Of a DNA stretch of 64,000 bases, positions 1-64,000 are shown piece by piece; within the stretch, counting starts at the first letter, position 1; every line of letters starts with the position of its first letter. Source of the DNA: Cyanobium sp. PCC 7001 (GTDB lineage Bacteria; Cyanobacteriota; Cyanobacteriia; PCC-6307; Cyanobiaceae). The notes under the pieces were generated by a model. The model did no database searches. It was not told where the DNA came from and saw only the letters and a list, made by a program, of their open reading frames with translations. Both the position numbers and the translations under genes were made by a program. The DNA lies in assembly GCF_000155635.1 (NCBI RefSeq), contig NZ_DS990556.1, positions 2,738,607 to 2,802,606 on the forward strand, in the 5' to 3' direction.

Positions 1-482
1 AGGATGCGCAGAATGGGAGTCCTGTCCAGAATCTTGCCATCACTTCCCCGGCTGTCACTGACATAGACTTCCACACTTCTCTGGTCACCGAAGGGCTGGT
101 AGTGCGCCAGGCTAAATGCGTTGAACAATGGGTAGTACAAGCCGTGGGCCAGGACAAAGTTGTCATCCATGGTGAGCAGCCAGAATGGAACCTCCTGCCA
201 CCAATTCATTTCATGCTGAAAACGCAGTGTATCCGGCGGCAGGAAAAAGCCAGGATCATCTTGTTGGAAGAGGCTCAGTCCTGCAAAAGAGCTCTGTGTT
301 TCGTCTGATACAGTCTCTTCGCTGGTATATGCTCCTCTCTCGTAAATCACCATCAGCTTTGGATGGCCATTTAGGAACTGCTGCCGGAGCCTCTCTGCGG
401 GGTCGCCGAGCATCTGCGTGGCAACAGTGAAGAGGCGTTGCACTCCTTCCGGAAGGGATTCTTGTGTATTGGGCTGGGTCAT
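1..482 (-). CDS. Unrecognised protein, C-terminus cut by left window edge
   Basis: An open frame runs from an ATG at 482 leftward to the window edge with no stop, giving about 160 residues (start MTQPNTQESLPEGV). I do not recognise the family. It looks soluble: it is rich in Trp, Phe and acidic residues, has no signal peptide or membrane segment, and contains a WW pair followed by a hydrophobic stretch (MNWWQEVPFWLLTMDDNF). Codon use is more AT-rich than in the housekeeping part of the window, like the next gene, consistent with acquired DNA. No Shine-Dalgarno sequence is evident before the ATG. It is accepted as a gene because 160 sense codons of ordinary composition are open in one frame; the start could be further upstream in principle. 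Confidence 0.7.
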   Translation of the reverse strand, partial: MTQPNTQESLPEGVQRLFTVATQMLGDPAERLRQQFLNGHPKLMVIYERGAYTSEETVSDETQSSFAGLSLFQQDDPGFFLPPDTLRFQHEMNWWQEVPFWLLTMDDNFVLAHGLYYPLFNAFSLAHYQPFGDQRSVEVYVSDSRGSDGKILDRTPILRI

Positions 483-710
483 GATTGCGACGAGGTAAGT
501 GTGGAGCTGCTGTCAATCTGTGCGGCAGTGGTGCTGCCCCCCAGGCCACCGCATGCCTGGTCCTTCATGACAGTCTTGCTTGCAGGACATCGATCTATGC
601 CTAGCTGTTGCAGGGCGGGGATTGAGGGCTTTCCCAGGTGGACTTTCCGCAACCTATCTTCTTGATTAAAAGAAGTGGAAATTTTGGCATGTGCTCTCTA
701 AAGGCTTGCT

Positions 711-1619
711 ATGTCGTCTGTAGAAGCAGCCAGGCAGCCCAATTCTGTCCTGGAGATTCAGAGAATTTCCGGTATTCAGCGAGCCATGTCACATGAACTT
801 GTTGCGTCCTCAGGCATGGACGCAGATCTGCAGAGGGCAATGGATAATGCAGTTCTGATGGCGGGGAAGATCACGTGTAAGCGCGATCATGGCTGGTACA
901 CGGTGCTGACAATTCTCACTGATCACAGAATCGCTCGTGAGGTGGCGTACTGGGATGACAGTGCGATTGCCGCGAGCCTTGACCGGTACGGCGTCGGTGA
1001 TACGATCTTGTGCGAGGTTTATCCATACTTGAATCCTAAGTATCCTGACTGGAAGGTCTGGGACCTTCTCGAGTTTGACGAGCAAACATCTCGGCGTCTT
1101 GCGGAGCGTGTTTTCAGGGCTGATCAGTCGGCCCGATCTTTGCGTCAACAATTTGATGCATTGACAGGCGAGGTGACTCACATTCGTGAGCTCAGCAATG
1201 CGATTGGTCATGCCAAGCACATCGAGCAGCAGGCCAACGGTCTCATGGCAATAGCCGGCGCCTCGCTTCTGGTGGCTGGCTTGCCGTTGGCCTTGTCAAT
1301 TGGCGGAATGGCAGTTGCCCTGCCGGCCGCCGGTGTTCTTTGCCTTTGCGCTTCACGCCAGCAAACTCAATCTACTTCGGCCACAACGCTGAATCAGCGC
1401 ATGAGTGAGTTTACTGGACGTCGCAGTGAAATTCGAGTGCTGGCGAATAGGACGCTCAACGACCTGCAACAGATTGAGGGGTTGGTCAAGCGTGGCAAAC
1501 TACAACCGTGGAAACGGCCTACGAATGAGGACTATCGGATCTTTTTTCCGCCGGCGTTGGCCATGGTTGAAACAATCGCAAAGAATGAAAGGAGTCTGAG
1601 ATTGCCGTATCACAGCTAG
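711..1619 (+). CDS. Unrecognised protein with C-terminal-half membrane hairpin
   Basis: A 302-residue open frame of a family I cannot name. Residues ~45-125 form a soluble region with many aromatic residues (HGWYTVLTILTD, YPYLNPKYPDWKVWD). Residues ~130-165 look helical and charged. Residues ~175-212 are strongly hydrophobic and Gly/Ala-rich, enough for one long or two short membrane helices, with a Cys-rich end (LCLCAS). The remainder is basic and helical. There is no signal peptide. Base composition is lower in GC than the region after 2.5 kb. Start chosen as the first ATG; a weak AAAGG lies about 9 bases upstream. It stands alone, divergent from the partial gene to its left. Confidence 0.65.
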   Translation: MSSVEAARQPNSVLEIQRISGIQRAMSHELVASSGMDADLQRAMDNAVLMAGKITCKRDHGWYTVLTILTDHRIAREVAYWDDSAIAASLDRYGVGDTILCEVYPYLNPKYPDWKVWDLLEFDEQTSRRLAERVFRADQSARSLRQQFDALTGEVTHIRELSNAIGHAKHIEQQANGLMAIAGASLLVAGLPLALSIGGMAVALPAAGVLCLCASRQQTQSTSATTLNQRMSEFTGRRSEIRVLANRTLNDLQQIEGLVKRGKLQPWKRPTNEDYRIFFPPALAMVETIAKNERSLRLPYHS

Positions 1620-1838
1620 TCGGTATGTTGTGACTCCGAAAACCAGCTTGGGCTGGCTGGGGTCATGGATGAGTCATGGCGCGTTTGAACTCTGCGCATA
1701 GCTCTCAATTGAAATGTTGTGTTATTCATGAGATCTACGTGCCAGAGTCGGTGTCTGATTGTCGATCGATTCCCAAGCATTGTCAGTTCCCATCGATCTG
1801 GGGATAGATGGGCCTCGTCCTGCCCGTAGGTCAGACCA

Positions 1839-2069
1839 TCAACGGCAGCGCCCTTGCCGGCTAATGGCCTCCAGGCACTTCGGGATGTTCCAGACCAGCG
1901 GGCTGTTGACATACGGCCCCCGACGCCAGTGCGTGCCTTCGACCAGGAATTCATCGCGGTAGGCATACCGCTTCAACGTGTGGGTGCTGCAGCCCACTGC
2001 CCGGGCTGCCTGTCCAGTCGGCAACCACTGATCGGACAGCTGTGACGAGGAGGAGCGTTGGGCGCGCAT
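1839..2069 (-). CDS. Small excisionase-like helix-turn-helix protein
   Basis: A 76-residue basic protein. Residues ~15-40 (WLPTGQAARAVGCSTHTLKR) match the MerR/excisionase-type winged helix used to pick a DNA site: a short lead-in, then a helix-turn-helix with conserved Ala-Ala and Thr-Leu-Lys-Arg. The tail (GTHWRRGPYVNSPLVWNIPKC) resembles the wing of cyanobacterial Xis-like proteins that accompany tyrosine integrases. It sits just downstream, on the same strand, of the integrase remnant at 2226-2357, which supports a recombination-directionality role. An in-frame TTG at 2084 could extend it by five residues; the ATG was preferred. Function is inferred from motif and context. Confidence 0.6.
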   Translation of the reverse strand: MRAQRSSSSQLSDQWLPTGQAARAVGCSTHTLKRYAYRDEFLVEGTHWRRGPYVNSPLVWNIPKCLEAISRQGRCR

Positions 2070-2153
2070 GGGCTGCTTGAGCAAGCTATGGGACGAGGGT
2101 ATGGACGTTTTTTCCAGATGCCTGAGCTGCCATCCCCTGGAAGCCCCCAGGAT

Positions 2154-2357
2154 GGTTCTTCATGGGGTGAAGCACGCCCAGATGCTGGTGTTGGACTCCG
2201 CCTTGGTGCCTGCGATGGACGCCGGTCAGGCGGCATCTGCCGCGACTGCGGGAACCCTCCCGGTGAGGGAATGGACCGCATCCAGGAGCCCTGCCTCATC
2301 GGTCCAGCGGCCGTAGTGCCTGTGATGGGTGGCTGGTGAATGGCCCATCAAGGCTGC
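2154..2357. repeat. Left copy of 204-bp direct repeat (integrase 3' end)
   Basis: This stretch aligns without gaps to 12762-12965 with seven visible mismatches in 204 positions, in the same orientation. It covers the last 44 codons of the integrase reading frame plus 72 bp beyond the stop. Similarity stops sharply at both ends: upstream of codon -44 and beyond 2154 the sequences are unrelated. The two copies bracket the toxin-antitoxin and copper genes. Confidence 0.9.
2226..2357 (-). pseudogene. Truncated tyrosine integrase, C-terminal 43 residues only
   Basis: The encoded 43 residues (from AALMGHSPATHHRHYGRW) are nearly identical to the C-terminus of the full integrase at 12834-14102. They include the box II His (MGHS) and the catalytic Tyr (HRHYGRW). 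Everything upstream of residue ~380 is missing and the frame runs into unrelated sequence, so this fragment cannot be active. Differences are confined mostly to the last ten residues (VPAVAADAA against VAAAAANAA). It is either a decayed relative from an earlier insertion or the product of duplicating the integrase end. Confidence 0.85.
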
Positions 2358-2593
2358 CCCTACACCTTCAATGTGCGTGAAATCCGCGAGGCGTTGATCC
2401 ATTGCGGTCGGCTGGCGCGCGCCCGGCGTTCCTGAGGCCCTTGCTGCTGTCCCCTGGGGCCATCGCTCCGGGGGACAGCCCCCGTCAGACCATGCCCTTG
2501 GTCGCAAGCTGCTGAATCCCTGGAAAAACCTGGGTGACACGCCGGATGGGCCTTGATGCCAGCGCTAGCGTTGCTAGCAGCCTGGAAGGGGGT

Positions 2594-2827
2594 ATGGCCG
2601 ATCTTCTGGTGCGCGGCGTTGATGAAGCCGTGGTGCTGGCTCTCAAGAAGCGCGCCGGCGCCCATGGCCGCAGTGCCGAGGCCGAGCACCGCGCCATTCT
2701 GGCGGACGCTTTACTGAGCCCGCCACGGCGCAAGCTGGCGGATCTGCTGGCCGCCATGCCCGATGTGGGTTGCGATGCCGATTTCGCCCGGCATCTGGAG
2801 GGCGGCAGCGCCGATGTATTTGATTGA
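2594..2827 (+). CDS. FitA/Phd-type antitoxin
   Basis: A 77-residue protein with the ribbon-helix-helix N-terminus of FitA-type antitoxins: MADLLVRGVDEAVVLALKKR, followed by GRSAEAEHRAIL, the typical conserved motif of this family. The C-terminal ~30 residues (AAMPDVGCDADFAR) would wrap the toxin. Start chosen at the ATG after a strong purine-rich site (GGAAGGGGG) rather than the longer frame from 2534. Its end overlaps the toxin start by 14 bp, as expected for a coupled toxin-antitoxin operon. The antitoxin normally neutralises the toxin and represses the pair's promoter (family knowledge). Confidence 0.85.
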   Translation: MADLLVRGVDEAVVLALKKRAGAHGRSAEAEHRAILADALLSPPRRKLADLLAAMPDVGCDADFARHLEGGSADVFD

Positions 2828-3233
2828 CACGAATGTGATCAGCGAAGCCCGCAAAGGCCGGCGGGCCAACCCGGGTGTGCAGGCCTTCTTCTCGGAAGCC
2901 AGCCAGCAGGATCTCCCCCTGTTCCTTTCGACGATCACCATTGGTGAGCTGCGGCGGGGTGTTGATCTGATCCGCTACCGCGGTGATCAAGACCAGGCTG
3001 GTGCCTTGGAGGCCTGGCTGGTGCAGCTCCTCCAGGACTATGGGCACCGGGTGCTGCCGTTGGATGGGGAGGCGGCTCAGCTCTGGGGCCGGCTTCAGGC
3101 TCCCCATCCTGAGCATGCACTGGATAAGCAGATCGCGGCGATCGCCCTGCTGCATGGACTCACGGTGGTCACCCGCAAAACAGCGGATTTCGCCTCCAGT
3201 GGCGTTCCATTGCTCAATCCATTCTGGCGCTGA
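2814..3233 (+). CDS. PIN-domain toxin, FitB/VapC type
   Basis: A 139-residue PIN ribonuclease. The first conserved Asp is in MYLIDTNVISE (D5), the acidic residue of helix 3 is in ITIGELRRG, the next Asp in DKQIAAIALLHGLTVVTR, and the final one in KTADF, so the acidic metal-binding set looks complete. Length fits VapC/FitB. The start overlaps the antitoxin end; a longer frame from 2763 would replace the PIN N-terminus with unrelated residues and was rejected. The pair sits at the inner edge of the left integrase repeat and could stabilise the island. Confidence 0.87.
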   Translation: MYLIDTNVISEARKGRRANPGVQAFFSEASQQDLPLFLSTITIGELRRGVDLIRYRGDQDQAGALEAWLVQLLQDYGHRVLPLDGEAAQLWGRLQAPHPEHALDKQIAAIALLHGLTVVTRKTADFASSGVPLLNPFWR

Positions 3234-3299
3234 TGCTCTGTCAGAGCTTCGATCCTCGGGAGATCCCCACGGCGTGAGGAGGGCGACGCGTGGCGATGC

Positions 3300-3584
3300 T
3301 CAGCCCTGGCGAGGTGAGCGTGGCCACAGCAGCATCACCCCGGAGCCGATGGCGGTCAGTGTGAGTGCGCCCAGCAGCACCGGGTAGACGGGCTGGAGGT
3401 TGACGGGCCCGAACCGCCCCGTGTGGATCTTGAGCAGCCAGAAGGCATCCACATTCCACTCCAGCAGCAGGCTGTAGAGCGAGCCGGTGAGGGCGGTGAC
3501 CAGCAGGGGCGCTGCGGCGATCGGCACCACCCAGCGGTGCAGCCGGCGGCCGTGGCGGTGGAGGGGGAGCTGCCGAGGATTCAT
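3300..3584 (-). CDS. Small PepSY-associated membrane protein
   Basis: A 94-residue protein with a basic N-terminus (LHRHGRRLHRW) and two predicted membrane helices (about 18-40 and 66-88), linked by a loop with FWLLKIHTGRFG. The HRW...GSLY...KIHTG pattern is typical of short proteins related to the PepSY-associated TM family found near copper or iron genes; assignment to that family is moderate. Its ATG overlaps the stop of the DUF3721 gene upstream (ATGA), so it is the last gene of the DUF305-DUF3721 operon. Role unknown; a membrane partner for the two exported proteins is an inference. Confidence 0.65.
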   Translation of the reverse strand: MNPRQLPLHRHGRRLHRWVVPIAAAPLLVTALTGSLYSLLLEWNVDAFWLLKIHTGRFGPVNLQPVYPVLLGALTLTAIGSGVMLLWPRSPRQG

Positions 3585-3802
3585 TGCTTGCGCAACTCCT
3601 GATGCAGGTGGGCCTCATTGCTGCAGGGCATCCAGGAGCCGTTGTTCTGGTGGGTGCCGCTGCAGCCGAGCTCGCGGGCTCGCTGCTGCGCCTCGGCCTT
3701 GGTCTTGTAAAGCCCCTTGCTGTGGGCGGTGGTGGCAGCCGGCGCGAGGGTTGCCAGGAGGCAGGTGGCCGCGGCCAAGAGGCGGATCGGGGAGGGATTC
3801 AT
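3581..3802 (-). CDS. DUF3721 small secreted protein
   Basis: A 73-residue protein with a clear signal peptide (LLAAATCLLATLAPAATTA, cleavage near residue 26). The mature part is a single DUF3721 domain: KGLYKTKAEAQQRARELGC, then HQNNGSWMPCSNEAHLHQEL. Two Cys, three His and one Met in about 45 residues could bind metal, but function is not established. It lies seven bases after the DUF305 gene and overlaps the next gene by 4 bp, so the three are one transcript starting at the MerR-type promoter at 4549-4579. Confidence 0.8.
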   Translation of the reverse strand: MNPSPIRLLAAATCLLATLAPAATTAHSKGLYKTKAEAQQRARELGCSGTHQNNGSWMPCSNEAHLHQELRKQ

Positions 3803-3808
3803 GCTGCC

Positions 3809-4525
3809 TCAGAACCGGAACAGCGGGTCAAACCGGTAGTACTCCGGCTTGTTGAATCCATCGCTCTGCAGCATGCGCCGCAACTGGATGATCTCCTGAC
3901 GCTGGGCCACGATGATCTGGCGCGCGAGCCTCCTGATGGTGGGGTTTGTGGATTTGTCCAGGGCGTCGTGGGCCATCTCCAGGGCGCCGCCGTGGTGCTG
4001 GATCATGCTTTCGAGAAACCACACCACCCGCGTGTCCCGCGTGGGGATGGTGGTCATCATCTGCATGGCCAGCTTCTCGGCGGTGCTCATGCGCACCAGA
4101 GCCTCCATGGCGTCGGGGTTGCCCCCCGGGGGCAGCACCACGGGATACACCGGGGCCTCGGGATACCAGGCCTTGCGCCACTGGCCCATGGCCCTGATCT
4201 CCTGGGCCTGGTCGCGCCAGATGTCTTTGGCCAGGGCGCCCACGCCGGGAGCGCCGACGTCGAAGACGAACTCGCTCATGCGCAGGGCGCCGATGTGGTG
4301 CTGCACCATCCCGTCCAGGAAGCGCAGGTCATAGGTGGCGCCGGCGGGGCCGACGTCATGACGATGGCTGCCGTGGGCTGCGGGGCCATCAGCAGCAGGG
4401 GCCGGGGCGCCATGCCCACCATGATCCCCGTGGTCCATGCCGGGCATGGGGGAGTGGGTCTGGGCCAAGGCCTGACCAGGGGCCAGCAGCGTCAGCGCGG
4501 CAGCGATGGCGGACAGCCGATGCAT
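3809..4525 (-). CDS. CopM-like DUF305 periplasmic copper-binding protein
   Basis: A 238-residue protein with a signal peptide (cleavage after ALAQ, residue ~22). A His/Met-rich linker follows (HSPMPGMDHGDHGGHGAP). Two DUF305 ferritin-like helical repeats come next, each with the MxxHHxGAL motif (MVQHHIGALRMSE and MIQHHGGALEMAHDAL) and conserved MSTAEKLAMQMM between them. Synechocystis CopM, a periplasmic copper-binding protein, belongs to this family, hence the call. It is the first gene of a three-gene operon divergent from a MerR regulator, with a MerR-type promoter 24 bp upstream of its ATG. The function as a copper trap in periplasm or medium is inferred. Confidence 0.85.
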   Translation of the reverse strand: MHRLSAIAAALTLLAPGQALAQTHSPMPGMDHGDHGGHGAPAPAADGPAAHGSHRHDVGPAGATYDLRFLDGMVQHHIGALRMSEFVFDVGAPGVGALAKDIWRDQAQEIRAMGQWRKAWYPEAPVYPVVLPPGGNPDAMEALVRMSTAEKLAMQMMTTIPTRDTRVVWFLESMIQHHGGALEMAHDALDKSTNPTIRRLARQIIVAQRQEIIQLRRMLQSDGFNKPEYYRFDPLFRF

Positions 4526-4548
4526 GGGAGACAGGACGCAACACCTCT

Positions 4549-4579
4549 AGGATCGGGTCTCCCCTCAGTGGAGAGTCAA
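4549..4579 (-). promoter_or_regulatory. MerR-type promoter/operator A (DUF305 operon)
   Basis: On the minus strand a -35 TTGACT (4579-4574) is followed by CTCC-N7-GGAG, filling a 19-bp spacer before the -10-like GATCCT (4554-4549). The over-long 19-bp spacer with a central dyad is the hallmark of MerR/CueR-activated promoters. It lies between the DUF305 ATG (4525) and the divergent merR start (4582). Bound regulator would activate leftward transcription and sit directly on its own 5' end. The same architecture recurs at 11886-11916 and 12682-12712. Confidence 0.75.
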
Positions 4580-4581
4580 GG

Positions 4582-4989
4582 GTGGCGGTGGTGCCTGAGG
4601 CGGCGGCCGGTCAGCAGATCGGTGTGGTCGCGAAGCGTTCCGGCGTGTCGGTCAAGACGATCCGCTTTTACAGCGACCAGGGACTGCTGCGCCCGGTCTC
4701 CCGCACCGAAGGCCGTTACCGGCTGTTTGACGAGTCCGTCTACCGGGACCTGTCCTTGATCCGCACATTGAGGGCCATGGACATTCCCCTCGAAACGGTC
4801 GGTTCCGTGCTGGAGGCGCGGCGGTCCGGCATCTGCACCTGTGACAACCTGCAGGCCACACTGCGGCACAAGGCCAGCGAGATCCAGCAGCGGATCGCTG
4901 ATCTCCAGGAGCTGGAGGCTGAACTCAGCGGCATGCTGAGGCACTGGGAGGCCTGTGGTGGCCGCAGGCCTGAGCTCGCCAAGGCCTGA
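4582..4989 (+). CDS. MerR-family metal-responsive regulator
   Basis: A 135-residue MerR protein: winged helix-turn-helix at residues ~13-80 (IGVVAKRSGVSVKTIRFYSD, GLLRPVSRTEGRYRLFDE), then a long dimerisation helix (~90-125). The effector region has a Cys pair (GICTCDNL, ~87-94), consistent with a metal or thiol-reactive signal but not a textbook CueR C-x7-C loop. The start is GTG at 4582, with alternative GTGs 6 and 9 bases later, all nearly touching operator A, so autoregulation is likely. It is divergent from the copper-binding operon. The three matching operators in this cluster mark it as the probable local regulator; copper as inducer is inferred from the target genes. Confidence 0.85.
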   Translation: MAVVPEAAAGQQIGVVAKRSGVSVKTIRFYSDQGLLRPVSRTEGRYRLFDESVYRDLSLIRTLRAMDIPLETVGSVLEARRSGICTCDNLQATLRHKASEIQQRIADLQELEAELSGMLRHWEACGGRRPELAKA

Positions 4990-5351
4990 GCCGGATCATT
5001 GGGACCCTGCATCCCTGACCACTGTTGATGGTCGTGGAGGCAGTGGGCAGCCGTTCCCTGCTGTGTAGTGCCACCAGGTTGTTCTGGCTGACAAGCGGGT
5101 GTGAGGTCGCCAGGGTCGGGGTGCCGACGACTAGGTGCTTATTCAGGAACTGCCTATCGATTTATTCTTCAGTCACATCTTTTCAGCTACGACTGATGGG
5201 CTTTTCATGTAGAGCAGGTAATGTGGCGCCCTTGCACCTTTGATCCATGGAAGGAAGTTCCAGAATCAGTTTTCCAAGAGGTTGTGTGGGAATTAATCAA
5301 GATGGGAACTGTAGTCTTTTCGCGGCTTTCTAAGCCCGCAGGCCTCTACTC
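4990..5351. other. Intergenic region without recognisable gene
   Basis: 362 bases between the MerR gene and the convergent TPR gene. Short open frames exist (5025-5243 and 5221-5430, plus strand) but their translations have no recognisable domain, no good ribosome site and unusual composition. The part after ~5130 is noticeably AT-rich compared with flanking genes, which could mean decayed mobile DNA. No repeat, RNA gene or clear terminator was seen. Confidence 0.5.
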
Positions 5352-6974
5352 TTATTGGAGAAATGACCTGGCATGCTCGATACGCGGTGAGCTGGAGTTG
5401 CTGTCCACCATGGTCACAAGATCTGTGTAATGGATGCGCGCCAGCGCCTTGTTCCCCTGCGCTTCTGCTGAGCGTCCGGCTCCGTAAAGGCTGTTCAGAC
5501 GTCTTGGGCTTCTGTCCAGAACGGCCGCGTAGGCCTGGTAAGCCTCTGCGGGCCTGTCCAGCTCCATGAGCATGTCCCCCAGCAGTTCCTGCGCCGGCAG
5601 CACTTCTCCAGGTGTCACCGCATGTTTCTCGGTGGAAGCCTCCAGTGCTGCCGCCGCCTTCATCGCCGCTAATGCCCCTTCCTCATCTCCCTGGCTGAAC
5701 AGCAACCAGGCCCGGGCGGATTGCTGCATGACCGCCACCTGCTTCCCCCAATAGGGTGAGGCCTCCTTGGCTGCCGCCTCGAGTTGCACCAGCCGTTGCA
5801 GTTCCGCTGCGGCGCGGTCGTACTGGCCGCTGCGGGAGGCGCCGAGGGAGCGGCTGAAGTGGCTGATCGCCTCCATGGCAGGAAACTTCTGCCATGGGAA
5901 ACGCTCCGGACTCCCGACCGCCACATCGGCCGCCTCCTGCCAGCGTTGTTGCTCCAGTGCAATTCGTGCGGGCACTGCGGCCAGGGTGTAGCCAGAGGCC
6001 AGATGGGTTTGCAGAGGTTCCTCGAGGCCTTCCATCACTGCAGCCACTTCCGCGGCGGCCTCAGGATTGCCCTGCTGCAGGTAGGCGTAGGCCAGGTAGT
6101 CGAGAGCGTGCAGATAGTGCAGCGACACGGCATCTCCCGCCGGGTGCTGCAGCGCTGCCTCGGCTGAGCGCATGTTCATTTCCACCGATTCCTCCCACAA
6201 CCCCAGCCTGGTGAAGATGTGGGAGGGCATGTGGAGCGCATGCGGCACGTTGGGCGCAATGTCTCCGTAGCTGCGGGCCGTCTCCAGGGCATCCCCCGCC
6301 AAGGTGGGCAGGTCATGGGCGTGGATGATGTAGTGATGTGCACCTGGGTGGTCAGGCACCTGCGTCAGCACCGGCGCCGCGATAGCTGCAGCTTGCTTCT
6401 GCACCCGATAGCTCTTATCGCCGGGATCTGCTGTGGCCAGCACCGCCAGGGCCGTGAAACTGCGGATCTCTGGATCGCCCGGAAACTGTTTTAAGGCCTG
6501 TTCCCAGCCGTCGGCGAACGCCTCCAGATTCGTACTCTCATCCTTGCCTCTCCCCACCGCCCAGTAGCGCTGAAGGGCCGCCACCATGGCTTCCTCGCGC
6601 TCCGTCAGGTCGGTTTGCATCGCAGCTTTCTCCGCCAGGCTGAGGCCCTGCTGGAAGCTCTCCTCGCTGGGCGGATCCGACCAGAGTGGATGGATGTGCG
6701 TCATCGACTGCCCCCAGTAGGCCATGGCGCAGTCCGGCTCCTGCATAGCGACGGCCTCGAACGTTGCACGAGCGCCGCGATAGGTCATGTGGTGCAGCAA
6801 CGCCAAGCCCCGCTCAAGCTGAGGCTGCACCGCGGAGGTACAGGACGTGGGCCACTGCACGGTTCCCAGCTTTTCGCCGTAGGGATCGTTGCCTGTTTCC
6901 GCCGCGGCGGGCAGGGGTTGCAGCAAGCCGCCGCAGAGCAGGCCGGCCAGACAGGTCAGCGGCAATCGATTCAT
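5352..6974 (-). CDS. Secreted TPR protein with conserved His motifs
   Basis: A 540-residue protein with a signal peptide (LTCLAGLLCGGLLQPLPAAA, cleavage ~25). The rest is helical with several TPR-like units and distinctive histidine-containing motifs: MAYWGQSMTHIHPLW (~80), GAHHYIIHAHD (~205), HALHMPSHIFTRLGLW (~235) and LHYLHALDYLAYAY (~275). Proteins with this motif set are often found in bacterial metal-resistance loci, and the clustered His could bind metal, but no activity is established that I know of. ATG at 6974 was chosen because it begins the signal peptide; longer frames upstream lack one. It lies divergent to the P-type ATPase, and its promoter has no MerR-type element. Confidence 0.75.
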   Translation of the reverse strand: MNRLPLTCLAGLLCGGLLQPLPAAAETGNDPYGEKLGTVQWPTSCTSAVQPQLERGLALLHHMTYRGARATFEAVAMQEPDCAMAYWGQSMTHIHPLWSDPPSEESFQQGLSLAEKAAMQTDLTEREEAMVAALQRYWAVGRGKDESTNLEAFADGWEQALKQFPGDPEIRSFTALAVLATADPGDKSYRVQKQAAAIAAPVLTQVPDHPGAHHYIIHAHDLPTLAGDALETARSYGDIAPNVPHALHMPSHIFTRLGLWEESVEMNMRSAEAALQHPAGDAVSLHYLHALDYLAYAYLQQGNPEAAAEVAAVMEGLEEPLQTHLASGYTLAAVPARIALEQQRWQEAADVAVGSPERFPWQKFPAMEAISHFSRSLGASRSGQYDRAAAELQRLVQLEAAAKEASPYWGKQVAVMQQSARAWLLFSQGDEEGALAAMKAAAALEASTEKHAVTPGEVLPAQELLGDMLMELDRPAEAYQAYAAVLDRSPRRLNSLYGAGRSAEAQGNKALARIHYTDLVTMVDSNSSSPRIEHARSFLQ

Positions 6975-7092
6975 GTCGTCTCTCCACAGCGTCAGTCCTT
7001 CCCCTTCCTGTAGCCATGGCTGCAGAAAGGGGCAACGCTTCCAAGGGCGGAGGCCTGCGCTCTGCTGACCAACCTGGTGAGAAAGCGCACCT

Positions 7093-7111
7093 AGCTTGCA
7101 GTTCATAAGCT
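7093..7111. promoter_or_regulatory. Inverted repeat before the copper ATPase gene
   Basis: AGCTT-N9-AAGCT, ending 10 bases before the ATPase ATG. It could be a repressor site or simply a chance 5-bp dyad. This divergent gap lacks the TTGAC-CTCC-N7-GGAG element of the other copper promoters, so the ATPase may be controlled differently. Confidence 0.3.
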
Positions 7112-7121
7112 GCCTCTCCGG

Positions 7122-9299
7122 ATGGCCTTCCCTGATTCCGCTGCACAGCCCACCTGCTGCTCCACCGGCACGGGCGACGCAGCGACGGATGGCGGCCATG
7201 ACACGTCACCGTCAGGCGCAGCCTCTGCTGACGCGTCGGCGATCGACCGAGAGCTGGCGCGCGAGCTCAGTGGCCTGCGCCGCCAGCTGCGCCGCGCCGT
7301 GCTGCTGACCGCCCTGCTGGTGCTGGCGAGCCTGCCGCACATGCTGGGACTGCACCTGAGCTGGCTGCCGGGCTGGTTCACCGGCGCCTGGAGCCAGTTG
7401 ATCCTGGCCACCCTGGTGCTGGCCGGCAGCGGCGGGCCGATCTTCCATGGCGCCTGGCAGGCTTTCCTGCGCCACCGAGCCGACATGAACACGCTGGTCG
7501 CCACCGGTGTGGGCATCGCCTGGCTCGCCTCCCTGCCGGCCACGGTGGCACCAGGGTGGCTGCGGGCGCAGGGTCTGCCGGCCGACCTCTACTTCGAGAC
7601 AGCCGCGGTGATCCTCACCCTGGTGCTGCTGGGCCAGTTTCTGGAGGCCCGCGCCCGCGGCCAGACCTCCGAGGCGATCCGCCGGCTGCTGCAGCTGCAA
7701 CCCCCCACCGCCCGGGTGCAGCGGGGCGAGGTGGTGGTGGAGCTGCCGGTCTCCCAGATCGGACGGGGCGAGCTGGTGCTGGTGCGTCCAGGCGAGACGG
7801 TGCCGCTCGATGGCGATGTGGTCGAGGGTGGGTCCTGGGTGGAGGAGGCCCTACTCACCGGTGAAGCAACACCGGTGCGCAAGCAGCCCGGCGATGCCGT
7901 GGTGGGAGGCTCCCTGAACCGCAGCGGCAGCTTCGCGTTCCGGGTCACGCGGGTGGGCGGCGACACGCTGCTGGCCCAGATCGTGGAGCTGGTGCGGCAG
8001 GCCCAGAGCTCCCGCACCCGTGTGCAGCGCCTTGCCGATCAGGTGACGGCCTGGTTCGTGCCGGCGGTGATCGCGATCGCCATCGGCTCCTTCGTGGCGT
8101 GGTTCCTGGTGAGCGGCAATGCCCTGCTCTCCACGCTGTTCCTGGTGAGCGTGCTGGTGATTGCCTGCCCCTGCGCCCTCGGCCTGGCCACGCCCACCTC
8201 GATCATGGTGGCCTCCGGCAAGGGAGCGGACAACGGCCTGATCTTCCGCAGTGCCGAAGCGCTTGAAACAGCGGCGGGTCTGCGCACGCTCGTGCTCGAC
8301 AAGACCGGAACGCTCACCCGAGGCCGCCCGGAGGTCACCGATGTGCAGCGACTTGGCGGGGGGCTTTTGGATGCAGCCAGCCTCTTCGCGATTGTTGCTG
8401 CCGTGGAGGAGCGTTCCGAGCACCCCCTCGCCGAAGCAGTGGTGACTTACGTGCGCCAGCAGCACCCGGATCTGGCGATGCTGCCGGTCGAAGACTTTGA
8501 GGCCGTCGCCGGCCGGGGGGTGCGAGCCCGGGTGCAGGGGCGCCAGGTGCGAATCGGCACGCCGCGCTGGCTCGCTGAGGAGCCCGCCCCTGACACTGCC
8601 CGCGCGGAGGACGGCACCAGCAGCGATCTGGCGCGCCTCGCCGCTGAGCTGGAGGCACGGGCCTGCAGCACCGTGGTGGTGGAGGTGAACGGGCGGCCTG
8701 AGGCGCTGCTGGGGATCGCTGATCCGCCGCGGCAGGAGGCCGCCGCCGCCGTGGCCGCCCTCAGGCGTCTGGGGCTGGCGGTGGTGATGCTCACCGGCGA
8801 TGCCCGCCGCACCGCCGAGGCCATCGCCGCCCAGGTGGGCATCGAGCGAGTGATCGCCGAAGTGAAGCCCGCCGACAAGGCCGCCTTGATCCGCGAGCTG
8901 CAGGAGCGCAGGGATGGCCTGGTGGGGATGGTTGGGGACGGCATCAACGACGCCCCCGCCCTGGCCCAGGCCGACGTGGGCTTCGCGATCGGCACCGGCA
9001 CCGACGTGGCGATCGCCGCCAGTGACGTGACCCTGCTGGCCGCCCGGCTGGCGGGGGTGGTGGCGGCGATCGAGCTGAGCCGCGCCACCCTGGCCAACAT
9101 CCGCCAGAACCTCGTCTTTGCCTTCGCCTACAACGTGGCGGGCATTCCCATCGCTGCGGGGCTGCTGTTCCCGTTCACCGGCTGGCTGCTCAACCCCATG
9201 CTGGCCGGGGCGGCGATGGCGTTCAGTTCCTTGTCGGTGGTGAGCAATGCCCTGCGGCTGCGCCGCTTCCAGCCCCGTCCCCTGCCTGCGGCCCGATGA
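7122..9299 (+). CDS. copA: Cu+-transporting P1B-type ATPase (CopA/CtpA type)
   Basis: A 725-residue heavy-metal pump. It has the transmembrane metal site CPCALGLATPTS (~350), phosphorylation site DKTGTLT (~394), actuator TGEATP (~247), hinge VGDGINDAPAL (~605), and C-terminal membrane motifs YN (FAFAYNVAG) and MAFSSLSVVSNALRLRRF that mark the Cu+/Ag+ P1B-1 class. The usual N-terminal CxxC heavy-metal-binding domain is absent; instead there is a ~45-residue disordered stretch with Cys-Cys and few His (TCCSTGTGD). The stop overlaps the cupredoxin start (ATGA), implying coupled synthesis. ATP-driven copper export from cytoplasm is the expected role. Confidence 0.93.
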   Translation: MAFPDSAAQPTCCSTGTGDAATDGGHDTSPSGAASADASAIDRELARELSGLRRQLRRAVLLTALLVLASLPHMLGLHLSWLPGWFTGAWSQLILATLVLAGSGGPIFHGAWQAFLRHRADMNTLVATGVGIAWLASLPATVAPGWLRAQGLPADLYFETAAVILTLVLLGQFLEARARGQTSEAIRRLLQLQPPTARVQRGEVVVELPVSQIGRGELVLVRPGETVPLDGDVVEGGSWVEEALLTGEATPVRKQPGDAVVGGSLNRSGSFAFRVTRVGGDTLLAQIVELVRQAQSSRTRVQRLADQVTAWFVPAVIAIAIGSFVAWFLVSGNALLSTLFLVSVLVIACPCALGLATPTSIMVASGKGADNGLIFRSAEALETAAGLRTLVLDKTGTLTRGRPEVTDVQRLGGGLLDAASLFAIVAAVEERSEHPLAEAVVTYVRQQHPDLAMLPVEDFEAVAGRGVRARVQGRQVRIGTPRWLAEEPAPDTARAEDGTSSDLARLAAELEARACSTVVVEVNGRPEALLGIADPPRQEAAAAVAALRRLGLAVVMLTGDARRTAEAIAAQVGIERVIAEVKPADKAALIRELQERRDGLVGMVGDGINDAPALAQADVGFAIGTGTDVAIAASDVTLLAARLAGVVAAIELSRATLANIRQNLVFAFAYNVAGIPIAAGLLFPFTGWLLNPMLAGAAMAFSSLSVVSNALRLRRFQPRPLPAAR

Positions 9300-9724
9300 C
9301 CCCGATGGAGATGGCCGATCCGGCCTGGCGCACGATCGCCCAGCCCCTCGTCGTGAAGGTCCTGGTAGCACTTGGGGGCGTGGGGCTGATCGCCCTGGAA
9401 CTGTGGTGGTTCCTCGGCCGCCACGGTGAAGCGGCCTCTGCGGCGGCGGAGAGCGGCATGCAGACGGTTCGGATCACGGTGCAGGGGGGCTACTCGCCCG
9501 CGCGGGTGCGGCTGCGGGCGGGGCAACCGGTGCGTCTGGTGTTCCACCGCCTGGATCCCAGTGCCTGCGTGGCCAAGGTGGTGGTGCCCGACCTCCAGCG
9601 CAGCCTCGATCTGCCGCTCGACGCTGAGGTGAGCCTTGATCTGCCGCCCCTGGCCCCGGGCCGCTACCCGTTCCACTGCGGCATGGCGATGGTGCGCGGC
9701 GAACTGGAGGTGGTGAACAACTGA
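9296..9724 (+). CDS. Membrane-anchored cupredoxin-like protein
   Basis: A 142-residue protein with one N-terminal membrane anchor (~18-40: VLVALGGVGLIALELWWFLG) and an exported cupredoxin fold. Likely metal ligands are Cys in DPSACVAKVVVPD and the HCGMAM motif in PGRYPFHCGMAMVRGELEV. That family pattern (one Cys in the middle, CGMxM near the end) is found in proteins encoded beside CopA-type ATPases. It is coupled to the ATPase gene by a 4-bp overlap, so acceptance of copper delivered by the pump, on the periplasmic or lumenal face, is a reasonable inference. The classical type 1 His-Cys-His-Met set is not clearly complete. Confidence 0.85.
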   Translation: MTPMEMADPAWRTIAQPLVVKVLVALGGVGLIALELWWFLGRHGEAASAAAESGMQTVRITVQGGYSPARVRLRAGQPVRLVFHRLDPSACVAKVVVPDLQRSLDLPLDAEVSLDLPPLAPGRYPFHCGMAMVRGELEVVNN

Positions 9725-9730
9725 ACCGGG

Positions 9731-11290
9731 TCAGGCCTCGATCTGCAGGTTGCCCATCATCCCCAGCTCCTCGTGGTCGAAGATGTGGCAGTGGTACACG
9801 GTGCGGCCGGGGAAGTCGGTGAAGCGGGTGCGGATCCGCACCGTCTCCCCGGGCCTGACCACCACCACATCCCTCCAGGCGCGGAAGGGCTCGGGGCGGC
9901 CATCCCGGCTGATCACCTGGAAGGGATTGACGTGCACATGGAAGGGGTGATCCATCACGCCGGTGTTGGTCACCTCCCAGTCCTCGGTGTCCCCCAGTCG
10001 CACGCGGGTGTCGGTGCGGTGGTGGTCGTAGGGGCGGCCGTTGATCAGGAACGCCATCCCCATGCCGGGGGCCATGCCGTGGTTCAGCGTGAAGCGGCGG
10101 GTGAGTACCGGCTCCGGCAGGGGTACCACCGGCAGGAGTCGCTGCGGCAGGGGCATGGGGGTGACCGATCCGGCGTAGGCGAGGGTGGCGATCGAAACCT
10201 GACCCTGCGGCTCCAGGCCTGATCCCGGACCAAACCCGGATCCCGGACCAAACCTGGCTCCGGGACCACGGCCCATGCCCATGCCACCGCGCGGACCCAT
10301 GCCCATGCCGCGGCCGGGGCCCATGCCACCCATCATTCCACCCGTCGCGCGGGCGTAGGGCAGGTTCAGCAACCGGTAGCGGCCATCGGCGCGGTTGGCC
10401 TGCACCAGCACCTCGGCGCGTTCGCCGGGGGCCAGCAGCAGCTCCTGGAGCTCCACCGGCGCCTCGAGGGCGCCGCCGTCGGTGGCGATCAAATGGAAGG
10501 GATGTTCTTCCAGGGCAAGCCGCCAGAAGCGGGCGTTGGAGCCGTTGATGATCCGCAGCCGCAACAGGCCGCCGGCCGATACCAGCAGCTCCGGGTTCAA
10601 CTGGCCGTTGACGGTGAGCACCGCCCCTTCCCGGCCCAGCATCATCCCTCCCATCCCAATCCCCATCCCGATGCCCAGCGGATTGCCGCCGCCGGCAGGC
10701 AGGTCTTTGAGGAACAGCACCTGCTCCCGGGCCGCGGCCACCTCGGGGATCCGGTCGAGGGCGCCGCGCACGATCAGTACGCCGCCCAGCCCGCCGAACA
10801 CCTGATCGGCCACCGTGCCGTGGCGGTGGGGGTGGTAGTAGAAGGTGCCGGCCGGATGGTTGGCCGGCAGGCGGAAGTCGTAGGTCTGGCTGGATCCTGG
10901 CGGGACGCTCAGAAAGACGTTGTCGGCCGCGCCGCCGGGCGGGATGTGCAGGCCGTGGTAGTGCAGGTTGGTGGGCTGATCGAGGCGGTTGTGCAGGCGC
11001 AGGCGCACGGCATCCCCCGGCTCCAGCTCCAGCAACGGGCCGGGCAGCAGGCCGTTGTAAGTGAGGGCCTTGGCCGGCCCGCCAGGGATCGCGATGGCGG
11101 TTTCGGCGGCGGTGAGATCGAGCTCCAGCAAGCCGGCACCGGAGCGCAGGCGGGCCGAGGTGGAGGCATAGAGAGGATTCGGCCCAGCCGGACCGAGGCG
11201 GCGGCCGAGCAGGGCTGCGCCGGCCGCGGCGGCGCCAGCCCCGGCTGCCAGGGCGAGAAAAGCTCGCCGGCCCAGCCGAGGTGCAGTCAT
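9731..11290 (-). CDS. Multicopper oxidase, CueO/CopA-like, Tat-exported
   Basis: A 519-residue three-domain multicopper oxidase. A Tat signal (RLGRRAFLALAAGAGAAAA) starts the protein. All four copper motifs are visible: HYHGLHIPP, YYHPHRHG, HPFHVHVNPF and YHCHIFDHEELGMM, so type 1 and trinuclear sites look intact. Residues ~325-370 form an insert rich in Met and Gly (GGMMGGMGPGRGMGMGP) followed by short FGPGSG repeats, resembling the Met-rich copper-binding segment of CueO. Start chosen at the ATG that begins the Tat peptide, 4 bp after the DUF411 stop; an upstream start would overlap that gene. Expected role: oxidation of Cu+ to Cu2+ outside the cytoplasm. Confidence 0.93.
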   Translation of the reverse strand: MTAPRLGRRAFLALAAGAGAAAAGAALLGRRLGPAGPNPLYASTSARLRSGAGLLELDLTAAETAIAIPGGPAKALTYNGLLPGPLLELEPGDAVRLRLHNRLDQPTNLHYHGLHIPPGGAADNVFLSVPPGSSQTYDFRLPANHPAGTFYYHPHRHGTVADQVFGGLGGVLIVRGALDRIPEVAAAREQVLFLKDLPAGGGNPLGIGMGIGMGGMMLGREGAVLTVNGQLNPELLVSAGGLLRLRIINGSNARFWRLALEEHPFHLIATDGGALEAPVELQELLLAPGERAEVLVQANRADGRYRLLNLPYARATGGMMGGMGPGRGMGMGPRGGMGMGRGPGARFGPGSGFGPGSGLEPQGQVSIATLAYAGSVTPMPLPQRLLPVVPLPEPVLTRRFTLNHGMAPGMGMAFLINGRPYDHHRTDTRVRLGDTEDWEVTNTGVMDHPFHVHVNPFQVISRDGRPEPFRAWRDVVVVRPGETVRIRTRFTDFPGRTVYHCHIFDHEELGMMGNLQIEA

Positions 11291-11294
11291 CGCT

Positions 11295-11861
11295 TCAGGC
11301 TCCGAAGTGCTGGAAGGGGCTTCTCTCACCGGAGGCCGTGAAGGCCACGACGGTGTAGGCCTCCCGGAGCCGGCCGGATTCCATGCCGGGTGAACCCAAC
11401 GGCATCCCAGGCACGGCGATGCCGGCCACGGCCGGTCCTTCCCTCAGCAGCCTCTGGATGGCAACGGCCGGCACATGGCCCTCGATCACGTAACCAGCCA
11501 CCGTTGCGGTGTGGCAGGAGGCCAGCTCGCCGGGCACGCCATGGCGCACCTTGACCGTCTCGATGTCGGCGACGACATGGTCCACCACCGGGAAGCCTGC
11601 GGCCTTGACGTGATCGAGCCAGGCTTTGCAGCAGCCGCAGCTGGCTGAGCGGTAGGCGTTGAGCGCGGGCAGCACGCTGGGCTGCGGAGGGGCTGTGGTT
11701 TCTGCCTTGGCCCCGGCTGCACCCGGGGCACGGTGACTGTGCCAAAGGGTTCCCGCCGTTCCGAGTGAGGCCAGCACAGCCACGAGAGCGATGGCGGAGC
11801 GGGCCCTGAGCCAGCTTCCGCGCTGGGGTGTCGGCTGCTGATCCTGTGGTGTGAGGCCCAT
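11295..11861 (-). CDS. DUF411 metal-binding protein
   Basis: A 188-residue protein with an N-terminal membrane anchor or signal (~22-43: AIALVAVLASLGTAG), a Pro/Ala-rich linker, and a DUF411 domain. The domain shows the conserved Cys cluster SASCGCCKAWLDHVKAAGF, then ELASCHTATVAGYVIEGHVPA, and GIAVPGMPLGSPGME. DUF411 proteins are regularly found in copper and silver resistance clusters and are thought to bind metal. It is the first gene of the transcript leading into the oxidase, and MerR-type promoter B lies 25 bp upstream of its ATG. Confidence 0.9.
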   Translation of the reverse strand: MGLTPQDQQPTPQRGSWLRARSAIALVAVLASLGTAGTLWHSHRAPGAAGAKAETTAPPQPSVLPALNAYRSASCGCCKAWLDHVKAAGFPVVDHVVADIETVKVRHGVPGELASCHTATVAGYVIEGHVPAVAIQRLLREGPAVAGIAVPGMPLGSPGMESGRLREAYTVVAFTASGERSPFQHFGA

Positions 11862-11885
11862 GGGTGGATCGCGGGGGCTGATCTC

Positions 11886-11916
11886 ACCGTAAAGGCTCCA
11901 GCAGGGGGAGGGTCAA
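11886..11916 (-). promoter_or_regulatory. MerR-type promoter/operator B (DUF411-oxidase)
   Basis: Minus strand: -35 TTGACC (11916-11911), 19-bp spacer with CTCC-N7-GGAG, -10 TACGGT (11891-11886). This is the best match of the three to a CueR-type promoter, with a near-consensus -35 and a credible -10. It lies in the 65-bp gap between the glutaredoxin-MauE stop and the DUF411 ATG, so the DUF411 and oxidase genes have their own inducible promoter rather than depending only on read-through. Confidence 0.8.
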
Positions 11917-11926
11917 GCGCCTGGCG

Positions 11927-12652
11927 TCAGCCCACCAGCAGCATCGCCAACCCCATCAGCGCCATCATCAGGTTTTCGGAGAAGCTCACCACGCCGAGCG
12001 GCACCTTGGCGTTGCCGCCCACACAGGCGCAGTTGAGTGCCAGCTTGTCGATGAACACGGCCTTGCCCACCGACACCATGCCCATGGCCCCCAGCAGCAG
12101 GGCCGTGGCGCCAATCAACCGCGCTGCCGCCGGAATCTCAGGCTGCAGCAGGATGCCGAGGCCCACCAGCAGTTCCACGCCGGGATAGAGGCGGCCCCAG
12201 GCACCCCAGCGCTGGGTGAGCAGGTCGTACTTGCGGAAGCTGGCGGCGAAGGCCGCCACATCCATCAGCTTGAGCATCGCCAGCAGACAGATTGCAATGC
12301 CCATGAACCCGGAGATGCCCCCGGCCAGAGCGAGATCTATCAGGGCCGCGGTGGCGAACACGGCGATCACCGGCACGTAGGAGAACTCCGCCGATTCCGG
12401 CCGCGTCCCCAGCCGCACGGCCAGGTCGGTGTAGCCGCCGATGCGCTCGGCCCCTGCGAACACCTGGGGGGTGGTGGCGACGCCTTGGGCCGCCTTGAAG
12501 GCGTCCACTTCCTCGGTGCTGTGGAGGGGATGGTCTTCGAAGGGGATGTGGTGCTCTTCCAGCAGCCGCAGCGCCTTCAAGCCCCAGGGGCAGGCGTGGT
12601 CGGGCAGATCCATGCGGCAGAGGCGCACGTGATGGAGGGAGGGGGTGGCCAT
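11927..12652 (-). CDS. Glutaredoxin-MauE/DoxX fusion, membrane redox protein
   Basis: A 241-residue fusion. Residues ~1-85 are a glutaredoxin-like domain: the active site is monothiol (DHACPWGLKAL), with TTPQVFAGAERIGGYTDL supplying the cis-Pro and glutathione-binding region. Residues ~95-240 hold about four membrane helices of the MauE/DoxX type, with a Cys pair in LNCACVGGNAKVPLG like the CxC of MauE proteins. MauE relatives take part in disulfide or thiol transfer across the membrane; here a link between cytosolic thiols and the copper cluster is an inference. MerR-type promoter C lies 30 bp upstream. Start is the first ATG. Confidence 0.85.
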   Translation of the reverse strand: MATPSLHHVRLCRMDLPDHACPWGLKALRLLEEHHIPFEDHPLHSTEEVDAFKAAQGVATTPQVFAGAERIGGYTDLAVRLGTRPESAEFSYVPVIAVFATAALIDLALAGGISGFMGIAICLLAMLKLMDVAAFAASFRKYDLLTQRWGAWGRLYPGVELLVGLGILLQPEIPAAARLIGATALLLGAMGMVSVGKAVFIDKLALNCACVGGNAKVPLGVVSFSENLMMALMGLAMLLVG

Positions 12653-12681
12653 GGCGATCGGGGCAAGGGGGGTTCACCTCA

Positions 12682-12712
12682 ACTCTGGAGTCTCTAGTTG
12701 ATGGAGAGTCAA
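12682..12712 (-). promoter_or_regulatory. MerR-type promoter/operator C (glutaredoxin-MauE)
   Basis: Minus strand: -35 TTGACT (12712-12707), 19-bp spacer starting CTCC-N7-AGAG, -10-like CAGAGT (12687-12682). Its -35 and first half-site are identical to operator A. One base of the second half-site deviates (AGAG for GGAG). The distance to the start codon is 30 bp. It sits only about 50 bp from the right integrase repeat, so the regulated cargo begins at the island's inner edge. Confidence 0.7.
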
Positions 12713-12761
12713 GAGTTCGGACGCGGGGCCGCCGCTTCCCATGCCGGGCGTGTCGAAGGAC

Positions 12762-12965
12762 GGTTCTTCATGGGGTGAAGCACGCCCAGATGCTGGTGTT
12801 GGACTCCGCCTTGTTGCCTGCGATGGATGCCGATCAGGCGGCATTTGCCGCGGCTGCGGCAACCCTCCCGGTGAGGGAATGGACCGCATCCAGGAGCCCT
12901 GCCTCATCGGTCCAGCGGCCGTAGTGCCTGTGATGGGTGGCTGGTGAATGCCCCATCAAGGCTGC
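12762..12965. repeat. Right copy of 204-bp direct repeat (integrase 3' end)
   Basis: Matches 2154-2357 base for base except seven positions, in the same orientation. It comprises the last 44 codons of the intact integrase (12834-12965) and the 72 bp following its stop. The distance between copies is 10,608 bp. Confidence 0.9.
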
Positions 12966-14102
12966 GGCGTCCCGCACGCTCAAGGGCCGTTCATAGCCCT
13001 TGTGAGCTCGCCAGGCATACCCATGCCTCAGGGAGTAGGGGGTGAGCCCTGGGGTCTCCGCCGCCAGGCGTTGCCAGGTGGGGTTGCGGTCCAGCAGCTG
13101 GCGGAAGGCATCCCCGACGGCCTTGTAGGAGCCACTGGCGATGGCGCTGCGGATTGCTCTGGGCAGGGAGATCGCCCCAGTGGAGTAATCCTCCAGGAAC
13201 TGCTCGGCCTCTGCTTCCCTTCCCGTCAGGGGTAACGCAAGCACAAGCCGAGGGGGATGTCGCTGGTTGAGGGTGCGCTGGTTGCGTTTCACCTGCCCCA
13301 CGTACAGCCGGCCATCGTTCACGCGAAGGACGGCGAGTTCGGCAGGCCTGAGGCCGTAGAGGCTCACCAACCCAACGGCGAGGAGCAGCTCGTTGTTCCC
13401 AGCCTCGGCCAGCTCATCCAGCAGTCGGGCGAGCTGCTCGGGCTTGATGGGGGGTGTGAGCGCATCTCCCGCGTGGCGGTCTGAGGTTCCCACCAGTTCG
13501 GCCATGCCTTCCGCCCCCAGTGGGTTCCAGCGCGAGGGAACGCCATGGCGCTGCACGGCGAACCGCAGGAAGGCCGCCACATCCAGCAGCTGACGCTTTC
13601 GCCCCTGCCCTCCGGGTGGGCAATGATCGAAATGCTCGGCTGCGTAGCGGCGCATCAGCTCTGGCCCGCTCCTGGGCATCGGCTGCTTGCGCAGGCTGCT
13701 CAGTAGCCGATTCAGCCGGCAGCGCAGATCCCGCAAGGTGGTTGGCCGCAGGTCTGCCTTGCTGGCCAGGTAGGCCTCCACAATTGCTTCCCAGTTGATG
13801 CTGCCGCGCATGGCAGGCCCATCCAGATGGCTCTGATGGCTGCGCACCAGTTCATGAGCCTCCTGGAGTGAGAGGTTCTCGGCCTCCACCCGCTCCCGGA
13901 TGGCCGCCACGGTGTTCAGCACGTCCAGCCCGCAGGCTGAGTTCCAGAGGATCCCCAGCATCACTGAGGAGCGGCTGCCGTCTTCCCAGCGACGGGTGAG
14001 CTGCACCTCGCCGCGGATTTCACGCACACTCCACCCGAAGCCATGGTTCCGCTTCAGCTGGCGCCGAAGGTCCTTGACCCAGGGTGGAGACGAGGCAGGC
14101 AT
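12834..14102 (-). CDS. Tyrosine recombinase/integrase
   Basis: A 422-residue tyrosine integrase. The N-terminal ~220 residues hold the DNA-binding and core-binding regions (SAM-like, with GSINWEAIVEAYLASKADLRPTTL split over ~100-135). The catalytic domain shows box I Arg in YGLRPAELAVLR (~252), box II Arg in PYSLRHGYAWRAH (~357, where the usual His of HxxR is Tyr), then MGHSPATHHRHYGRW with the second His and nucleophile Tyr (~394). The set is adequate for activity. It is transcribed away from tRNA-Ala, whose 3' end faces the integrase gene at a distance of 121 bp, the classic layout of tRNA-targeted islands. The end of the gene is duplicated at 2154-2357. Confidence 0.9.
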   Translation of the reverse strand: MPASSPPWVKDLRRQLKRNHGFGWSVREIRGEVQLTRRWEDGSRSSVMLGILWNSACGLDVLNTVAAIRERVEAENLSLQEAHELVRSHQSHLDGPAMRGSINWEAIVEAYLASKADLRPTTLRDLRCRLNRLLSSLRKQPMPRSGPELMRRYAAEHFDHCPPGGQGRKRQLLDVAAFLRFAVQRHGVPSRWNPLGAEGMAELVGTSDRHAGDALTPPIKPEQLARLLDELAEAGNNELLLAVGLVSLYGLRPAELAVLRVNDGRLYVGQVKRNQRTLNQRHPPRLVLALPLTGREAEAEQFLEDYSTGAISLPRAIRSAIASGSYKAVGDAFRQLLDRNPTWQRLAAETPGLTPYSLRHGYAWRAHKGYERPLSVRDAAALMGHSPATHHRHYGRWTDEAGLLDAVHSLTGRVAAAAANAA

Positions 14103-14120
14103 CCCCCAACGCTAAGGGGA

Positions 14121-14143
14121 GGTGCGCAGAAAGGTGCGCAGAA
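14121..14143. repeat. Two 11-bp direct repeats upstream of integrase
   Basis: GGTGCGCAGAA occurs at 14121-14131 and again at 14133-14143, a 12-bp period, between the integrase ATG and the tRNA gene. Short direct repeats here are placed where arm-type integrase sites or a repressor site would be expected. No further copy was seen nearby. Confidence 0.55.
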
Positions 14144-14223
14144 TTGAGGCTGCAAGGAGGTGTAAGCGGCAGCAGTGCTGACACCCTTGGAATGAAATGC
14201 CTTGCAGCGCAAGGACTTTCAAG

Positions 14224-14296
14224 TGGAGCCAAGGAGACTCGAACTCCTGACCCCCTGCATGCCATGCAGGTGCTCTACCAGCTGAGCTATGGCCCC
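14224..14296 (-). tRNA. tRNA-Ala (anticodon GGC)
   Basis: A 73-base cloverleaf read from the minus strand: acceptor GGGGCCA/TGGCTCC with one G-T pair, D stem GCTC/GAGC, anticodon stem CCTGC/GCAGG with loop ATGGCAT giving anticodon GGC, T stem AGGAG/CTCCT with TTCGAGT loop, discriminator A. CCA is not encoded. Its 3' end points toward the integrase gene, so it is the likely integration target of the island. No second copy of the tRNA 3' end was found elsewhere in the window. Confidence 0.95.
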
Positions 14297-14390
14297 GTTG
14301 TGAACGCTCGGCGGAATGAACGCTGGCCGTTCATCCAGTTGGCCGTTGGGCCTTGCCTGGCGCTGGATGAGCTTACAACGTCACGGGCCC

Positions 14391-15023
14391 TCACACCTGC
14401 CGCCACACCGCCACCAGCTTGCCCTGCACCGTGACCTGTTCAGCCGGCAGCACGATCGGTTCATAGGCCGGGTTGGCGGCCTCCAGCGTCACCGTGGCGC
14501 CGTTGCGGTGGAAGTGCTTGAGCGTGGTGCCGCTGCCGGGCACCAGGGCGCTCACGATCGTGCCGGCACGGAGCCGCGCCGGGTCGGTCACCGGCTCGAG
14601 CAGCACCACATCTCCGTCGGCGATGTGGGCGTCCACCATCGAGTCACCGTTCACGGTGAGGCCGAAGAGGCCCCGGGTTTCCAGCAGCGGTGCCAGGTCG
14701 AGGCGTTCCTGCACATCGTCGAAGGTTTCCACCAGGCCACCGGCCGCCACCGAGCCGAGCACGGGGATGCCGCTGCTGGCGGCTCCCAGCAGCTGCAGGG
14801 TGCGGGCCTGGCCTTCCTGCCAGGTGATCCAGCCCTTCTGCTGCAGGTGCCGCAGGCGGCTCTGGATCGGCGCCGGCGAGCGCAGACCCATCGCCTGCAT
14901 CATCTGGCGGATCGAAGGACTGTGGCGGTGCTGGCCGATGTAGTCGACCAGCCAGTCGTAGAGCTCCTGCTGGGCGGAGGTGAGGGCCGAGGGCAGGGAC
15001 TGGGGCACCAGGAGGCTGAGCAC
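14391..15023 (-). CDS. lexA: LexA SOS repressor
   Basis: A 210-residue LexA. The N-terminal winged helix-turn-helix (~15-80) contains HRHSPSIRQMMQAMGLRSPA. The autocleavage region has Ala-Gly in GSVAAGGLVE (~95), the catalytic Ser is in NGDSMVDAHI (~127) and the Lys in TTLKHF (~167), so the self-cleaving latent protease is intact. It represses DNA-damage genes until RecA filaments trigger cleavage (family knowledge); in some cyanobacteria LexA controls other functions. The start is GTG at 15023, only one base from the SOS-like box, leaving little room for a ribosome site, so a later start is possible. Confidence 0.92.
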   Translation of the reverse strand: MLSLLVPQSLPSALTSAQQELYDWLVDYIGQHRHSPSIRQMMQAMGLRSPAPIQSRLRHLQQKGWITWQEGQARTLQLLGAASSGIPVLGSVAAGGLVETFDDVQERLDLAPLLETRGLFGLTVNGDSMVDAHIADGDVVLLEPVTDPARLRAGTIVSALVPGSGTTLKHFHRNGATVTLEAANPAYEPIVLPAEQVTVQGKLVAVWRQV

Positions 15024-15024
15024 T

Positions 15025-15038
15025 GATACACATGTACC
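15025..15038 (-). promoter_or_regulatory. SOS box-like LexA site before lexA
   Basis: The minus strand reads GGTACATGTGTATC, one mismatch from the cyanobacterial SOS consensus RGTACNNNDGTWCB. The position immediately before lexA suggests autorepression. Confidence 0.6.
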
Positions 15039-15094
15039 GCCCCTTGGGGCGTTTGTCCAGGGTGTCGCGACCCAGGATCCGGTGCCGACGGGCT

Positions 15095-16105
15095 TCAGCC
15101 CATGCCCAGCAGGGCCGCCAGCAGGGCCTGCTGGGCATGCAGCCGGTTCTCCGCCTGATCGAAGATGCGGCTGGCGCTGCCCTCCATCGCCCCGGCGCTG
15201 ATCTCCTTGCCCCGGTAGGCCGGCAGGCAGTGCAGCACGATGGCGCGGCTGTCGGCCTCCGCGATCAGCTCCTCATCGAGGCACCAGCCGGCGAAGGCGG
15301 CATCGCGGGAATCCTTTTCCTCTTCCTGCCCCATGGACGCCCACACGTCGGTGTAGAGGGCATGGGCGCCGCGCACGGCCGCCACCGGCTCATGGTGCAC
15401 CTCCACCGTGGAGCCCTGCTCCGCCGCGATCGCCCTGGACCGTTCCAGCACACCGCCATCGGGCTCGAAGCCCACGGGACAGCCGATGCGCACGTTCACC
15501 CCCAGCAGGGCGCCGCAGAGCATCAGCGAGTGGGCCACGTTGTTGCCATCGCCCACGTAGCTGAGGGTGAGACCGGCCAGATCCCGGGGGCCGCTCCCGA
15601 AGGCCTCCTGCAGGGTCAGGTAGTCGGCCAGGGCCTGGCAGGGATGCTCCAGGTCGGTGAGGGCATTGATCACCGGCACCGAGGCCCAGTGGGCGTACTC
15701 CTTGAGCTCGTCCTGTCCGAAGGTGCGGACGGCCAGGGCGTCCACGTAGCGGCTCAGCACCCGGGCCGTGTCGGCCACGGGCTCGCCGCGGCCCACCTGG
15801 GTCACCTGGGGGTTGAGGTCGATGGTCTGGCCCCCCAGGCGAGCCATCGCCACCGTGAAGCTGGTGCGGGTGCGGGTGGAGGCCTTGGTGAAGATCAGCC
15901 CCAGCACCCTTCCGCCCAGATCGATCCGGCGCTCCCCGTGCTTCAGGGCGCTGGCGAGCTCCAGCAGGGCCCGGGTCTGGGCCGCATCGAGGTCGGCCGA
16001 GGACAGCAGATCGGCCCCCCGGAGGGAGCCGAGTGCGGCTAAGGGGGCCGCGGGGTCGCTGACACCAGCGGCAGCGTGAGGCTGGGACTGGGGCTGGCTG
16101 ACCAT
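15095..16105 (-). CDS. argF: Ornithine carbamoyltransferase
   Basis: A 336-residue enzyme that makes citrulline from ornithine and carbamoyl phosphate in arginine synthesis. Carbamoyl-phosphate motif STRTRTSF (~74), HPCQALADY (~153) and VLHCLPAYRG (~289, Cys-Leu-Pro loop) are all present. Start is ATG at 16105; the first ~22 residues (Gln/Ala-rich) lie outside the conserved domain, so the true start could be slightly later. It is in the same direction as ftsH upstream, separated from it by a 10-bp-stem hairpin, and lexA follows after 71 bp. Confidence 0.95.
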   Translation of the reverse strand: MVSQPQSQPHAAAGVSDPAAPLAALGSLRGADLLSSADLDAAQTRALLELASALKHGERRIDLGGRVLGLIFTKASTRTRTSFTVAMARLGGQTIDLNPQVTQVGRGEPVADTARVLSRYVDALAVRTFGQDELKEYAHWASVPVINALTDLEHPCQALADYLTLQEAFGSGPRDLAGLTLSYVGDGNNVAHSLMLCGALLGVNVRIGCPVGFEPDGGVLERSRAIAAEQGSTVEVHHEPVAAVRGAHALYTDVWASMGQEEEKDSRDAAFAGWCLDEELIAEADSRAIVLHCLPAYRGKEISAGAMEGSASRIFDQAENRLHAQQALLAALLGMG

Positions 16106-16138
16106 CGGGCCCGTCTCAAAGAACCCTTATCGGAGATG

Positions 16139-16165
16139 GCCAGCCCCCCAGTCAAGGGGGCTGGC
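16139..16165 (-). terminator. Hairpin after ftsH
   Basis: GCCAGCCCCC and GGGGGCTGGC form a perfect 10-bp stem with a 7-base loop, between the ftsH stop and the argF start. There is no T-run after it on the minus strand, so it is an imperfect intrinsic terminator or a 3'-end-stabilising hairpin. Confidence 0.55.
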
Positions 16166-16197
16166 GTTGCGGAAAGCCGTCAGCGGGCCGACAGCAT

Positions 16198-18081
16198 TCA
16201 GGCCAGGGCCCTGGCCTCCTCCGGCATCACGCTCTCGGCGAGCAGATTGCGCAGGTTGTCGCCTTCGATCACCTCCTTCTCGAGGATCTGCTGGGCAATG
16301 CTCTCGAGCAGGGAGCGGTTGTGCCGCAGGATCGAGAGGGCGCGGTCGTGGGCCCGGTCCACCAGGGAGCGCACCTCCTTGTCGATCGCCTGGGCCGTGG
16401 CATCGCTCACCACCCGGCGCGGGTTGCTGGGGCCGCCCAGGAAGCGGCTGCCGCCCTGCTTGTCGTAGGCCAGGGGGCCGAGGGTGTCGCTCATGCCGTA
16501 GGTGCCCACCATCTGCTCGGCGATGTCCGTGGCCCGCTGCAGGTCGTTGGCGGCGCCGGTGGTCACTTCGCCGAACACGATCTCCTCGGCGCTGCGGCCC
16601 CCGAGCAGGGTGGCGATCTGACCCTCCAGATCCTCCTTGGAGTTGAGGAAGCGCTCCTCGGTGGGGAGCTGGAGGGTGTAGCCCAGGGCACTCATGCCGC
16701 GGGGCACGATCGAGATCTTGGCCACCTTGGCGCCACCGGGCATGAGGTGTCCCACGATGGCGTGGCCCACCTCGTGGTAGGCCACCACCTTCTTCTCATC
16801 GGGCTGGAGCACGCGGCTCTTCTTCTCCAGCCCGGCCACCACCCGCTCGATCGCCTCGTTCAGATCGCCCTGCTCGACGGTGGTGCGGTACGCACGGGCC
16901 GCCAGCAGGGCCGCCTCGTTGACGAGGTTGGCCAGATCGGCGCCGGCGAAGCCGCTGGTGGCCTGGGCGATCTTCTCGAGGTCCACGCCCTCGGCCAGCT
17001 TCACCTTCTCGGCATAGATGTCGAGGATCTTCTTGCGGCCGGAGAGGTCAGGACGGTCCACCAGCACCTGGCGGTCGAAACGGCCCGGCCGCAGCAGGGC
17101 GGCATCGAGGGTTTCCGGCTGGTTGGTGGCGGCCAGCACGATCACCGGCTTGTCCTGGGCGCTGAACCCGTCCATCTCGGTGAGCAGCTGGTTGAGGGTC
17201 TGCTCCCGCTCGTCGTTGCCGCCCACCACGCCCATCGAGCCGGAACGGCTCTTGCCGATGGCGTCGAGTTCGTCGATGAAGATGATGCAAGGGGCCTTCT
17301 TCTTGGCCTCCTCGAACAGGTCACGCACCCGGGCCGCACCGGCGCCTACGAACAGCTCCACGAATTCGGAGCCGGAGATGATGAAGAAGGGCACGCTGGC
17401 CTCGCCGGCCACGGCCTTGGAGAGCAGTGTCTTGCCGGTGCCGGGAGGACCCACCAGCAGCACGCCCTTGGGAATGCGGGCGCCGATGGCGGCGTAGCGC
17501 TCGGGGGTCTTGAGGAAGTCGACGATCTCGGTGAGTTCGGTCTTGGCCTCATCGACACCGGCCACGTCGGCGAAGGTGACCCGGGATTCCTCATCCGGCA
17601 CGTACACCTTCGCCTTGCTCTTGGTGAAGCTCAGAGCCCCCTGGGCGCCTCCGCCCATGCCGCTGCGGCGGGCGAAGAATTGCAGCACCAGGATGAAGAT
17701 GAGGGGCGGCACCACCCAGCTCAGCAGCGTGGTGAAGAAGTTGGGTTTCTGGGGCGGAGCCGCGGCGAACTCCACGCCGTGCTGCTCCAGACGCTGGGGC
17801 AGCTCCATGTCGAAGATGGGGGTGGTGGCCAGCACCGTGGGGGCCCCCTCCGCCGGAGGCTCCTTGAGCTCGTAGCGGATCTGCTCCTGGGTGATGTAGG
17901 CGCGCTTCACGCCGTCGTCGTTCACCTGGTCGATGAACAGGGAGTAAGGCACCCGCGGCACCTGGGAGTTGCCGTTGGGCAGGAAGTTGCTGAACAGGAG
18001 CAGAACGCCGAAGCCGATCAGAATCAGATTGATCAGGCCGAAGCGCCGCGTGGGCCGGTTGTCGTCCTGGCGGATCGGCAT
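16198..18081 (-). CDS. ftsH: ATP-dependent zinc metalloprotease FtsH
   Basis: A 627-residue membrane AAA+ protease. Two membrane helices (~17-36 and ~113-132) flank an exported domain. The AAA module has Walker A GPPGTGKT (~213), Walker [12 protein letters not shown] and second-region-of-homology arginines. The protease domain carries HEVGH (~436) and the downstream zinc Asp region ([16 protein letters not shown]). Cyanobacterial FtsH complexes degrade damaged D1 and other membrane proteins; which paralogue this is cannot be settled here. It is divergent from the SRAP gene. Confidence 0.96.
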
Positions 18082-18228
18082 GGAGCGGCAGCCAAAGGTG
18101 TGCCCAAACTAGGCCTGTCGGGTTGGAGCCCGGACCCTTGAGAGGGTGGAGAACCGATCCTCCACCGGCAGGATTCGCGCCTCCTGCAGCTCCCGCCCGC
18201 GCCTGTTCCCGGCCCCTCCGCTGCCCCG

Positions 18229-18876
18229 ATGTGCGGCCGCTACTCCCTCACCAGCCAGCTCGATCGCCTGCTGCCTCGCCTCAAGGGAGCCCTGCCCCAG
18301 GGGCTGCTGGAGCACTACAGGCCACGACCGCTGATCCGGCCGGGGGAGCCGGTGCTGCTCCTGCGCCGTGAGCATGCCCGCAACCGGGTGGATCTGGCGC
18401 TGTGGGGGTTGCTGCCGGCCTGGGTCAAGGAAGCCTCCTCCCATGGCCGCCCCATCAATGCTCGCGCCGAGACCCTGGCCCAGAAGGCCAGCTTCCGGGG
18501 ACCCTGGCGCCACCACCGCTGCCTGATCCCGGCGGATGGGTTCTTCGAGAAGGGCCACCGCATCCGGCGGCGGGATGGGGCCCCTTTCTGGCTGGCGGGA
18601 CTGTGGGAGCGCTGGATCGGGGCCGATGGCACCGAGCTGGAGACCTGCTGCGTGATCACCACCGCCCCCAATGCCCTGATCGCCACCCTGCACGACCGGA
18701 TGCCCGCGGTGATCCCCGAGGGGCTGGAGCAGCCCTGGCTGGCCGCCGGCGATGGGGCGGAGCTGCGGGCGCTCGAGCCGATGCTGGAGCCCTGGGACCC
18801 GGCGGAATGGCTGGCGGAGCCGCTGCCCAAGCCGCAGGCCCGGTTAGACCAGAGCCAGTTGGAGCTGCCCTGGTGA
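18229..18876 (+). CDS. SRAP-domain (YedK/HMCES) abasic-site protein
   Basis: A 215-residue SRAP protein. The catalytic Cys is residue 2 (MCGRYSL), exposed after Met removal. Other conserved motifs are WGLLPAWVK, PINARAET, CLIPADGFFE and HDRMPAVI, giving the Asn, Glu and His needed to form and reverse the thiazolidine crosslink with abasic sites in single-stranded DNA (known for YedK and HMCES). The start is fixed by the Cys2 requirement. Its stop overlaps the Nif11-like gene start (GTGA). Confidence 0.95.
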   Translation: MCGRYSLTSQLDRLLPRLKGALPQGLLEHYRPRPLIRPGEPVLLLRREHARNRVDLALWGLLPAWVKEASSHGRPINARAETLAQKASFRGPWRHHRCLIPADGFFEKGHRIRRRDGAPFWLAGLWERWIGADGTELETCCVITTAPNALIATLHDRMPAVIPEGLEQPWLAAGDGAELRALEPMLEPWDPAEWLAEPLPKPQARLDQSQLELPW

Positions 18877-19118
18877 GCCTCGAGCAACTGGATGCCTTCC
18901 TGGCCCTGGCCCGCAGCCGGGAGGAGCTGGCCAAGCGGCTGGCGGAGCCCCTGGAGCTGGCCGACTTCCTGGCCCTGGCCCGCGGCAGCGGCTACGGGGT
19001 GGATGAGGCCGATGTGCTGGCGGCCCAGCAGCGGCAGGAAGCGCAGCTGAGCGATGCCGAACTGCAGCGGCGGGCGGGAGAGGAGGCCCGGCGGCTGCGT
19101 CACTTCATCCAGGCCTGA
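18873..19118 (+). CDS. Nif11-domain small protein
   Basis: An 81-residue, almost fully helical protein starting at a GTG that overlaps the SRAP stop. The pattern SLEQLDAFLALARSREELAKRL, then LADFLALARGSGYGVDEADV and LSDAELQRRAGEEARR matches the Nif11 domain, including the region that in peptide precursors ends with a Gly-Gly leader cleavage site. Here that position reads AGEE and no core peptide follows, so it is probably a free-standing Nif11 protein of unknown role, not a precursor. Coupling to the SRAP gene suggests joint expression. Confidence 0.8.
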   Translation: MSLEQLDAFLALARSREELAKRLAEPLELADFLALARGSGYGVDEADVLAAQQRQEAQLSDAELQRRAGEEARRLRHFIQA

Positions 19119-19131
19119 GCTCTGCCGCGCC

Positions 19132-19626
19132 ATGGACACCATCAGCTCCCGGCGGCCCGATCGGGTGGCTGACTATCCCCGCCCACCGGCGCTGGTGCGC
19201 TGCACCCTGCCGGTGCGGGTGGAGGTGTTCGGACACACCCTCGCCGCCACCGAGGAGAGCCTCTGGGTGCTGGAGACCTTCCATCCCCCCACGGTGTATC
19301 TACCGCCCGAGGTTCTGAACCGGCAGCTGCTGCAGCCCGCGGACGGACGCTCGTTCTGCGAGTGGAAGGGCCTGGCCAGCTACTGGGACCTGGTGTCGCC
19401 AGGCGATGGCCGCCGGCGGCGACGGGCCGCCTGGAGCTACCCCAAGCCCACCCCGGGCTTTGCAGCCCTGGCGGGCTGGCTCTCGCTCTACCCGGCGCAG
19501 ACGGACGGCTGCCGGGTGAACGGAGCCCCGGTCGAGCCCCAGCCCGGAGGCTTCTACGGGGGCTGGATCCTGCCCTGGCTGCAGGGACCGTTCAAGGGAG
19601 ATCCGGCGCACCCGGAGCTGGTATGA
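19132..19626 (+). CDS. DUF427 domain protein
   Basis: A 164-residue protein with the DUF427 fold: RVEVFGHTLAATEESLWVLETFHPP near residues 25-55, VYLPPEVL, FCEWKGLASYWDLV (~82) and the closing GFYGGWILPWLQGPFKG. The family is widespread and of unknown activity, sometimes linked to sugar or nucleotide metabolism. ATG at 19132 follows the Nif11-like gene by 13 bases, so it is probably the last gene of the SRAP transcript. Its last 35 bases overlap the convergent mscS gene. Confidence 0.85.
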   Translation: MDTISSRRPDRVADYPRPPALVRCTLPVRVEVFGHTLAATEESLWVLETFHPPTVYLPPEVLNRQLLQPADGRSFCEWKGLASYWDLVSPGDGRRRRRAAWSYPKPTPGFAALAGWLSLYPAQTDGCRVNGAPVEPQPGGFYGGWILPWLQGPFKGDPAHPELV

Positions 19627-20665
19627 GCGTGCGGGTGGGGAAGGGCATGCTGGCCCCGTGCTCGGCCACCACCTCCCCGATCAGCAGCAGCAGCCGGTGC
19701 TGCAGGGCCCAGGCGGCCTTGATGTCGCCGCTGCTGGCGAAGCACATCAGGCGCAGATCCAGGCTCGAGGCGCCGTAGCCCATGAAATGCACCAGGTGAT
19801 CCTTGGCGGGATCGAGTCCCTCCACCGCCACGACCCGCTGCTCGATGGCCTGGCTGATGGCCGGGATCCGCTCGCGGTCGTCGTAGCTGACGCTGAAGGG
19901 GATCATCAGGCGGCGGTTGTCGATCTCGGCCACGTTCTGCACGGGCTGGCTCGTGAACACGCCGTTGGGCACGTAGAGGCGCTGACGGTCGGGATCGCGC
20001 AGCTGGGTGTAGAACCAGCCGATCTGCTCCACCGTGCCCAGCAGGCTGAGGCCGGGCAGGCTGATGGTTTCCCCCACCGTGAACGGCCGGTTGATGTAGA
20101 TGCTGAGGCCACTGAGGCCGTTCTCCACGATGGTGCGGGCCCCGAAGCCCAGGGCCGCGGCACCGAAGCCACCGGCGGCGATCAGCACCGAGGCGGAGAC
20201 CCCCAGCAGCTGCAGCACCTGGAAGACGATCAGCAGGCCGATCAGCGTGCCGAACAGCTTGTCGAGCACGTCGAACAGGAACAGCCGGTCCTTGGTGGCC
20301 ATGCGCGGCAGCATCTGGGCGGCATAGCCCTCCGCCTTGGCGTGCAGTTCCCCCTTCCAGCGCAGCAGCGTCCAGAACAGGCCCACCATCAGGGCCACGT
20401 CGCGCACCTCGGCGCCGTCGCGGGGCAGATCGAGCAGCCGGGGATCGGCCAGCACCGCCAGCCACCAGGCGATCGAGCCCAGCACCAGGGTGACCGCGAT
20501 GCTCAGGCGGCTCCGCAGCAGCAGTGCCCGCGTCAGGGAGCCGCTGCGGAAGCGCCGCCCCACCACCTCCAGCAGCAGCCAGAGGGCGATGGCCAGGCCC
20601 AGGCCCAGCAGAGGAATGTTCAGGGCGAAGGGCAACGCTGCGCCGGCAGCGGTGGGGAAGTCCAT
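19592..20665 (-). CDS. Small-conductance mechanosensitive channel, MscS family
   Basis: A 357-residue membrane protein with about four N-terminal helices before the MscS core. The pore-lining helix is the Gly/Ala-rich GGFGAAALGFGARTIVENG (~165-183). The beta domain follows (NRPFTVGETISLPG, GTVEQIGWFYTQLRD, YVPNGVFTS). The C-terminal alpha/beta domain contains RLMIPFSVSYDDRERI. It would open on hypo-osmotic shock. Its start lies 46 bp inside the 3' end of ribD, and its end overlaps DUF427. Confidence 0.92.
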   Translation of the reverse strand: MDFPTAAGAALPFALNIPLLGLGLAIALWLLLEVVGRRFRSGSLTRALLLRSRLSIAVTLVLGSIAWWLAVLADPRLLDLPRDGAEVRDVALMVGLFWTLLRWKGELHAKAEGYAAQMLPRMATKDRLFLFDVLDKLFGTLIGLLIVFQVLQLLGVSASVLIAAGGFGAAALGFGARTIVENGLSGLSIYINRPFTVGETISLPGLSLLGTVEQIGWFYTQLRDPDRQRLYVPNGVFTSQPVQNVAEIDNRRLMIPFSVSYDDRERIPAISQAIEQRVVAVEGLDPAKDHLVHFMGYGASSLDLRLMCFASSGDIKAAWALQHRLLLLIGEVVAEHGASMPFPTRTLIPAPGAPDLP

Positions 20666-21771
20666 CGACGATCAAGCTCGGGGGCGTGCAGCTGCCAGAG
20701 CAGATCGTCCCCGAGCTGTTGGGGACAGGTGGTCTGCCAGGCAGGAACCTGCTGCATGCCAGTAAACCCCAGATCGCCCACGGGTGTGCGGGCCAGGGTG
20801 CCGCCCATCACTTTGGGTGCGATCACCGCCGCCACCTCCTGCACACAGCTCTGGCGCAGGGCAGCGGTGGCCAGTTCGGCGCCACACTCCCACAGCACCT
20901 GGTTGCAGCCGCGGCGGGCCAGCTCCTGCATCAGCGCCCAGGGTTCGCAGGCCTCCAGCACCAGCCGCTCGATGCCGCGCTGATCCAGCTGGAAACGCCG
21001 CCGGGCGGGTGCCTCGTAGCCGTGGGCCACCAGCGTGGGAGCCTGCGCCGTGTCCCAGAGCCGGGCCCGCTCCGGCAGCGCCAGGCTGCGGCTGAGCACC
21101 ACCCGCAGGGGCTCGCTGTGGCGCCGTCCCCGGCTGGTGAGCAGGGGGTCGTCGGCCCGGACGGTGCCGCCACCCACCACCACGGCGTCGCAGCGGGCCC
21201 GCAGGGCGTGCACCCAGTTCCTGGCCTCCGGCCCGCTGATCCACTGGCTGGCGCCGTTGGGCAGGGCGGTGCGCCCATCCACCCCCATGGCCCACTTGAG
21301 GATGCCGAAGGGGCGCCGGTGGGCGATCCGGTGCAGGAAGGCGCGGTTCAGGGCCCGGGCCTCCTCGGCAGCCACCCCCTCGATCACCTCCACCCCGGCG
21401 CTCCGCAGCTGGGCGATTCCGCCGCCGGCCACCTGGGGGTCGGGATCGGCCATCGCCACCACCACGCGGCGGATGCCGGCCGCCAGCAGGGCATCGCTGC
21501 AGGGGGGGGTGCGGCCGTGGTGGCAGCAGGGTTCGAGCGTCACCACCGCCGTGCCGCCGCGGGCCCGCTCCCCCGCCTGGCGCAGGGCGCCCACCTCGGC
21601 ATGGGCCTCGCCGGCCTGGCTGTGGTAGCCCTCCCCCACCAGCCGGCCCTCGGCATCCAGCACCACGCAGCCCACCATCGGATTGGGGCTGGTGCGGCCG
21701 CAGCCGAGGTTCGCCAGCTGCAGGGCCCGCTGCATCCACGGTCGCCAGGAGTCGGACGGGGCTGGGCTCAT
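20620..21771 (-). CDS. ribD: Riboflavin biosynthesis deaminase/reductase RibD
   Basis: A 383-residue bifunctional enzyme acting on the GTP-cyclohydrolase product of the riboflavin pathway. The N-terminal deaminase domain has the zinc motif HAEV (~57) and EPCCHHGRTPPC (~80-91). The C-terminal reductase domain (~150-370) shows KWAMGVDGRTAL, SQWISGPEARNWVHALRARCDAVVVGGGTV and LWECGAELA. ATG at 21771 begins the conserved region; longer frames upstream antiparallel to neighbouring genes were rejected. The unusually long overlap with mscS suggests a shifted stop. Confidence 0.95.
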   Translation of the reverse strand: MSPAPSDSWRPWMQRALQLANLGCGRTSPNPMVGCVVLDAEGRLVGEGYHSQAGEAHAEVGALRQAGERARGGTAVVTLEPCCHHGRTPPCSDALLAAGIRRVVVAMADPDPQVAGGGIAQLRSAGVEVIEGVAAEEARALNRAFLHRIAHRRPFGILKWAMGVDGRTALPNGASQWISGPEARNWVHALRARCDAVVVGGGTVRADDPLLTSRGRRHSEPLRVVLSRSLALPERARLWDTAQAPTLVAHGYEAPARRRFQLDQRGIERLVLEACEPWALMQELARRGCNQVLWECGAELATAALRQSCVQEVAAVIAPKVMGGTLARTPVGDLGFTGMQQVPAWQTTCPQQLGDDLLWQLHAPELDRRWTSPPLPAQRCPSP

Positions 21772-21781
21772 GGGATGGGGC

Positions 21782-22261
21782 TCACGGGGAGGTGGCAAGG
21801 CTGCGCCACTCAGCCACCACGAAGGGGGGCACCGGCAATTCCACGAACACCCCGGGAAGCTGCAGCCGCAGGGGCCGGTCCTGGTGCAGATCGGCCAGCA
21901 GCGGTGCCAGATCGAACTCGGCGGCGGCGGCACGGCCATCGGCCGCCAGCTTCGGGTTCTCCAGGGTGCGGTCGGCCAGCTCCCAGCGGCCACGGCCGCT
22001 GCGCACCCGCAGGGCTGTGGGGTGGTCGAGGCGCACCTTGCCCGGGTAGCCCACCACCCGCAGGCGCAGGGGGCCGCCCGGAGGACCCTCTCGGTACGCC
22101 ACCAGCTGCCAGCTCTGGTAGTCGAGGTCGCGCAGACTCTCGAGGCTGCGGACCACCGGGGTGCCGTTCTCATCGGGATGGGCGTGGAGCTGGGCCAGGG
22201 CCGGCGCTCCACCGGCCAGAGCCACCAGCAGGGCCAGAACCAGACCGAGCATGCGGCTCAT
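21782..22261 (-). CDS. DUF3122 exported protein
   Basis: A 159-residue protein with a signal peptide (GLVLALLVALAGGAPALAQ, cleavage ~24) and a cyanobacterial DUF3122 domain: HAHPDENGTPVVRSLESLRD, LDYQSWQLVAYREG, LRVVGYPGKVRLDHP and ending LQLPGVFVELPVPPFVVAEW. Function unknown. The start overlaps the stop of the glucosidase gene by 4 bp, and ribD follows 10 bp after its stop, so these three are one transcript. Confidence 0.85.
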   Translation of the reverse strand: MSRMLGLVLALLVALAGGAPALAQLHAHPDENGTPVVRSLESLRDLDYQSWQLVAYREGPPGGPLRLRVVGYPGKVRLDHPTALRVRSGRGRWELADRTLENPKLAADGRAAAAEFDLAPLLADLHQDRPLRLQLPGVFVELPVPPFVVAEWRSLATSP

Positions 22262-24771
22262 GCCAGGGCCTCCCGATCAGCGCCTGGAATCGGCTGCCAG
22301 CCGGTGTGGGTGGCCCAGAGGGCCCAGATCGCCATGGCGCGCAGGTAGTGGCAGGCGCGGAAGGTGTTCACCGCCGTGATCGCTTCGGGGGTGCGGAACT
22401 GCAGGCCCCCCCCATACACCTGGTGCACGACGGCGCCCGTGATCGCCAGGGCCGTGTCCGTCTCCCCCATCAGCCGGTAATAGGCCGCCAGGCCGAAGTT
22501 GATGCCGGTCCACACCTCCAGCGGATGGGTGCCGTCGGGATCCAGCGGTGTGCCGTCGCGGCGCAGGCCGTTGGCCACGCCCAGCGAACCGCCCTGAAAT
22601 CCTTCGAAGCAGGCCTCGCGGATCGCCCGCAGGGCACTGCGGGCCCGTTCCTCCGCCACCACCGGCGGCAGCTCCAGCAGGCGGGCGTAGAAGTCGCCGC
22701 AGAGCTGGTCGGCCATCACCACCGGGGTGCCGCTGTCCGCATCGATGTTGTAGTACTCCCCGTTCCAGAGCAACCGGTCGAAGTTGGCGCGCGACTGCTC
22801 CAGCCAGCTGCTGAAGTCCCGCTGCTGGCTGGAGGTGTCCAGGCCCAGCTCCAGCTGCAGCCGCTGGCCCATGGCCAGCGCCGCCTCCAGGGCCGCGATC
22901 CAGAGGGCGCCGCAGTAGGCGCTCACGCCCTTCAGGGGCCAGTCATCGAAGGTCTGGTCGGGGGCACCGCCGTTGTCCGGCAGGCCATCGCTGTTGGCAT
23001 CGAAGCCCTTGAGGTAGCGCAGGGCCTCCACCGCCGCCGGCCAGCAGTCCGCCAGGAAGCGCAGGTCCTCGCCGGTGGGGGCGAGCCGGAAGGTGCGCCA
23101 CACCTGCAGCACGAAGTCGCTGGCCAGGTCCTTCCAGAGGTTGCAGTCCTGGTAGGCCGTGTAGTTGGTGGCGTCCCAGGGCCGCTCGTTGGGGGCGCCG
23201 AGGTCGTGGGGGGTGGCGCCGGCCACCTTGCGCGGGGCCTCCACCCGGCCCTTGCCCTGGGTGAAGTACCAGCCGATGGGCCGCGGCGTGGGATCGGCGG
23301 CGGGGATGGCCCGGGCGAAGCTGCGCAGCACGGCCTTGTCGAGTTCGGGCCAGAGCTGCAGCAGGGCGAAGGAGCCGTACAGCCGCACATCGAGGCTTTC
23401 GTACCAGGCGTAGTCGAGGCACTCCAGCACCCCGAAGCGCCCCACCGGATCCTCGGGGCTGGCGGCGGTCCAGAGGGTGCCGCCGGAGGCCAGGTCGTAG
23501 AGCTCGTTGAACAGGGCCATCCGCAGGGGTTCGGGCAGGTCGGTGCGCTCCAGCACCGGTTGCTGCCAGGCCGCGATCTGCTCCCGCCAGCTGGGCCACG
23601 ACCCCAGAGCCTCGGCGGCGATGGCCGCGGCGTTGGTGCCGTCGGCGCCGAAGTGGTCGGTGTAGCGCCGCAGGGCCCGGCTGCCGGTGGCGAAGGCGGT
23701 CACGGGCAGGTCCCAGCTGATCACCAGGGGGATGTCGATCGAGGCGCCCGGCTCCAGCCGCAGCTGCACGGCCAGGGCGGCACTGGCCGGGTCGTTCGCC
23801 CCGCTGTGGCGGTCATTGTTGCTGTCGGGTATGGAGCCGTCGCGCGCGAACGATTCCCACAGCTCGGCTCCGTCGCCGGCCGGATTCCAGCGGCTGCAGC
23901 GGTGGATGCGCAGCCCGGGATGGCGCGCCTCCAGGCCGGCATCGGTGGCGATGCACCACTGGCCCTGCCCCTCGGCGATGGGGTCGGAGATCGGCCCCTC
24001 CAGCAGGACCCCCTTGAGCGGGCCGTCGTCCACCCAGCGGTTGCGCTGCCCCTCGCTGCGGCCGATGGCGGGCACGTAGTTGTGCTCGGGGCTGCCGTCG
24101 TCGCGGAAGTGCACGGCGGCGGCGGGATCGGTGTTGGTGAACCAGCCCGTGGTGTTGCGCCAGCTCAGCAGCAGCGAGAGCTCAAGGGGCCGGCGGGTGG
24201 GGTTGCTGAGGCTCCAGGTGAACACCGCCACCGGATAGCTGCTGCGCTCGTAGTCGCCCGGCAGGATCGGGCTGAAGGCCTCGCAGCCCACCCGGGCGCT
24301 GAACACGCCGCTGAAGCTGGTCCAGCTGAGGGGGTAGCGGGCCGCGTAGGTGCCGGTGCTCGTGTCTGCGGTGCTGGCGGGGTACCAGCTCCAGGCGCTG
24401 AGGGGCGGGCCGGCGTCCGGCCGGGAGGCATCGGCCTCGGGGGCCACGGCGAGGGCATGGGCGCGGCTGCCGTTGCCGTCGCGCTCGAACAGGGCGAACT
24501 GGCAGTCGGGCAGCGTGCCGAACCAGTGCTCACCCCCGTCGAGATTCCAGAGGTTGAAGCTGCCGTCGGGGGCGCGGCCGATGCAGCCGGCCCCGAAGCC
24601 GCCCAGCGGCATGCCGTGGTTGGGGCCGTCATCGAGATTGCTGGCGTAGCGCACCGTGTACGGCTGCTCCCAGCCGAGGCCGAACGGCCGTGACCAGCTG
24701 GCCGGTGGCGTGGCGGCGGACCCCCGGTCCTGCAGCAGGCTCTTGAGCGCGGACAGTCCGAGGGGAGCCAT
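22258..24771 (-). CDS. GH116 beta-glucosidase (GBA2-like)
   Basis: An 837-residue protein related to the non-lysosomal glucosylceramidase GBA2. The N-terminal beta domain starts with the family hallmark GMPLGGFGAGCIGRAPDGSF (~55). The C-terminal (alpha/alpha)6 domain (~380-830) has LFNELYDLASGGTLW (~422, probable nucleophile Glu) and DGLPDNGGAPDQTFDDWPL (~600, probable acid/base Asp). There is no signal peptide or membrane helix, so it is probably cytosolic. The natural substrate in cyanobacteria is not known to me; glucosyl lipids or sterol-like glucosides are possibilities. First gene of the DUF3122-ribD transcript. Confidence 0.92.
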   Translation of the reverse strand: MAPLGLSALKSLLQDRGSAATPPASWSRPFGLGWEQPYTVRYASNLDDGPNHGMPLGGFGAGCIGRAPDGSFNLWNLDGGEHWFGTLPDCQFALFERDGNGSRAHALAVAPEADASRPDAGPPLSAWSWYPASTADTSTGTYAARYPLSWTSFSGVFSARVGCEAFSPILPGDYERSSYPVAVFTWSLSNPTRRPLELSLLLSWRNTTGWFTNTDPAAAVHFRDDGSPEHNYVPAIGRSEGQRNRWVDDGPLKGVLLEGPISDPIAEGQGQWCIATDAGLEARHPGLRIHRCSRWNPAGDGAELWESFARDGSIPDSNNDRHSGANDPASAALAVQLRLEPGASIDIPLVISWDLPVTAFATGSRALRRYTDHFGADGTNAAAIAAEALGSWPSWREQIAAWQQPVLERTDLPEPLRMALFNELYDLASGGTLWTAASPEDPVGRFGVLECLDYAWYESLDVRLYGSFALLQLWPELDKAVLRSFARAIPAADPTPRPIGWYFTQGKGRVEAPRKVAGATPHDLGAPNERPWDATNYTAYQDCNLWKDLASDFVLQVWRTFRLAPTGEDLRFLADCWPAAVEALRYLKGFDANSDGLPDNGGAPDQTFDDWPLKGVSAYCGALWIAALEAALAMGQRLQLELGLDTSSQQRDFSSWLEQSRANFDRLLWNGEYYNIDADSGTPVVMADQLCGDFYARLLELPPVVAEERARSALRAIREACFEGFQGGSLGVANGLRRDGTPLDPDGTHPLEVWTGINFGLAAYYRLMGETDTALAITGAVVHQVYGGGLQFRTPEAITAVNTFRACHYLRAMAIWALWATHTGWQPIPGADREALA

Positions 24772-24827
24772 GGAGCCGTGGGAAGTGGCGCCAGCTTGTC
24801 AGAAACGGCCCGACGGGGATGGCCTGC

Positions 24828-25058
24828 TCACAGCGGACTCCCGGGTCCGGAGGCTTCCTGGTCGATCAGGGCATCGAGGGTCACGGCGGTGCGCACCAGC
24901 GCCTGGTAGCGCTGCAGCACCCGGCGGTTGCGCTCCAGCCAGCTGGCGGCTTCCGCCGGGTTGACGGCGGCGCCGTCGCCATCGAGCAGGTCCAGATCGT
25001 TCTGCCGCTGCACCAGGGCAAGCACGAGTTCGTGGAGACGCTGGCGGCGATCGCTCAC
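24828..25058 (-). CDS. Small conserved-looking helical protein
   Basis: A 76-residue, highly charged, all-helical protein (RQRLHELVLALVQRQNDLDL, then EAASWLERNRRVLQRYQALV). I recognise no named domain; its composition and the gap it fills between two divergent genes support it as real. It contains no Cys and no membrane segment. Divergent from cobL with a 26-bp gap, so the two promoters would overlap. Confidence 0.6.
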   Translation of the reverse strand: MSDRRQRLHELVLALVQRQNDLDLLDGDGAAVNPAEAASWLERNRRVLQRYQALVRTAVTLDALIDQEASGPGSPL

Positions 25059-25084
25059 GGCGGTGGGGAACGCGGCTCAGCATC

Positions 25085-26374
25085 ATGGCTTCAGTGCAGG
25101 AAACCCCGCTGACCACGACCGGCGGCTGGATCGATGTGGTGGGCTGCGATGCCGCCGGTTTCGAGGCCCTGGCCCCGGAGCGCCGGGCCCTGCTGGAGCA
25201 GGCCGGGCTGCTGGCGGCCCCCCGACGCCTGCTGGAGCCGCTCGCGGCGGCGTTTCCGGCGGCCTGCTGCGTGCCCACCGATCGACCGGCCGCCCTGCTG
25301 CCCCGCTTGAGCCAGGCCCTGGCGGCCGGCGAGCGGGCCGTGGTGCTGGCCAGCGGTGATCCCCTCTGGTTCGGCATCGGCCGGATGCTGCTGCAGGAGC
25401 TGGGGCGGGAGGCCCTGCGCTTCCATCCCGCCCCCGCCAGCCTGCAGCTGGCCTTCGCCCGGCTGGGCCGCCCCTGGCAGGACGCCAGCTGGATCAGCCT
25501 GCACGGCCGCGATCCCGGGCCGCTGGCCGCTGCGCTGCAGAAACGCCCCTCGGCCCTGGCGGTGCTCACCGATCCCGGCCGCGGCGGCGCCGATGCGGTG
25601 CGGCGGATCCTGCGGGCCTCGGGCCTGGAGGCGGCCTATGCCCTCTGGCTGTGCGAGCGGCTGGGTCATCCCCGCGAGCGGGTGCAGCGGCTCGCCCCCC
25701 AGGCCCCGCTTCCAGCCGATCTCGACCCCCTGCACCTGGTGCTGCTGATCGCTGAGCCGCCACCGCCGCCCGATCCGGCCGTGCTGCCGCTGTTCGGGCT
25801 GCCCGATGGGGTCTTCCTGCAGCATGCCGATCGCCCCGGGCTGATGACCAAACGGGAGGTGCGGGTGCAGCTGCTGGCCGATCTGGCCCTGCCGGAGCGC
25901 GGTGTGCTCTGGGATGTGGGGGCGGGGGTGGGATCGATCGGCCTGGAGGCCCTGCGGCTCAGGCCGGGGCTGCGGCTCTGGGCCGTGGAGAGCCGCGGCG
26001 GCTCCAGGGCTGTGATCAGCGCCAATGCCGAGCGGCTGGGGGTGCGGCCCGCGGCCGTGCTGGAGGGCCGGGCCCCGGAGGTGCTGGCGGAGTTGCCCGA
26101 TCCGGACCGGGTGCTCCTGGGGGGCGGCGGCCGGGACCGGCTCGCCATCCTCGCGGCCGTGCTGCCGCGGCTGCGGCCGGGTGGCGTGGTGGTGGTTCCC
26201 CTGGCCACGGTGGAGGGCCTCGCCGAGCTGCGGCCCCTGCTGGAGCAGGCCGGGCTGGGGGTGGCGGTGGGTCAGCACCAGAGTTGGCGGGGCGCTCCCC
26301 TGGCGGACGGCACCCGCCTGGCCCCGATGAACCCGGTGCTGGTGCTCAGGGGTGAGCGCCCTGCGGCGGGCTGA
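25085..26374 (+). CDS. cobL: Precorrin-6Y C5,15-methyltransferase (CbiET/CobL)
   Basis: A 429-residue fusion acting late in corrin ring formation. The N-terminal CbiE domain (~12-210) methylates C5 and C15: WIDVVGCDAAGFEAL, VVLASGDPLWFGIGR, FHPAPASLQLAFARLG. The C-terminal CbiT domain (~240-425) performs the decarboxylating methylation: TKREVRVQLLADLAL, then the SAM-binding WDVGAGVGSIGLEAL (~274). With cobQ at 54.8 kb it indicates de novo cobamide synthesis. Its last 29 bases overlap the convergent DUF192 gene. Confidence 0.95.
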   Translation: MASVQETPLTTTGGWIDVVGCDAAGFEALAPERRALLEQAGLLAAPRRLLEPLAAAFPAACCVPTDRPAALLPRLSQALAAGERAVVLASGDPLWFGIGRMLLQELGREALRFHPAPASLQLAFARLGRPWQDASWISLHGRDPGPLAAALQKRPSALAVLTDPGRGGADAVRRILRASGLEAAYALWLCERLGHPRERVQRLAPQAPLPADLDPLHLVLLIAEPPPPPDPAVLPLFGLPDGVFLQHADRPGLMTKREVRVQLLADLALPERGVLWDVGAGVGSIGLEALRLRPGLRLWAVESRGGSRAVISANAERLGVRPAAVLEGRAPEVLAELPDPDRVLLGGGGRDRLAILAAVLPRLRPGGVVVVPLATVEGLAELRPLLEQAGLGVAVGQHQSWRGAPLADGTRLAPMNPVLVLRGERPAAG

Positions 26375-26867
26375 TCTGGAGCGGCTCGATCACCACCGGC
26401 GTGCCCACGGCGATCCCCTGGGCCGCCCCCTGGCCCGCAGCCAGTTCCAGCACCCCCTCCACCCGCTGGGCCGGGCCGTAACTGGGGCAGGGAAGATGCG
26501 GGCAGGGCTGGGCGGCCGTCTCGATCGCCACCACGCGGCCTCCGGCCACGAACAGCATGTCGAGCGGTTCGGGGGTGCGGTGCATCCAGAACCGCGCCAC
26601 CGTGGGCCTCGGGAAAGGGAACCACATGCCCCGCAATGGTGGCAGCGCCGGCCGCAGCTGCAGACCCTTGGCCTGCTCATGGGGCTCATCCGCCACCTCC
26701 AGGGCGATGCAACGCCCGGGCTCCGGGCACCAGCGGGCCTCCAGGGGCAGCCACTGGGGCGGCGGCTGGCGTGACGGCGGGGGGTCGGCCAGGGCCACGG
26801 CCCCGCCCGTGAGCCCCAGGCCGAGCAGGGCAGCCGCCAGCCGGTGCCGATGCAGGGCGTGGGGCAT
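26346..26867 (-). CDS. DUF192 exported protein
   Basis: A 173-residue protein with a signal peptide (LAAALLGLGLTGGAVALADP, cleavage ~28) and a DUF192 domain: EVADEPHEQAKGLQLRP, LRGMWFPFPRP, FWMHRTPEPLDMLFVAGGRVV and the final VLELAAGQGAAQGIAVGTPV. These are conserved for the family; function is unknown. Start ATG overlaps the stop of the response-regulator gene by one base (TGATG). An insertion PCPHLPCPSYG carries two Cys between the core strands. Confidence 0.9.
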   Translation of the reverse strand: MPHALHRHRLAAALLGLGLTGGAVALADPPPSRQPPPQWLPLEARWCPEPGRCIALEVADEPHEQAKGLQLRPALPPLRGMWFPFPRPTVARFWMHRTPEPLDMLFVAGGRVVAIETAAQPCPHLPCPSYGPAQRVEGVLELAAGQGAAQGIAVGTPVVIEPLQISPPQGAHP

Positions 26868-27535
26868 CAGCCGCGGCTCTCCAGGGGGGGCAGGCGCTCG
26901 CTCAGGCAGTAGCCCTGGCCCCGCACCGTCTGGATCAGCCGCCGTTCGCCCCCCTCCTCCAGTTTCTGGCGCAGGTAGCGCACGTACACCTCGATCACGT
27001 TGCTGCTGGTGGCCTGGCGGTCGTCCCACACCTGCCTGAGGATCTGCTCGCGGCTCACCACGGTGCCGCGCCGCTCCAGCAGCAGCAGCAGCAGCTGGTA
27101 TTCCCGGGCGGTGAGCGCCACGGCACGGTTGCCGCGCCGCACCTGGCGGGTGGTGGGGTTGAGGGTGAGATCCGCCAACTGCAGGAGCTGGATGGGCACC
27201 GCCAGATTGCGGCTGAGCCCGAGCTGCAGCCGCAGCCGCATCAGCAGATCGCTGGGCCCGAGGCTGGAGAGCCAGAAGTCATCAGCGCCGGAGCTGAGGC
27301 AGTGGGCCCGGGCTTCCACGGTGTCGTCCCGCACATCCAGCAGCAGCGGCGTGGCCCCGAAGCGGCGCCGCAGTTCCGGGATGCGCTCCTCCTGGCAGGC
27401 CGAGAGCACCACCACATCGGGGGGGGGCGTCTCCTGCCCGGTGTCCTGCCAGAGGGCATAGCCCGAGGCCCGCAGCCGGGCGGCGAGGGCTTCCGGCTCC
27501 GGCCCGAGCAGCCACACCAACCCCGCCGGCGTCAT
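26867..27535 (-). CDS. Atypical OmpR-type response regulator
   Basis: A 222-residue protein with an N-terminal receiver-like domain (~1-110) and a C-terminal winged-helix DNA-binding domain (~125-215: [51 protein letters not shown]). The receiver lacks the key phosphorylation residues: the N-terminal acidic pair is replaced ([10 protein letters not shown]), the phospho-acceptor position reads [10 protein letters not shown], and the Lys of the usual LTKPF is replaced (FWLSSLGP). It therefore probably works without phosphorylation. It is coupled to nadK upstream (ATGA) and DUF192 downstream (TGATG). Confidence 0.88.
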
Positions 27536-28449
27536 GGCATCGCTCCGTTGCCGGGTTTGGCCACGTGGGGCAGGCCCCAGCCCAGTTTGTTGCGCAGCAC
27601 CTGGAAGAATTCGTGGTCGTTGAGCCGCACGAAGCGCACCGGATGGTCGCTGCGGCGGATCAGCACCCGGTCCTCCGGCCAGATGTAACAGCCGGCGCTG
27701 CCGTCCACCACCATCATCAGCCGCTCCGGGGTGGCGGGGAACACGGTCACCGGTTCGCGGTCGCTGAACACCAGGGCACGGGAGGCCAGGGAGTGGGGGG
27801 CGATCGGCGTCAGCTGCAGCACCGGGCAATCGGGCGTGATCACCGGTCCGCCGGCGCTGAGGGCATAGGCGGTGGAGCCGGTGGGGGTGGAGAGGATCAC
27901 CCCGTCGGCGGCGATGTCCACCGGGGCGTGGCGGCCGATGGCGATCTCGAAATGGCACATGGAGGTGAGCGGCTCGCGGTGCAGGGCCATCTCGTTGAGA
28001 CAGAGCACCTCCCAGCGCCGCTGCTCGCTGCGCAGCACGCTCACCACCAGCAAGGTGCGCTCCTCCACGCTCCACTCCCCGCGGATCACCTGCTCGAGGG
28101 CCGCGTCCAGCTGGTGCAGGTAGGCCTCGGCCAGAAACCCCAGGTGGCCGGTGTTGATCGTGAGGATCGGCACCCCGATCGGTGCGGTCTGGCGGGCGGC
28201 GGAGAGCACGGTGCCGTCACCGCCGAGCACGATCGCCAGCTCCAGTTCCTCGGTGAAGGTGCTGGGCACGCAGGCGGCGTAGCCCTTGGCCCGCAGGTGC
28301 TGGTCAGGGTTGGCGAAGCCCACCATGCCCCCGGAGCTGCTCACCCGCACCACGGCGCGCCCATGGGCCTCGAGGCGGCACTGGATGGCGTCGGCGGTGG
28401 AGACGGCCAGGTCCTTGCCGTCGTTCACGATCAGTCCGACACAGGGCAC
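27532..28449 (-). CDS. nadK: NAD kinase
   Basis: A 305-residue ATP-NAD kinase that supplies NADP. The family GGDGT motif is at ~75 ([14 protein letters not shown]), the NE motif in LNEMALHRE (~153) and the [16 protein letters not shown] loop (~185), all intact. Start chosen as GTG ([15 protein letters not shown]) at 28449 because it begins the conserved strand; upstream sequence is not part of the family. Cyanobacteria usually have two NAD kinases; this appears to be the type with YAACVP insert. Overlaps the response regulator by 4 bp. Confidence 0.94.
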
Positions 28450-28517
28450 CGATCGAGGGGCAGGGGGCCCTTGGAGTTTATGGGGCGCCCCCGGAAGCCT
28501 CCGGCCTCGCGGTCCGC

Positions 28518-29546
28518 TCAGAACTGTTCGAGGAAGCGCAGATCGCTGGTGTAGAGCCGGCGGATGTCGTCGATGCCGTGGCGCACCATGCAGAACCGCT
28601 CCACCCCGAGGCCGGCCGCAAAGCCGCTCCAGCGCTCCGGATCCAGTCCCATCTCCTGCAACACGGCCGGATCGACCATGCCGCAGCCCATCACCTCCAG
28701 CCAGCGGCCGCGCCACTGCACATCCACCTCGGCACTGGGCTCGGTGAAGGGGAAGTAGCTGGCCCGGAAGCGCACCGGCAGATCGCCGAAGAACCGCTGC
28801 AGGAAGGTGGTCACGGTGCCGCGCAGATGGGTGAAGTCGAGCCCCTCGTCGATCGCCAGCACCTCCACCTGGTGGAACACCGGCGAGTGGGTGGCATCCA
28901 CCGCGTCCCGGCGGTACACCCGCCCCGGAGCGATCACCCGCACCGGCGGCGGGTTGTTCTCCAGGTGGCGGATCTGCACCGGTGAGGTGTGGGTGCGCAG
29001 CAGCCGGCCGTCCTCCAGATAGAAGGTGTCCTGCATGTCCCGGGCCGGATGGTGCTCGGGGATGTTCAGGGCCGTGAAGTTGTAGTAGTCGGTCTCGATC
29101 TCGGGGCCCTCCGACACCCGGTAGCCGAGGCCGCAGAAGATGTCCACGATCTCCTCGGTGGTGCTGATCAGGGGGTGGCGGCGGCCCGGCGGCACGTAGC
29201 TGCAGGGAGCTGTGACATCCAGCGTTTCGGCGGCGATCCGGGCGGCCATGGCGGCGCCCTTCACGGCCGCCAGTCGCTCGGCCAGCAGACCCTGCACCTG
29301 CTCCTTGAGCACATTGGCCCGCTGGCCGATCACCGGCCGGTCGGGGCCCGGCAGCTTGCCCATGGCGCCGAGCACGGCCGAGAGGCGGCCCTTCTTGCCC
29401 AGCAGCCCCACCCGCAGCTCCTCGAGCTCCGTGGCGGTGGCCGCGGCGGCGATGGCGGCGGCGGCCTCGGCCTCGAGGGCTTCGAGCTGGCCGGCGAGCT
29501 GCTCCAGGGTGAGGGGGCTGGACCCCGTGGGGGAGGCGGCGCTCAT
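28518..29546 (-). CDS. pheS: Phenylalanyl-tRNA synthetase alpha subunit
   Basis: A 342-residue alpha chain of the tetrameric synthetase. The N-terminal coiled coil (~15-100) is Ala/Glu-rich. The class II catalytic core has [19 protein letters not shown], motif 2 [38 protein letters not shown] and motif 3 [21 protein letters not shown] at 29546 was preferred to a frame starting eight codons earlier. Divergent from surE with a 59-bp gap. Confidence 0.96.
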
Positions 29547-29605
29547 CGCGGTCGCGGCTGCGGAGGGCAAGGGGGAGACTGTACGGAGCAGACCCCGGCG
29601 TGCCG

Positions 29606-30397
29606 ATGGCCCCCCTGAAGATCCTGATCAGCAACGACGACGGGGTCTTCGCCGGCGGCATCCGCACCCTGGCCAACGCCGCCCTGGCCCGCGGCCACGA
29701 CGTGACGGTGGTGTGCCCGGATCAGGAGCGATCCGCCACCGGCCATGGCCTCACCCTGCAGACGCCGATCCGGGCCGAGCGGGCCGATGAACTCTTCGAC
29801 GACGGCGTGACGGCCTGGGCCTGCAGCGGCACCCCCAGCGACTGCGTCAAGCTCGCCCTCTTCTCCCTGCTCGACACCTGGCCGGATCTGGTGCTCTCCG
29901 GCATCAACCATGGCCCCAACCTGGGCACCGACGTGCTCTATTCCGGCACCGTGAGCGCGGCGATGGAGGGCACGATCGAGGGATTGCCGTCGCTGGCGGT
30001 GAGCAGCGCCGACTTCCAGTGGCGCCAGTTCGTTCCCGCCGCCGGCATCGCCCTGGATGTGGCCGAGCAGATGCTGGAGGCGGGCTGGCCGGCGGGGATG
30101 CTGCTCAACCTCAACGTGCCGCCGCTGCCGGCCGAGAGCATCGGCGAGCTGCGCTGGTGCCGCACGGCGGTGCGCCGCTACACCGACCAGTTCGACCGGC
30201 GGGTGGATCCGCGGGGGCGCACCTACTACTGGCTGGCCGGTGAGGTGGCGAACGATCTGGAGGCCAAGGTGGCCGGCCCGGCCGACTGGCCCGTGGACGT
30301 GGCCCACGTGCATGGCGGCGGGGTGGCGCTCACGCCGCTGCAGCCGGAGCTGTTCTGGCGCGGCGCCTGCCGCGATCTGCCTCAGCTGGTTCTGTAG
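29606..30397 (+). CDS. surE: 5'/3'-nucleotidase SurE
   Basis: A 263-residue survival protein that dephosphorylates nucleoside monophosphates. The metal site is in [14 protein letters not shown] (~6-19); other conserved elements are [24 protein letters not shown], and [25 protein letters not shown] at 29606 was chosen over a GTG two codons upstream. The 3' end overlaps the convergent DUF3611 gene by 16 bp. Confidence 0.95.
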
Positions 30398-30963
30398 ATC
30401 CGCTGCAGCAGCCACAGGCTGATGGCCAGCCCGATCAGGTGGGCGAACAGCACCTGGGTGTTGCCCAGCACCGAGAACATCTCGATCGAGGTGATCGGCA
30501 GGCCGATCACCCGTCCGCCGGTGCCGGGCTGGGACTGGATCTGGGCACCGAAGAACCCCGGCACCTGCTGGGAGGCCTGCACGAACAGGCTGCCGGCCAT
30601 GGCCTGGTAGCCCACGGCCGCCAGGGTGAGTCCCGCCAGGTCGGCCAGCAGACCCCGCTTCACCAGCCGGGCGGTTTCCCCCCGGCTCGGGCGCACGGGG
30701 CTGGCCAGGGCACGGCCGCAGCGCACCACCAGCCAGCTCTGCCACAGGCACCAGAGCAGCAGCAGGAACGAGAGGGTGGTGAGGGAGATGCCCGGCCCCA
30801 GCCCCAGGGCCCGGGAGGAGTTGGCGGCCAGGCGCCCGCCGATGTTGTTGAACACCAGCACGCCCACCACCACCACCGCCAGCACCAGCTGGATCCAGAA
30901 GCGCACCCAGCCCAGACGCCGCAGCGCCGCCGAGATCAGCTGCAGATCGAGGCGGTCGGCCAT
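30382..30963 (-). CDS. DUF3611 membrane protein
   Basis: A 193-residue protein with four membrane helices (~22-42, 60-80, ~105-125 and 165-185). The [19 protein letters not shown] start, [19 protein letters not shown] and the closing [20 protein letters not shown] are typical of DUF3611 proteins of cyanobacteria and chloroplasts, whose function is unknown. Start is the ATG before DRLDLQLI. Divergent from ribF with a 32-bp gap. Confidence 0.88.
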
Positions 30964-30995
30964 GGCGGCGGCGTGAACGACCCCCCAAAGGTGCC

Positions 30996-32030
30996 ATGGG
31001 AAGATCGCCCAGGCCCGCACCGGCGTTGGGATCTGTCGCGTTGATTCCCCTGCGAACACCCCAGGAGGCCCAGCGCCCCACCGCCATCGCCCTCGGCAGT
31101 TTCGATGGTCTGCATCGCGGCCACCGGCGCGTGATCGCGGCGGTCACCGAGCCCGCGGTGGCGGACGGGGTGCCGCTGGTGCCCACGGTGGTGAGCTTCT
31201 GGCCCCATCCCCGCGAGGTGCTGCACGGCGAACCGCGGTTGCGGCTCGATCTGCCCAGCGAAAAACTGGAGCTGCTCGAACCGCTCGGCGTCCGCCAGCT
31301 GGTGCTGGTGCCCTTCGACAGGCAGCTGGCGGCGCTGGATCCTGAGGCCTTCGTGGACCGGGTGCTGGTGAACCAGCTCGACAGCCGCCGGATCGCGGTG
31401 GGCACCAATTTCCGCTTCGGAGTGAACCGTCAGGGCGACACCGGCACCCTGGTGGCGCTGGCGGCCGCCCGGGGGATCGAGGTGGCCGTGGTGCCGATGC
31501 TCACCGATGGGGAGGAACGGCTCAGCAGCAGCCGCATCCGGCGGGCCCTGGCGGCGGGAGATCTGCTGGAGGCCGAGCGGCTGCTGCAGCGTCCCTACCG
31601 CTTCCGCGGCGCGGTGGTGCAGGGTCGGGGTCTGGGTCGTCAGCTGGGCTGGCCCACCGCCAATCTTCAGGTGGACGGCCGCAAGTTCCTGCCGATGGAA
31701 GGGGTGTACGCCGCCCGGGCCCAGGTGGATGCGGCTGGACCCTGGTTGCCGGCGGTGATGAACCTCGGCCCCCAGCCCACCGTGGATCCCCTCGCCCCCT
31801 CCGCCGTGGAGGTGCATCTGCTGGACCGCAATCTGGAGCTCCATGGCCGCCAGCTCCAGGTGGAGCCGGTGGCGTTGCTGCGCCGTCAGCAGCGCTTCGA
31901 TGGCGTGGAGGCCCTGAGCGCGCAGATCGCCAGGGATGCGGCGCGGGCGCGCTGCCTAACCGCCGGGGTAGGCGTGGGTGAGGCCCCAGGCCATGAACGT
32001 GGCGATGCCCCCGAGCAGCAGAATCCCTGA
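30996..32030 (+). CDS. ribF: Bifunctional riboflavin kinase/FMN adenylyltransferase
   Basis: A 344-residue enzyme making FMN and FAD. The adenylyltransferase domain has GSFDGLHRGH (~34-43), FWPHPREVL and GTNFRFG; SSSRIRRALAAGD links to the kinase domain (~200-310) with GRGLGRQLGWPTANL and GVYAARAQV, LHLLDRNLELHG-type end. Conserved sequence ends near IARDAARA (~318). The last ~25 residues are unlike the family and run over a small gene on the other strand (31956-32072), so the normal stop seems to have been lost. The first ~15 residues are also non-conserved and the start is uncertain. Confidence 0.94.
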   Translation: MGRSPRPAPALGSVALIPLRTPQEAQRPTAIALGSFDGLHRGHRRVIAAVTEPAVADGVPLVPTVVSFWPHPREVLHGEPRLRLDLPSEKLELLEPLGVRQLVLVPFDRQLAALDPEAFVDRVLVNQLDSRRIAVGTNFRFGVNRQGDTGTLVALAAARGIEVAVVPMLTDGEERLSSSRIRRALAAGDLLEAERLLQRPYRFRGAVVQGRGLGRQLGWPTANLQVDGRKFLPMEGVYAARAQVDAAGPWLPAVMNLGPQPTVDPLAPSAVEVHLLDRNLELHGRQLQVEPVALLRRQQRFDGVEALSAQIARDAARARCLTAGVGVGEAPGHERGDAPEQQNP

Positions 32031-32072
32031 CACCAGCACCAGCATCGGGTTGTCCGGACCGCCTTGTTCCAT
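31956..32072 (-). CDS. Small single-helix membrane protein (38 aa)
   Basis: A 38-codon frame from ATG at 32072 to TAG at 31956. A short polar start (MEQGGPDNP) is followed by one clean membrane helix (MLVLVSGILLLGGIATFMAW) and a short GLTHAYPGG tail. It looks like the single-helix subunits that attach to thylakoid complexes (Psb, Pet, Psa and Ndh families), but I do not recognise which, if any. It lies opposite the unusual 3' extension of ribF, overlapping it by 75 bp. Composition and hydropathy are better explained by this frame than by the ribF tail. Confidence 0.65.
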   Translation of the reverse strand: MEQGGPDNPMLVLVSGILLLGGIATFMAWGLTHAYPGG

Positions 32073-32163
32073 GGCCTTGCTGACGGGCCGCGGCCCCCGG
32101 GATTGCGCTCCAACCTAGACAGTCCTGGCGGTGCCGTCCGTTTTCATCCCTCGCCGTCCGGCC

Positions 32164-33258
32164 ATGGTGCTCCCCCCCCTCTCGCCGCAAGCCGCTGCCG
32201 ACACCCCGGCGCTGCGGCGGTTGCTCGATGCCAATCTCGACCGTGCCCGCGAGGGCCTGCGGGTGCTGGAGGACTGGGCCCGCTTCGGCCTGGAGCGGGC
32301 CGATCTGGTATCCCGCTGCAAGGACCTGCGCCAGCGCCTGGGTCGCCTGCATGGGGAGGCCTACAAGTTGGCGCGCCACACCGCCACCGATGCCGGGGCG
32401 GGGCTGACCCATCCGGCCCAGGCGGAACGGCAGCGGCCCCAGCAGGTGGTGGCGGCCAATGCCTCCCGGGTGCAGGAGGCGCTGCGGGTGCTGGAGGAAT
32501 TCGGGCGCGGCATCGATCCGGTTCTGGCGTCCGAGGCCGCCGCCATCCGCTACACCCTCTACGACCTCGATGCCGATCTGCTGCGCGCCGGCCAGGGCGC
32601 TGCGGCCCGCCGCCGCCGGCTGGAGGCCTGCCACCTCTACCTGGTCACCAGCCCGGTGCCCGATCTGGACGCGGTGGTGGCCGGCGCCCTGGCCGGTGGG
32701 GTGCGGCTGGTGCAGTACAGGGCCAAGCCCGAGAGCACCGGCCCTGGGGGTGCTCCCCTCACCGATCGGGAGCGGCTGCAGCAGGCCGGAGCCCTGCGCG
32801 AGCTCTGCGCCCAGGCGGGCGCCCTGTTCATCGTCAACGACCGCATCGATCTGGCCCTGGCGGTGGATGCCGATGGCGTGCACCTCGGCCAGGGCGACCT
32901 GCCGCCGGCCCTGGCCCGGCGGCTGCTGGGCCCCGACCGGCTGATCGGCCGCAGCACCCACGCCCTGCCGCAGCTGCAGCAGGCCATCCAGGACGGCTGT
33001 GACTACGTGGGGGTGGGGCCGGTGCAGGCCACCCCCACCAAGCCGGGCCGCCAGCCGGTGGGACTGGCCTACGTGAGTCAGGCGGCCCAGGCCTGTCCGA
33101 TTCCGTTCTTCGCCATCGGCGGGCTCACGGCGGAGGGCATCGCCGCCGTGCGCCAGGCCGGTGGAGAGAGGGTGGCGGTGGTGCGGGCGATCACCGAGGC
33201 GGACGACCCGGCGGCTGCCAGCCGGCAGCTGCTCTCGGCCCTTGGCCGCAGCAGCTGA
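32164..33258 (+). CDS. thiE: Thiamine phosphate synthase with ThiD2-type N-terminal domain
   Basis: A 364-residue protein. Residues ~1-155 are the helical ThiD2-type extension common in cyanobacteria (LLDANLDRAREGLRVLEDW, VVAANASRVQEALRVLEEFG). Residues ~160-360 form the ThiE barrel that joins hydroxymethylpyrimidine diphosphate and thiazole phosphate: VRLVQYRAK, FIVNDRIDLALAVDADGVHL, GRSTHALPQLQQA, YVGVGPVQATPTK, FFAIGGLTAEGI. ATG 32164 was chosen; a GTG at 32131 would add eleven residues. thiS follows after 116 bp, so the two probably share a transcript. Confidence 0.94.
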   Translation: MVLPPLSPQAAADTPALRRLLDANLDRAREGLRVLEDWARFGLERADLVSRCKDLRQRLGRLHGEAYKLARHTATDAGAGLTHPAQAERQRPQQVVAANASRVQEALRVLEEFGRGIDPVLASEAAAIRYTLYDLDADLLRAGQGAAARRRRLEACHLYLVTSPVPDLDAVVAGALAGGVRLVQYRAKPESTGPGGAPLTDRERLQQAGALRELCAQAGALFIVNDRIDLALAVDADGVHLGQGDLPPALARRLLGPDRLIGRSTHALPQLQQAIQDGCDYVGVGPVQATPTKPGRQPVGLAYVSQAAQACPIPFFAIGGLTAEGIAAVRQAGGERVAVVRAITEADDPAAASRQLLSALGRSS

Positions 33259-33279
33259 CTGCAGCAGCTGAGCTTCACA

Positions 33280-33312
33280 GGCACCCCGCCGGCACCCCGC
33301 CGGCACTCCACC
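33280..33312. repeat. Three tandem 11-bp units between thiE and thiS
   Basis: GGCACCCCGCC occurs twice exactly and a third time with two changes (GGCACTCCACC). Located in the thiE-thiS gap; probably a small slippage expansion with no assigned role. Confidence 0.6.
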
Positions 33313-33374
33313 GGCCTGTGCAACCCTGAGGGCAGATGCCCGCAAGCGCGGACCCCGCCACCGTTCACCCAGCG

Positions 33375-33623
33375 ATGTCCACCCCTAAGGAGCCACCCGC
33401 CTCGGCCCCGGAGAGCGAGATCCTCATCCAGGTGAACGGGGAGCTCCGCCCCTGCCGGGCCGGCCTGAGTCTTGATCGGGTGCTGGAGGGATTGGGCTAC
33501 CAGCCGCGCCTGGTGGTGGTGGAGTTCAACGGCACGATCCTGCCGCGCCAGAGCTGGCCCACCCAGGCGGTGGTGGAATCCGACGTGCTCGAAGTGGTCA
33601 CCATCGTGGGAGGTGGTTCCTAG
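33375..33623 (+). CDS. thiS: Sulfur carrier protein ThiS
   Basis: An 82-residue ubiquitin-fold sulfur carrier for thiazole synthesis. The domain covers ~16-82 (EILIQVNGELRPCRAGLSL, VVVEFNGTILPRQSW, DVLEVVTIVGGGS). ThiS works through a C-terminal Gly-Gly thiocarboxylate; here the frame ends GGGS, with one Ser after the Gly run, so either trimming or tolerance is needed. The first 15 residues are a Pro/Ser-rich extension. The DUF1517 gene starts inside its last codons. Confidence 0.9.
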   Translation: MSTPKEPPASAPESEILIQVNGELRPCRAGLSLDRVLEGLGYQPRLVVVEFNGTILPRQSWPTQAVVESDVLEVVTIVGGGS

Positions 33624-34620
33624 ATTTCTTCCACTCGCACCGGCCCTGTTGCCGCTCCCCGAAGCCCCGATCCCCAACGCCACCCCTCAGCAGCCACAAC
33701 GCCCCCGCTGGTGGCGCCGCAGCCTGAGTCTCGTGATTCTTCCGGCTCTGCTGCTCACCCTGCTGGTGTGGGCTCCTGGCCCCGCCTTGGCCGCCAGGGG
33801 CGGCAGGATCGGTGGGGGCAGTTTCCGTTCGGCCCCCTCGATGCCGCGCAGCTACGGCGGCGGCGGTTACCGCGGTGGGGGCGGCGGGTTCGGCGGTGGC
33901 GGGCTCGGCTTCCCCTTCCTGATCCCCATTTTCGGCTTCGGGGGTGGAGGCCTCTTCGGCTTCCTGATCCTGATGGCCGTGATCGGCCTGATCGGCAACG
34001 CCCTGCGCGGAGCCGGCGGTGCTCCATCCCTGCCCGGCAACGGCGGCGGCTATGCGCCCCGGCCCGATGGTCCGGTGACCATCAGCCAGGTGCAGGTGGG
34101 GCTGCTTGCCGCCGCCCGTGAGGTGCAGAACGACCTGCGCATGCTGGCCTCCCGGGCCGACACCAGCAGCAGCAGCGGTCTGCAGATGGTGCTGCAGGAA
34201 ACCACCCTGGCCCTGCTGCGTCACCCCGATCTCTGGGTCTACGCCAGCGCCGAGGTGGGCCAGGTGCCCTTCGCCAGCGCCGAATCCACCTTCAACCGCC
34301 TGAGCATGGCCGAGCGCAGCAAGCTCGACGCCGAGCTCACCACCAACGTGGCCGGCCGGCGCTCCGCCGCTGACTCCGCCGGTGACAGCGACGCCAGCAG
34401 CGACTACATCGCCGTGACCCTGCTGGTGGCCACCCGCCAGCGCCTCTCGATCAAGGGGGCCGGTTCGGCGGAACAGCTGCGCGATTCCCTGCAGGTGCTG
34501 GGCGGTGTGTCCGCGTCCGATCTGCTGGCCATCGAGGTGATCTGGCAGCCGGATGGCGTCGGCGAGGTGTTCAGCACCGAGGAGCTGCTCACGGCCTACC
34601 CCCAGCTCCAGCACCTCTGA
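33613..34620 (+). CDS. DUF1517 protein with Gly-rich segment
   Basis: A protein of about 335 residues. A hydrophobic helix (~40-58: SLVILPALLLTLLVWAPG) and ALAARG suggest a signal peptide. A Gly/Arg/Ser-rich region (GGRIGGGSFRSAP, then YGGGGYRGGGGGFGGGG) and a second membrane helix (~110-130) precede the DUF1517 domain (~150-330: ISQVQVGLLAAAREVQNDL, LQETTLALLRHPDLWVYAS, FNRLSMAERSKLDAEL). The family is found in cyanobacteria and chloroplasts and has no known activity. The GTG start at 33613, inside thiS, is the best in-frame candidate; a TTG ~12 codons later is possible. The end overlaps larB by 32 bp. Confidence 0.85.
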   Translation: MVPRFLPLAPALLPLPEAPIPNATPQQPQRPRWWRRSLSLVILPALLLTLLVWAPGPALAARGGRIGGGSFRSAPSMPRSYGGGGYRGGGGGFGGGGLGFPFLIPIFGFGGGGLFGFLILMAVIGLIGNALRGAGGAPSLPGNGGGYAPRPDGPVTISQVQVGLLAAAREVQNDLRMLASRADTSSSSGLQMVLQETTLALLRHPDLWVYASAEVGQVPFASAESTFNRLSMAERSKLDAELTTNVAGRRSAADSAGDSDASSDYIAVTLLVATRQRLSIKGAGSAEQLRDSLQVLGGVSASDLLAIEVIWQPDGVGEVFSTEELLTAYPQLQHL

Positions 34621-35308
34621 GGATGCGCAGGGCCGCCATGGCGGCGCCGTAGCCGTTGTCCACATTCACCACCGTGAGCCCCGGGGCGCAGCTGGCGAGC
34701 ATGCCGTGCAGGGCCGCCATGCCGCCGGCGCTCACGCCGTAGCCCACCGACACCGGCACGCCGATCACCGGCTGGGGCAGCAGTCCGGCCAGAACGGTGG
34801 GCAGGGCCCCCTCCATGCCGGCGCAGGCGATCAGCACCTCCACCTGCCTCAGCGGCTCCAGCTGGCCCAGCAGCCGATGCAGGCCAGCCACCCCCACATC
34901 CAGCAGCAGGTTGGTGCGAATGCCATGGCAGCGCAGGGCCAGGCAGGCCTCGCTGGCCACCCCCAGATCGCTGGTGCCGCCGCCCAGCACCGCCACACCG
35001 CCGCCGCTGGGGGGCTCCGGCGGCAACCGCCCGCTGGTGAGGCAGCGCGCACGGGGATGGTGCCGCAGGCCAAGCTCGGGCACCTGCTCCAGCACGGCCA
35101 GGGCCTTCTCCTCGGACACCCGCGTGGCCAGGAGCAGCTCGCCGGCCTCGTGCAGCCGCAGCGCGATCGCCGCGATCTGCCCGGCGCTCTTGGTCTCGCC
35201 CCACACTGCCTCCACCATGCCCAGGCGCTGGCGGCGCTCCAGATCGAGCCGGTGCTCCGGCCCCTGGCCGGGGGATGGCGACGGTGCCGGCGAGGGAGAG
35301 TTCAGCAC
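34589..35308 (-). CDS. larB: LarB-type nickel-pincer cofactor carboxylase
   Basis: A 239-residue homologue of LarB, the AIR-carboxylase-like enzyme that carboxylates and hydrolyses nicotinic acid adenine dinucleotide on the way to the nickel-pincer nucleotide. Motifs: GGGVAVLGGGTSDLGVASEA, VGVAGLHRLLGQ, IACAGMEGALPTVLAGLL, VIGVPVSVGYGVSAGGMAAL and TVVNVDNGYGAAMAA. No larC or larE is in the window, and cyanobacteria often carry larB without a lactate racemase. The GTG start overlaps the methyltransferase stop, indicating coupling. Confidence 0.88.
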   Translation of the reverse strand: MLNSPSPAPSPSPGQGPEHRLDLERRQRLGMVEAVWGETKSAGQIAAIALRLHEAGELLLATRVSEEKALAVLEQVPELGLRHHPRARCLTSGRLPPEPPSGGGVAVLGGGTSDLGVASEACLALRCHGIRTNLLLDVGVAGLHRLLGQLEPLRQVEVLIACAGMEGALPTVLAGLLPQPVIGVPVSVGYGVSAGGMAALHGMLASCAPGLTVVNVDNGYGAAMAALRILRGAGAGGRP

Positions 35309-36183
35309 CGGATCCACACCATCTCCACCAGGGCGGGCGTGACCCAGAGGCTGGCGTGGCGCTGCGCCTGCTCCAGCTCGCTGCGCAGGGCCTCCTGCTC
35401 GCTGGGGCTCCAGACACCGGCGGCCATCAGCTGGGACGGGTAGGAGGCCAGGAAATCCTGCAGCCACAGCGCCTTGGGCGCCGTGCCGGCCGAGCAGGCC
35501 ATCAGGCTTCTGCCATGGGCCAGCCGGAAGCCCCGCCGCTCCAGCAGGGCGGGCAGGCGGCTGGCCACGTCCGGGTCGCCGCCGTGGTCCCGCCAGTGGC
35601 GGATGCAGCAGGCCACGAACCGCTGCAGCATCGCCCCCTGGGGGTGGAGGGAGAAGGTGTCCCAGCGGACGTATTCGTGCAGCACCAGCGCACCGCCAGG
35701 CCGCAGGGCCTGCTGCACCAGATCCAGCAGGGGGTCCAGCTGCGGCAGGAACATGGCCAGCCAGCGGCACCAGGCCCCATCCCAGGCGCCGGGGGCCGGG
35801 TGGTCCAGGCCCATGGAGCCTGCCGGTGCCGGAGCGCCGAGATCGCGCTGCAGGGCCTGCAGCTGGGGCAGGTCCAGGTGCCTGGCACGCTCGCGCAGGT
35901 GCTGGAGGTAGGGAGCGGCGCTGTCGATCCCCAGCACCAGACCGTGGCGGCCCACCAGGTCCGCCAGATCGAGGCTGGCGAAGCCTGGCCCGCAGCCCAG
36001 GTCGAGCAGCCGCTGGCCCGAGCCGAAGCCCGCCTGGCGCCAGACCCGCCGGCAGTCGTCGCGCCAGATGGCGTGCTGGCGGCCCAGGCGCTCGAGCTCC
36101 TCGCGATCACAGCCGAGCACGTAGCTGTCACTCGGGTGGAGGTCGCTCTGGACGGTGTCGCTCTGGTGGGGGTGGGCGGACAT
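35302..36183 (-). CDS. SAM-dependent methyltransferase
   Basis: A 293-residue class I methyltransferase. The SAM-binding motif I is LLDLGCGPGFASLDLADLVG (~58-77), the acidic residue after strand 2 is in VLGIDSAAPYLQ, and strand 4 contains WCRWLAMFLPQ; LRPGGALVLHEYVRWDTF follows. The N-terminus resembles ubiquinone/menaquinone-type methyltransferases (DSYVLGCDREELERLGRQ). Substrate unknown. It lies between a TIGR03792-type gene and larB in one direction. Confidence 0.85.
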   Translation of the reverse strand: MSAHPHQSDTVQSDLHPSDSYVLGCDREELERLGRQHAIWRDDCRRVWRQAGFGSGQRLLDLGCGPGFASLDLADLVGRHGLVLGIDSAAPYLQHLRERARHLDLPQLQALQRDLGAPAPAGSMGLDHPAPGAWDGAWCRWLAMFLPQLDPLLDLVQQALRPGGALVLHEYVRWDTFSLHPQGAMLQRFVACCIRHWRDHGGDPDVASRLPALLERRGFRLAHGRSLMACSAGTAPKALWLQDFLASYPSQLMAAGVWSPSEQEALRSELEQAQRHASLWVTPALVEMVWIRC

Positions 36184-36189
36184 CGCGGC

Positions 36190-36738
36190 TCAGAGCGGCT
36201 GCAGCTCCGCCTCGTCGAGGAGCGGAAAGGGGTTGGTGCGGCTGCCGGTGAGCTGGCGGGCGTGCTGCTCGAACCGTTCCTGAACGGCGCCCACGGCCTC
36301 AGGGGAGATCGCTTTCCATTGGCCCCGGCTGGCCCAGCGGATCAGCAGCAGCCCTTCCTCCCGCTGGGGATCCCAGAACAGCTGGCGGCCCAGAAAACCC
36401 TCTTGCCTGGCCAGCCAGGGCTCCCAGCTGGCCTGCTCGGCTTCCAGCCAGGCCTGCCGGGATCGGGCAGGCACCTGCAGCCGGAGCACCTCCACCACCT
36501 CGCTCTGCGCGTCCATCGGTGGTTGCTTGGGTGGCTGCTCGGCTCGGGGTTCGGCCATGGGGGATCGCAGGGCAGGGGTGCTGGGGGCAGGGGCCGCCCC
36601 GCCGGGGCGCATCACGGCGGCTGGACCGGTGGCCGCGGCCATCGCCCCGGGGCCAGCCTGCAGCCCCACCACGCCCAGGAGCAACAGCAGCAGCACCCCC
36701 CGCAGGGCAGTGATCCCCAGCCGGCGGAGCAGGGTCAT
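36190..36738 (-). CDS. TIGR03792-like exported protein
   Basis: A 182-residue protein with an N-terminal signal/anchor helix (~12-32: [19 protein letters not shown]), an Ala/Pro-rich linker (~35-75) and a C-terminal domain (~80-175): [55 protein letters not shown]. This pattern matches the cyanobacterial TIGR03792 family, a dimeric alpha-beta-barrel-like fold of unknown function. Its ATG overlaps the ispF stop by 4 bp. Confidence 0.75.
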
Positions 36739-37220
36739 GGCCGCTGCAGCAGGGCCACCGCATGGCAGGAGATGCCCTCCTCGCGTCCCTCGGCGCCCAG
36801 GCGTTCGTTCGTGGTGGCCTTCACCCCCACCTGATCGGGCTCCAGCTCCAGCCGCTGGGCGATGGCCGCCTGCATGGCCGGGATGTGGGGCTTGAGCTTC
36901 GGCCGCTCCGCCACCACCACCGCATCCAGATTCACCACGCTCCAGCCCCGCTGTCGCACCAGCGCCATCACCTGCTCCAGCAGCACCAGGCTGTCGGCAC
37001 CCTTCCAGCGCGGATCGTCCGGCGGGAAGTGCTTGCCGATGTCGCCCAGGGCGAGGGCACCGAGCAGGGCATCCATCAGGGCATGCACCAGCACGTCGGC
37101 ATCGCTGTGGCCGTCGAGTCCGAGCCCCTCGGGATGGTGCAGCTGCTGCCCGCCGAGGATCAGGGGTCTGCCGCTCACCAGCCGGTGGATGTCGTAGCCA
37201 TTGCCGATGCGCAGCTGCAT
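36735..37220 (-). CDS. ispF: 2-C-methyl-D-erythritol 2,4-cyclodiphosphate synthase
   Basis: A 161-residue MEP-pathway enzyme. Zinc ligands are Asp/His in [11 protein letters not shown] (~4-14) and His in [38 protein letters not shown] and the C-terminal [17 protein letters not shown] are conserved. Length is normal for the family. It starts a transcript continuing through the TIGR03792-like, methyltransferase and larB genes. Confidence 0.96.
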
Positions 37221-37253
37221 GGGACGTTCCGCTCTGGGTCTCCGGTGCGGTCC

Positions 37254-37706
37254 TCAGTGTCCTGCAGCGCCGGTGCCGCGGGCGTCCGGCAGCACCTGCA
37301 GATGGTTGCCGTCCCGTCCCATCACCGTCACGGCGGAGCCGGGCGGCAGCGGGGCGCCGGCCTCCAGGCAGATGGCGGCCCAGCTCTGGCCCTGCCAGCG
37401 CACCCGTCCCTCCGGGCTGCCGTCGAAGCCACCGATCACCTCGGCCCGCTGGCTGCGGCTGCTGGCGGGAATCGACCGCTCCCGGCTGCGCCGCTCCCAG
37501 CCCCGCAGGGCCAGGAGCCCCAGGCCGCTCAGCACGGCAAAGGCCGCCACCTGCAGCAGCGGCGGCCAGGGCAGCAAGGCACTGAGCACCGACACCACCA
37601 GAGCCGCCACCGCCGCTTCCAGCAGGCCGTCGAATTCGGCCCCGAGCCATTCGATCGCCAGCAGGCCCAGACCCACCGCCAGCCAGATCAGGGACGCCAG
37701 GGCCAT
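37254..37706 (-). CDS. NfeD-family membrane protein
   Basis: A 150-residue protein with two or three N-terminal membrane helices (~3-20, 28-48, ~52-68) and a C-terminal OB-fold domain (~85-145: EVIGGFDGSPEGRVRWQGQSW, LPPGSAVTVMGRDGNHLQV). This is the short NfeD type that partners SPFH proteins in membrane microdomains. The SPFH gene is immediately divergent at 37769, the expected linkage. Confidence 0.88.
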   Translation of the reverse strand: MALASLIWLAVGLGLLAIEWLGAEFDGLLEAAVAALVVSVLSALLPWPPLLQVAAFAVLSGLGLLALRGWERRSRERSIPASSRSQRAEVIGGFDGSPEGRVRWQGQSWAAICLEAGAPLPPGSAVTVMGRDGNHLQVLPDARGTGAAGH

Positions 37707-37768
37707 CGGGTCGGGTGGTGGGGAGGCTCCATGCTGCCTAGCTTGAGGCCTCTGCTGCTGCTCCGGCG

Positions 37769-38650
37769 ATGGAAACCCTGTTCGGTCTGCCGGCCCTGGT
37801 GGTGATGGCGTTCCTCGGGGTGAACAGCATCAAGGTCACCAGTGGTGGTCAGTCGCGGCTGGTGGAGCGGCTCGGCAAGTACGACCGCCAGCTGCAGCCG
37901 GGTCTCTCCTTCGTGCTGCCGGTGGTGGAGAAGGTGGTGAGCCATGAATCCCTCAAGGAGCGGGTGCTCGACATTCCCCCGCAGCAGTGCATCACCCGCG
38001 ACAACGTGTCGATCGAGGTGGATGCGGTGGTGTACTGGCAGCTGCTGGAGCACGCCCGCGCCTACTACGCCGTGGACAACCTGCAGGCGGCGATGGTGAA
38101 CCTGGTGCTCACCCAGATCCGCGCCGAGATGGGCAAGCTCGACCTCGACCAGACCTTCACCACCCGCCAGGAGGTGAACGAGGCCCTGCTGCGCGAGCTG
38201 GATCAGGCCACCGACCCCTGGGGCGTGAAGGTGACCCGGGTGGAGCTGCGGGACATCCACCCTTCGGCCGGCGTGCAGCAGGCGATGGAGCAGCAGATGA
38301 CCGCCGAGCGGGAGAAGCGGGCCGCCATCCTGCGGTCGGAGGGGGTGCGCGACAGCGAGCTCAATGCCGCCCGCGGCCGGGCCCAGGCGCTGCTGCTTCA
38401 GGCCGAGGCGGAGGCCAAGGAGCAGACCCTGCAGGCGGAGGCCAAGGCCGCGGCCGCCACCCGGCTGGCCGAGGCGATCGAGGCCAATCCCGCCGCGGCC
38501 GAAGCCCTGAGGCTGCTGCTGGCCAGTGAGTGGATGGCGATGGGCCAGGAGATGGCCCGGGCCCAGGGGGGCAGCGTGCTGATGGTGGACCCCCAGAGCC
38601 CGGCATCGCTGCTGGCGGCCCTGAAGGGGCTGCAGAAGGGCCAGACTTGA
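37769..38650 (+). CDS. SPFH/Band 7 (stomatin/QmcA-like) membrane protein
   Basis: A 293-residue protein with an N-terminal hydrophobic hairpin (METLFGLPALVVMAFLGV), then a Band 7 domain (SGGQSRLVERLGKYDRQLQPG, PPQQCITRDNVSIEVDAVVY, TFTTRQEVNEALLRELD) and a long Ala/Glu/Gln-rich coiled coil (~170-250). It is likely oligomeric on the cytosolic face of the membrane, scaffolding other proteins such as FtsH (family knowledge). It is divergent from its usual partner NfeD. Confidence 0.93.
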   Translation: METLFGLPALVVMAFLGVNSIKVTSGGQSRLVERLGKYDRQLQPGLSFVLPVVEKVVSHESLKERVLDIPPQQCITRDNVSIEVDAVVYWQLLEHARAYYAVDNLQAAMVNLVLTQIRAEMGKLDLDQTFTTRQEVNEALLRELDQATDPWGVKVTRVELRDIHPSAGVQQAMEQQMTAEREKRAAILRSEGVRDSELNAARGRAQALLLQAEAEAKEQTLQAEAKAAAATRLAEAIEANPAAAEALRLLLASEWMAMGQEMARAQGGSVLMVDPQSPASLLAALKGLQKGQT

Positions 38651-38720
38651 GCCGCTCGGCTCCTCAGACGGCTCCTCAAGCCCACCTCCCCGGCCCCCGC
38701 CTGGGGGCTTCAACGGGGCT

Positions 38721-39095
38721 TCAGGCCTGGGGCGGCAGGGGCGGCGGAGGCAGGGGCAGGGCGCTGCCTGCCTCCGCGTCCAGCCGCACCGCCGTGCCGA
38801 CCGCGCACACCATCAGCATCCCGCCCGACTGGCCCAGCACCTCGGTATCGAGCTGCAGGCCCACGACGGCGTCGGCGCCGAGCAGCTCGGCCCTGCGGGC
38901 CAGCTCCTCCATGGCCTCCTGGCGGGCCTGCTGGAGCGCCTTCTCGTAGGCCCGGGCCCGGCCGCCCACCACATCGCGCACCGAGGCGAGCAGGTCGCGA
39001 AAGATGTTGGCGCCCAGGATCGCCTCGCCGTGCACCGGACCCAGGTAGCGCTGGATGCTCCGGCCCTCGAGGCTGGGGGTGGTGGTGATCAGCAT
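38721..39095 (-). CDS. YbjQ-family heavy-metal-binding-domain protein
   Basis: A 124-residue protein of the YbjQ (UPF0145) family: [55 protein letters not shown] and [14 protein letters not shown]. The family is named heavy-metal-binding by fold but has no proven function; it forms pentamers. The C-terminal Pro/Leu-rich tail is not conserved. Its start overlaps the trmD stop by 7 bp. Confidence 0.9.
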
Positions 39096-39820
39096 GGTGG
39101 GGGACTGCCTGCAGATGGGCCAGCCTCCTGCTCCCCCTGCCAGCGGGCGTAGAGATCCGGGCGACGTTCGGCGGTGCGCTGCCGCTGCTGCTCCTGGCGC
39201 CAGCGGGCCACGGCGCCGTGGTCGCCGCTGCGCAGCACGGCCGGCACCTCCAGGCCCCGGAAGCTGGCCGGCCGGGTGTAGTGGGGATGCTCCAGCAGCA
39301 GGGTGCTGTGGCTCTCCTCCTGAAGGCATGCCGCGGTGCCCACCGTGCCCGGCAGCAGCCGCACCACGCCGTTGATGATCACGGCGGCCGGCAGCTCGCC
39401 TCCGGTGAGCACGAAGTCACCGATCGACACCTCCTCGTCGGCCAGGGAGCGGATGCGTTCATCGAAGCCCTCGTAGTGGCCGCAGAGGAACACCAGCTGG
39501 TCGGCCTCGCTGGCCCAGCGGCGCAGGTCGGCCTGGCGCAGTGGTTGCCCCTGGGGGCTCATCAGCAGCACCCGGCGCCTGGGCAGCACCGGAATCGCCT
39601 CCACCGCGGCGAACACCGGCTCGGGCTTGAGCACCATGCCGGCGCCGCCGCCATAGGGCTGGTCATCCACCTTGCGGTAGCGGTCTGTGGCGTGATCGCG
39701 GGGATTGTGCACATGCAGCTCGGCGATGCCGGCGGCGAAGGCACGCCCGATCACCCCAAGGCTCAGCAGCGGGGTGAAGGCCTCGGGCGTGAGGCTCACC
39801 ACGTCCAGCCGCATGGCCAT
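39089..39820 (-). CDS. trmD: tRNA (guanine-N1-)-methyltransferase
   Basis: A 243-residue enzyme that methylates G37 of tRNAs to prevent frameshifting. Family motifs present: [33 protein letters not shown] (knot region), [12 protein letters not shown] (~113) and [19 protein letters not shown] (~130-150), ending with HYTRPASF. Start ATG follows directly from the upstream lyase gene (TGATG). Confidence 0.96.
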
Positions 39821-40389
39821 CAGCTGCCGGTGGCGGGGCGACTCACCCGGCGGATCTCGGAGCTGAAGCTGGCCCGTCCCGGGCTGCCGTCGCCCTGCCG
39901 CTCCACCGTGCTGCGCAGCCGCAGGTTGGGCTTGGTGAACCAGATGCGCTCCCGCACCTCGCGGCCCTCCTGCTCGAGCCGCAGTTCAAGGCTCCCGTCG
40001 GGCCAGAGCTCCCAGTCGCCCTCCAGGGGTGCGGCCCCGGCCGGGGTGCCGGCCTCACCGCTGGAAAAGCGCCCATCCGGGCGGAAGTGAAGATCCCGCT
40101 GGGGACTGTTTTTGGGGCCCACCCGCAGGCCACCGGGGCCGTGGCCGCCGGCGGGTTCCAGGAAGGTCACCAGCAGCTCGCCCCGCTCGCTGCTGTGCCA
40201 TTCGTCGCCCTGGACTGTTTCGTCGCTCTGGGCTGTTTCGTCGCCTAGGGCCGTGCCGTCCTCGCCCCCGTTGGCTTGCGCCTCGATCGCCCCCAGGGCG
40301 AATTCGCTGCGCAGACTCATCCACTCCCCGGCGCAGAAGCGCAGGAAGGCCCCGATCTCCTCGGGCGGAAAGGCAGGAGTGTCGCTCAT
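39820..40389 (-). CDS. CpcS/CpeS-type phycobiliprotein lyase
   Basis: A 189-residue lipocalin-like protein. The N-terminus (FPPEEIGAFLRFCAGEWMSLRS) and the C-terminal IWFTKPNLRLRSTV match the CpcS/CpeS bilin lyase family, which attaches phycocyanobilin or related bilins to Cys residues of phycobiliproteins. Residues ~45-65 contain an acidic, repetitive segment (DETAQSDETVQGDE) that is unusual and encoded by short near-repeats. Which bilin and subunit it serves cannot be told. It is co-directional and one base overlapping with trmD. Confidence 0.8.
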   Translation of the reverse strand: MSDTPAFPPEEIGAFLRFCAGEWMSLRSEFALGAIEAQANGGEDGTALGDETAQSDETVQGDEWHSSERGELLVTFLEPAGGHGPGGLRVGPKNSPQRDLHFRPDGRFSSGEAGTPAGAAPLEGDWELWPDGSLELRLEQEGREVRERIWFTKPNLRLRSTVERQGDGSPGRASFSSEIRRVSRPATGS

Positions 40390-40427
40390 GGGGCCATTCT
40401 CTCAGCCGCCTGGCTCAGTCGCCTCCC

Positions 40428-41489
40428 TCAATCGCCCCTGTAGCCCAGCTCGGCCAGGCGGGCGGCGCTGCGGCGCCAGCCCGGCACCACTTTCACGAAC
40501 AGCTCCAGATACACCGGCCCGGAGAACACCTTCTCCATCTGCAGGCGGGCACCCTGGCCGATCGTCTTCAGCATCCGTCCGCCCTTGCCGATCAGGATGC
40601 CTTTCTGGCTGGAGCGCTCCACCAGCACGGTGGCCAGCACGGCCGTGCGGGGGCCGTCCTCCACCACCCGGTCGATGCTCACGGCCACCGAGTGGGGCAC
40701 TTCCTCGCGGGTGTGGCTGAGCACCTGCTCGCGGATCAGTTCCGCCATCAGCAGCTGCTCGGGCTGATCGCTCACCGCATCGGCCGGGTAGAGGTGGGGG
40801 CCCGGCGGCAGGTCGCTGCTCAGGGCCTCCACCAGTTCGGCGGTGCCCTCGCCGGTGAGGGCACTCACCGGGTGGAGGGGCCAGTCCAGGGGTTCGCTTC
40901 GCTCCGGCATGGCGACATCGCCCCGACCGCCCAGCAGGTCGCGGTAGCTCTGGGCCAGGGCCGCCGCCTGATCGCCAGACACCAGATCGTGCTTGTTGAG
41001 GGCCACGTGCACCGGGGCGCGGCAGTGGCGCAGCAGTTCGACGATGAAGCCATCGCCGCGGCCGGCCCTCTGGCTGCCGTCCACCAGCAGCAGCACCACG
41101 TCCACCTCGCCGATGGCGCCGCGGGCCGTCTTCACCAGCCGCTCGCCGAGCAGGTGGTGGGGCTTGTGGATGCCCGGCGTGTCGAGCAGCACCAGCTGGG
41201 CCGTGGGCGTGGTGAGGATGGCCCGCAGCCGGTTGCGGGTGGTCTGGGCCACCGGGGAGGTGATGGCCACCTTCTGGCCCACCAGCTGGTTGAGCAGGGT
41301 GGACTTGCCCACGTTCGGCCGACCGATCAGGGCCACGAAGCCGGAGCGGAACGCTGCAGCGGCTGGGTTGTCGCCGAGCAGGCGGGCCGATTCGGCCGGA
41401 TCGGGAACGGGCAGCAGCACCCCCTCCCCAGCCCGCTCGGCGGCGGGCTCGTCGGAACGGGAGTTGGCGGGTGGCTCGGTTGACTGCAT
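40428..41489 (-). CDS. era: GTPase Era
   Basis: A 353-residue ribosome-assembly GTPase. G1 is GRPNVGKSTLLNQL (~53-66), G2 region SPVAQTTRNRL, G3 LLDTPGIH, G4 LNKHDLV, G5 PVSALTGEG. The C-terminal KH domain (~280-345) carries IGKGGRMLKTIGQGAR, which contacts the 3' end of 16S rRNA. An N-terminal ~45-residue acidic/Ser-rich extension precedes the domain and is likely not conserved. Confidence 0.95.
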   Translation of the reverse strand: MQSTEPPANSRSDEPAAERAGEGVLLPVPDPAESARLLGDNPAAAAFRSGFVALIGRPNVGKSTLLNQLVGQKVAITSPVAQTTRNRLRAILTTPTAQLVLLDTPGIHKPHHLLGERLVKTARGAIGEVDVVLLLVDGSQRAGRGDGFIVELLRHCRAPVHVALNKHDLVSGDQAAALAQSYRDLLGGRGDVAMPERSEPLDWPLHPVSALTGEGTAELVEALSSDLPPGPHLYPADAVSDQPEQLLMAELIREQVLSHTREEVPHSVAVSIDRVVEDGPRTAVLATVLVERSSQKGILIGKGGRMLKTIGQGARLQMEKVFSGPVYLELFVKVVPGWRRSAARLAELGYRGD

Positions 41490-41581
41490 GGGGTCCAGAT
41501 TGTCAGCCCCTGGCCGTTGGGGGCCGCCGGGTCCATAACCTCTAGGGCAGCGTGTCCTTTCTTCTCCCCAGTCCCGGCGCC

Positions 41582-42109
41582 ATGACCACCACGCCCCTTG
41601 AGCCCACCTTCCAGCAGGCCATGGAGATCACGGCCCAGTGGCTGGGGTTGTGGGAGAACGGCGAGCTCAGCGACGAGGTGCTGGCGGATCGGGTGGCGGA
41701 ACTGGTGGCCGCCCGCGATGGGGCCCGGGGCTTCTTCGTGGTGAGCCTTGCCGGCGACTGCCCGCTGATGGACCGGCTGCCCGAGCCGCTGGTGCTGCAG
41801 CTGCGGGCGGCCGGCGAGGGGGTGGTGGATCTCTCGGCCCGCAACCTGGCCATGAGCACGGCCATGGCCCTGCACCATGGCCGTGGTGGCGATGCGGCCC
41901 AGCAGAGCGCCTCGGAGCGGGTGGCCAGCCGCTGCACCGAACTGCTGCGCCTGCTCGATCCCCATGCGGTGAAGCAGCGGCTGGAAGTCCTCCTGGCCGC
42001 CGCCGGCCGTGGCGAGGGGGAGGATGTGGCGTTTCTCGATCGCTGGGGGTACGACGCCGACCAGCGCCGGGCGATCGCTGCGGCGGTGGAGGCGGTGGCG
42101 GAAGGCTGA
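41582..42109 (+). CDS. Unrecognised cyanobacterial-type soluble protein
   Basis: A 175-residue acidic, helical protein without membrane segment or signal. It begins MTTTPLEPTFQQAMEITAQW and shows ELVAARDGARGFFVVSLAGD and a Leu/Ala-rich middle (LSARNLAMSTAMALHHGRGG). I do not recognise a named domain. GC-rich codon use fits its neighbours. It is divergent from era and convergent with the Bax-inhibitor-like gene, whose terminator lies just beyond its stop. Confidence 0.75.
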   Translation: MTTTPLEPTFQQAMEITAQWLGLWENGELSDEVLADRVAELVAARDGARGFFVVSLAGDCPLMDRLPEPLVLQLRAAGEGVVDLSARNLAMSTAMALHHGRGGDAAQQSASERVASRCTELLRLLDPHAVKQRLEVLLAAAGRGEGEDVAFLDRWGYDADQRRAIAAAVEAVAEG

Positions 42110-42148
42110 GGTTCCGAGCGGCTGCTCGGGCTGCCGCGGTCACCCATG

Positions 42149-42171
42149 AAAAAAGCGCCCCGGAGGGCGCT
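42149..42171 (-). terminator. Intrinsic terminator of Bax-inhibitor-like gene
   Basis: Minus strand: stem AGCGCCC/GGGCGCT around a short loop, followed by TTTTTT. It begins 44 bp after the gene's stop. Confidence 0.85.
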
Positions 42172-42214
42172 GATGCACGGGTGCCGGCTGAGGCCAGGCC
42201 GCAATGGTCAGTCG

Positions 42215-42952
42215 TCAGTCGCGACGACCACCGCCCTGCAGGGCGATGATCAGGCGCAGGATGAAGATGAACAGGTTGATGTACGTGAGGTACATCCCCA
42301 GGGCTCCGGCCAGGTACTGGTCGTCGCTGTAGGTGCGGGGCATCGTGTAGAAGTCCACGAAGGCGGCACCGATGAACAGCACGGTGCCGAAGCCGGCGAT
42401 CAGCAGCTCGAAGCCGTTGCCGCCGAACATGCCAGGCACGAACAGGCTGCCCACGATCTGCACCACCATGGCGATCAGCAGGCCGACGATCCCCAGACCC
42501 ACCACGCCGGTGAGGGCCTGACCGACGCTGTCGCTCATGCGGCGGCCGGTGAACGACGCCACCACGAAGGTGATGCCCGTGGCCAGGGTGGCGGTGCCGA
42601 TGGCGCCGACACCCGCCACGCTGAGGGCGTAGGCCACGATGCCGCTGAGGGTGAAGCCGGTGATCAGGCTGTAGGCGGCGAGCAGGGGCAGCGCAGTGCT
42701 GTTGTTCCCCTTGCTGGCCACGTTCTGGGCCACGAAGAAGAGGATGAAGTTGCCGATCAGGGCCACCCAGAACAGGGGCATGAACAGCCCGGGGCTGCTG
42801 GCCATGAGGGTGAGGCCGCCCAGCACGCCGCCGGCGGTGAGCACCATGCCTCCACCCACGTAGGGCAGGGCCTTGTTGACCACGTTGGGCCCCACGAGGG
42901 CGCTGGATTGCGCCTCGCGGATGGCCTCCTGAAAATTGCTGCTGGCCGGCAT
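42215..42952 (-). CDS. Bax inhibitor-1 family membrane protein
   Basis: A 245-residue protein with seven predicted membrane helices. Start region MPASSNFQEAIREAQ; helices include GGMVLTAGGVLGGLTLMAS, FMPLFWVALIGNFILFFVA, LLAAYSLITGFTLSGIVAY and the final TYINLFIFILRLIIAL. The family (YccA/YbhL/TMBIM) includes calcium-leak channels and FtsH modulators in bacteria; the exact role here is unknown. An ATG eight codons earlier (42976) is possible; the chosen one starts the conserved part. Confidence 0.9.
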   Translation of the reverse strand: MPASSNFQEAIREAQSSALVGPNVVNKALPYVGGGMVLTAGGVLGGLTLMASSPGLFMPLFWVALIGNFILFFVAQNVASKGNNSTALPLLAAYSLITGFTLSGIVAYALSVAGVGAIGTATLATGITFVVASFTGRRMSDSVGQALTGVVGLGIVGLLIAMVVQIVGSLFVPGMFGGNGFELLIAGFGTVLFIGAAFVDFYTMPRTYSDDQYLAGALGMYLTYINLFIFILRLIIALQGGGRRD

Positions 42953-43086
42953 GGCGCACCAGGTTTCGAACTCCATCCATCCTGCCAGTGGCGGAGGGGG
43001 CCTGACAGAGCCTCAGGGCCCGCCTGAGGTGCGGATCTCCCCCTGGGAACCGGCGGCTCACGGCCTGGGGATCCGCTCGCCCCTGC

Positions 43087-44091
43087 TCAGGGGCGCCTGG
43101 GCTGGCGGCGGGCGTCCCGCTGGGCATAGGCGGTGACCAGGCGCTGCACCAGGGGATGGCGCACCACGTCGGCGGCGCTCAGCCGGCAGATGGCCACCCC
43201 TTCCACGCCTTCCAGCACTTCGGCGGCTTCGTTGAGGCCGCTGGTGACACCGGGGGGCAGATCCAGCTGGGTGGGATCCCCGGTGACCACCATCCGGGAG
43301 TTTTCGCCGAGCCGGGTGAGCACCATCCGCATCTGGGCGCTGGTGGTGTTCTGGGCCTCATCCAGGATCACGAAGGCGTCCGCCAGCGTGCGGCCCCGCA
43401 TGTACGCCAGCGGCGCCACCTCGATCACCCCCTTCTCCAGCAGGGCGGAGGTGCGCTCAGCCCCCAGCAGGGCGTGCAGGGCGTCGTAGAGGGGGCGCAG
43501 GTAGGGATCCACCTTCTGCTGCAGATCGCCGGGAAGGAAGCCGAGCCGCTCGCCGGCTTCCACGGCGGGCCGGGTCAGGATCAGCCGCTGCACCTTGCGT
43601 TCATTCAGCATCCGCACCGCCAGCACCGTGGCCAGGAAGGTCTTGCCGGTGCCGGCCGGTCCGAGCGCCAGGGTGAGGTCGTGGCGCTCCATGGCCTCCA
43701 CGTAGGTCTTCTGGCGCAGGGTGCGGGGCCGCAGCAGCTGGCCGCTCTGGCTGCGGGCCAGCACGTGCTCACCGAGGGCGCGGTGCTCCTCGCCCCGGTC
43801 GGTGTCGAGGGCCTGGAGCGCGGTCTGCAGGTCCACCGGTCCGATGGCCTGGCCCTGGTCCCACAGGGGCCTGAGCATTTCCACCAGCGCCGTGGCGCGC
43901 TGCAGCTGGCGTGGGCGGGCGGCGATCCAGAGGTCGAGTCCCCGCAGGACCAGGGAGGCACCGGTGAGGGCCTCCACCTGGCGCAGAGTGGCTTCGGCCG
44001 GGCCGGCCAGGGCCAGCGCGGCGGCGGAGTTGGGCAGGGCGATGGAGGTGCTGCTGCGCCCTCCAGGGTCCGCGGTGGCGCTGGAGCTCAA
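43087..44091 (-). CDS. phoH: PhoH-like ATPase
   Basis: A 334-residue protein. N-terminal ~100 residues contain a KH-like RNA-binding part ([20 protein letters not shown]). The ATPase domain has Walker [16 protein letters not shown] (~140), [18 protein letters not shown], Walker [14 protein letters not shown] and [10 protein letters not shown]. PhoH relatives are linked to RNA processing and phosphate stress. The start is a TTG that overlaps the rpsP stop (TTGA); a downstream start would truncate only non-conserved residues. Co-transcribed with rpsP. Confidence 0.93.
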
Positions 44092-44498
44092 GCCTCGGCA
44101 GCGGGCTCGGCGGCCGCAGCCTCCTCAGCCGCCTTGCTCGCTGCAGCTTCAGCCTCAGCGGCGGCCTTGGCCTGGGCCGCTTCCCTGGCCGCCTGCTTGG
44201 CGGCAGCGTCGCGGGCCGCGGCCTGCTTGGCCTGACCTGCCGTCACCGAGGCGCGCACGGTCTTCTCCACCAGGCCACCCCGCTCGAGCAGGGTGAGCAC
44301 CGTGTCGGTGGGCTGGGCGCCCTGGGCCAGCCGGGCACGGATGGCCTCGGTGTTCAGCCGCGTTTCCTTGGTGCGGGGGTTGTAGAAGCCCAGCTCCTCG
44401 AGCGGACGCCCATCCCGGCGGGAGGTGCTGTTGGTGGCCACCAGGCGGAAGCTCGCTTCCCGCTTCTTGCCGAACCGCTTCAGGCGGAGCTTGATCAT
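44088..44498 (-). CDS. rpsP: 30S ribosomal protein S16
   Basis: A 136-residue protein whose first ~80 residues are S16 ([50 protein letters not shown]). The remaining ~55 residues form an Ala/Lys/Glu-rich helical tail, a lineage-typical extension. The ATG that begins the S16 core was preferred to one 11 codons upstream. It lies 102 bp after ffh and overlaps phoH. Confidence 0.96.
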
Positions 44499-44600
44499 CG
44501 TGGCTGTGCCGTTAGGTGTCCAAACAACCAATGTACCTGCTGGGGTACAGGCTCGGGTTCGGAGGTCGGCATCCAGGGGTCACCATCCAGAGCTTGCCAG

Positions 44601-46085
44601 TCAGAGCTCGCCGAAGCCCTTCCGCTTCTTGGGCGGCCTGTTGGCCTTGCGGCTTCCACCACCGCGGCCGCCAGCGCCCGCCGGACCGCCCATCCCCGGC
44701 ATGCCGGGAAAGCCGCCCATGCCGGGGAATCCGCCGCCCATCCCGGGCATGCCCCCCATCCCGGGCATCCCCGGCATGCCGCCGCCTTTGGTCATCTGCT
44801 GCATGAAGCCCCGCATGCGCTGAAAATCGGCCAGCACCTTGTCCACCTCGGCGGGGGTGTGGCCGCTCCCCTTGGCGATGCGGCGCCGTCGCGACGGCAT
44901 CAAAGCCAGCAGGTCGGGATTCTCCCGCTCGGCGGCGGTCATCGAGCTGATCATCGACTCGATCTTTCCGAGCTGCTGCTCCCCCTGCTTGAGCATGCCG
45001 TCGTCGATCTTGTTCATCCCCGGGATCATCTTCATCAGGCCCCCCAGGGACCCCATCCGCTTGATCAGCCGCATCTGCTGCACGAAGTCGGAGAAGTCGA
45101 AGCTGGCCTCCTGAAGCTTCTGCTGCATCCGCGCCACATCGGCCAGCTCCACCTCCTTCTGCGCCTTCTCCACCAGCGTGAGCACATCGCCCATGCCGAG
45201 GATGCGGCTGGCCATCCGCTCGGGGTGGAACGGCTGCAGCGCTTCCACCTTCTCGCCGGTGCCGATGAACTTGATCGGGGCGCCGCTCACCTTGCGGATG
45301 GAGAGGGCGGCGCCACCGCGGGAGTCGCCGTCGAGCTTGGTGAGCACGGCGCCGGTGATGCCCACCTGCTCGTGGAAGGCACGGGTGAGTTCGGCGGCCT
45401 CCTGGCCGATCATCGAATCCACCACCAGCAGCACCTCATCGGGCTGCACGGCCTCCCGGATCCGCACCATCTCCTCCATCATCGAGGTGTCGATCTGGAG
45501 CCGGCCGGCGGTGTCCACCAGCACCGTGTCGAAGCCCTCCTCCCGGGCTTTCTCCACTCCGGCGGCGGCGATGTCCTCCGGTCTGGCTTCGGTGCCGAGG
45601 CTGAACACCTCCACTCCGATCTGCCCTCCCAGAGTCCTGAGCTGCTCGATGGCCGCCGGCCGGTAGACGTCGGCCCCCACCAGCAGGGCCCGGCGGCCCT
45701 GTTCCTTGAGATGGAGGCCCAGCTTGGCGGTGGCGGTGGTCTTGCCGGCGCCCTGCAGGCCGGCCATCAGCACCACCGAGGGCTCGCCGGGCTTGCCCCC
45801 CGCCGCCAGCGGCGCGTTCTCGCCCCCCATGGTGTCGACGAGCTGCTCATGCACCACCTGGATGAACTTCTGATCCGGGCTGATGCCACGCACCACCTCG
45901 GCGCCGACGGCCTTGCGGCGCACCTCGTCCACGAAGTCCTTCACCACCGGCAGGCTCACGTCCGCCTCCAGAAGGGCCCGGCGCACATCCTTCAGGGCGC
46001 CTTCGACATTGCTCTCGCTGATCGCCCCCTGGCCGCGCAGGTTCTTGACGGCGTCTTCAAACCGCTGGGAAAGCTCGTCGAACAT
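44601..46085 (-). CDS. ffh: Signal recognition particle protein Ffh
   Basis: A 494-residue SRP54 GTPase that binds SRP RNA and signal peptides. N domain ~1-90, G domain with G1 LQGAGKTTATAKLG (~103-116), VDTAGRLQIDTSMMEE, and TKLDGDSRGGAALS. The M domain (~300-440) includes GSGHTPAEVDKVLADFQRM. It ends in an unusual Met/Gly/Pro-rich tail (GGGMPGMPGMGGMPGMGGGF) then a basic end (RKANRPPKKRKGFGEL). ATG at 46085. Confidence 0.97.
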   Translation of the reverse strand: MFDELSQRFEDAVKNLRGQGAISESNVEGALKDVRRALLEADVSLPVVKDFVDEVRRKAVGAEVVRGISPDQKFIQVVHEQLVDTMGGENAPLAAGGKPGEPSVVLMAGLQGAGKTTATAKLGLHLKEQGRRALLVGADVYRPAAIEQLRTLGGQIGVEVFSLGTEARPEDIAAAGVEKAREEGFDTVLVDTAGRLQIDTSMMEEMVRIREAVQPDEVLLVVDSMIGQEAAELTRAFHEQVGITGAVLTKLDGDSRGGAALSIRKVSGAPIKFIGTGEKVEALQPFHPERMASRILGMGDVLTLVEKAQKEVELADVARMQQKLQEASFDFSDFVQQMRLIKRMGSLGGLMKMIPGMNKIDDGMLKQGEQQLGKIESMISSMTAAERENPDLLALMPSRRRRIAKGSGHTPAEVDKVLADFQRMRGFMQQMTKGGGMPGMPGMGGMPGMGGGFPGMGGFPGMPGMGGPAGAGGRGGGSRKANRPPKKRKGFGEL

Positions 46086-46177
46086 CGCGGTGGGGGCGCA
46101 GGGGAGGGTGGGGCGGCGGTGGCCGCAGCCCCGGATCGTAAAAACCCGCGCCGCCGGGGGAGTGGCTGGGGAGAGGA

Positions 46178-48232
46178 TCAGCGCACGGGGCCGAAGCTCG
46201 CCAGGCGCCAGGCCTCGCCATCACGTCCGAACACGTAGCGGTTGCGGAGGGTGAGGGCGGCGCTGGATTCCGTCGGCTTGCCCTCGGCATCCAGGCGCTG
46301 GTCGCGGTAGCTGATGGTCGCCAGCACGGCGATGCGCCCGGAGCTGCGGGCCTCGATCGTGAGGCCCTCCACCTTGGCCTCGACCCTCTGGGTCTGCTGC
46401 TGGGCCTCATCCTGCCGGCGTTCCTGCTGGAGCCGGTCGATCTGAACGGGACGGGCCAGCTGCTCGAGCGGGAGTGGGCCCGGCTGGCCCGCCAGCACCG
46501 CCGCCTTGGCCGCCAGCCAGGTTTCCAGCAGGCCCTGCAGGTCGGCCTCGGTGGGAGCGGCCGTCGTGAGCGGCACGGTGGCCTGCGCCGCAGAGGGGCT
46601 GGTGCCGCCTGGCGCGGGTGTGCCGGCGGCCGCGTCTGGACTGCCTGAAGCGGGGGGTTGGGGGGCCTCGGCGTCAGGGCTGGGCTCCACCGGGATCGGG
46701 GTGGCTTGCGGCTGGGGGCGGAGCAGCAGCCAGGCTCCACCGGCCAGCAGGATGGCGGTGGCGGCAGCGGTGATCCGCCACTGGCGAGGGACGAGGGGGG
46801 GCGGCCAGGGCAGCTCCGGGAACTCCGGCAGCCGCCAGCGGCGCGGCCACCAGCCGCCGATCCAGGGCTCGTCGTCGTCCAGCAGTTCGTTCTCGGATTC
46901 GGCCCCGGATTCCGCCTCGGATCCGCCCCCGGATCCCGCCCCGGTGAGCTCCTCGGTGCTGCTCCAGACCTGGGAGGTGAATGGGGGCACACCGCCCGGA
47001 TCGTCCCTGTCCAGGGTCCAGGTCTCCGGGAAGGGAGAGGCCTCCGGGCCGGAGGACGGCAGGGGGGGCGGTGCCAGGCGGTTGATGTAGGCCTGCACGT
47101 CGCGGTCGGCGAAGTAGGCCTCCAGGTCGGGATCGGCCTCCAGATCGCGGTAGCCGGGCAGCACATCCCGGGCCAGCCAGTCGGTGCAGTAGGCACAGAG
47201 CTGAGCCAGGGGATCGCTGCTCTGCTGCTCCGCCCACTCCTGCAGCTCCGGGCTGGCCCCCTGCCGGAAGGCGTGCTGGGCCGCCTCCACCTGCCCCAGG
47301 AGCAGATGAAGACAGGCCAGCAACGGTTGCACCCCCTCCTGGCCCGTGGCCTCCAGCCGCTGCATGGCTGCGGCGATGCGATCCGGTTTCCGCTGGGCGA
47401 ACCCCGAGGCGGTGAGGGCCGTGCTGGCGAGGAAATCGGCAGCCGGGGAGTTGTCGGCCCAGCGGCTGAACAGATCCACCTGCTCCTGCACGGTGAGGTA
47501 AGCCCGGATCTGCTTGAAGAAGGCCTGGAACTCCTCCGGCGTGAGGGTGGGGTCGTCGCGGCCTTCCAGACCGCCCCGCTCCCGCACCAGTTCCTCGAGC
47601 AGGGTGACGCCTTCGGCCCGTTCATCGGCGGCTGCCAGGCTGCGGCTGAGCAGGTCCAGCACCCGGAAGGGCCGAAGCCGCCGGAGCTCGTCGCTGATCT
47701 GCTGGCGCAGATGCGGATGCTGCCCCATCCGCTGCAGCAGCTGCAGGCCTTCCCGCAGGGTGTGGGCGGCAGCTTCGTAGCGGCGGTGGCGCTGCAGTTC
47801 TTCCCCGCCGGCCAGGCAGGCCAGGCCCGCCAGCAGGCTCAGATCGGTCTCGCGACCACTGCCGAGGGTGGGCGCCTGGGGAGGTTGGAGGCCCCGCCGC
47901 GCCAGGTTGAAGCACTCCAGGGGCTGATCCGCCTCCAGCAGGAGCAGCAGCCCGCCGAGTTCCCGGCTGGTGGGGATCTCCAGGCCGGCCTGGAGGGGCG
48001 TGCCACTGGTGGCCAGGGCCGTGAGCTCAGATTCGTAGGCCTCGCGCCTGGCGCTGTCGGTGAGCAGATCGGCGCTCAGCCGCAGCAACGATTCCCGGGC
48101 CTGCAGGGTCTCGGGGGTGAACCCGTGGTCAGGCGGACGGTTGAGCCGCTGCTCCAGGGTCCGGAGAACGGTCTGGGCATCCGTGGTCGGGCTAACACCG
48201 AGCAACCGGAAGTGATCGATCGGCAGTTCCAA
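46178..48232 (-). CDS. zipN: ZipN/Ftn2 (ARC6-type) cell-division protein
   Basis: A 684-residue protein. The N-terminus is a J-like domain (DHFRLLGVSPTTDAQTVLRT), followed by TPR-like helical repeats to ~350, an acidic linker, one membrane helix (~500-520: WRITAAATAILLAGGAWLLL), a Pro/Ala-rich linker and a C-terminal IMS domain (~570-684: LLETWLAAKAAVLAG, VLATISYRDQRLDAEG). This order is that of cyanobacterial ZipN/Ftn2, which anchors FtsZ to the membrane. Divergent from pdhA. Confidence 0.92.
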   Translation of the reverse strand: MELPIDHFRLLGVSPTTDAQTVLRTLEQRLNRPPDHGFTPETLQARESLLRLSADLLTDSARREAYESELTALATSGTPLQAGLEIPTSRELGGLLLLLEADQPLECFNLARRGLQPPQAPTLGSGRETDLSLLAGLACLAGGEELQRHRRYEAAAHTLREGLQLLQRMGQHPHLRQQISDELRRLRPFRVLDLLSRSLAAADERAEGVTLLEELVRERGGLEGRDDPTLTPEEFQAFFKQIRAYLTVQEQVDLFSRWADNSPAADFLASTALTASGFAQRKPDRIAAAMQRLEATGQEGVQPLLACLHLLLGQVEAAQHAFRQGASPELQEWAEQQSSDPLAQLCAYCTDWLARDVLPGYRDLEADPDLEAYFADRDVQAYINRLAPPPLPSSGPEASPFPETWTLDRDDPGGVPPFTSQVWSSTEELTGAGSGGGSEAESGAESENELLDDDEPWIGGWWPRRWRLPEFPELPWPPPLVPRQWRITAAATAILLAGGAWLLLRPQPQATPIPVEPSPDAEAPQPPASGSPDAAAGTPAPGGTSPSAAQATVPLTTAAPTEADLQGLLETWLAAKAAVLAGQPGPLPLEQLARPVQIDRLQQERRQDEAQQQTQRVEAKVEGLTIEARSSGRIAVLATISYRDQRLDAEGKPTESSAALTLRNRYVFGRDGEAWRLASFGPVR

Positions 48233-48382
48233 CCCGGGCTGGCCACTGGAGGTTGACTGTAGTCAGGGTCTTCGGTGTTGGCTGCCCTTCCAACAGTTCC
48301 TGCGGCCAGACCCCGTACAGTTCAGGCAGCATCCACCACGACCAAAGGCCCCTTCGCGGGAGTTTCTGAGGCGCTTTCCGAC

Positions 48383-49513
48383 ATGACCCAGGCTGACACC
48401 AGTCGCGACATCACGGCGGCCTCAGGCCTCGCCGCAAGCGGCGCACCGGGCTGTTCCGCCGACGCTGGCTTCGGGGCCGGTCCCCATGCCGAGCGCCTCG
48501 AGAACCTCTATCCGGCCACTCCGGCCACGGTGAACCGGGACGAGGGCCTGATGCTCTACCGGGACATGGTGCTCGGCCGCCGCTTCGAGGACAAGTGCGC
48601 GGAGATGTACTACCGCGGCAAGATGTTCGGCTTCGTGCACCTCTACAACGGCCAGGAAGCCGTGAGCACGGGGGTGATCAAGGCCATGCGGGCCCAGCAC
48701 GACTGGTTCTGCAGCACCTACCGCGACCACGTGCATGCCCTCAGCTGCGGTGTGCCGGCCCGCCAGGTGATGAGCGAGCTGTTCGGCAAGGAAACCGGCT
48801 GCAGCAAGGGCCGCGGTGGCTCCATGCACCTGTTCTCCAGGGAGCATCACCTGCTGGGGGGCTACGCCTTCATCGGCGAGGGGATCCCGGTGGCTCTGGG
48901 CGCGGCCTTCACCAGCCGCTACAAGCGCGATGCCCTCGGCGATAGCGGCAGCGATGCCGTGACCGCCGCCTTCTTCGGCGACGGCACCTGCAACATCGGC
49001 CAGTTCTACGAGTGCCTCAACATGGCGGCCCTCTGGAAGCTGCCGATCCTGTTCGTGGTGGAGAACAACAAGTGGGCCATCGGCATGGACCACAACCGTG
49101 CCACCAGTGATCCCGAGATCTGGCGCAAGGCCGCGGCCTTCGGCATGGCGGGCGAAGAAGTGGACGGCATGGACGTGCTGGCGGTGCGCGCCGCTGCCCA
49201 GCGGGCCATCGAGCGGGCGCGGGCCGGTGAAGGCCCCACCCTGCTGGAGTGCCTCACCTACCGCTACCGCGGCCACTCCCTGGCCGATCCCGACGAGCTG
49301 CGGGCCGAGGCCGAGAAGGAGTTCTGGGCCAAGCGCGACCCGATCAAGCGCCTGGCGGCCAGCCTGGTGGAGCAGGGTCTGGCCACGGCCGATGAGCTCA
49401 AGGCCATCGACAAGGAGATCGATGCCGAGATCGCCGACTGCGTGAGTTTCGCCCTCGAGGCTCCGGAGCCCGATCCCGCCGAGCTCACCCGCTACATCTG
49501 GGCCGAAGACTGA
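48383..49513 (+). CDS. pdhA: Pyruvate dehydrogenase E1 component alpha subunit
   Basis: A 376-residue E1 alpha chain. TPP-binding motif [21 protein letters not shown] split across ~205-225 and ENNKWAIGM; phosphorylation-loop region [25 protein letters not shown] near ~145. It makes acetyl-CoA with the beta, E2 and E3 chains encoded elsewhere. The N-terminal ~40 residues are a non-conserved Ala/Gly/Ser-rich segment; ATG at 48383 was preferred to a frame from 48275. Confidence 0.95.
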
Positions 49514-49537
49514 GCCGAGGAGCGATCCGGGACCAGA

Positions 49538-50452
49538 TCAGAGGCCGTGGAGCCGGGCCTGTTCCGCGGCCGCGCGGAACACCAGGCAATGGCGTTCCAC
49601 CAGCTCCTGCAGAGGTCCGTAGCCACCGCCGATCACCGTGGCCACCGGGATGCGGCGGCGCAGGCAGGCCTCGAGCACCAGCCGGTCGCGGTTGATCAGT
49701 CCGGCATGGCTCAGGCAGAGCCGGCCCAGCCGGTCGTCGCGGTGGGGGTCCACACCGGCGTTGTAGAGCACCAGATCGGGCTGAAGCTGATCCAGCAGAT
49801 CCGGCAGATGGCTGCCGATCGCCACCAGGTACTCCTGGTCTTCCATCCCGTCGCTCAGCGGGATGTCGAGGTCGCTGGTCTGCTTGCGCAGGGGGAAGTT
49901 GCTGGCCCCATGGGCCGAGAGCGTGAACACGCGGGGCTCTGCCGCGAAGATCGCCGCGGTGCCATCGCCCTGGTGCACATCCAGGTCCACCACCAGCAGG
50001 CGCCTGACGGCCCCTTCCTGGAGCAGCACCGAGCAGGCCACGGCCACATCGTTGAAGATGCAGAAGCCGCTGCCGTAGGTGGGGAAGGCATGGTGGGTTC
50101 CGCCCGCCAGATGGCAGGCGAGTCCGTGGCGCAGGGCCAGGCGTGCGGTGAGCAGGGTGCCCCCCACCGAAAGCCAGGTGCGGCGCACCAGGGGCTGGGT
50201 GGCCGGCAGGCCGATCCGCCGCTGGTCGGCATGGCTGAGCTCGGCCCGAGCAAAGGCTTGGTGGTAGGCACGGGGATGCACGGCCTCGAGCCAACGGCGT
50301 GGCACCGGCAGCGGCTGATGCAGCGCGGCGGGAGTCGCCAGATCGAGCTGCAGCAACCGCTCCAGCAGCATCCGGAACTTGGCCATCGGGAAGCGATGGC
50401 TGCTCGGCAGCGGGGCGGAGTAGGCGGGGTGGTAGACGAGCGGCGGACGCAC
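49538..50452 (-). CDS. Histone deacetylase/acetoin-utilisation family hydrolase
   Basis: A 304-residue zinc hydrolase of the HDAC fold. Active-site motifs: GGTHHAFPTYGSGFCIFNDVAVA (with the His pair and substrate Tyr region, here split as HHAFP and GFCIFND), LVVDLDVHQGDGTAAIF (zinc Asp/His), GVDPHRDDRLGRL and VATVIGGGY. In bacteria these enzymes deacetylate polyamines or other small molecules. It starts MRPPLVYHPAYSAPLP. It lies next to and in the same direction as the sigma factor. Confidence 0.93.
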   Translation of the reverse strand: MRPPLVYHPAYSAPLPSSHRFPMAKFRMLLERLLQLDLATPAALHQPLPVPRRWLEAVHPRAYHQAFARAELSHADQRRIGLPATQPLVRRTWLSVGGTLLTARLALRHGLACHLAGGTHHAFPTYGSGFCIFNDVAVACSVLLQEGAVRRLLVVDLDVHQGDGTAAIFAAEPRVFTLSAHGASNFPLRKQTSDLDIPLSDGMEDQEYLVAIGSHLPDLLDQLQPDLVLYNAGVDPHRDDRLGRLCLSHAGLINRDRLVLEACLRRRIPVATVIGGGYGPLQELVERHCLVFRAAAEQARLHGL

Positions 50453-50480
50453 CAGGCCGGAGGGCTCCGCCGGGGGAGCG

Positions 50481-51476
50481 TCAGATGCCGCTGGGCAGGC
50501 GGCGGGTGAGGTTGCGCAGCTTACGCAGGGCCTTCAGCTCCACCTGCCGCACCCGTTCCCGCGACACGTCCAGCTGGCGGCCGATCTCCGCCAGGGTGTG
50601 CCTGTCCCGGCCTTCCAGACCGAAGCGGAGCTGGAGCACATGGCGCTCCTGCTCGCTGAGGTGGTTCATCCAGTGGTCGAGCTGCTCGTGGTTGAGCCCC
50701 CGTTCCACCCGATCCAGGGGCTCCTCCTCGCTGGAGTCGGCGATGAGGTCACCCAGGAAGCTGCGCCCTTCGTCGCCGTTCACCGGCGCATCGAGGCTGG
50801 AGGTGGTGAGGGCCTGGCGCAGCAGGCCGTCGAGCTCGTCGAGGGGCATGTCCATCGCCTCAGCGATCTCGTGGCGGCTGGGCATGGCGCCCAGCTTGTG
50901 GGCCAGATCCAGGCTCACCTTGCGGATGGCGCTGAGCCGTTCGCTCAGATGCACCGGCAGGCGGATCGTGCGCGACTGGCAGGCGATGGCGCGGGTCATG
51001 CTCTGGCGGATCCACCAGAACGCGTAGGTGGAGAACTTGTAGCCGCGGGTGGGGTCGAATTTCTCCACGGCCCGCTCCAGACCCAGGGATCCTTCCTGGA
51101 TCAGATCGAGCAGTTCGAGGCCCTTGCCCTGGTACTTCTTGGCGACACTCACCACCAGACGAAGGTTCGCCTTCATCATCCGCTGCTTGGAACGCTTGCC
51201 GATCCGCAGCAGTTTCTTCTCGTGGTCGCTGTAGCTGGGTTTGGCGGCCTCCAGCAACTGCATCATGGCCTGCACCTGATTGCCCAGCTCGATCTCCTCC
51301 GCGGGAGTGAGCAGAGGTTCCCGGCCGATGCTGGCCAGGTACCAGCTGATCGGATCACTGCTGCGCCTGCGACTGCTCTCGCTGGTGCGACTGCTCTGGC
51401 TGGTTCCGCCCCTGATGGGAGTGCTCTGGCTGGAACTGCTCTCGTTGGTACTGGCGCCCAGGGACGAGGATTTCAT
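50481..51476 (-). CDS. Group 2 sigma-70 family RNA polymerase sigma factor
   Basis: A 331-residue primary-like but non-essential-type sigma factor. A Ser/Arg-rich N-terminus (~1-38) replaces region 1.1. Region 1.2/2 includes DPISWYLASIGREPLLTPAEE, LRLVVSVAKKYQGKGLEL and the -10-binding YKFSTYAFWWIRQSMTRAI. Region 3 and region 4.2 (LAEIGRQLDVSRERVRQVE) are complete. Several such factors occur per cyanobacterium and adjust transcription to light, nutrient or circadian signals; the specific one is not identified. Confidence 0.93.
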   Translation of the reverse strand: MKSSSLGASTNESSSSQSTPIRGGTSQSSRTSESSRRRSSDPISWYLASIGREPLLTPAEEIELGNQVQAMMQLLEAAKPSYSDHEKKLLRIGKRSKQRMMKANLRLVVSVAKKYQGKGLELLDLIQEGSLGLERAVEKFDPTRGYKFSTYAFWWIRQSMTRAIACQSRTIRLPVHLSERLSAIRKVSLDLAHKLGAMPSRHEIAEAMDMPLDELDGLLRQALTTSSLDAPVNGDEGRSFLGDLIADSSEEEPLDRVERGLNHEQLDHWMNHLSEQERHVLQLRFGLEGRDRHTLAEIGRQLDVSRERVRQVELKALRKLRNLTRRLPSGI

Positions 51477-51528
51477 GGGTCAGCAGTCGAGGAGTAATAC
51501 TATCTGCTCGAAATGGCTAGATCCGATG

Positions 51529-53295
51529 TTATTTCCATAACCCTTCAGCTTTTGCTTGCAAAAGCACACGATCAATGTGGCTGATTACACACGTTCCGTC
51601 TGTCGTCTCCGTGTTGCGTGCCGCTGTCATCAGCTCGGGATCCAGTTCTGCCAGCGCCTGGGCCACCGCCATCGGCGTGCAGCTCCCCGGTCCCAGGGCC
51701 TGTCTCACCCGTCCGCCCGCCGCGGCATGGGCGAGCACGGCGGTTGCCAGCAACGCCGCGTCCGCCTTTGGCCCCGCGGCGATCGCCACGGCTCCGAGGC
51801 CTGTTGTGTAGCCCGCCAGCACATCCCCGAGCCCGCTGCGGGCGGCGCTCGGCTCGGCCTCGCACAGCTGCCAGCAGCGGCCATCGGGGGCTGCCACCAC
51901 GCTGTGGGCGCCCTTGAGCACCAGGCTCACGCCTGCCGTCGCCGCCGCCCGGCAGGCGGCCTGGGGCGGGGATGCCGCGGCCAGGGCTGGAAACAGGCGG
52001 CCGAATTCCCCCCCATGGGGCGTGAGCCAGGTGGGGCCTGACCGGCCGCGCAGCCAGGCTTCTGGCGCGGTGTCGGGGCCGCCGGCCCCCGCCACGCAGA
52101 GACGGTTGAGACCATCGGCATCCAGCACCAGCAGGCCGCTGAAGCGCTGCAGCTGCCCCCAGGCCCGCCGTTCTTCGGCGGCTGCGGGGTGGTCCTGCCC
52201 CAGCCCAAGCCGGCCGAGACCGGGGCCCACCAGCACGGCATCGAGCCTCTCCAGGTCACGGTCGGCCAGGCCGCCCAGCAGCAGCGCTCCATGGGGATCG
52301 CAGTCGAGGGGCGGCTCCAGCACCAGGTGGGGGGCCCGGGCGGTGAGGGCTTCAGCCAGGGCCGCCGGGGCTGCCATGCGCAGACTGCCGCAGCCACTGG
52401 CGCCGGCCCCCAGCACGGCCAGCTGGGCCGCCCCTGGGTAGCGCAGGCTGCCGGTCACCAGGAGAACCCGCCCGCGCTCGTATTTCGACGCCGCCACCGG
52501 CGGGCGGGGCCAGGGGGCGCCGGCCAGGTCCTCCCAGCGCAGGCCCAGGGGCTGCTCGGGCGGCAAGGCCCCCAGCAGCGGCGCCGGCAACCCCAGCGGC
52601 ACCATCTCCAGGGCCCCCACCCAGTGCAGGGCGAGGTCCTGGATCAGGCCGAGCTTGACCAGCCCCAGGCAAAGGGTGCGACTGGCCCGGGCCGCCGCCG
52701 CCCCCAGGCAGCGGCCGCTGTCGCTGCAGAGGCCCGTGGGCACGTCGATCGCCACCAGGCCCCCTGGTCTCTCCCGCTCCCGCGCCGCCAGCAGAGACTC
52801 CAGGCTCTCCCCGGGCGGTCGGCTCTGGTTGAGGCCGAAAAGGGCATCGACCCACAGGCAGGGGTCGCCGGGATCGGGCGGCTCGGCGGCGATCGGAATG
52901 CCGAGCCAGGCGGCGTAGCGGCGGTGCGCGGCGGTGAGGGGCTTGAGCCGCTCGAAGGGGCACCACACCCGCACGGCGATGCCGGCCAGGTGGAGCTCCC
53001 GTGCCACCACCAGGCCATCGCCGCCGTTGTGGCCGGGGCCCACCAGCACCACGGCGCCCTCGCTTCGCAGCCTCGGGGCGTCGCCGGTGAGCAGCCGTTG
53101 GCTCAGGGCGAGCCCCGCCTTCTCCATCAGGGCCTCCATCGGCATGCCCTGCGCGAACAGCTGGGTCTCCAGGGCGGCCATCTGCTCCCCGCGCACCAGC
53201 AGGTGGGCGGCATCGCGGCCGGGCCAGTCCCTGGCCATCGCCGCCCGAGGCGGCCCGGGGGTGCGGGAGGAGGGGGCAGGCACGGCAACCCGCAC
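51529..53295 (-). CDS. nnr: NAD(P)HX epimerase/dehydratase bifunctional repair enzyme
   Basis: A 588-residue fusion. The N-terminal YjeF_N epimerase (~30-240) has [20 protein letters not shown] and [14 protein letters not shown]. The C-terminal ADP/ATP-dependent dehydratase (~265-560) has [54 protein letters not shown] and [15 protein letters not shown] with the catalytic Asp. It repairs hydrated NAD(P)H. The GTG start at 53295 gives an N-terminal extension; an ATG 19 codons later is plausible. Divergent from mnmA (44 bp). Confidence 0.94.
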
Positions 53296-53339
53296 GGACG
53301 TCCCTTCATGATGGAGGGAGCCCCCCCTGCCGTCGCCCG

Positions 53340-54557
53340 TTGACCAGCGCCGCCCAAGTGCCGTGCCGCGCCGCTGCGCCCGCCCCAGCCCGTGCGGCCA
53401 CGCCCGCTGGCGCCGAGGCCCTGGAGCGGCTGCGCCACTGGCCCGGTGAGCACCGGGTGGCGGTGGGGCTCTCCGGCGGCGTGGACAGCTCCCTCACCGC
53501 CGCCCTGCTCGTGGAGGCCGGCTGGGAGGTGGAGGGGCTCACCCTCTGGCTGATGAGCGGCAAGGGAGCCTGCTGCGCCGAAGGGCTGGTGGATGCCGCG
53601 GGCATCTGCGAGCAGCTGGGGGTACCCCACCACGTGGTCGATTTCCGCGACCATTTCCGCGCCCAGATCGTCGATTTCCTGGTGGACGGCTACGCCGCCG
53701 GGGTCACGCCCCTGCCCTGCTCCCGTTGCAACCGGGAGGTGAAATTCGCTCCGATGCTGGCGTGGGCCCGGGAGCAGCGGGGTCTGGAGCGGCTGGCCAC
53801 AGGCCACTACGCCCGCGTGCGCCGCGCCGATGCCGCCGACCCTCTGCCCGTGCCGGGCGATGGCCGGGGACGGCATCAGCTGCTGCGGGGGCTCGATGCC
53901 CGCAAGGACCAGAGCTATTTCCTCTACGACCTGCCCCAGGAGGTGCTGGGGCGCCTCGTGTTCCCCCTCGGGGAGCTCACCAAGCCCGACACCCGCCAGG
54001 AGGCCGAGCGGCATGGGCTGCGTACCGCCCACAAGCCCGAGAGTCAGGACCTCTGCCTGGCCGATCACCACGGCTCGATGCGCGCCTTCCTCGATGCCCA
54101 CCTGCCCCCTCGCGACGGCGAGATCGTGCTCCAGGACGGCCGGGTGGTAGGCCGGCATGACGGCATCGAGCACTTCACCATCGGCCAGCGCAAGGGGCTT
54201 GGCGTGGCCTGGAGCGAACCGCTGCACGTGGTGCGGCTGGATGCGGCCTTCAACCGGGTGGTGGTGGCGCCACGGCGGGAAGCGGCCCGCGGCGACTGCG
54301 TGGTGGGGGCTGTGAACTGGGTGTCGATGGCCGCTCCGGACGCGCCTCTGGAGGTGATGGTTCAGGTGCGCTACCGCAGCGCGCCGGAGTGGGCCCTGCT
54401 CACCCCCCTGCCCGCCACCGAGGTGGACCAGGCTGCCCAGCGCCCGCACCGGGTGCGCCTGGAGTTCGCCGAGGAGCAGTTTTCGATCACCCCAGGCCAG
54501 GCGGCCGTGTTCTACGCGGGCGAGGTGCTGCTGGGCGGCGGCTTGATCCAGGCCTGA
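53340..54557 (+). CDS. mnmA: tRNA-specific 2-thiouridylase MnmA
   Basis: A 405-residue enzyme thiolating U34 of tRNA(Lys, Glu, Gln). PP-loop [19 protein letters not shown] (~40-58), catalytic Cys in [13 protein letters not shown] (~125), [33 protein letters not shown], and the second Cys in [12 protein letters not shown]. The start is a TTG at 53340; the first ~35 residues are Ala/Pro-rich and non-conserved, so a later start is possible. Convergent with the ferredoxin gene after 8 bp. Confidence 0.95.
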
Positions 54558-54565
54558 GGCCGGTT

Positions 54566-54811
54566 TCACCAGTACGGGTCGGTGGCCAGTTCCACCGTGA
54601 GGCTGCCGCAGCGGCTCGAGGGCACCGTGGCGATGCAGGCCCGCACCACGCGCCCATTCACTTCGATCTCACAGGCGCCGCAGCTGCCCCCCAGGCAACC
54701 GGTGGGGATCATCATGCCGGCCTGTTGGGCCGCCTCCAGCCAGGGACAACCGGGCTGCGCCGAGGTGCAGGAGCCATCGGGCCAGTGGATGGGGATGGGG
54801 CCTGGGGGCAT
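54566..54811 (-). CDS. 2Fe-2S ferredoxin-like protein
   Basis: An 81-residue protein with a plant-type ferredoxin fold. Cluster ligands C-x4-C-x2-C are in GCLGGSCGACEIEV (~38-51), with the fourth Cys in VRACIAT (~61). Its short spacing and the WLEAAQQAGMMIPTGC lead-in differ from photosynthetic ferredoxin, so it is a small specialised electron carrier. Its ATG overlaps the cobQ stop (TGATG), suggesting a link with cobamide synthesis or simply co-transcription. Confidence 0.9.
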   Translation of the reverse strand: MPPGPIPIHWPDGSCTSAQPGCPWLEAAQQAGMMIPTGCLGGSCGACEIEVNGRVVRACIATVPSSRCGSLTVELATDPYW

Positions 54812-56316
54812 CAGGGGTTCAGCAGGGGAGTCAGATCCACGTGGGCCTCGAAGGCATCGGCCAGCCGATCCAGCAGGGCATCGCGCTGCTGGGCATGGCT
54901 GGGCTGATGTTCGCTCAGGGGGGCCAGTCCGCGGCGCTGCCGGAGCAGGTTCAGCCAGCGGCGGCGCCAGGGTCCGGCGTCGAAGACGCCGTGCAGGTAG
55001 GTGCCGGCCACGACGCCCCCCTGCGTGCCCACCGGCTGCCACCAGCCCAGTCCACCCTCTGCCGCCAGAGGATGGGGGAGCCGGGCTTCGGCTTCGGTGG
55101 GGATCGTGGTGGTGCGGCCCCGATGCAGCTCGAACCCCTGCAGCTCCTGCGCCGCGCCGGGGCCGGCGGGCCACAGGGCCAGACTGTGCCGCTGCCGCAG
55201 CGCTTTGCTGCGGCCGTAGCGGGTGCGCAGGGGCAACAGCCCGAGCCCCACCTGGGGGCCGCTGCCTTCCAGGGCCTCGGGATCCTGCAGCTCCTGCCCC
55301 AGCATCTGCAGGCCGCCGCACAGGCCGAACACCTGGCCGCCGCGCTGCAGATGGGCCTGCAGTTGCTCCTTCCAGCCGTGGCGGTGCAGGGCGGCCAGGT
55401 CGCGCAGGGTCTGCTTGCTTCCCGGCAGGATCACCGCATCGGGCTGGCCGAGCGGCTCCTCGGGGCTCTGCCAGCGCAGCTGCACGCTGGGTTCGGCCTC
55501 CAGGGGGTCCAGATCGGAGAAGTTGCTCAGGGAGGGCAGCTTCAGCACCGTGATCTGGAGATCCGCCTGCGGTTTGCGGCCGCGCCGCTCCAGCAGGTCG
55601 AGGGAGTCTTCGGGGGGGAAGAGTTCATCCAGCCAGGGCATCACACCGAGTACGGGAATGCCGGTGTGCTGCTCGAGCCACTGACGTCCGCTGTCGAACA
55701 GTTCGCGGCGGCCGCGGAAGCGGTTGATCAGCAGCCCCCGGATGAGGGGACGCTGCACGGGAGAGAGCAGGGCCAGGGTGCCCACCAGCTGGGCGAACAC
55801 CCCGCCCCGCTCGATGTCGGCCACCAGCAGGCAGCGGGCCCGCAGGAACTGGGCCAGGCGCAGGTTGGTGAGGTCGCGGGCCTGCAGGTTCACCTCCACC
55901 GGGCTGCCGGCCCCCTCCAGCACCAGCCGCCCGCCTGGATGGCCGGCCTGCAGCTCCCGCAGCCCCTGACGGATCGCCGCCCAGCCGGGCCGGAACCAGT
56001 CGCGGTAGTAGTGCTCGGCCCGGGCGATGCCCACGCTTTGCCCCAGGTGGATCACCTCGCTGGTGCTGTCCCCCTGGGGCTTGAGCAGCACGGGATTCAT
56101 CGTGCAGCGGGGCTCGAGCCCAGCGGCCCAGGCCTGGAGGGCCTGGGAGTAGGCCATCTCGCCGCCGCCCTCGTCCACCCAGGCGTTGTTGCTCATGTTC
56201 TGCCCCTTGAACGGCAGGGGCTGCTCCCCCCGCCGCCGCAGCGCCCGGCAGAGGGCCGCGGTCATCAGCGACTTGCCGGCACCGCTGCTGGTTCCGAGCA
56301 CCATGAGCGCCGTCAC
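54811..56316 (-). CDS. cobQ: Cobyric acid synthase CobQ
   Basis: A 501-residue amidotransferase that amidates side chains of adenosyl-cobyrinate diamide. N-terminal ATPase part: [65 protein letters not shown]-terminal class I glutamine amidotransferase: [27 protein letters not shown] (catalytic Cys, ~340) and the His in GTYLHGVFD. The GTG start is supported by a 4-bp overlap (GTGA) with the Npun_F0494-family gene upstream. Confidence 0.96.
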
Positions 56317-56708
56317 AGGCGCGGCCGGCTGCGCCGCAGCTGGTGGTGGAGGCGCTCCAGCAGGGGGGCCTCCGGGATCTCTCCGGGCCACTGATCCAGC
56401 AGGTCGCGGCCCATCGGCGTGAGCCGCACCCGTTCGGTGAGGCCCTGGCCATCCACCTCCCGTCGCAGCACCCCCAGCCGGATCAGCCACAGCCAGTGCT
56501 GCTCCACCCGCGCTACCCCCATCGGGCGGCGGCAGAGGCGGCCGGCCTCGGGCAGCCGGCAGAAGGCGCTGCTGCTCAGGGGGGTGGAGGCCACCAGCTC
56601 GTAGAACGCGCGGCGGAACGGCAGGCAGCGCAGGGCCTGGGAGGCCCGCACCCACGAGCGGCCGTCCTGATGGGGGGCAGGGGTGCCGTTGGGCGGCCGT
56701 CGTTTCAT
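56313..56708 (-). CDS. Npun_F0494-family protein
   Basis: A 131-residue basic protein matching the cyanobacterial Npun_F0494 family: [19 protein letters not shown], then [13 protein letters not shown] and [26 protein letters not shown], a winged-helix-like pattern. Function unknown. It is the first gene of the transcript with cobQ and the ferredoxin, overlapping cobQ by 4 bp. Divergent from maf. Confidence 0.75.
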
Positions 56709-56738
56709 GGGGGGATTCTCCCTGACCCGCCACGGCCG

Positions 56739-57305
56739 ATGCTGGTTCTCGCTTCCGCCTCCCCGGCACGCCGGCGCCTGCTGGAGCAGGCGGGCATTCC
56801 CCATCGCGTTCAGGTGAGCGGTGTGGATGAGGAGGCCATCCACCAGCCCGATCCGCGCCAGCTGGTGCAGCAGCTGGCGCAGGCGAAAGCCCAGGCCGTA
56901 TGGGCGGCCGCCGACGAGGCGGCTCAGCCGGTGGCATCACCGGTGCTCGGCTGCGACTCGGTGCTGGTGTTCGGGGGGGAGACCTTCGGCAAGCCGCGGG
57001 ACGCCGCCGAGGCCACGGCGCGCTGGCGCCGCATGGCCGGAGGCTGGGGGGAGCTCCACACCGGCCACTGTCTGCTCCGCCCGGGTGGCAACACTCTGCT
57101 GGAGGTGGTCACCACCCGGGTGGTGTTTGCCCCGGTGGGGGAGGCGGCCATCGCCGCCTATGTGGCCAGCGGGGAACCCTTGCGCTGCGCGGGTGGCTTC
57201 GCCCTCGAGGGTCGCGGGGGGATGCTGATCGAGCGGCTGGAAGGCTGTTTCAGCAACGTGATCGGCCTCAGCCTGCCGCTGCTGCGCCGCTGGCTGCTCG
57301 ACTGA
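56739..57305 (+). CDS. maf: Maf-family nucleoside triphosphate pyrophosphatase
   Basis: A 188-residue house-cleaning pyrophosphatase. It starts [20 protein letters not shown], has [30 protein letters not shown] (catalytic Asp), LHTGHCLL and the C-terminal [22 protein letters not shown] split over ~150-172. The changed residues around LGCDSV suggest the YhdE/YceF variety but substrate is not certain. Convergent with the Cys-rich secreted protein gene after 7 bp. Confidence 0.93.
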
Positions 57306-57312
57306 GCGGCCC

Positions 57313-58071
57313 TCAGCGATCGCTGAACAGCTCCCCGATGCCGTCGCTGGCGTTGCGAGCCCGCTGCAGCCCCTGGTTCTCCCGCGTGGCCACCAGCGTG
57401 AGCGTGCGCCAGCGGAACACACCGGTGTAGCCGTGGTCGATGAAGGTCACGGCCGAGGTGCCGGTGGCATCGGTCACCTCCAGGCGACCGCTGCGGTCGG
57501 TGAAATTGAAGCGGCGTCCATCCGGCTGGGTCACCACGTAGCGGGTCACGCCATTGCGGCGCTCCACCAGCCGCAGCGCGCAGTCGCCGTTGTGCAGCAC
57601 GGTGGTGCCATCCACCAGGCTGCAACGCCCCTGGTAGGAGGTCACGTCCCGGTCAGGGCGTGACACCTTGGCGAACAGATCGCGGGTCATGGTCTGCTCC
57701 GGGCGTCGGCGGCCGCCGTTGTCGCTCCAGCAGGTTTCCTCCCTGAGATCGCAGCGGGTGCCGTTGCTGAGGCTGAACTCCTGGGAGGGCCTGCGGCCGA
57801 TCAGGTCGACCCACAGCCGCCGCTCGGCCTGGGGCCCGAAGTAGCGGCGGGTGTCCTGCAGCGAAACGCCGTCGCGGGTGTAGCAGCTCTGGGCCGCCGC
57901 ATCACAGATCACGCCGTCGCTCGGGCTGGACACGCCTCTGGGGAGGGCATCGGCCGGGGCAGCCGTGCAGAGCAGGCCGGCGATGGCGGCCGCCCCGGCC
58001 GCCAGGGCGGTGAGGCTCCGTTCGCGCAGCTCCGGCAGCAGCTGGCGAATCGTTGGAGTGGGGGTGGTCAT
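57313..58071 (-). CDS. Secreted Cys-rich protein with Fels1/YcgJ-like segments
   Basis: A 252-residue protein with a signal peptide (LTALAAGAAAIAGLLCTAAPADA, cut near ~43). Three Cys-pair segments follow: ICDAAAQSCYTRDGVSL with RRYFGPQAERRLW, RCDLREETCWSDNGG, and RCSLVDGTTVLHNGDCALR. The first is like the Fels1/YcgJ family. The C-terminus (~170-240) is beta-rich (YVVTQPDGRRFNFTDRSG, FIDHGYTGVFRWRTLTL). Function unknown; the paired Cys suggest disulfides. ATG at 58071 starts the signal peptide. Confidence 0.75.
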   Translation of the reverse strand: MTTPTPTIRQLLPELRERSLTALAAGAAAIAGLLCTAAPADALPRGVSSPSDGVICDAAAQSCYTRDGVSLQDTRRYFGPQAERRLWVDLIGRRPSQEFSLSNGTRCDLREETCWSDNGGRRRPEQTMTRDLFAKVSRPDRDVTSYQGRCSLVDGTTVLHNGDCALRLVERRNGVTRYVVTQPDGRRFNFTDRSGRLEVTDATGTSAVTFIDHGYTGVFRWRTLTLVATRENQGLQRARNASDGIGELFSDR

Positions 58072-58252
58072 GGTGGACAGGTGTGTGGGAGTGGCGACCG
58101 GCAGGACGTCCTGCGGCGCGCCCACGACGCTATGGAGCCTGTCTGTCCCAGCCATGACCGGCAGCCCGCGAGATCTGACCAGATCTGACAGGCCCGCCCC
58201 AGCAACCTGGCAGGTCCTGAAGCCTTGGGGCCTTAGCCGTGGGGTCGAAGCC

Positions 58253-58285
58253 AAAAAAAGACCCCCGCCGGAAGGCGGAGGTCCA
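58253..58285 (-). terminator. Intrinsic terminator of psbD-psbC
   Basis: Minus strand: GACCTCCGCC/GGCGGGGGTC stem with a TTCC loop, followed by TTTTTTT, about 40 bp after the psbC stop. Confidence 0.88.
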
Positions 58286-58323
58286 GGGAAGGGATTCCGA
58301 TGGGGAAGAACCCCGATGGGGAC

Positions 58324-59712
58324 TCAGTCGAGGTCCGGCATGGCCAGGGTGGGCTCGGCCTGACGGTCGATCCCCTTCTCGAAACCGGCGGCGGCGGCGC
58401 GGGCGCGGCCGGCGTGCCAGAGGTGTCCCACCAGGAAGAAGAAGGCCAGCACGAACTGCGTGGAGGCCAGCCACTGGCGGATGTTCACGAAGTTCACCGA
58501 GTTGGGCTCGGTGATGATGCCGCCCACCGAGTTCAGGGACGCGTTGGGGGCGTGGGTCATGTACTCCGCCGCGCGGCGCACCTGCCAGGGCTGAATGTCG
58601 TTCTGGAGCTTGTCGAGGCTCAGGCCGTTGGGGCCCCGCAGGGGCTCCAGCCAGGGACCGCGGAAATCCCAGAAGCGCATGGTCTCACCCCCGAAGATGA
58701 TCTCGCCGGTGGGGGAGCGCATCAGGTACTTGCCCAGACCGGTGGGACCCATGGCGGAGCCGATGTTGGCGCCGAGACGCTGGTCGCGCACCAGGAAGGT
58801 GAAGCTCTGGGCCTGGGAGGCTTCGGCGTTGGTCGGGCCGTAGAACTCCGAGGGGTAGGCGGTGTTGTTGAACCAGATGTAGGACGAGGCGATGAAGCTC
58901 ATCAGGCTGAGCGCGCCGAGGCTGTAGCTCAGGTAGGCCTCACCGTTCCAGATGAAGGCACGGCGCACCCAGCCGAAGGGCTTGGTGATCACGTGCCAGA
59001 TGCCACCGAAGATGCAGATCAGGCCGATCCAGATGTGGCCGCCGATGATGTCTTCCATCGAGTCCACCCCGATGATCCAGCCCTCACCACCGAAGGGAGC
59101 GCGGGTGAGATAGCCGAAGATCACACCGGGGTTGAGGGTGGGGTTGGTGATCAGGCGCACGTCGCCGCCGCCCGGTGCCCAGGTGTCGTAGACACCGCCG
59201 AAGAACATGGCCTTGAAGACCAGCAGCAGGGCGCCGACGCCCAGAAGAATCAGGTGATAACCAATGATGTTGGTCATCTGATTCTTGTCGCGCCAGTCCT
59301 GGGAGAAGAAGGAGGAGTAGTTCTCCAGGATCTCAGGACCGCGCAGGGCGTGATACAGACCACCCAGGCCGAGCACGGCCGAGCTGATCAGGTGGAGCAC
59401 CCCCACCACGAAGAAGGGATAGAGATCGGTGACCTCACCGCCAGGACCCACGCCGTAGCCGAGGGTGGCCACGTGGGGCATGCAGATCAGCCCCTGCTCG
59501 TACATGGGCTTGTCGAAGGTGAAGTGGCTCACCTCGAAGAGCATCATGGCGCCGGCCCAGAAGACCATCAGGCCGGCGTGGGCGACGTGGGCGCCGAGCA
59601 GGCGACCGGAGAGGTTGATCAGGCGGGCGTTGCCGGCCCACCAGGCGTAGCCGGTGGAGTCGAGGTCCTTGCCCCCGACACTCACCAGGCCGGAATTAAA
59701 GGGCGTTTCCAC
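58324..59712 (-). CDS. psbC: Photosystem II CP43 protein
   Basis: A 462-residue six-helix chlorophyll-binding antenna of photosystem II. It starts [17 protein letters not shown] at a GTG, as usual for psbC, with GAAGAGGT about nine bases upstream as ribosome site inside psbD. Conserved parts include [29 protein letters not shown], and the lumenal loop with [16 protein letters not shown] and [14 protein letters not shown] near the Mn cluster. The start overlaps the psbD end by 17 bp. The Glu/Arg of [11 protein letters not shown] that touch the oxygen-evolving centre are present. Confidence 0.98.
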
Positions 59713-60754
59713 GGGGCAGTACCTCTTCAGGGAAGACGAAGTTTTCGTGCGGCTGGTCAGCCGGTGCCATCCAGGCGCGGATGCCTTCATTCAGAAGAAT
59801 GTTCTTCGTGTAGAAGGTCTCGAACTCGGGGTCCTCCGCCGCGCGGATCTCCTGCGACACGAAGTCGTAGGCGCGCAGGTTCAGGGCCAGGCCGATGATG
59901 CCGATGCTGCTGGTCCACAGACCCATCACCGGCACGAACAGCATGAAGAAGTGCAGCCAGCGCTTGTTGGAGAAGGCGATCCCGAAGATCTGGCTCCAGA
60001 AGCGGTTGGCGGTGACCATCGAATAGGTCTCCTCCTCCTGGGTGGGCTCGAACGCCTTAAAGGTGTTCGACTGCTCGCCGTCCTCGAACAGGGTGTTCTC
60101 CACCGTGGCGCCGTGGATGGCGCACAGCAGCGCACCGCCCAGGATGCCGGCCACGCCCATCATGTGGAACGGGTTCAGCGTCCAGTTGTGGAAGCCCTGC
60201 AGGAACAGCAGGAAGCGGAAGATGGCCGCCACGCCGAAGCTGGGCGCGAAGAACCAGCTGCTCTGACCCAGGGGGTACATCAGGAACACGCTGACGAACA
60301 CCGCGATCGGACCGGAGAAGGCGATGGCGTTGTAGGGACGGATGCCCACCAGACGGGCGATCTCGAACTGACGCAGCATGAAGCCGATCAGACCGAAGGC
60401 GCCGTGCAGGGCCACGAACGGCCAGAGGCCACCGAGCTGCACCCAGCGCACGAAGTCACCCTGGGCTTCCGGGCCCCAGAGCAGCAGCAGGCTGTGGCCC
60501 ATGGCATCGGCCGGGGTGCTCACCGCCGCGGTGAGGAAGTTGCAGCCCTCCAGGTAGGAGCTGGCAATGCCGTGGGTGTACCAGGAGGTGGCGAAGGTGG
60601 TGCCGGTCAGCCAGCCGCCCAGCGCCAGGTAGGCGCAGGGGAAGAGCAGCAGGCCGGACCACCCGACAAATACGAAACGGTCGCGCTTGAGCCAGTCATC
60701 GAGGACGTCGAACCATCCCCGTGCCGCTGGCGCGCGCCCTACAGCGATCGTCAT
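59696..60754 (-). CDS. psbD: Photosystem II D2 protein
   Basis: A 352-residue reaction-centre subunit. [20 protein letters not shown] start, chlorophyll and QA pocket motifs ([57 protein letters not shown]) all intact. ATG at 60754 is the family start; an upstream in-frame extension to 60907 is not conserved. The mRNA leader is ~90+ bases. Overlaps psbC in the usual way. Confidence 0.98.
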
Positions 60755-60922
60755 GGAGGAAGCGGGATACCGGGCGATGGTAACAATGTTCCCGGGGATC
60801 GCGAGGCAGGTTGCAACGGGCTGAAATCCCTTGTCGCAACTGGCTTTTAGGTATTTCTTCCAATCCTGGCCCCCAGTCGGGGGGCCAAGAGCCAGGATGG
60901 GCGCCATTCACCCCATTCCTGG

Positions 60923-61495
60923 ATGCCTCCCTCCGACGTGAAGGCCTCTGATGCGCAGGACCAGTCCGCCGTGCTCGAGCAGCCGGTGCTCGGCTCCCGC
61001 CGACCCTCCAATCTGGCCATGGCCGTGGTGGTGAGCCTCGGCGGCGTGGGCTTCCTCCTCACGAGCCTCTCGAGCTACCTGGGGATGGATCTGCTGCCGA
61101 TCGGCCACCCGGCCGAGCTGGTCTATGTGCCCCAGGGGCTGGTGATGGGGCTCTACGGCGTGGCCGCGGTGCTGCTGGCGTCCTACCTGTGGACTGTGAT
61201 CGGTCTGGATGTGGGCGCCGGCAGCAACCGCTTCGACCGTGCCGCCGGTTCGGCCAGGATCCGCCGCCGCGGCTTCCGCCAGGTGATCGATGTGGACATT
61301 CCTCTGCGGGAGATCCAGGCGGTGAAGGTGGAGGTCCGGGACGGACTCAACCCGCGCCGGCGACTGGCGCTGAAGCTGCAGGGGCGCCGGGATCTGCCTC
61401 TCACCCGCGTCGGTGAGCCCATGCCCCTGGCCGATCTGGAGAGTTCCGGCGCCCAGCTGGCCCGGTTTCTCGGTGTGCCCCTGGAGGGGGTATGA
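60923..61495 (+). CDS. ycf4: Photosystem I assembly protein Ycf4
   Basis: A 190-residue protein with two membrane helices (~32-52 and ~70-90) and a stromal/cytosolic domain: [27 protein letters not shown]-like [17 protein letters not shown], and [18 protein letters not shown]. It assists photosystem I assembly. It is divergent from psbD (168-bp gap holding both promoters) and overlaps the cyclophilin gene by 4 bp. Confidence 0.95.
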
Positions 61496-62232
61496 AGACT
61501 CCTGGCATCGGCTTCAGGCTGGGACGGCTGGGCCGGCACTGCGCCCTCGGCCTGGTGCTGCTGCTGGCCCCCATCGCCCTGGCGGCCTGCAGTGCGAACC
61601 GGGCCAACCAGGGAGCCCTCGGTTGCGCCACCGCCGCCACCCCCTGCCTGAACGGCCCGGCCACCGTGTCCCTGCAGACCAGCAAGGGGGCCGTGACGAT
61701 CCAACTGGACGGGGAGGCGGCTCCGCTGACGGCGGGAAATTTCGTGGACCTGGTGAAGCGGGGTGCCTATGACGGCACGGTGTTCCACCGGGTGGTGCGT
61801 GATCCCACCCCCTTCGTGGTGCAGGGCGGCGACCCGACCAGCGCCAATCCGGTGGTGCCGCCCAGCCAGTACGGCACCGGCAGCTACATCGATCCCGACA
61901 CCGGTGAAGCGCGGCTGATCCCCCTTGAGGTGAAGCTGCAGGACGAGCCCAGCCCGCGCTACGGCGAGCCCCTCACGGCTCCGGGGGTGACCCGCCAGCT
62001 CGCCCTGGCCCACCAGCGGGGAGCTGTGGCGATGGCCCGCTCCGCCGATCCGAATTCCGCCAGCGCCCAGTTCTATGTGGCGCTGGAGGCCCTGCCGGAA
62101 CTGGATGGTCGCTACGCCGTCTTCGGCCGGGTGAGTGAGGGGATGGAGGTGATCGACACGATCCGCCAGGGGGACAAGATCACCAAGGCGAGCCTGGTGT
62201 CCGGCGGCAAGCTGGTCAAAGGTGGGGTCTGA
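61492..62232 (+). CDS. Cyclophilin-type peptidyl-prolyl isomerase, lipoprotein
   Basis: A 246-residue protein with a lipoprotein signal ([13 protein letters not shown], lipobox LAAC, Cys ~33). The cyclophilin domain (~55-240) has [65 protein letters not shown] and [14 protein letters not shown]. It would fold exported proteins at the thylakoid or plasma membrane. Coupled to ycf4 by an ATGA overlap, suggesting joint expression during photosystem assembly. Confidence 0.94.
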
Positions 62233-62288
62233 ACCGGAGCGGTTCGCAGGTGTCGGCTCGAAGGCGTCGGCTGAATGGCGGCGACGGC

Positions 62289-62819
62289 TCAGGCCGGCAC
62301 CCGCTTGTTGGAGGCGGTGACCCGCAGGAAGGCGGTGTTCACGCCTGAAGCCCTCTCCAGCGCCACCTTGCCGGTGCGGGCGATCTCAAGGATGCCGAAC
62401 GGTTCCATCACCTGTTCCAGGGCCACCAGTTTGCCCGGATCGCCAACCACCTCCAGGGTGAGGGCGTCATCGGCCACATCCACCACGTTGGCCCGGAACA
62501 CCTGCACCAGATCGAGGATGGCGCTGCGCTGCTCGGCCGGTGCGGCCACCTTGAGCAGCATCAGCTCCCGTTCCACCGAGGGGAGCCTGGAGAGATCGAT
62601 CACCCCGAGCACGTTGATCAGCTTGTCCAGCTGCTTGGTCATCTGGGCGAGGGTGCGATCGTCCCCCTCCACCACCATGGTGAGGCGGGACATGCCTTCC
62701 CGTTCGGCCGGACCCACCGCCAGGCTCTCGATGTTGAAGCCCCGGCGGGCGAACAGGCCGGAGATGCGGCTGAGGGCGCCCGATTCGTCTTCCACCAGCA
62801 CCGACAGGGTGTGCTTCAT
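62289..62819 (-). CDS. ilvH: Acetolactate synthase small (regulatory) subunit
   Basis: A 176-residue ACT-domain subunit controlling branched-chain amino-acid synthesis. [20 protein letters not shown] and [17 protein letters not shown] form the ACT domain that binds valine; [22 protein letters not shown] and the C-terminal [21 protein letters not shown] are conserved. ATG at 62819 overlaps the hydrolase stop by 4 bp. Confidence 0.96.
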
Positions 62820-63844
62820 GGCTTGGGGAGCGGGCCAGGCTGATCCGCCCAAACTACCGCTCGGCCCTCGGCCCTCACCTCCGGTGTGGCCGCGAGCCAG
62901 CGGAGCAGGGCGGCATTGAAGTGTTCGGGAACTTCGTCGTGGGGGCAGTGGCCGCAGTGCTCCAGATCCACCACCGGCAGGTCCGGACGCAGCCGCTGGA
63001 TCTGCTCGGCCACCTGGATGGGCACCAGCTGGTCCCCCTGGCCCCAGATCAGCAGCAGGGGCCGCTGCAGCCGCTGCAGCAGGGTGGGGGCCGTGGCGGC
63101 GTGGGGCCGCAGGGCCATGGCGATGCTCATGGCCCGCAGGGAGCGCACCGCCCCGGGCCGGCGGGCCGGCCGGGCGATCAGCCGGTGCAGCTCCTGGTCG
63201 CCGATCACCGGGCGGGCGTAGGCCGACTGGATGCCCAGGGCCAGCAGGGGGGAGTGGGCCAGGAGCGGCACCAGCAGTTCCAGCGGCAGCAGGCGGCAGA
63301 GCACGATCACCCCCCAGCGCTTGAGACGCCGCCGCCACGGGCGTCGCCGCGGCGGCCAGGACCGCGGCCCCAGCAGCAGGGCCGGATCCGGCAGGGGGGC
63401 CGCCACCACGGCGCCCACCCAGCCCGGGAACAGGGTGGCGCAGGTGAGAGCCACCAGACCCCCCAGTGAGTGCCCCACCAGCACCGCCGGATGGCCCACC
63501 ACCTCGGCCAGGAACGCCTGCACCTGGCGGGCCCAGAGCCGGTTGTCGAGCCGGCGGCGGCGGTGCGGCCCCGGCTGGTCGGAGGCTCCGAAACCGATCA
63601 GATCCAGGGCAAACACGTGCCATCCGGCCCCGGCCAGGACCATCGCGTTGCGCCGCCAGTGGCCACTGGCGGCCGCGAAGCCATGCAGCAGCACCACAGT
63701 GCCCGCCGTGGCCGAACCCCCATCCGCCGGTGCCAGATGGCGCCAGTGCACGGCCAGACCCTGCCAGGTCCAGGTGCTGTGCTCACCCCAGTCGATGCCA
63801 CCATCGCCGGCCGGGGGCATGCCATGGGAGTCCGCTGGAGGCAT
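62816..63844 (-). CDS. Alpha/beta hydrolase
   Basis: A 342-residue hydrolase. The fold begins [18 protein letters not shown] (oxyanion region, ~48-65), [12 protein letters not shown] (~80), nucleophile elbow [13 protein letters not shown] with Ser ~122, [15 protein letters not shown] (acid Asp, ~275) and [14 protein letters not shown] (His, ~300). So the Ser-Asp-His triad is present. It resembles cyanobacterial hydrolases of pheophytinase/haloperoxidase type; substrate unknown. The first ~20 residues are non-conserved. Confidence 0.88.
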
Positions 63845-63905
63845 CGGGAGCGGTGAAGGGGCCGGAGCGCGATCGGCCAGGTGCGTTCAGGTCGGAGCAC
63901 CCTGA

Positions 63906-63920
63906 TTACGTTGACCGTAA
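63906..63920. promoter_or_regulatory. Inverted repeat TTACG-N5-CGTAA
   Basis: A perfect 5-bp dyad with TTGAC as spacer, about 18 bases before the edge gene at 63938. It overlaps a possible -35 (TTGACC). It could be an operator, but nothing identifies its regulator. Confidence 0.35.
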
Positions 63921-63937
63921 CGGGTCTGGATCCACGG

Positions 63938-64000
63938 ATGAGAAAGCGCCGGAAACTGCGGCTGAGTGTCGGCCTCTCTGGCCTGCTGCTCACGGTGGTG
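63938..64000 (+). CDS. N-terminus of exported or membrane protein, cut by right edge
   Basis: Only 21 codons are visible: a strongly basic start (MRKRRKLRLSV) leading into a hydrophobic segment (GLSGLLLTVV). This is the form of a signal peptide or membrane anchor. The family cannot be told from so little. Confidence 0.5.
   Translation, partial: MRKRRKLRLSVGLSGLLLTVV

Follow-up and report, generated by a model that had tools for sequence, protein, structure and literature searches.

We identify the minus-strand frame at 31956-32072 of the window, by which we mean the whole 64,000-nucleotide stretch of Cyanobium sp. PCC 7001 DNA analyzed here, as very probably ndhQ, the gene for subunit Q of NDH-1L; from sequence comparison we put this reading at about 94%, with translation and NDH-1L membership of the product being predicted. 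The frame starts with ATG and encodes 38 residues (MEQGGPDNPMLVLVSGILLLGGIATFMAWGLTHAYPGG) with one predicted membrane helix at residues 9-34, and AlphaFold2, supplied with a 30-row family alignment, modeled a single helix over the same residues with loose ends and a mean pLDDT of 86.8. The original prediction of a hidden 38-residue membrane protein, encoded on the minus strand opposite the tail of ribF, was of a real frame, as judged by conservation, hydropathy, and the AlphaFold2 helix; its guess that the protein had the shape of a small photosynthetic or NDH subunit can now be given a name, NdhQ of NDH-1L, through PDB matches and longer NdhQ elsewhere. NdhQ itself is already known, and has been since 2011; the window gene is a further ndhQ.

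We call the frame ndhQ because it matches NdhQ chains in the PDB, because longer NdhQ proteins in other families and an intermediate form within the Cyanobiaceae connect it to them, and because NdhL and NdhP are present in the genome. The best PDB matches of the single 38-mer were 6khi_Q (E 6e-4), 6l7o_Q (0.0012), and 6hum_Q (0.0095), followed by integrin beta-3 at 0.83; the alignment to solved NdhQ is short, at 33 residues, and its E modest. Profile A1, built from 30 Cyanobiaceae relatives (30 rows), found NdhQ at 5.5e-7, and the nearest non-NdhQ chain was PsbX at E 0.37. That weak contact with PsbX chains speaks for the idea that the frame does encode a small membrane protein, but one belonging to a different complex such as a photosystem, whose likeness to NdhQ is mere helix resemblance. 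We consider this very unlikely: the best NdhQ chain scored nearly six orders of magnitude above PsbX and the weakest about three, the match covers both ends as well as the helix, and the window protein belongs to a series with the long NdhQ sequences. PsbX itself was rejected as a candidate on these A1 scores.

The longer NdhQ proteins that make up this series carry an N-terminal [ND]RG[IS]M stretch; all 10 loci examined in other cyanobacterial families encode one (for example MSDLNRGIMKFEGADSPVAIVLSAVLVLGGVGLLIYWALHAAY), with the stretch reading NRGIM in seven, DRGIM in two, and NRGSM in one. The stretch is absent from the window NdhQ and, among 30 loci of the window's family, is kept solely in L019, a Cyanobiaceae locus with the intermediate form NDFNRGIMRFDGADHP; we treated it as a variable trait that does not exclude membership. 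The window genome (G000) encodes NdhL (E 7.1e-28) and, at G000:C1:1637875, away from ndhQ, NdhP (phrog_2173 profile, E 8.4e-15), and A1 matches only one place in it at E <= 0.01. The expectation that automatic annotation would miss the frame is borne out in an indirect way only: a Pfam scan of the 38-mer returned no family at E <= 1, an NCBIfam scan returned just an unrelated signal-peptide model at E 0.12, far under its cut-off, and the Synechocystis gene bears the provisional ORF name "Norf6" in a passage of PMC5126843.

The frame is conserved among relatives, which had been proposed as a check. Of 60 genomes searched with the single sequence, the window's own included, 51 gave a relative at E <= 1 and 45 did so at E <= 0.01; the order ribF(+)/ndhQ(-)/thiE(+), with ndhQ antisense, is present in 30 of 30 loci of the window's family; and A1 matches at E <= 0.01 in 283 of 400 family genomes. 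We also collected 80 loci from named genomes, some of which had already supplied loci to the family set of 30, and kept the 73 with the motif, dropping seven; ribF and thiE each lie antisense to ndhQ in 72 of those kept. Their titles name Cyanobium, Vulcanococcus, and Synechococcus, among them Synechococcus sp. WH 5701. Locus L086 (CALPNT020000126.1) is titled Bifidobacterium breve and has a Cyanobiaceae ribF-ndhQ-thiE locus; the title is probably wrong. Because ndhQ adjoins neither ribF nor thiE in any of 10 loci from other families, its place between these genes looks like a family trait, and gene order backs orthology inside the family only.

The remaining 117 of the 400 family genomes, some of them complete, gave no match at E <= 0.01, though A1 was built from the same family. 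In the ribF-thiE stretches of six of these genomes no frame fitted A1 (best E 1.5), and a hydropathy scan of the same stretches found no NdhQ-like frame: it returned a single hydrophobic antisense piece, of 26 residues, in L231, which lacks the motif, and in L232 the gap offered hardly any sequence for the scan. The six (G029, G101, and G128 of genus g18; G017, G123, and G145 of genus g6) are complete or near-complete Cyanobiaceae with NdhP present and with no ndhQ, at ribF-thiE or elsewhere, at E <= 0.01. As all 10 genomes searched for NdhP, the six among them, proved to have it, NdhQ seems to have been lost, or to have changed beyond recognition, in genomes without a match while NdhP was retained.

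The gene convergent with ndhQ is ribF (30996..32030, plus strand), encoding a 344 aa bifunctional riboflavin kinase/FAD synthetase (Pfam FAD_syn and Flavokinase; NCBIfam NF004160). Full-length RibF models stop at residues 318-323, and the extension of some 25 residues originally noticed past the conserved end is indeed there, as 24 residues and a stop over the frame. The antisense overlap covers 75 nt (31956..32030) and is codon-aligned, the last 24 RibF residues and stop lying over NdhQ residues 15-38 and stop. One triplet, at 32028..32030, has double use: read on the plus strand it is the TGA stop of ribF, and its reverse complement on the minus strand is the TCA codon for NdhQ Ser15. RibF enters ndhQ by 72-75 nt in 14 of 30 family loci and 51 of 73 named-genome loci; in the remaining loci it stops near or before the ndhQ stop, and in 16 of the 30 family loci the overlap is 27 nt or less.

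We compared 63 distinct sequences, selected for an antisense frame open over at least 80 codons. Across 20 codons of the overlap, pN/pS is 0.22 when they are read as ndhQ and 1.16 when they are read as RibF; outside the overlap the ndhQ frame gives 0.34. The ndhQ frame is under purifying selection, and given the contrast between the two frames the RibF tail is a passenger. It has to be weighed whether the strand opposite the end of ribF is instead open by chance in a G+C-rich genome and happens to look hydrophobic, as the overlap is codon-aligned and long spurious antisense frames also occur opposite ribF. This is highly improbable: purifying selection acts in the ndhQ frame and not in that of ribF, the frame is still conserved in the 16 of 30 loci where ribF hardly overlaps it, and no other of the window's 153 frames of 25-60 aa with an ATG start reaches the hydropathy of ndhQ (19-residue mean 2.31). 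We give almost no credence to the RibF extension being functional in its own right, as a new C-terminal tail to which ndhQ is secondary: the tails like GVGVGEAPADEGGDAAQQQNP in loci with 72-75 nt of overlap resemble each other and the stop triplet is nearly constant, but the likeness follows from the ndhQ codons, relatives without the overlap have no tail, and selection on the tail was rejected on its pN/pS.

The double-use codon is nearly fixed. In 39 G+C3-rich window frames, 8.2% of TCN codons are TCA, yet Ser15 is TCA in 60 of 62 serine-bearing sequences, the highest share of any fourfold codon there (0.41-0.95 for the rest); three of the 63 sequences have TCC or TGG at this position, and in all named-genome loci with either codon RibF ends at another place. 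This near-fixation could stem from shared descent: loci in which RibF terminates sooner also often have TCA (12 of 18 serine-bearing loci, three of them with broken or cut ribF). In Cyanobium-type loci, ribF stays open across the 3' two thirds of ndhQ and terminates opposite the TCA serine codon, and the tail was presumably gained by loss of an earlier ribF stop.

Divergent from ndhQ is thiE (32131..33258, plus strand), which has an N-terminal ThiD2 domain, a GTG start, and an in-frame ATG at 32164. The spacer between the divergent starts (32073..32130) measures 58 nt to the GTG and 91 nt to the ATG. A consensus scan found no sigma-70-like promoter in 32073..32130, the terminator scan was empty, and no clear Shine-Dalgarno sequence was seen for ndhQ.

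As described in parts of PMC6992706 and PMC7021789, NdhP and NdhQ flank NdhD1 on opposite sides and touch NdhF1, by lipids and beta-carotene, and a passage of the former cites reports of NDH-1L falling apart when either NdhP or NdhQ is deleted. A section of PMC9283085 gives NDH-1L as NDH-1M plus NdhD1/D2, NdhF1, NdhP, and NdhQ, and one of PMC12038448 has NdhQ appearing with thylakoid-bearing cyanobacteria. We infer that the window NdhQ is translated and inserted into NDH-1L, where it would form a one-helix subunit at the far end of the membrane arm, against NdhD1 and in contact with NdhF1. By analogy with the published Thermosynechococcus work its role may be stabilizing, helping to keep the NdhD1/NdhF1 module on a complex that drives cyclic electron flow and respiration.

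NdhQ-like peptides also occur in viruses. A1 was run on viral contigs and confirmed 142 stretches. We kept 80, whose peptides, 39 of them distinct, are mostly 27-31 residues long (for example MTKTFISSILLFGAIGTFIYWGLTHAYPQH), with four cut to 21 residues at an inner ATG by the extraction script. Overall the viral peptides span 26-34 residues and comprise the helix and a WGxxxAY end, without the host N-terminal part. A second scan yielded at least 78 further viral loci, some on contigs already in the first set, each with a profile match. We assembled 86 viral loci from the 80, fetched with the host-only profile, and six isolate stretches fetched with viral peptides, which form the independent part. 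Among 13,604 frames, the host-only profile picked exactly one per locus in 86 of 86 (E 5.7e-14 to 7.9e-5, the next at 4.3), and in three further isolate stretches, again fetched with viral peptides, it matched at E 3e-11, 4.8e-8, and 5.3e-6. As a control, seven of eight column-shuffled profiles found nothing at 0.01 and one found a single frame at 0.008. Comparison of the viral with the host profile gave a probability of 98.6.

In the reverse search, a viral-only profile was run on 60 cyanobacterial genomes. Its sole match to the window genome at E <= 10 was the ndhQ between ribF and thiE (7.8e-11), and ndhQ was also its best match in the 12 congeners; the same profile was weak (2e-4 and up) or at chance level in other families and in 5 of 24 other genomes of the family. 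Against the PDB it returned NdhQ chains alone, at E 1.1 and 3, values not significant by themselves. The viral pN/pS is 0.40 over 27 codons in 41 distinct sequences; six of the 86 loci, missing the motif required by the script, were dropped. The window 38-mer had no match at E <= 1 among 50,697 phage records, which viral peptides do match, and one viral peptide found no PHROGs family at E <= 1.

Searched against these phage records, one viral peptide matched 28 at E <= 10, every one named as a Synechococcus phage or a cyanophage, and the same holds for all 70 matched by a first marine peptide; a second marine peptide matched 74, of which 72 were Synechococcus phages or cyanophages and two were Acinetobacter phages that we took as chance. 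Most of these single-peptide matches are weak, with E values between 0.1 and 10. In nine isolate stretches (S-SRM01, DSL-LC03, S-CAM9, S-SCSM2R, two ACG-2014j, ACG-2014h, ACG-2014f, and S-RIM12) no annotated gene covers the NdhQ-like peptide, and neighbors overlap its ends in several; eight isolates are classed as Kyanoviridae and S-SCSM2R only as Viruses. All 16 records tested have psbA-type genes and nine have NdhP, several of the records being possible fragments. At 207459-209450 of the S-SRM01 record the psbA-type match falls into three pieces, two with internal stops, as from an intron or insertion.

Downstream of the viral ndhQ-like gene, in 55 loci with at least 2.5 kb on contigs that are not independent, we found NdhP in 40, gnd in 34, and PTOX in 18. 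A member of phrog_2173, entered as of unknown function, matches NdhP in the PDB, and ndhP in cyanophages is mentioned in a passage of PMC10452541. The start of the phage gene overlaps the end of the upstream gene in L221, S-SRM01, and DSL-LC03. This upstream gene (L221:2886-2999) encodes 37 residues with an acidic end (phrog_2505, unknown function) and has relatives in 77 of the 86 viral loci.

We think it fairly likely that T4-like cyanophages of fresh and marine waters encode a shortened NdhQ, often beside gnd, PTOX, and NdhP. Paired with NdhP as a second one-helix clamp, this peptide would rebuild or hold the NdhD1/NdhF1 module during infection, when host genes fall silent, sustaining cyclic electron flow and ATP while the phage 6-phosphogluconate dehydrogenase feeds the NADPH pool; NdhQ would then be an unlisted auxiliary metabolic gene, missed for its shortness. 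We found no announcement of a phage ndhQ in the literature searched, which was one paper library: in passages of the cyanophage paper PMC10452541, "NdhQ" occurs only in a reference title, the review PMC5083919 has no "ndh" term, and a search on small unannotated cyanophage proteins gave no title on NDH. Phage upkeep of host cyclic electron flow via NDH-1L becomes testable with a 30-residue gene, often accompanied by NdhP. For Cyanobium-type picocyanobacteria the locus supplies an annotation rule, to look for ndhQ opposite the end of ribF and before thiE, and it offers a clean example from nature of 75 nt used codon on codon by two genes, with a serine codon of one serving as the stop of the other.

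Among the closest known systems is the NdhQ of Thermosynechococcus (chain Q of PDB 6khi, 6l7o, 6nbx, and 6hum), with which the window NdhQ has in common one helix, a D-x-P stretch before it, an alignable helix core, and a W-x-L-x-x-A-Y end. In contrast to that protein, the window NdhQ has 38 rather than 45 residues, lacks the NRGIM-type stretch at its N-terminus, ends in WGLTHAYP where the solved chain has WALHTAY, and is encoded opposite ribF. The 46 aa product of Norf6/ndhQ in Synechocystis PCC 6803 is likewise a small NDH-1L subunit, a likeness we draw from its description in part of PMC5126843. NdhP (PDB 6khi_P; phrog_2173) resembles NdhQ in being a one-helix NDH-1L subunit, on the opposite side of NdhD1, and is carried by cyanophages; the two are separate sequence families, and in the window genome the host ndhP lies elsewhere.
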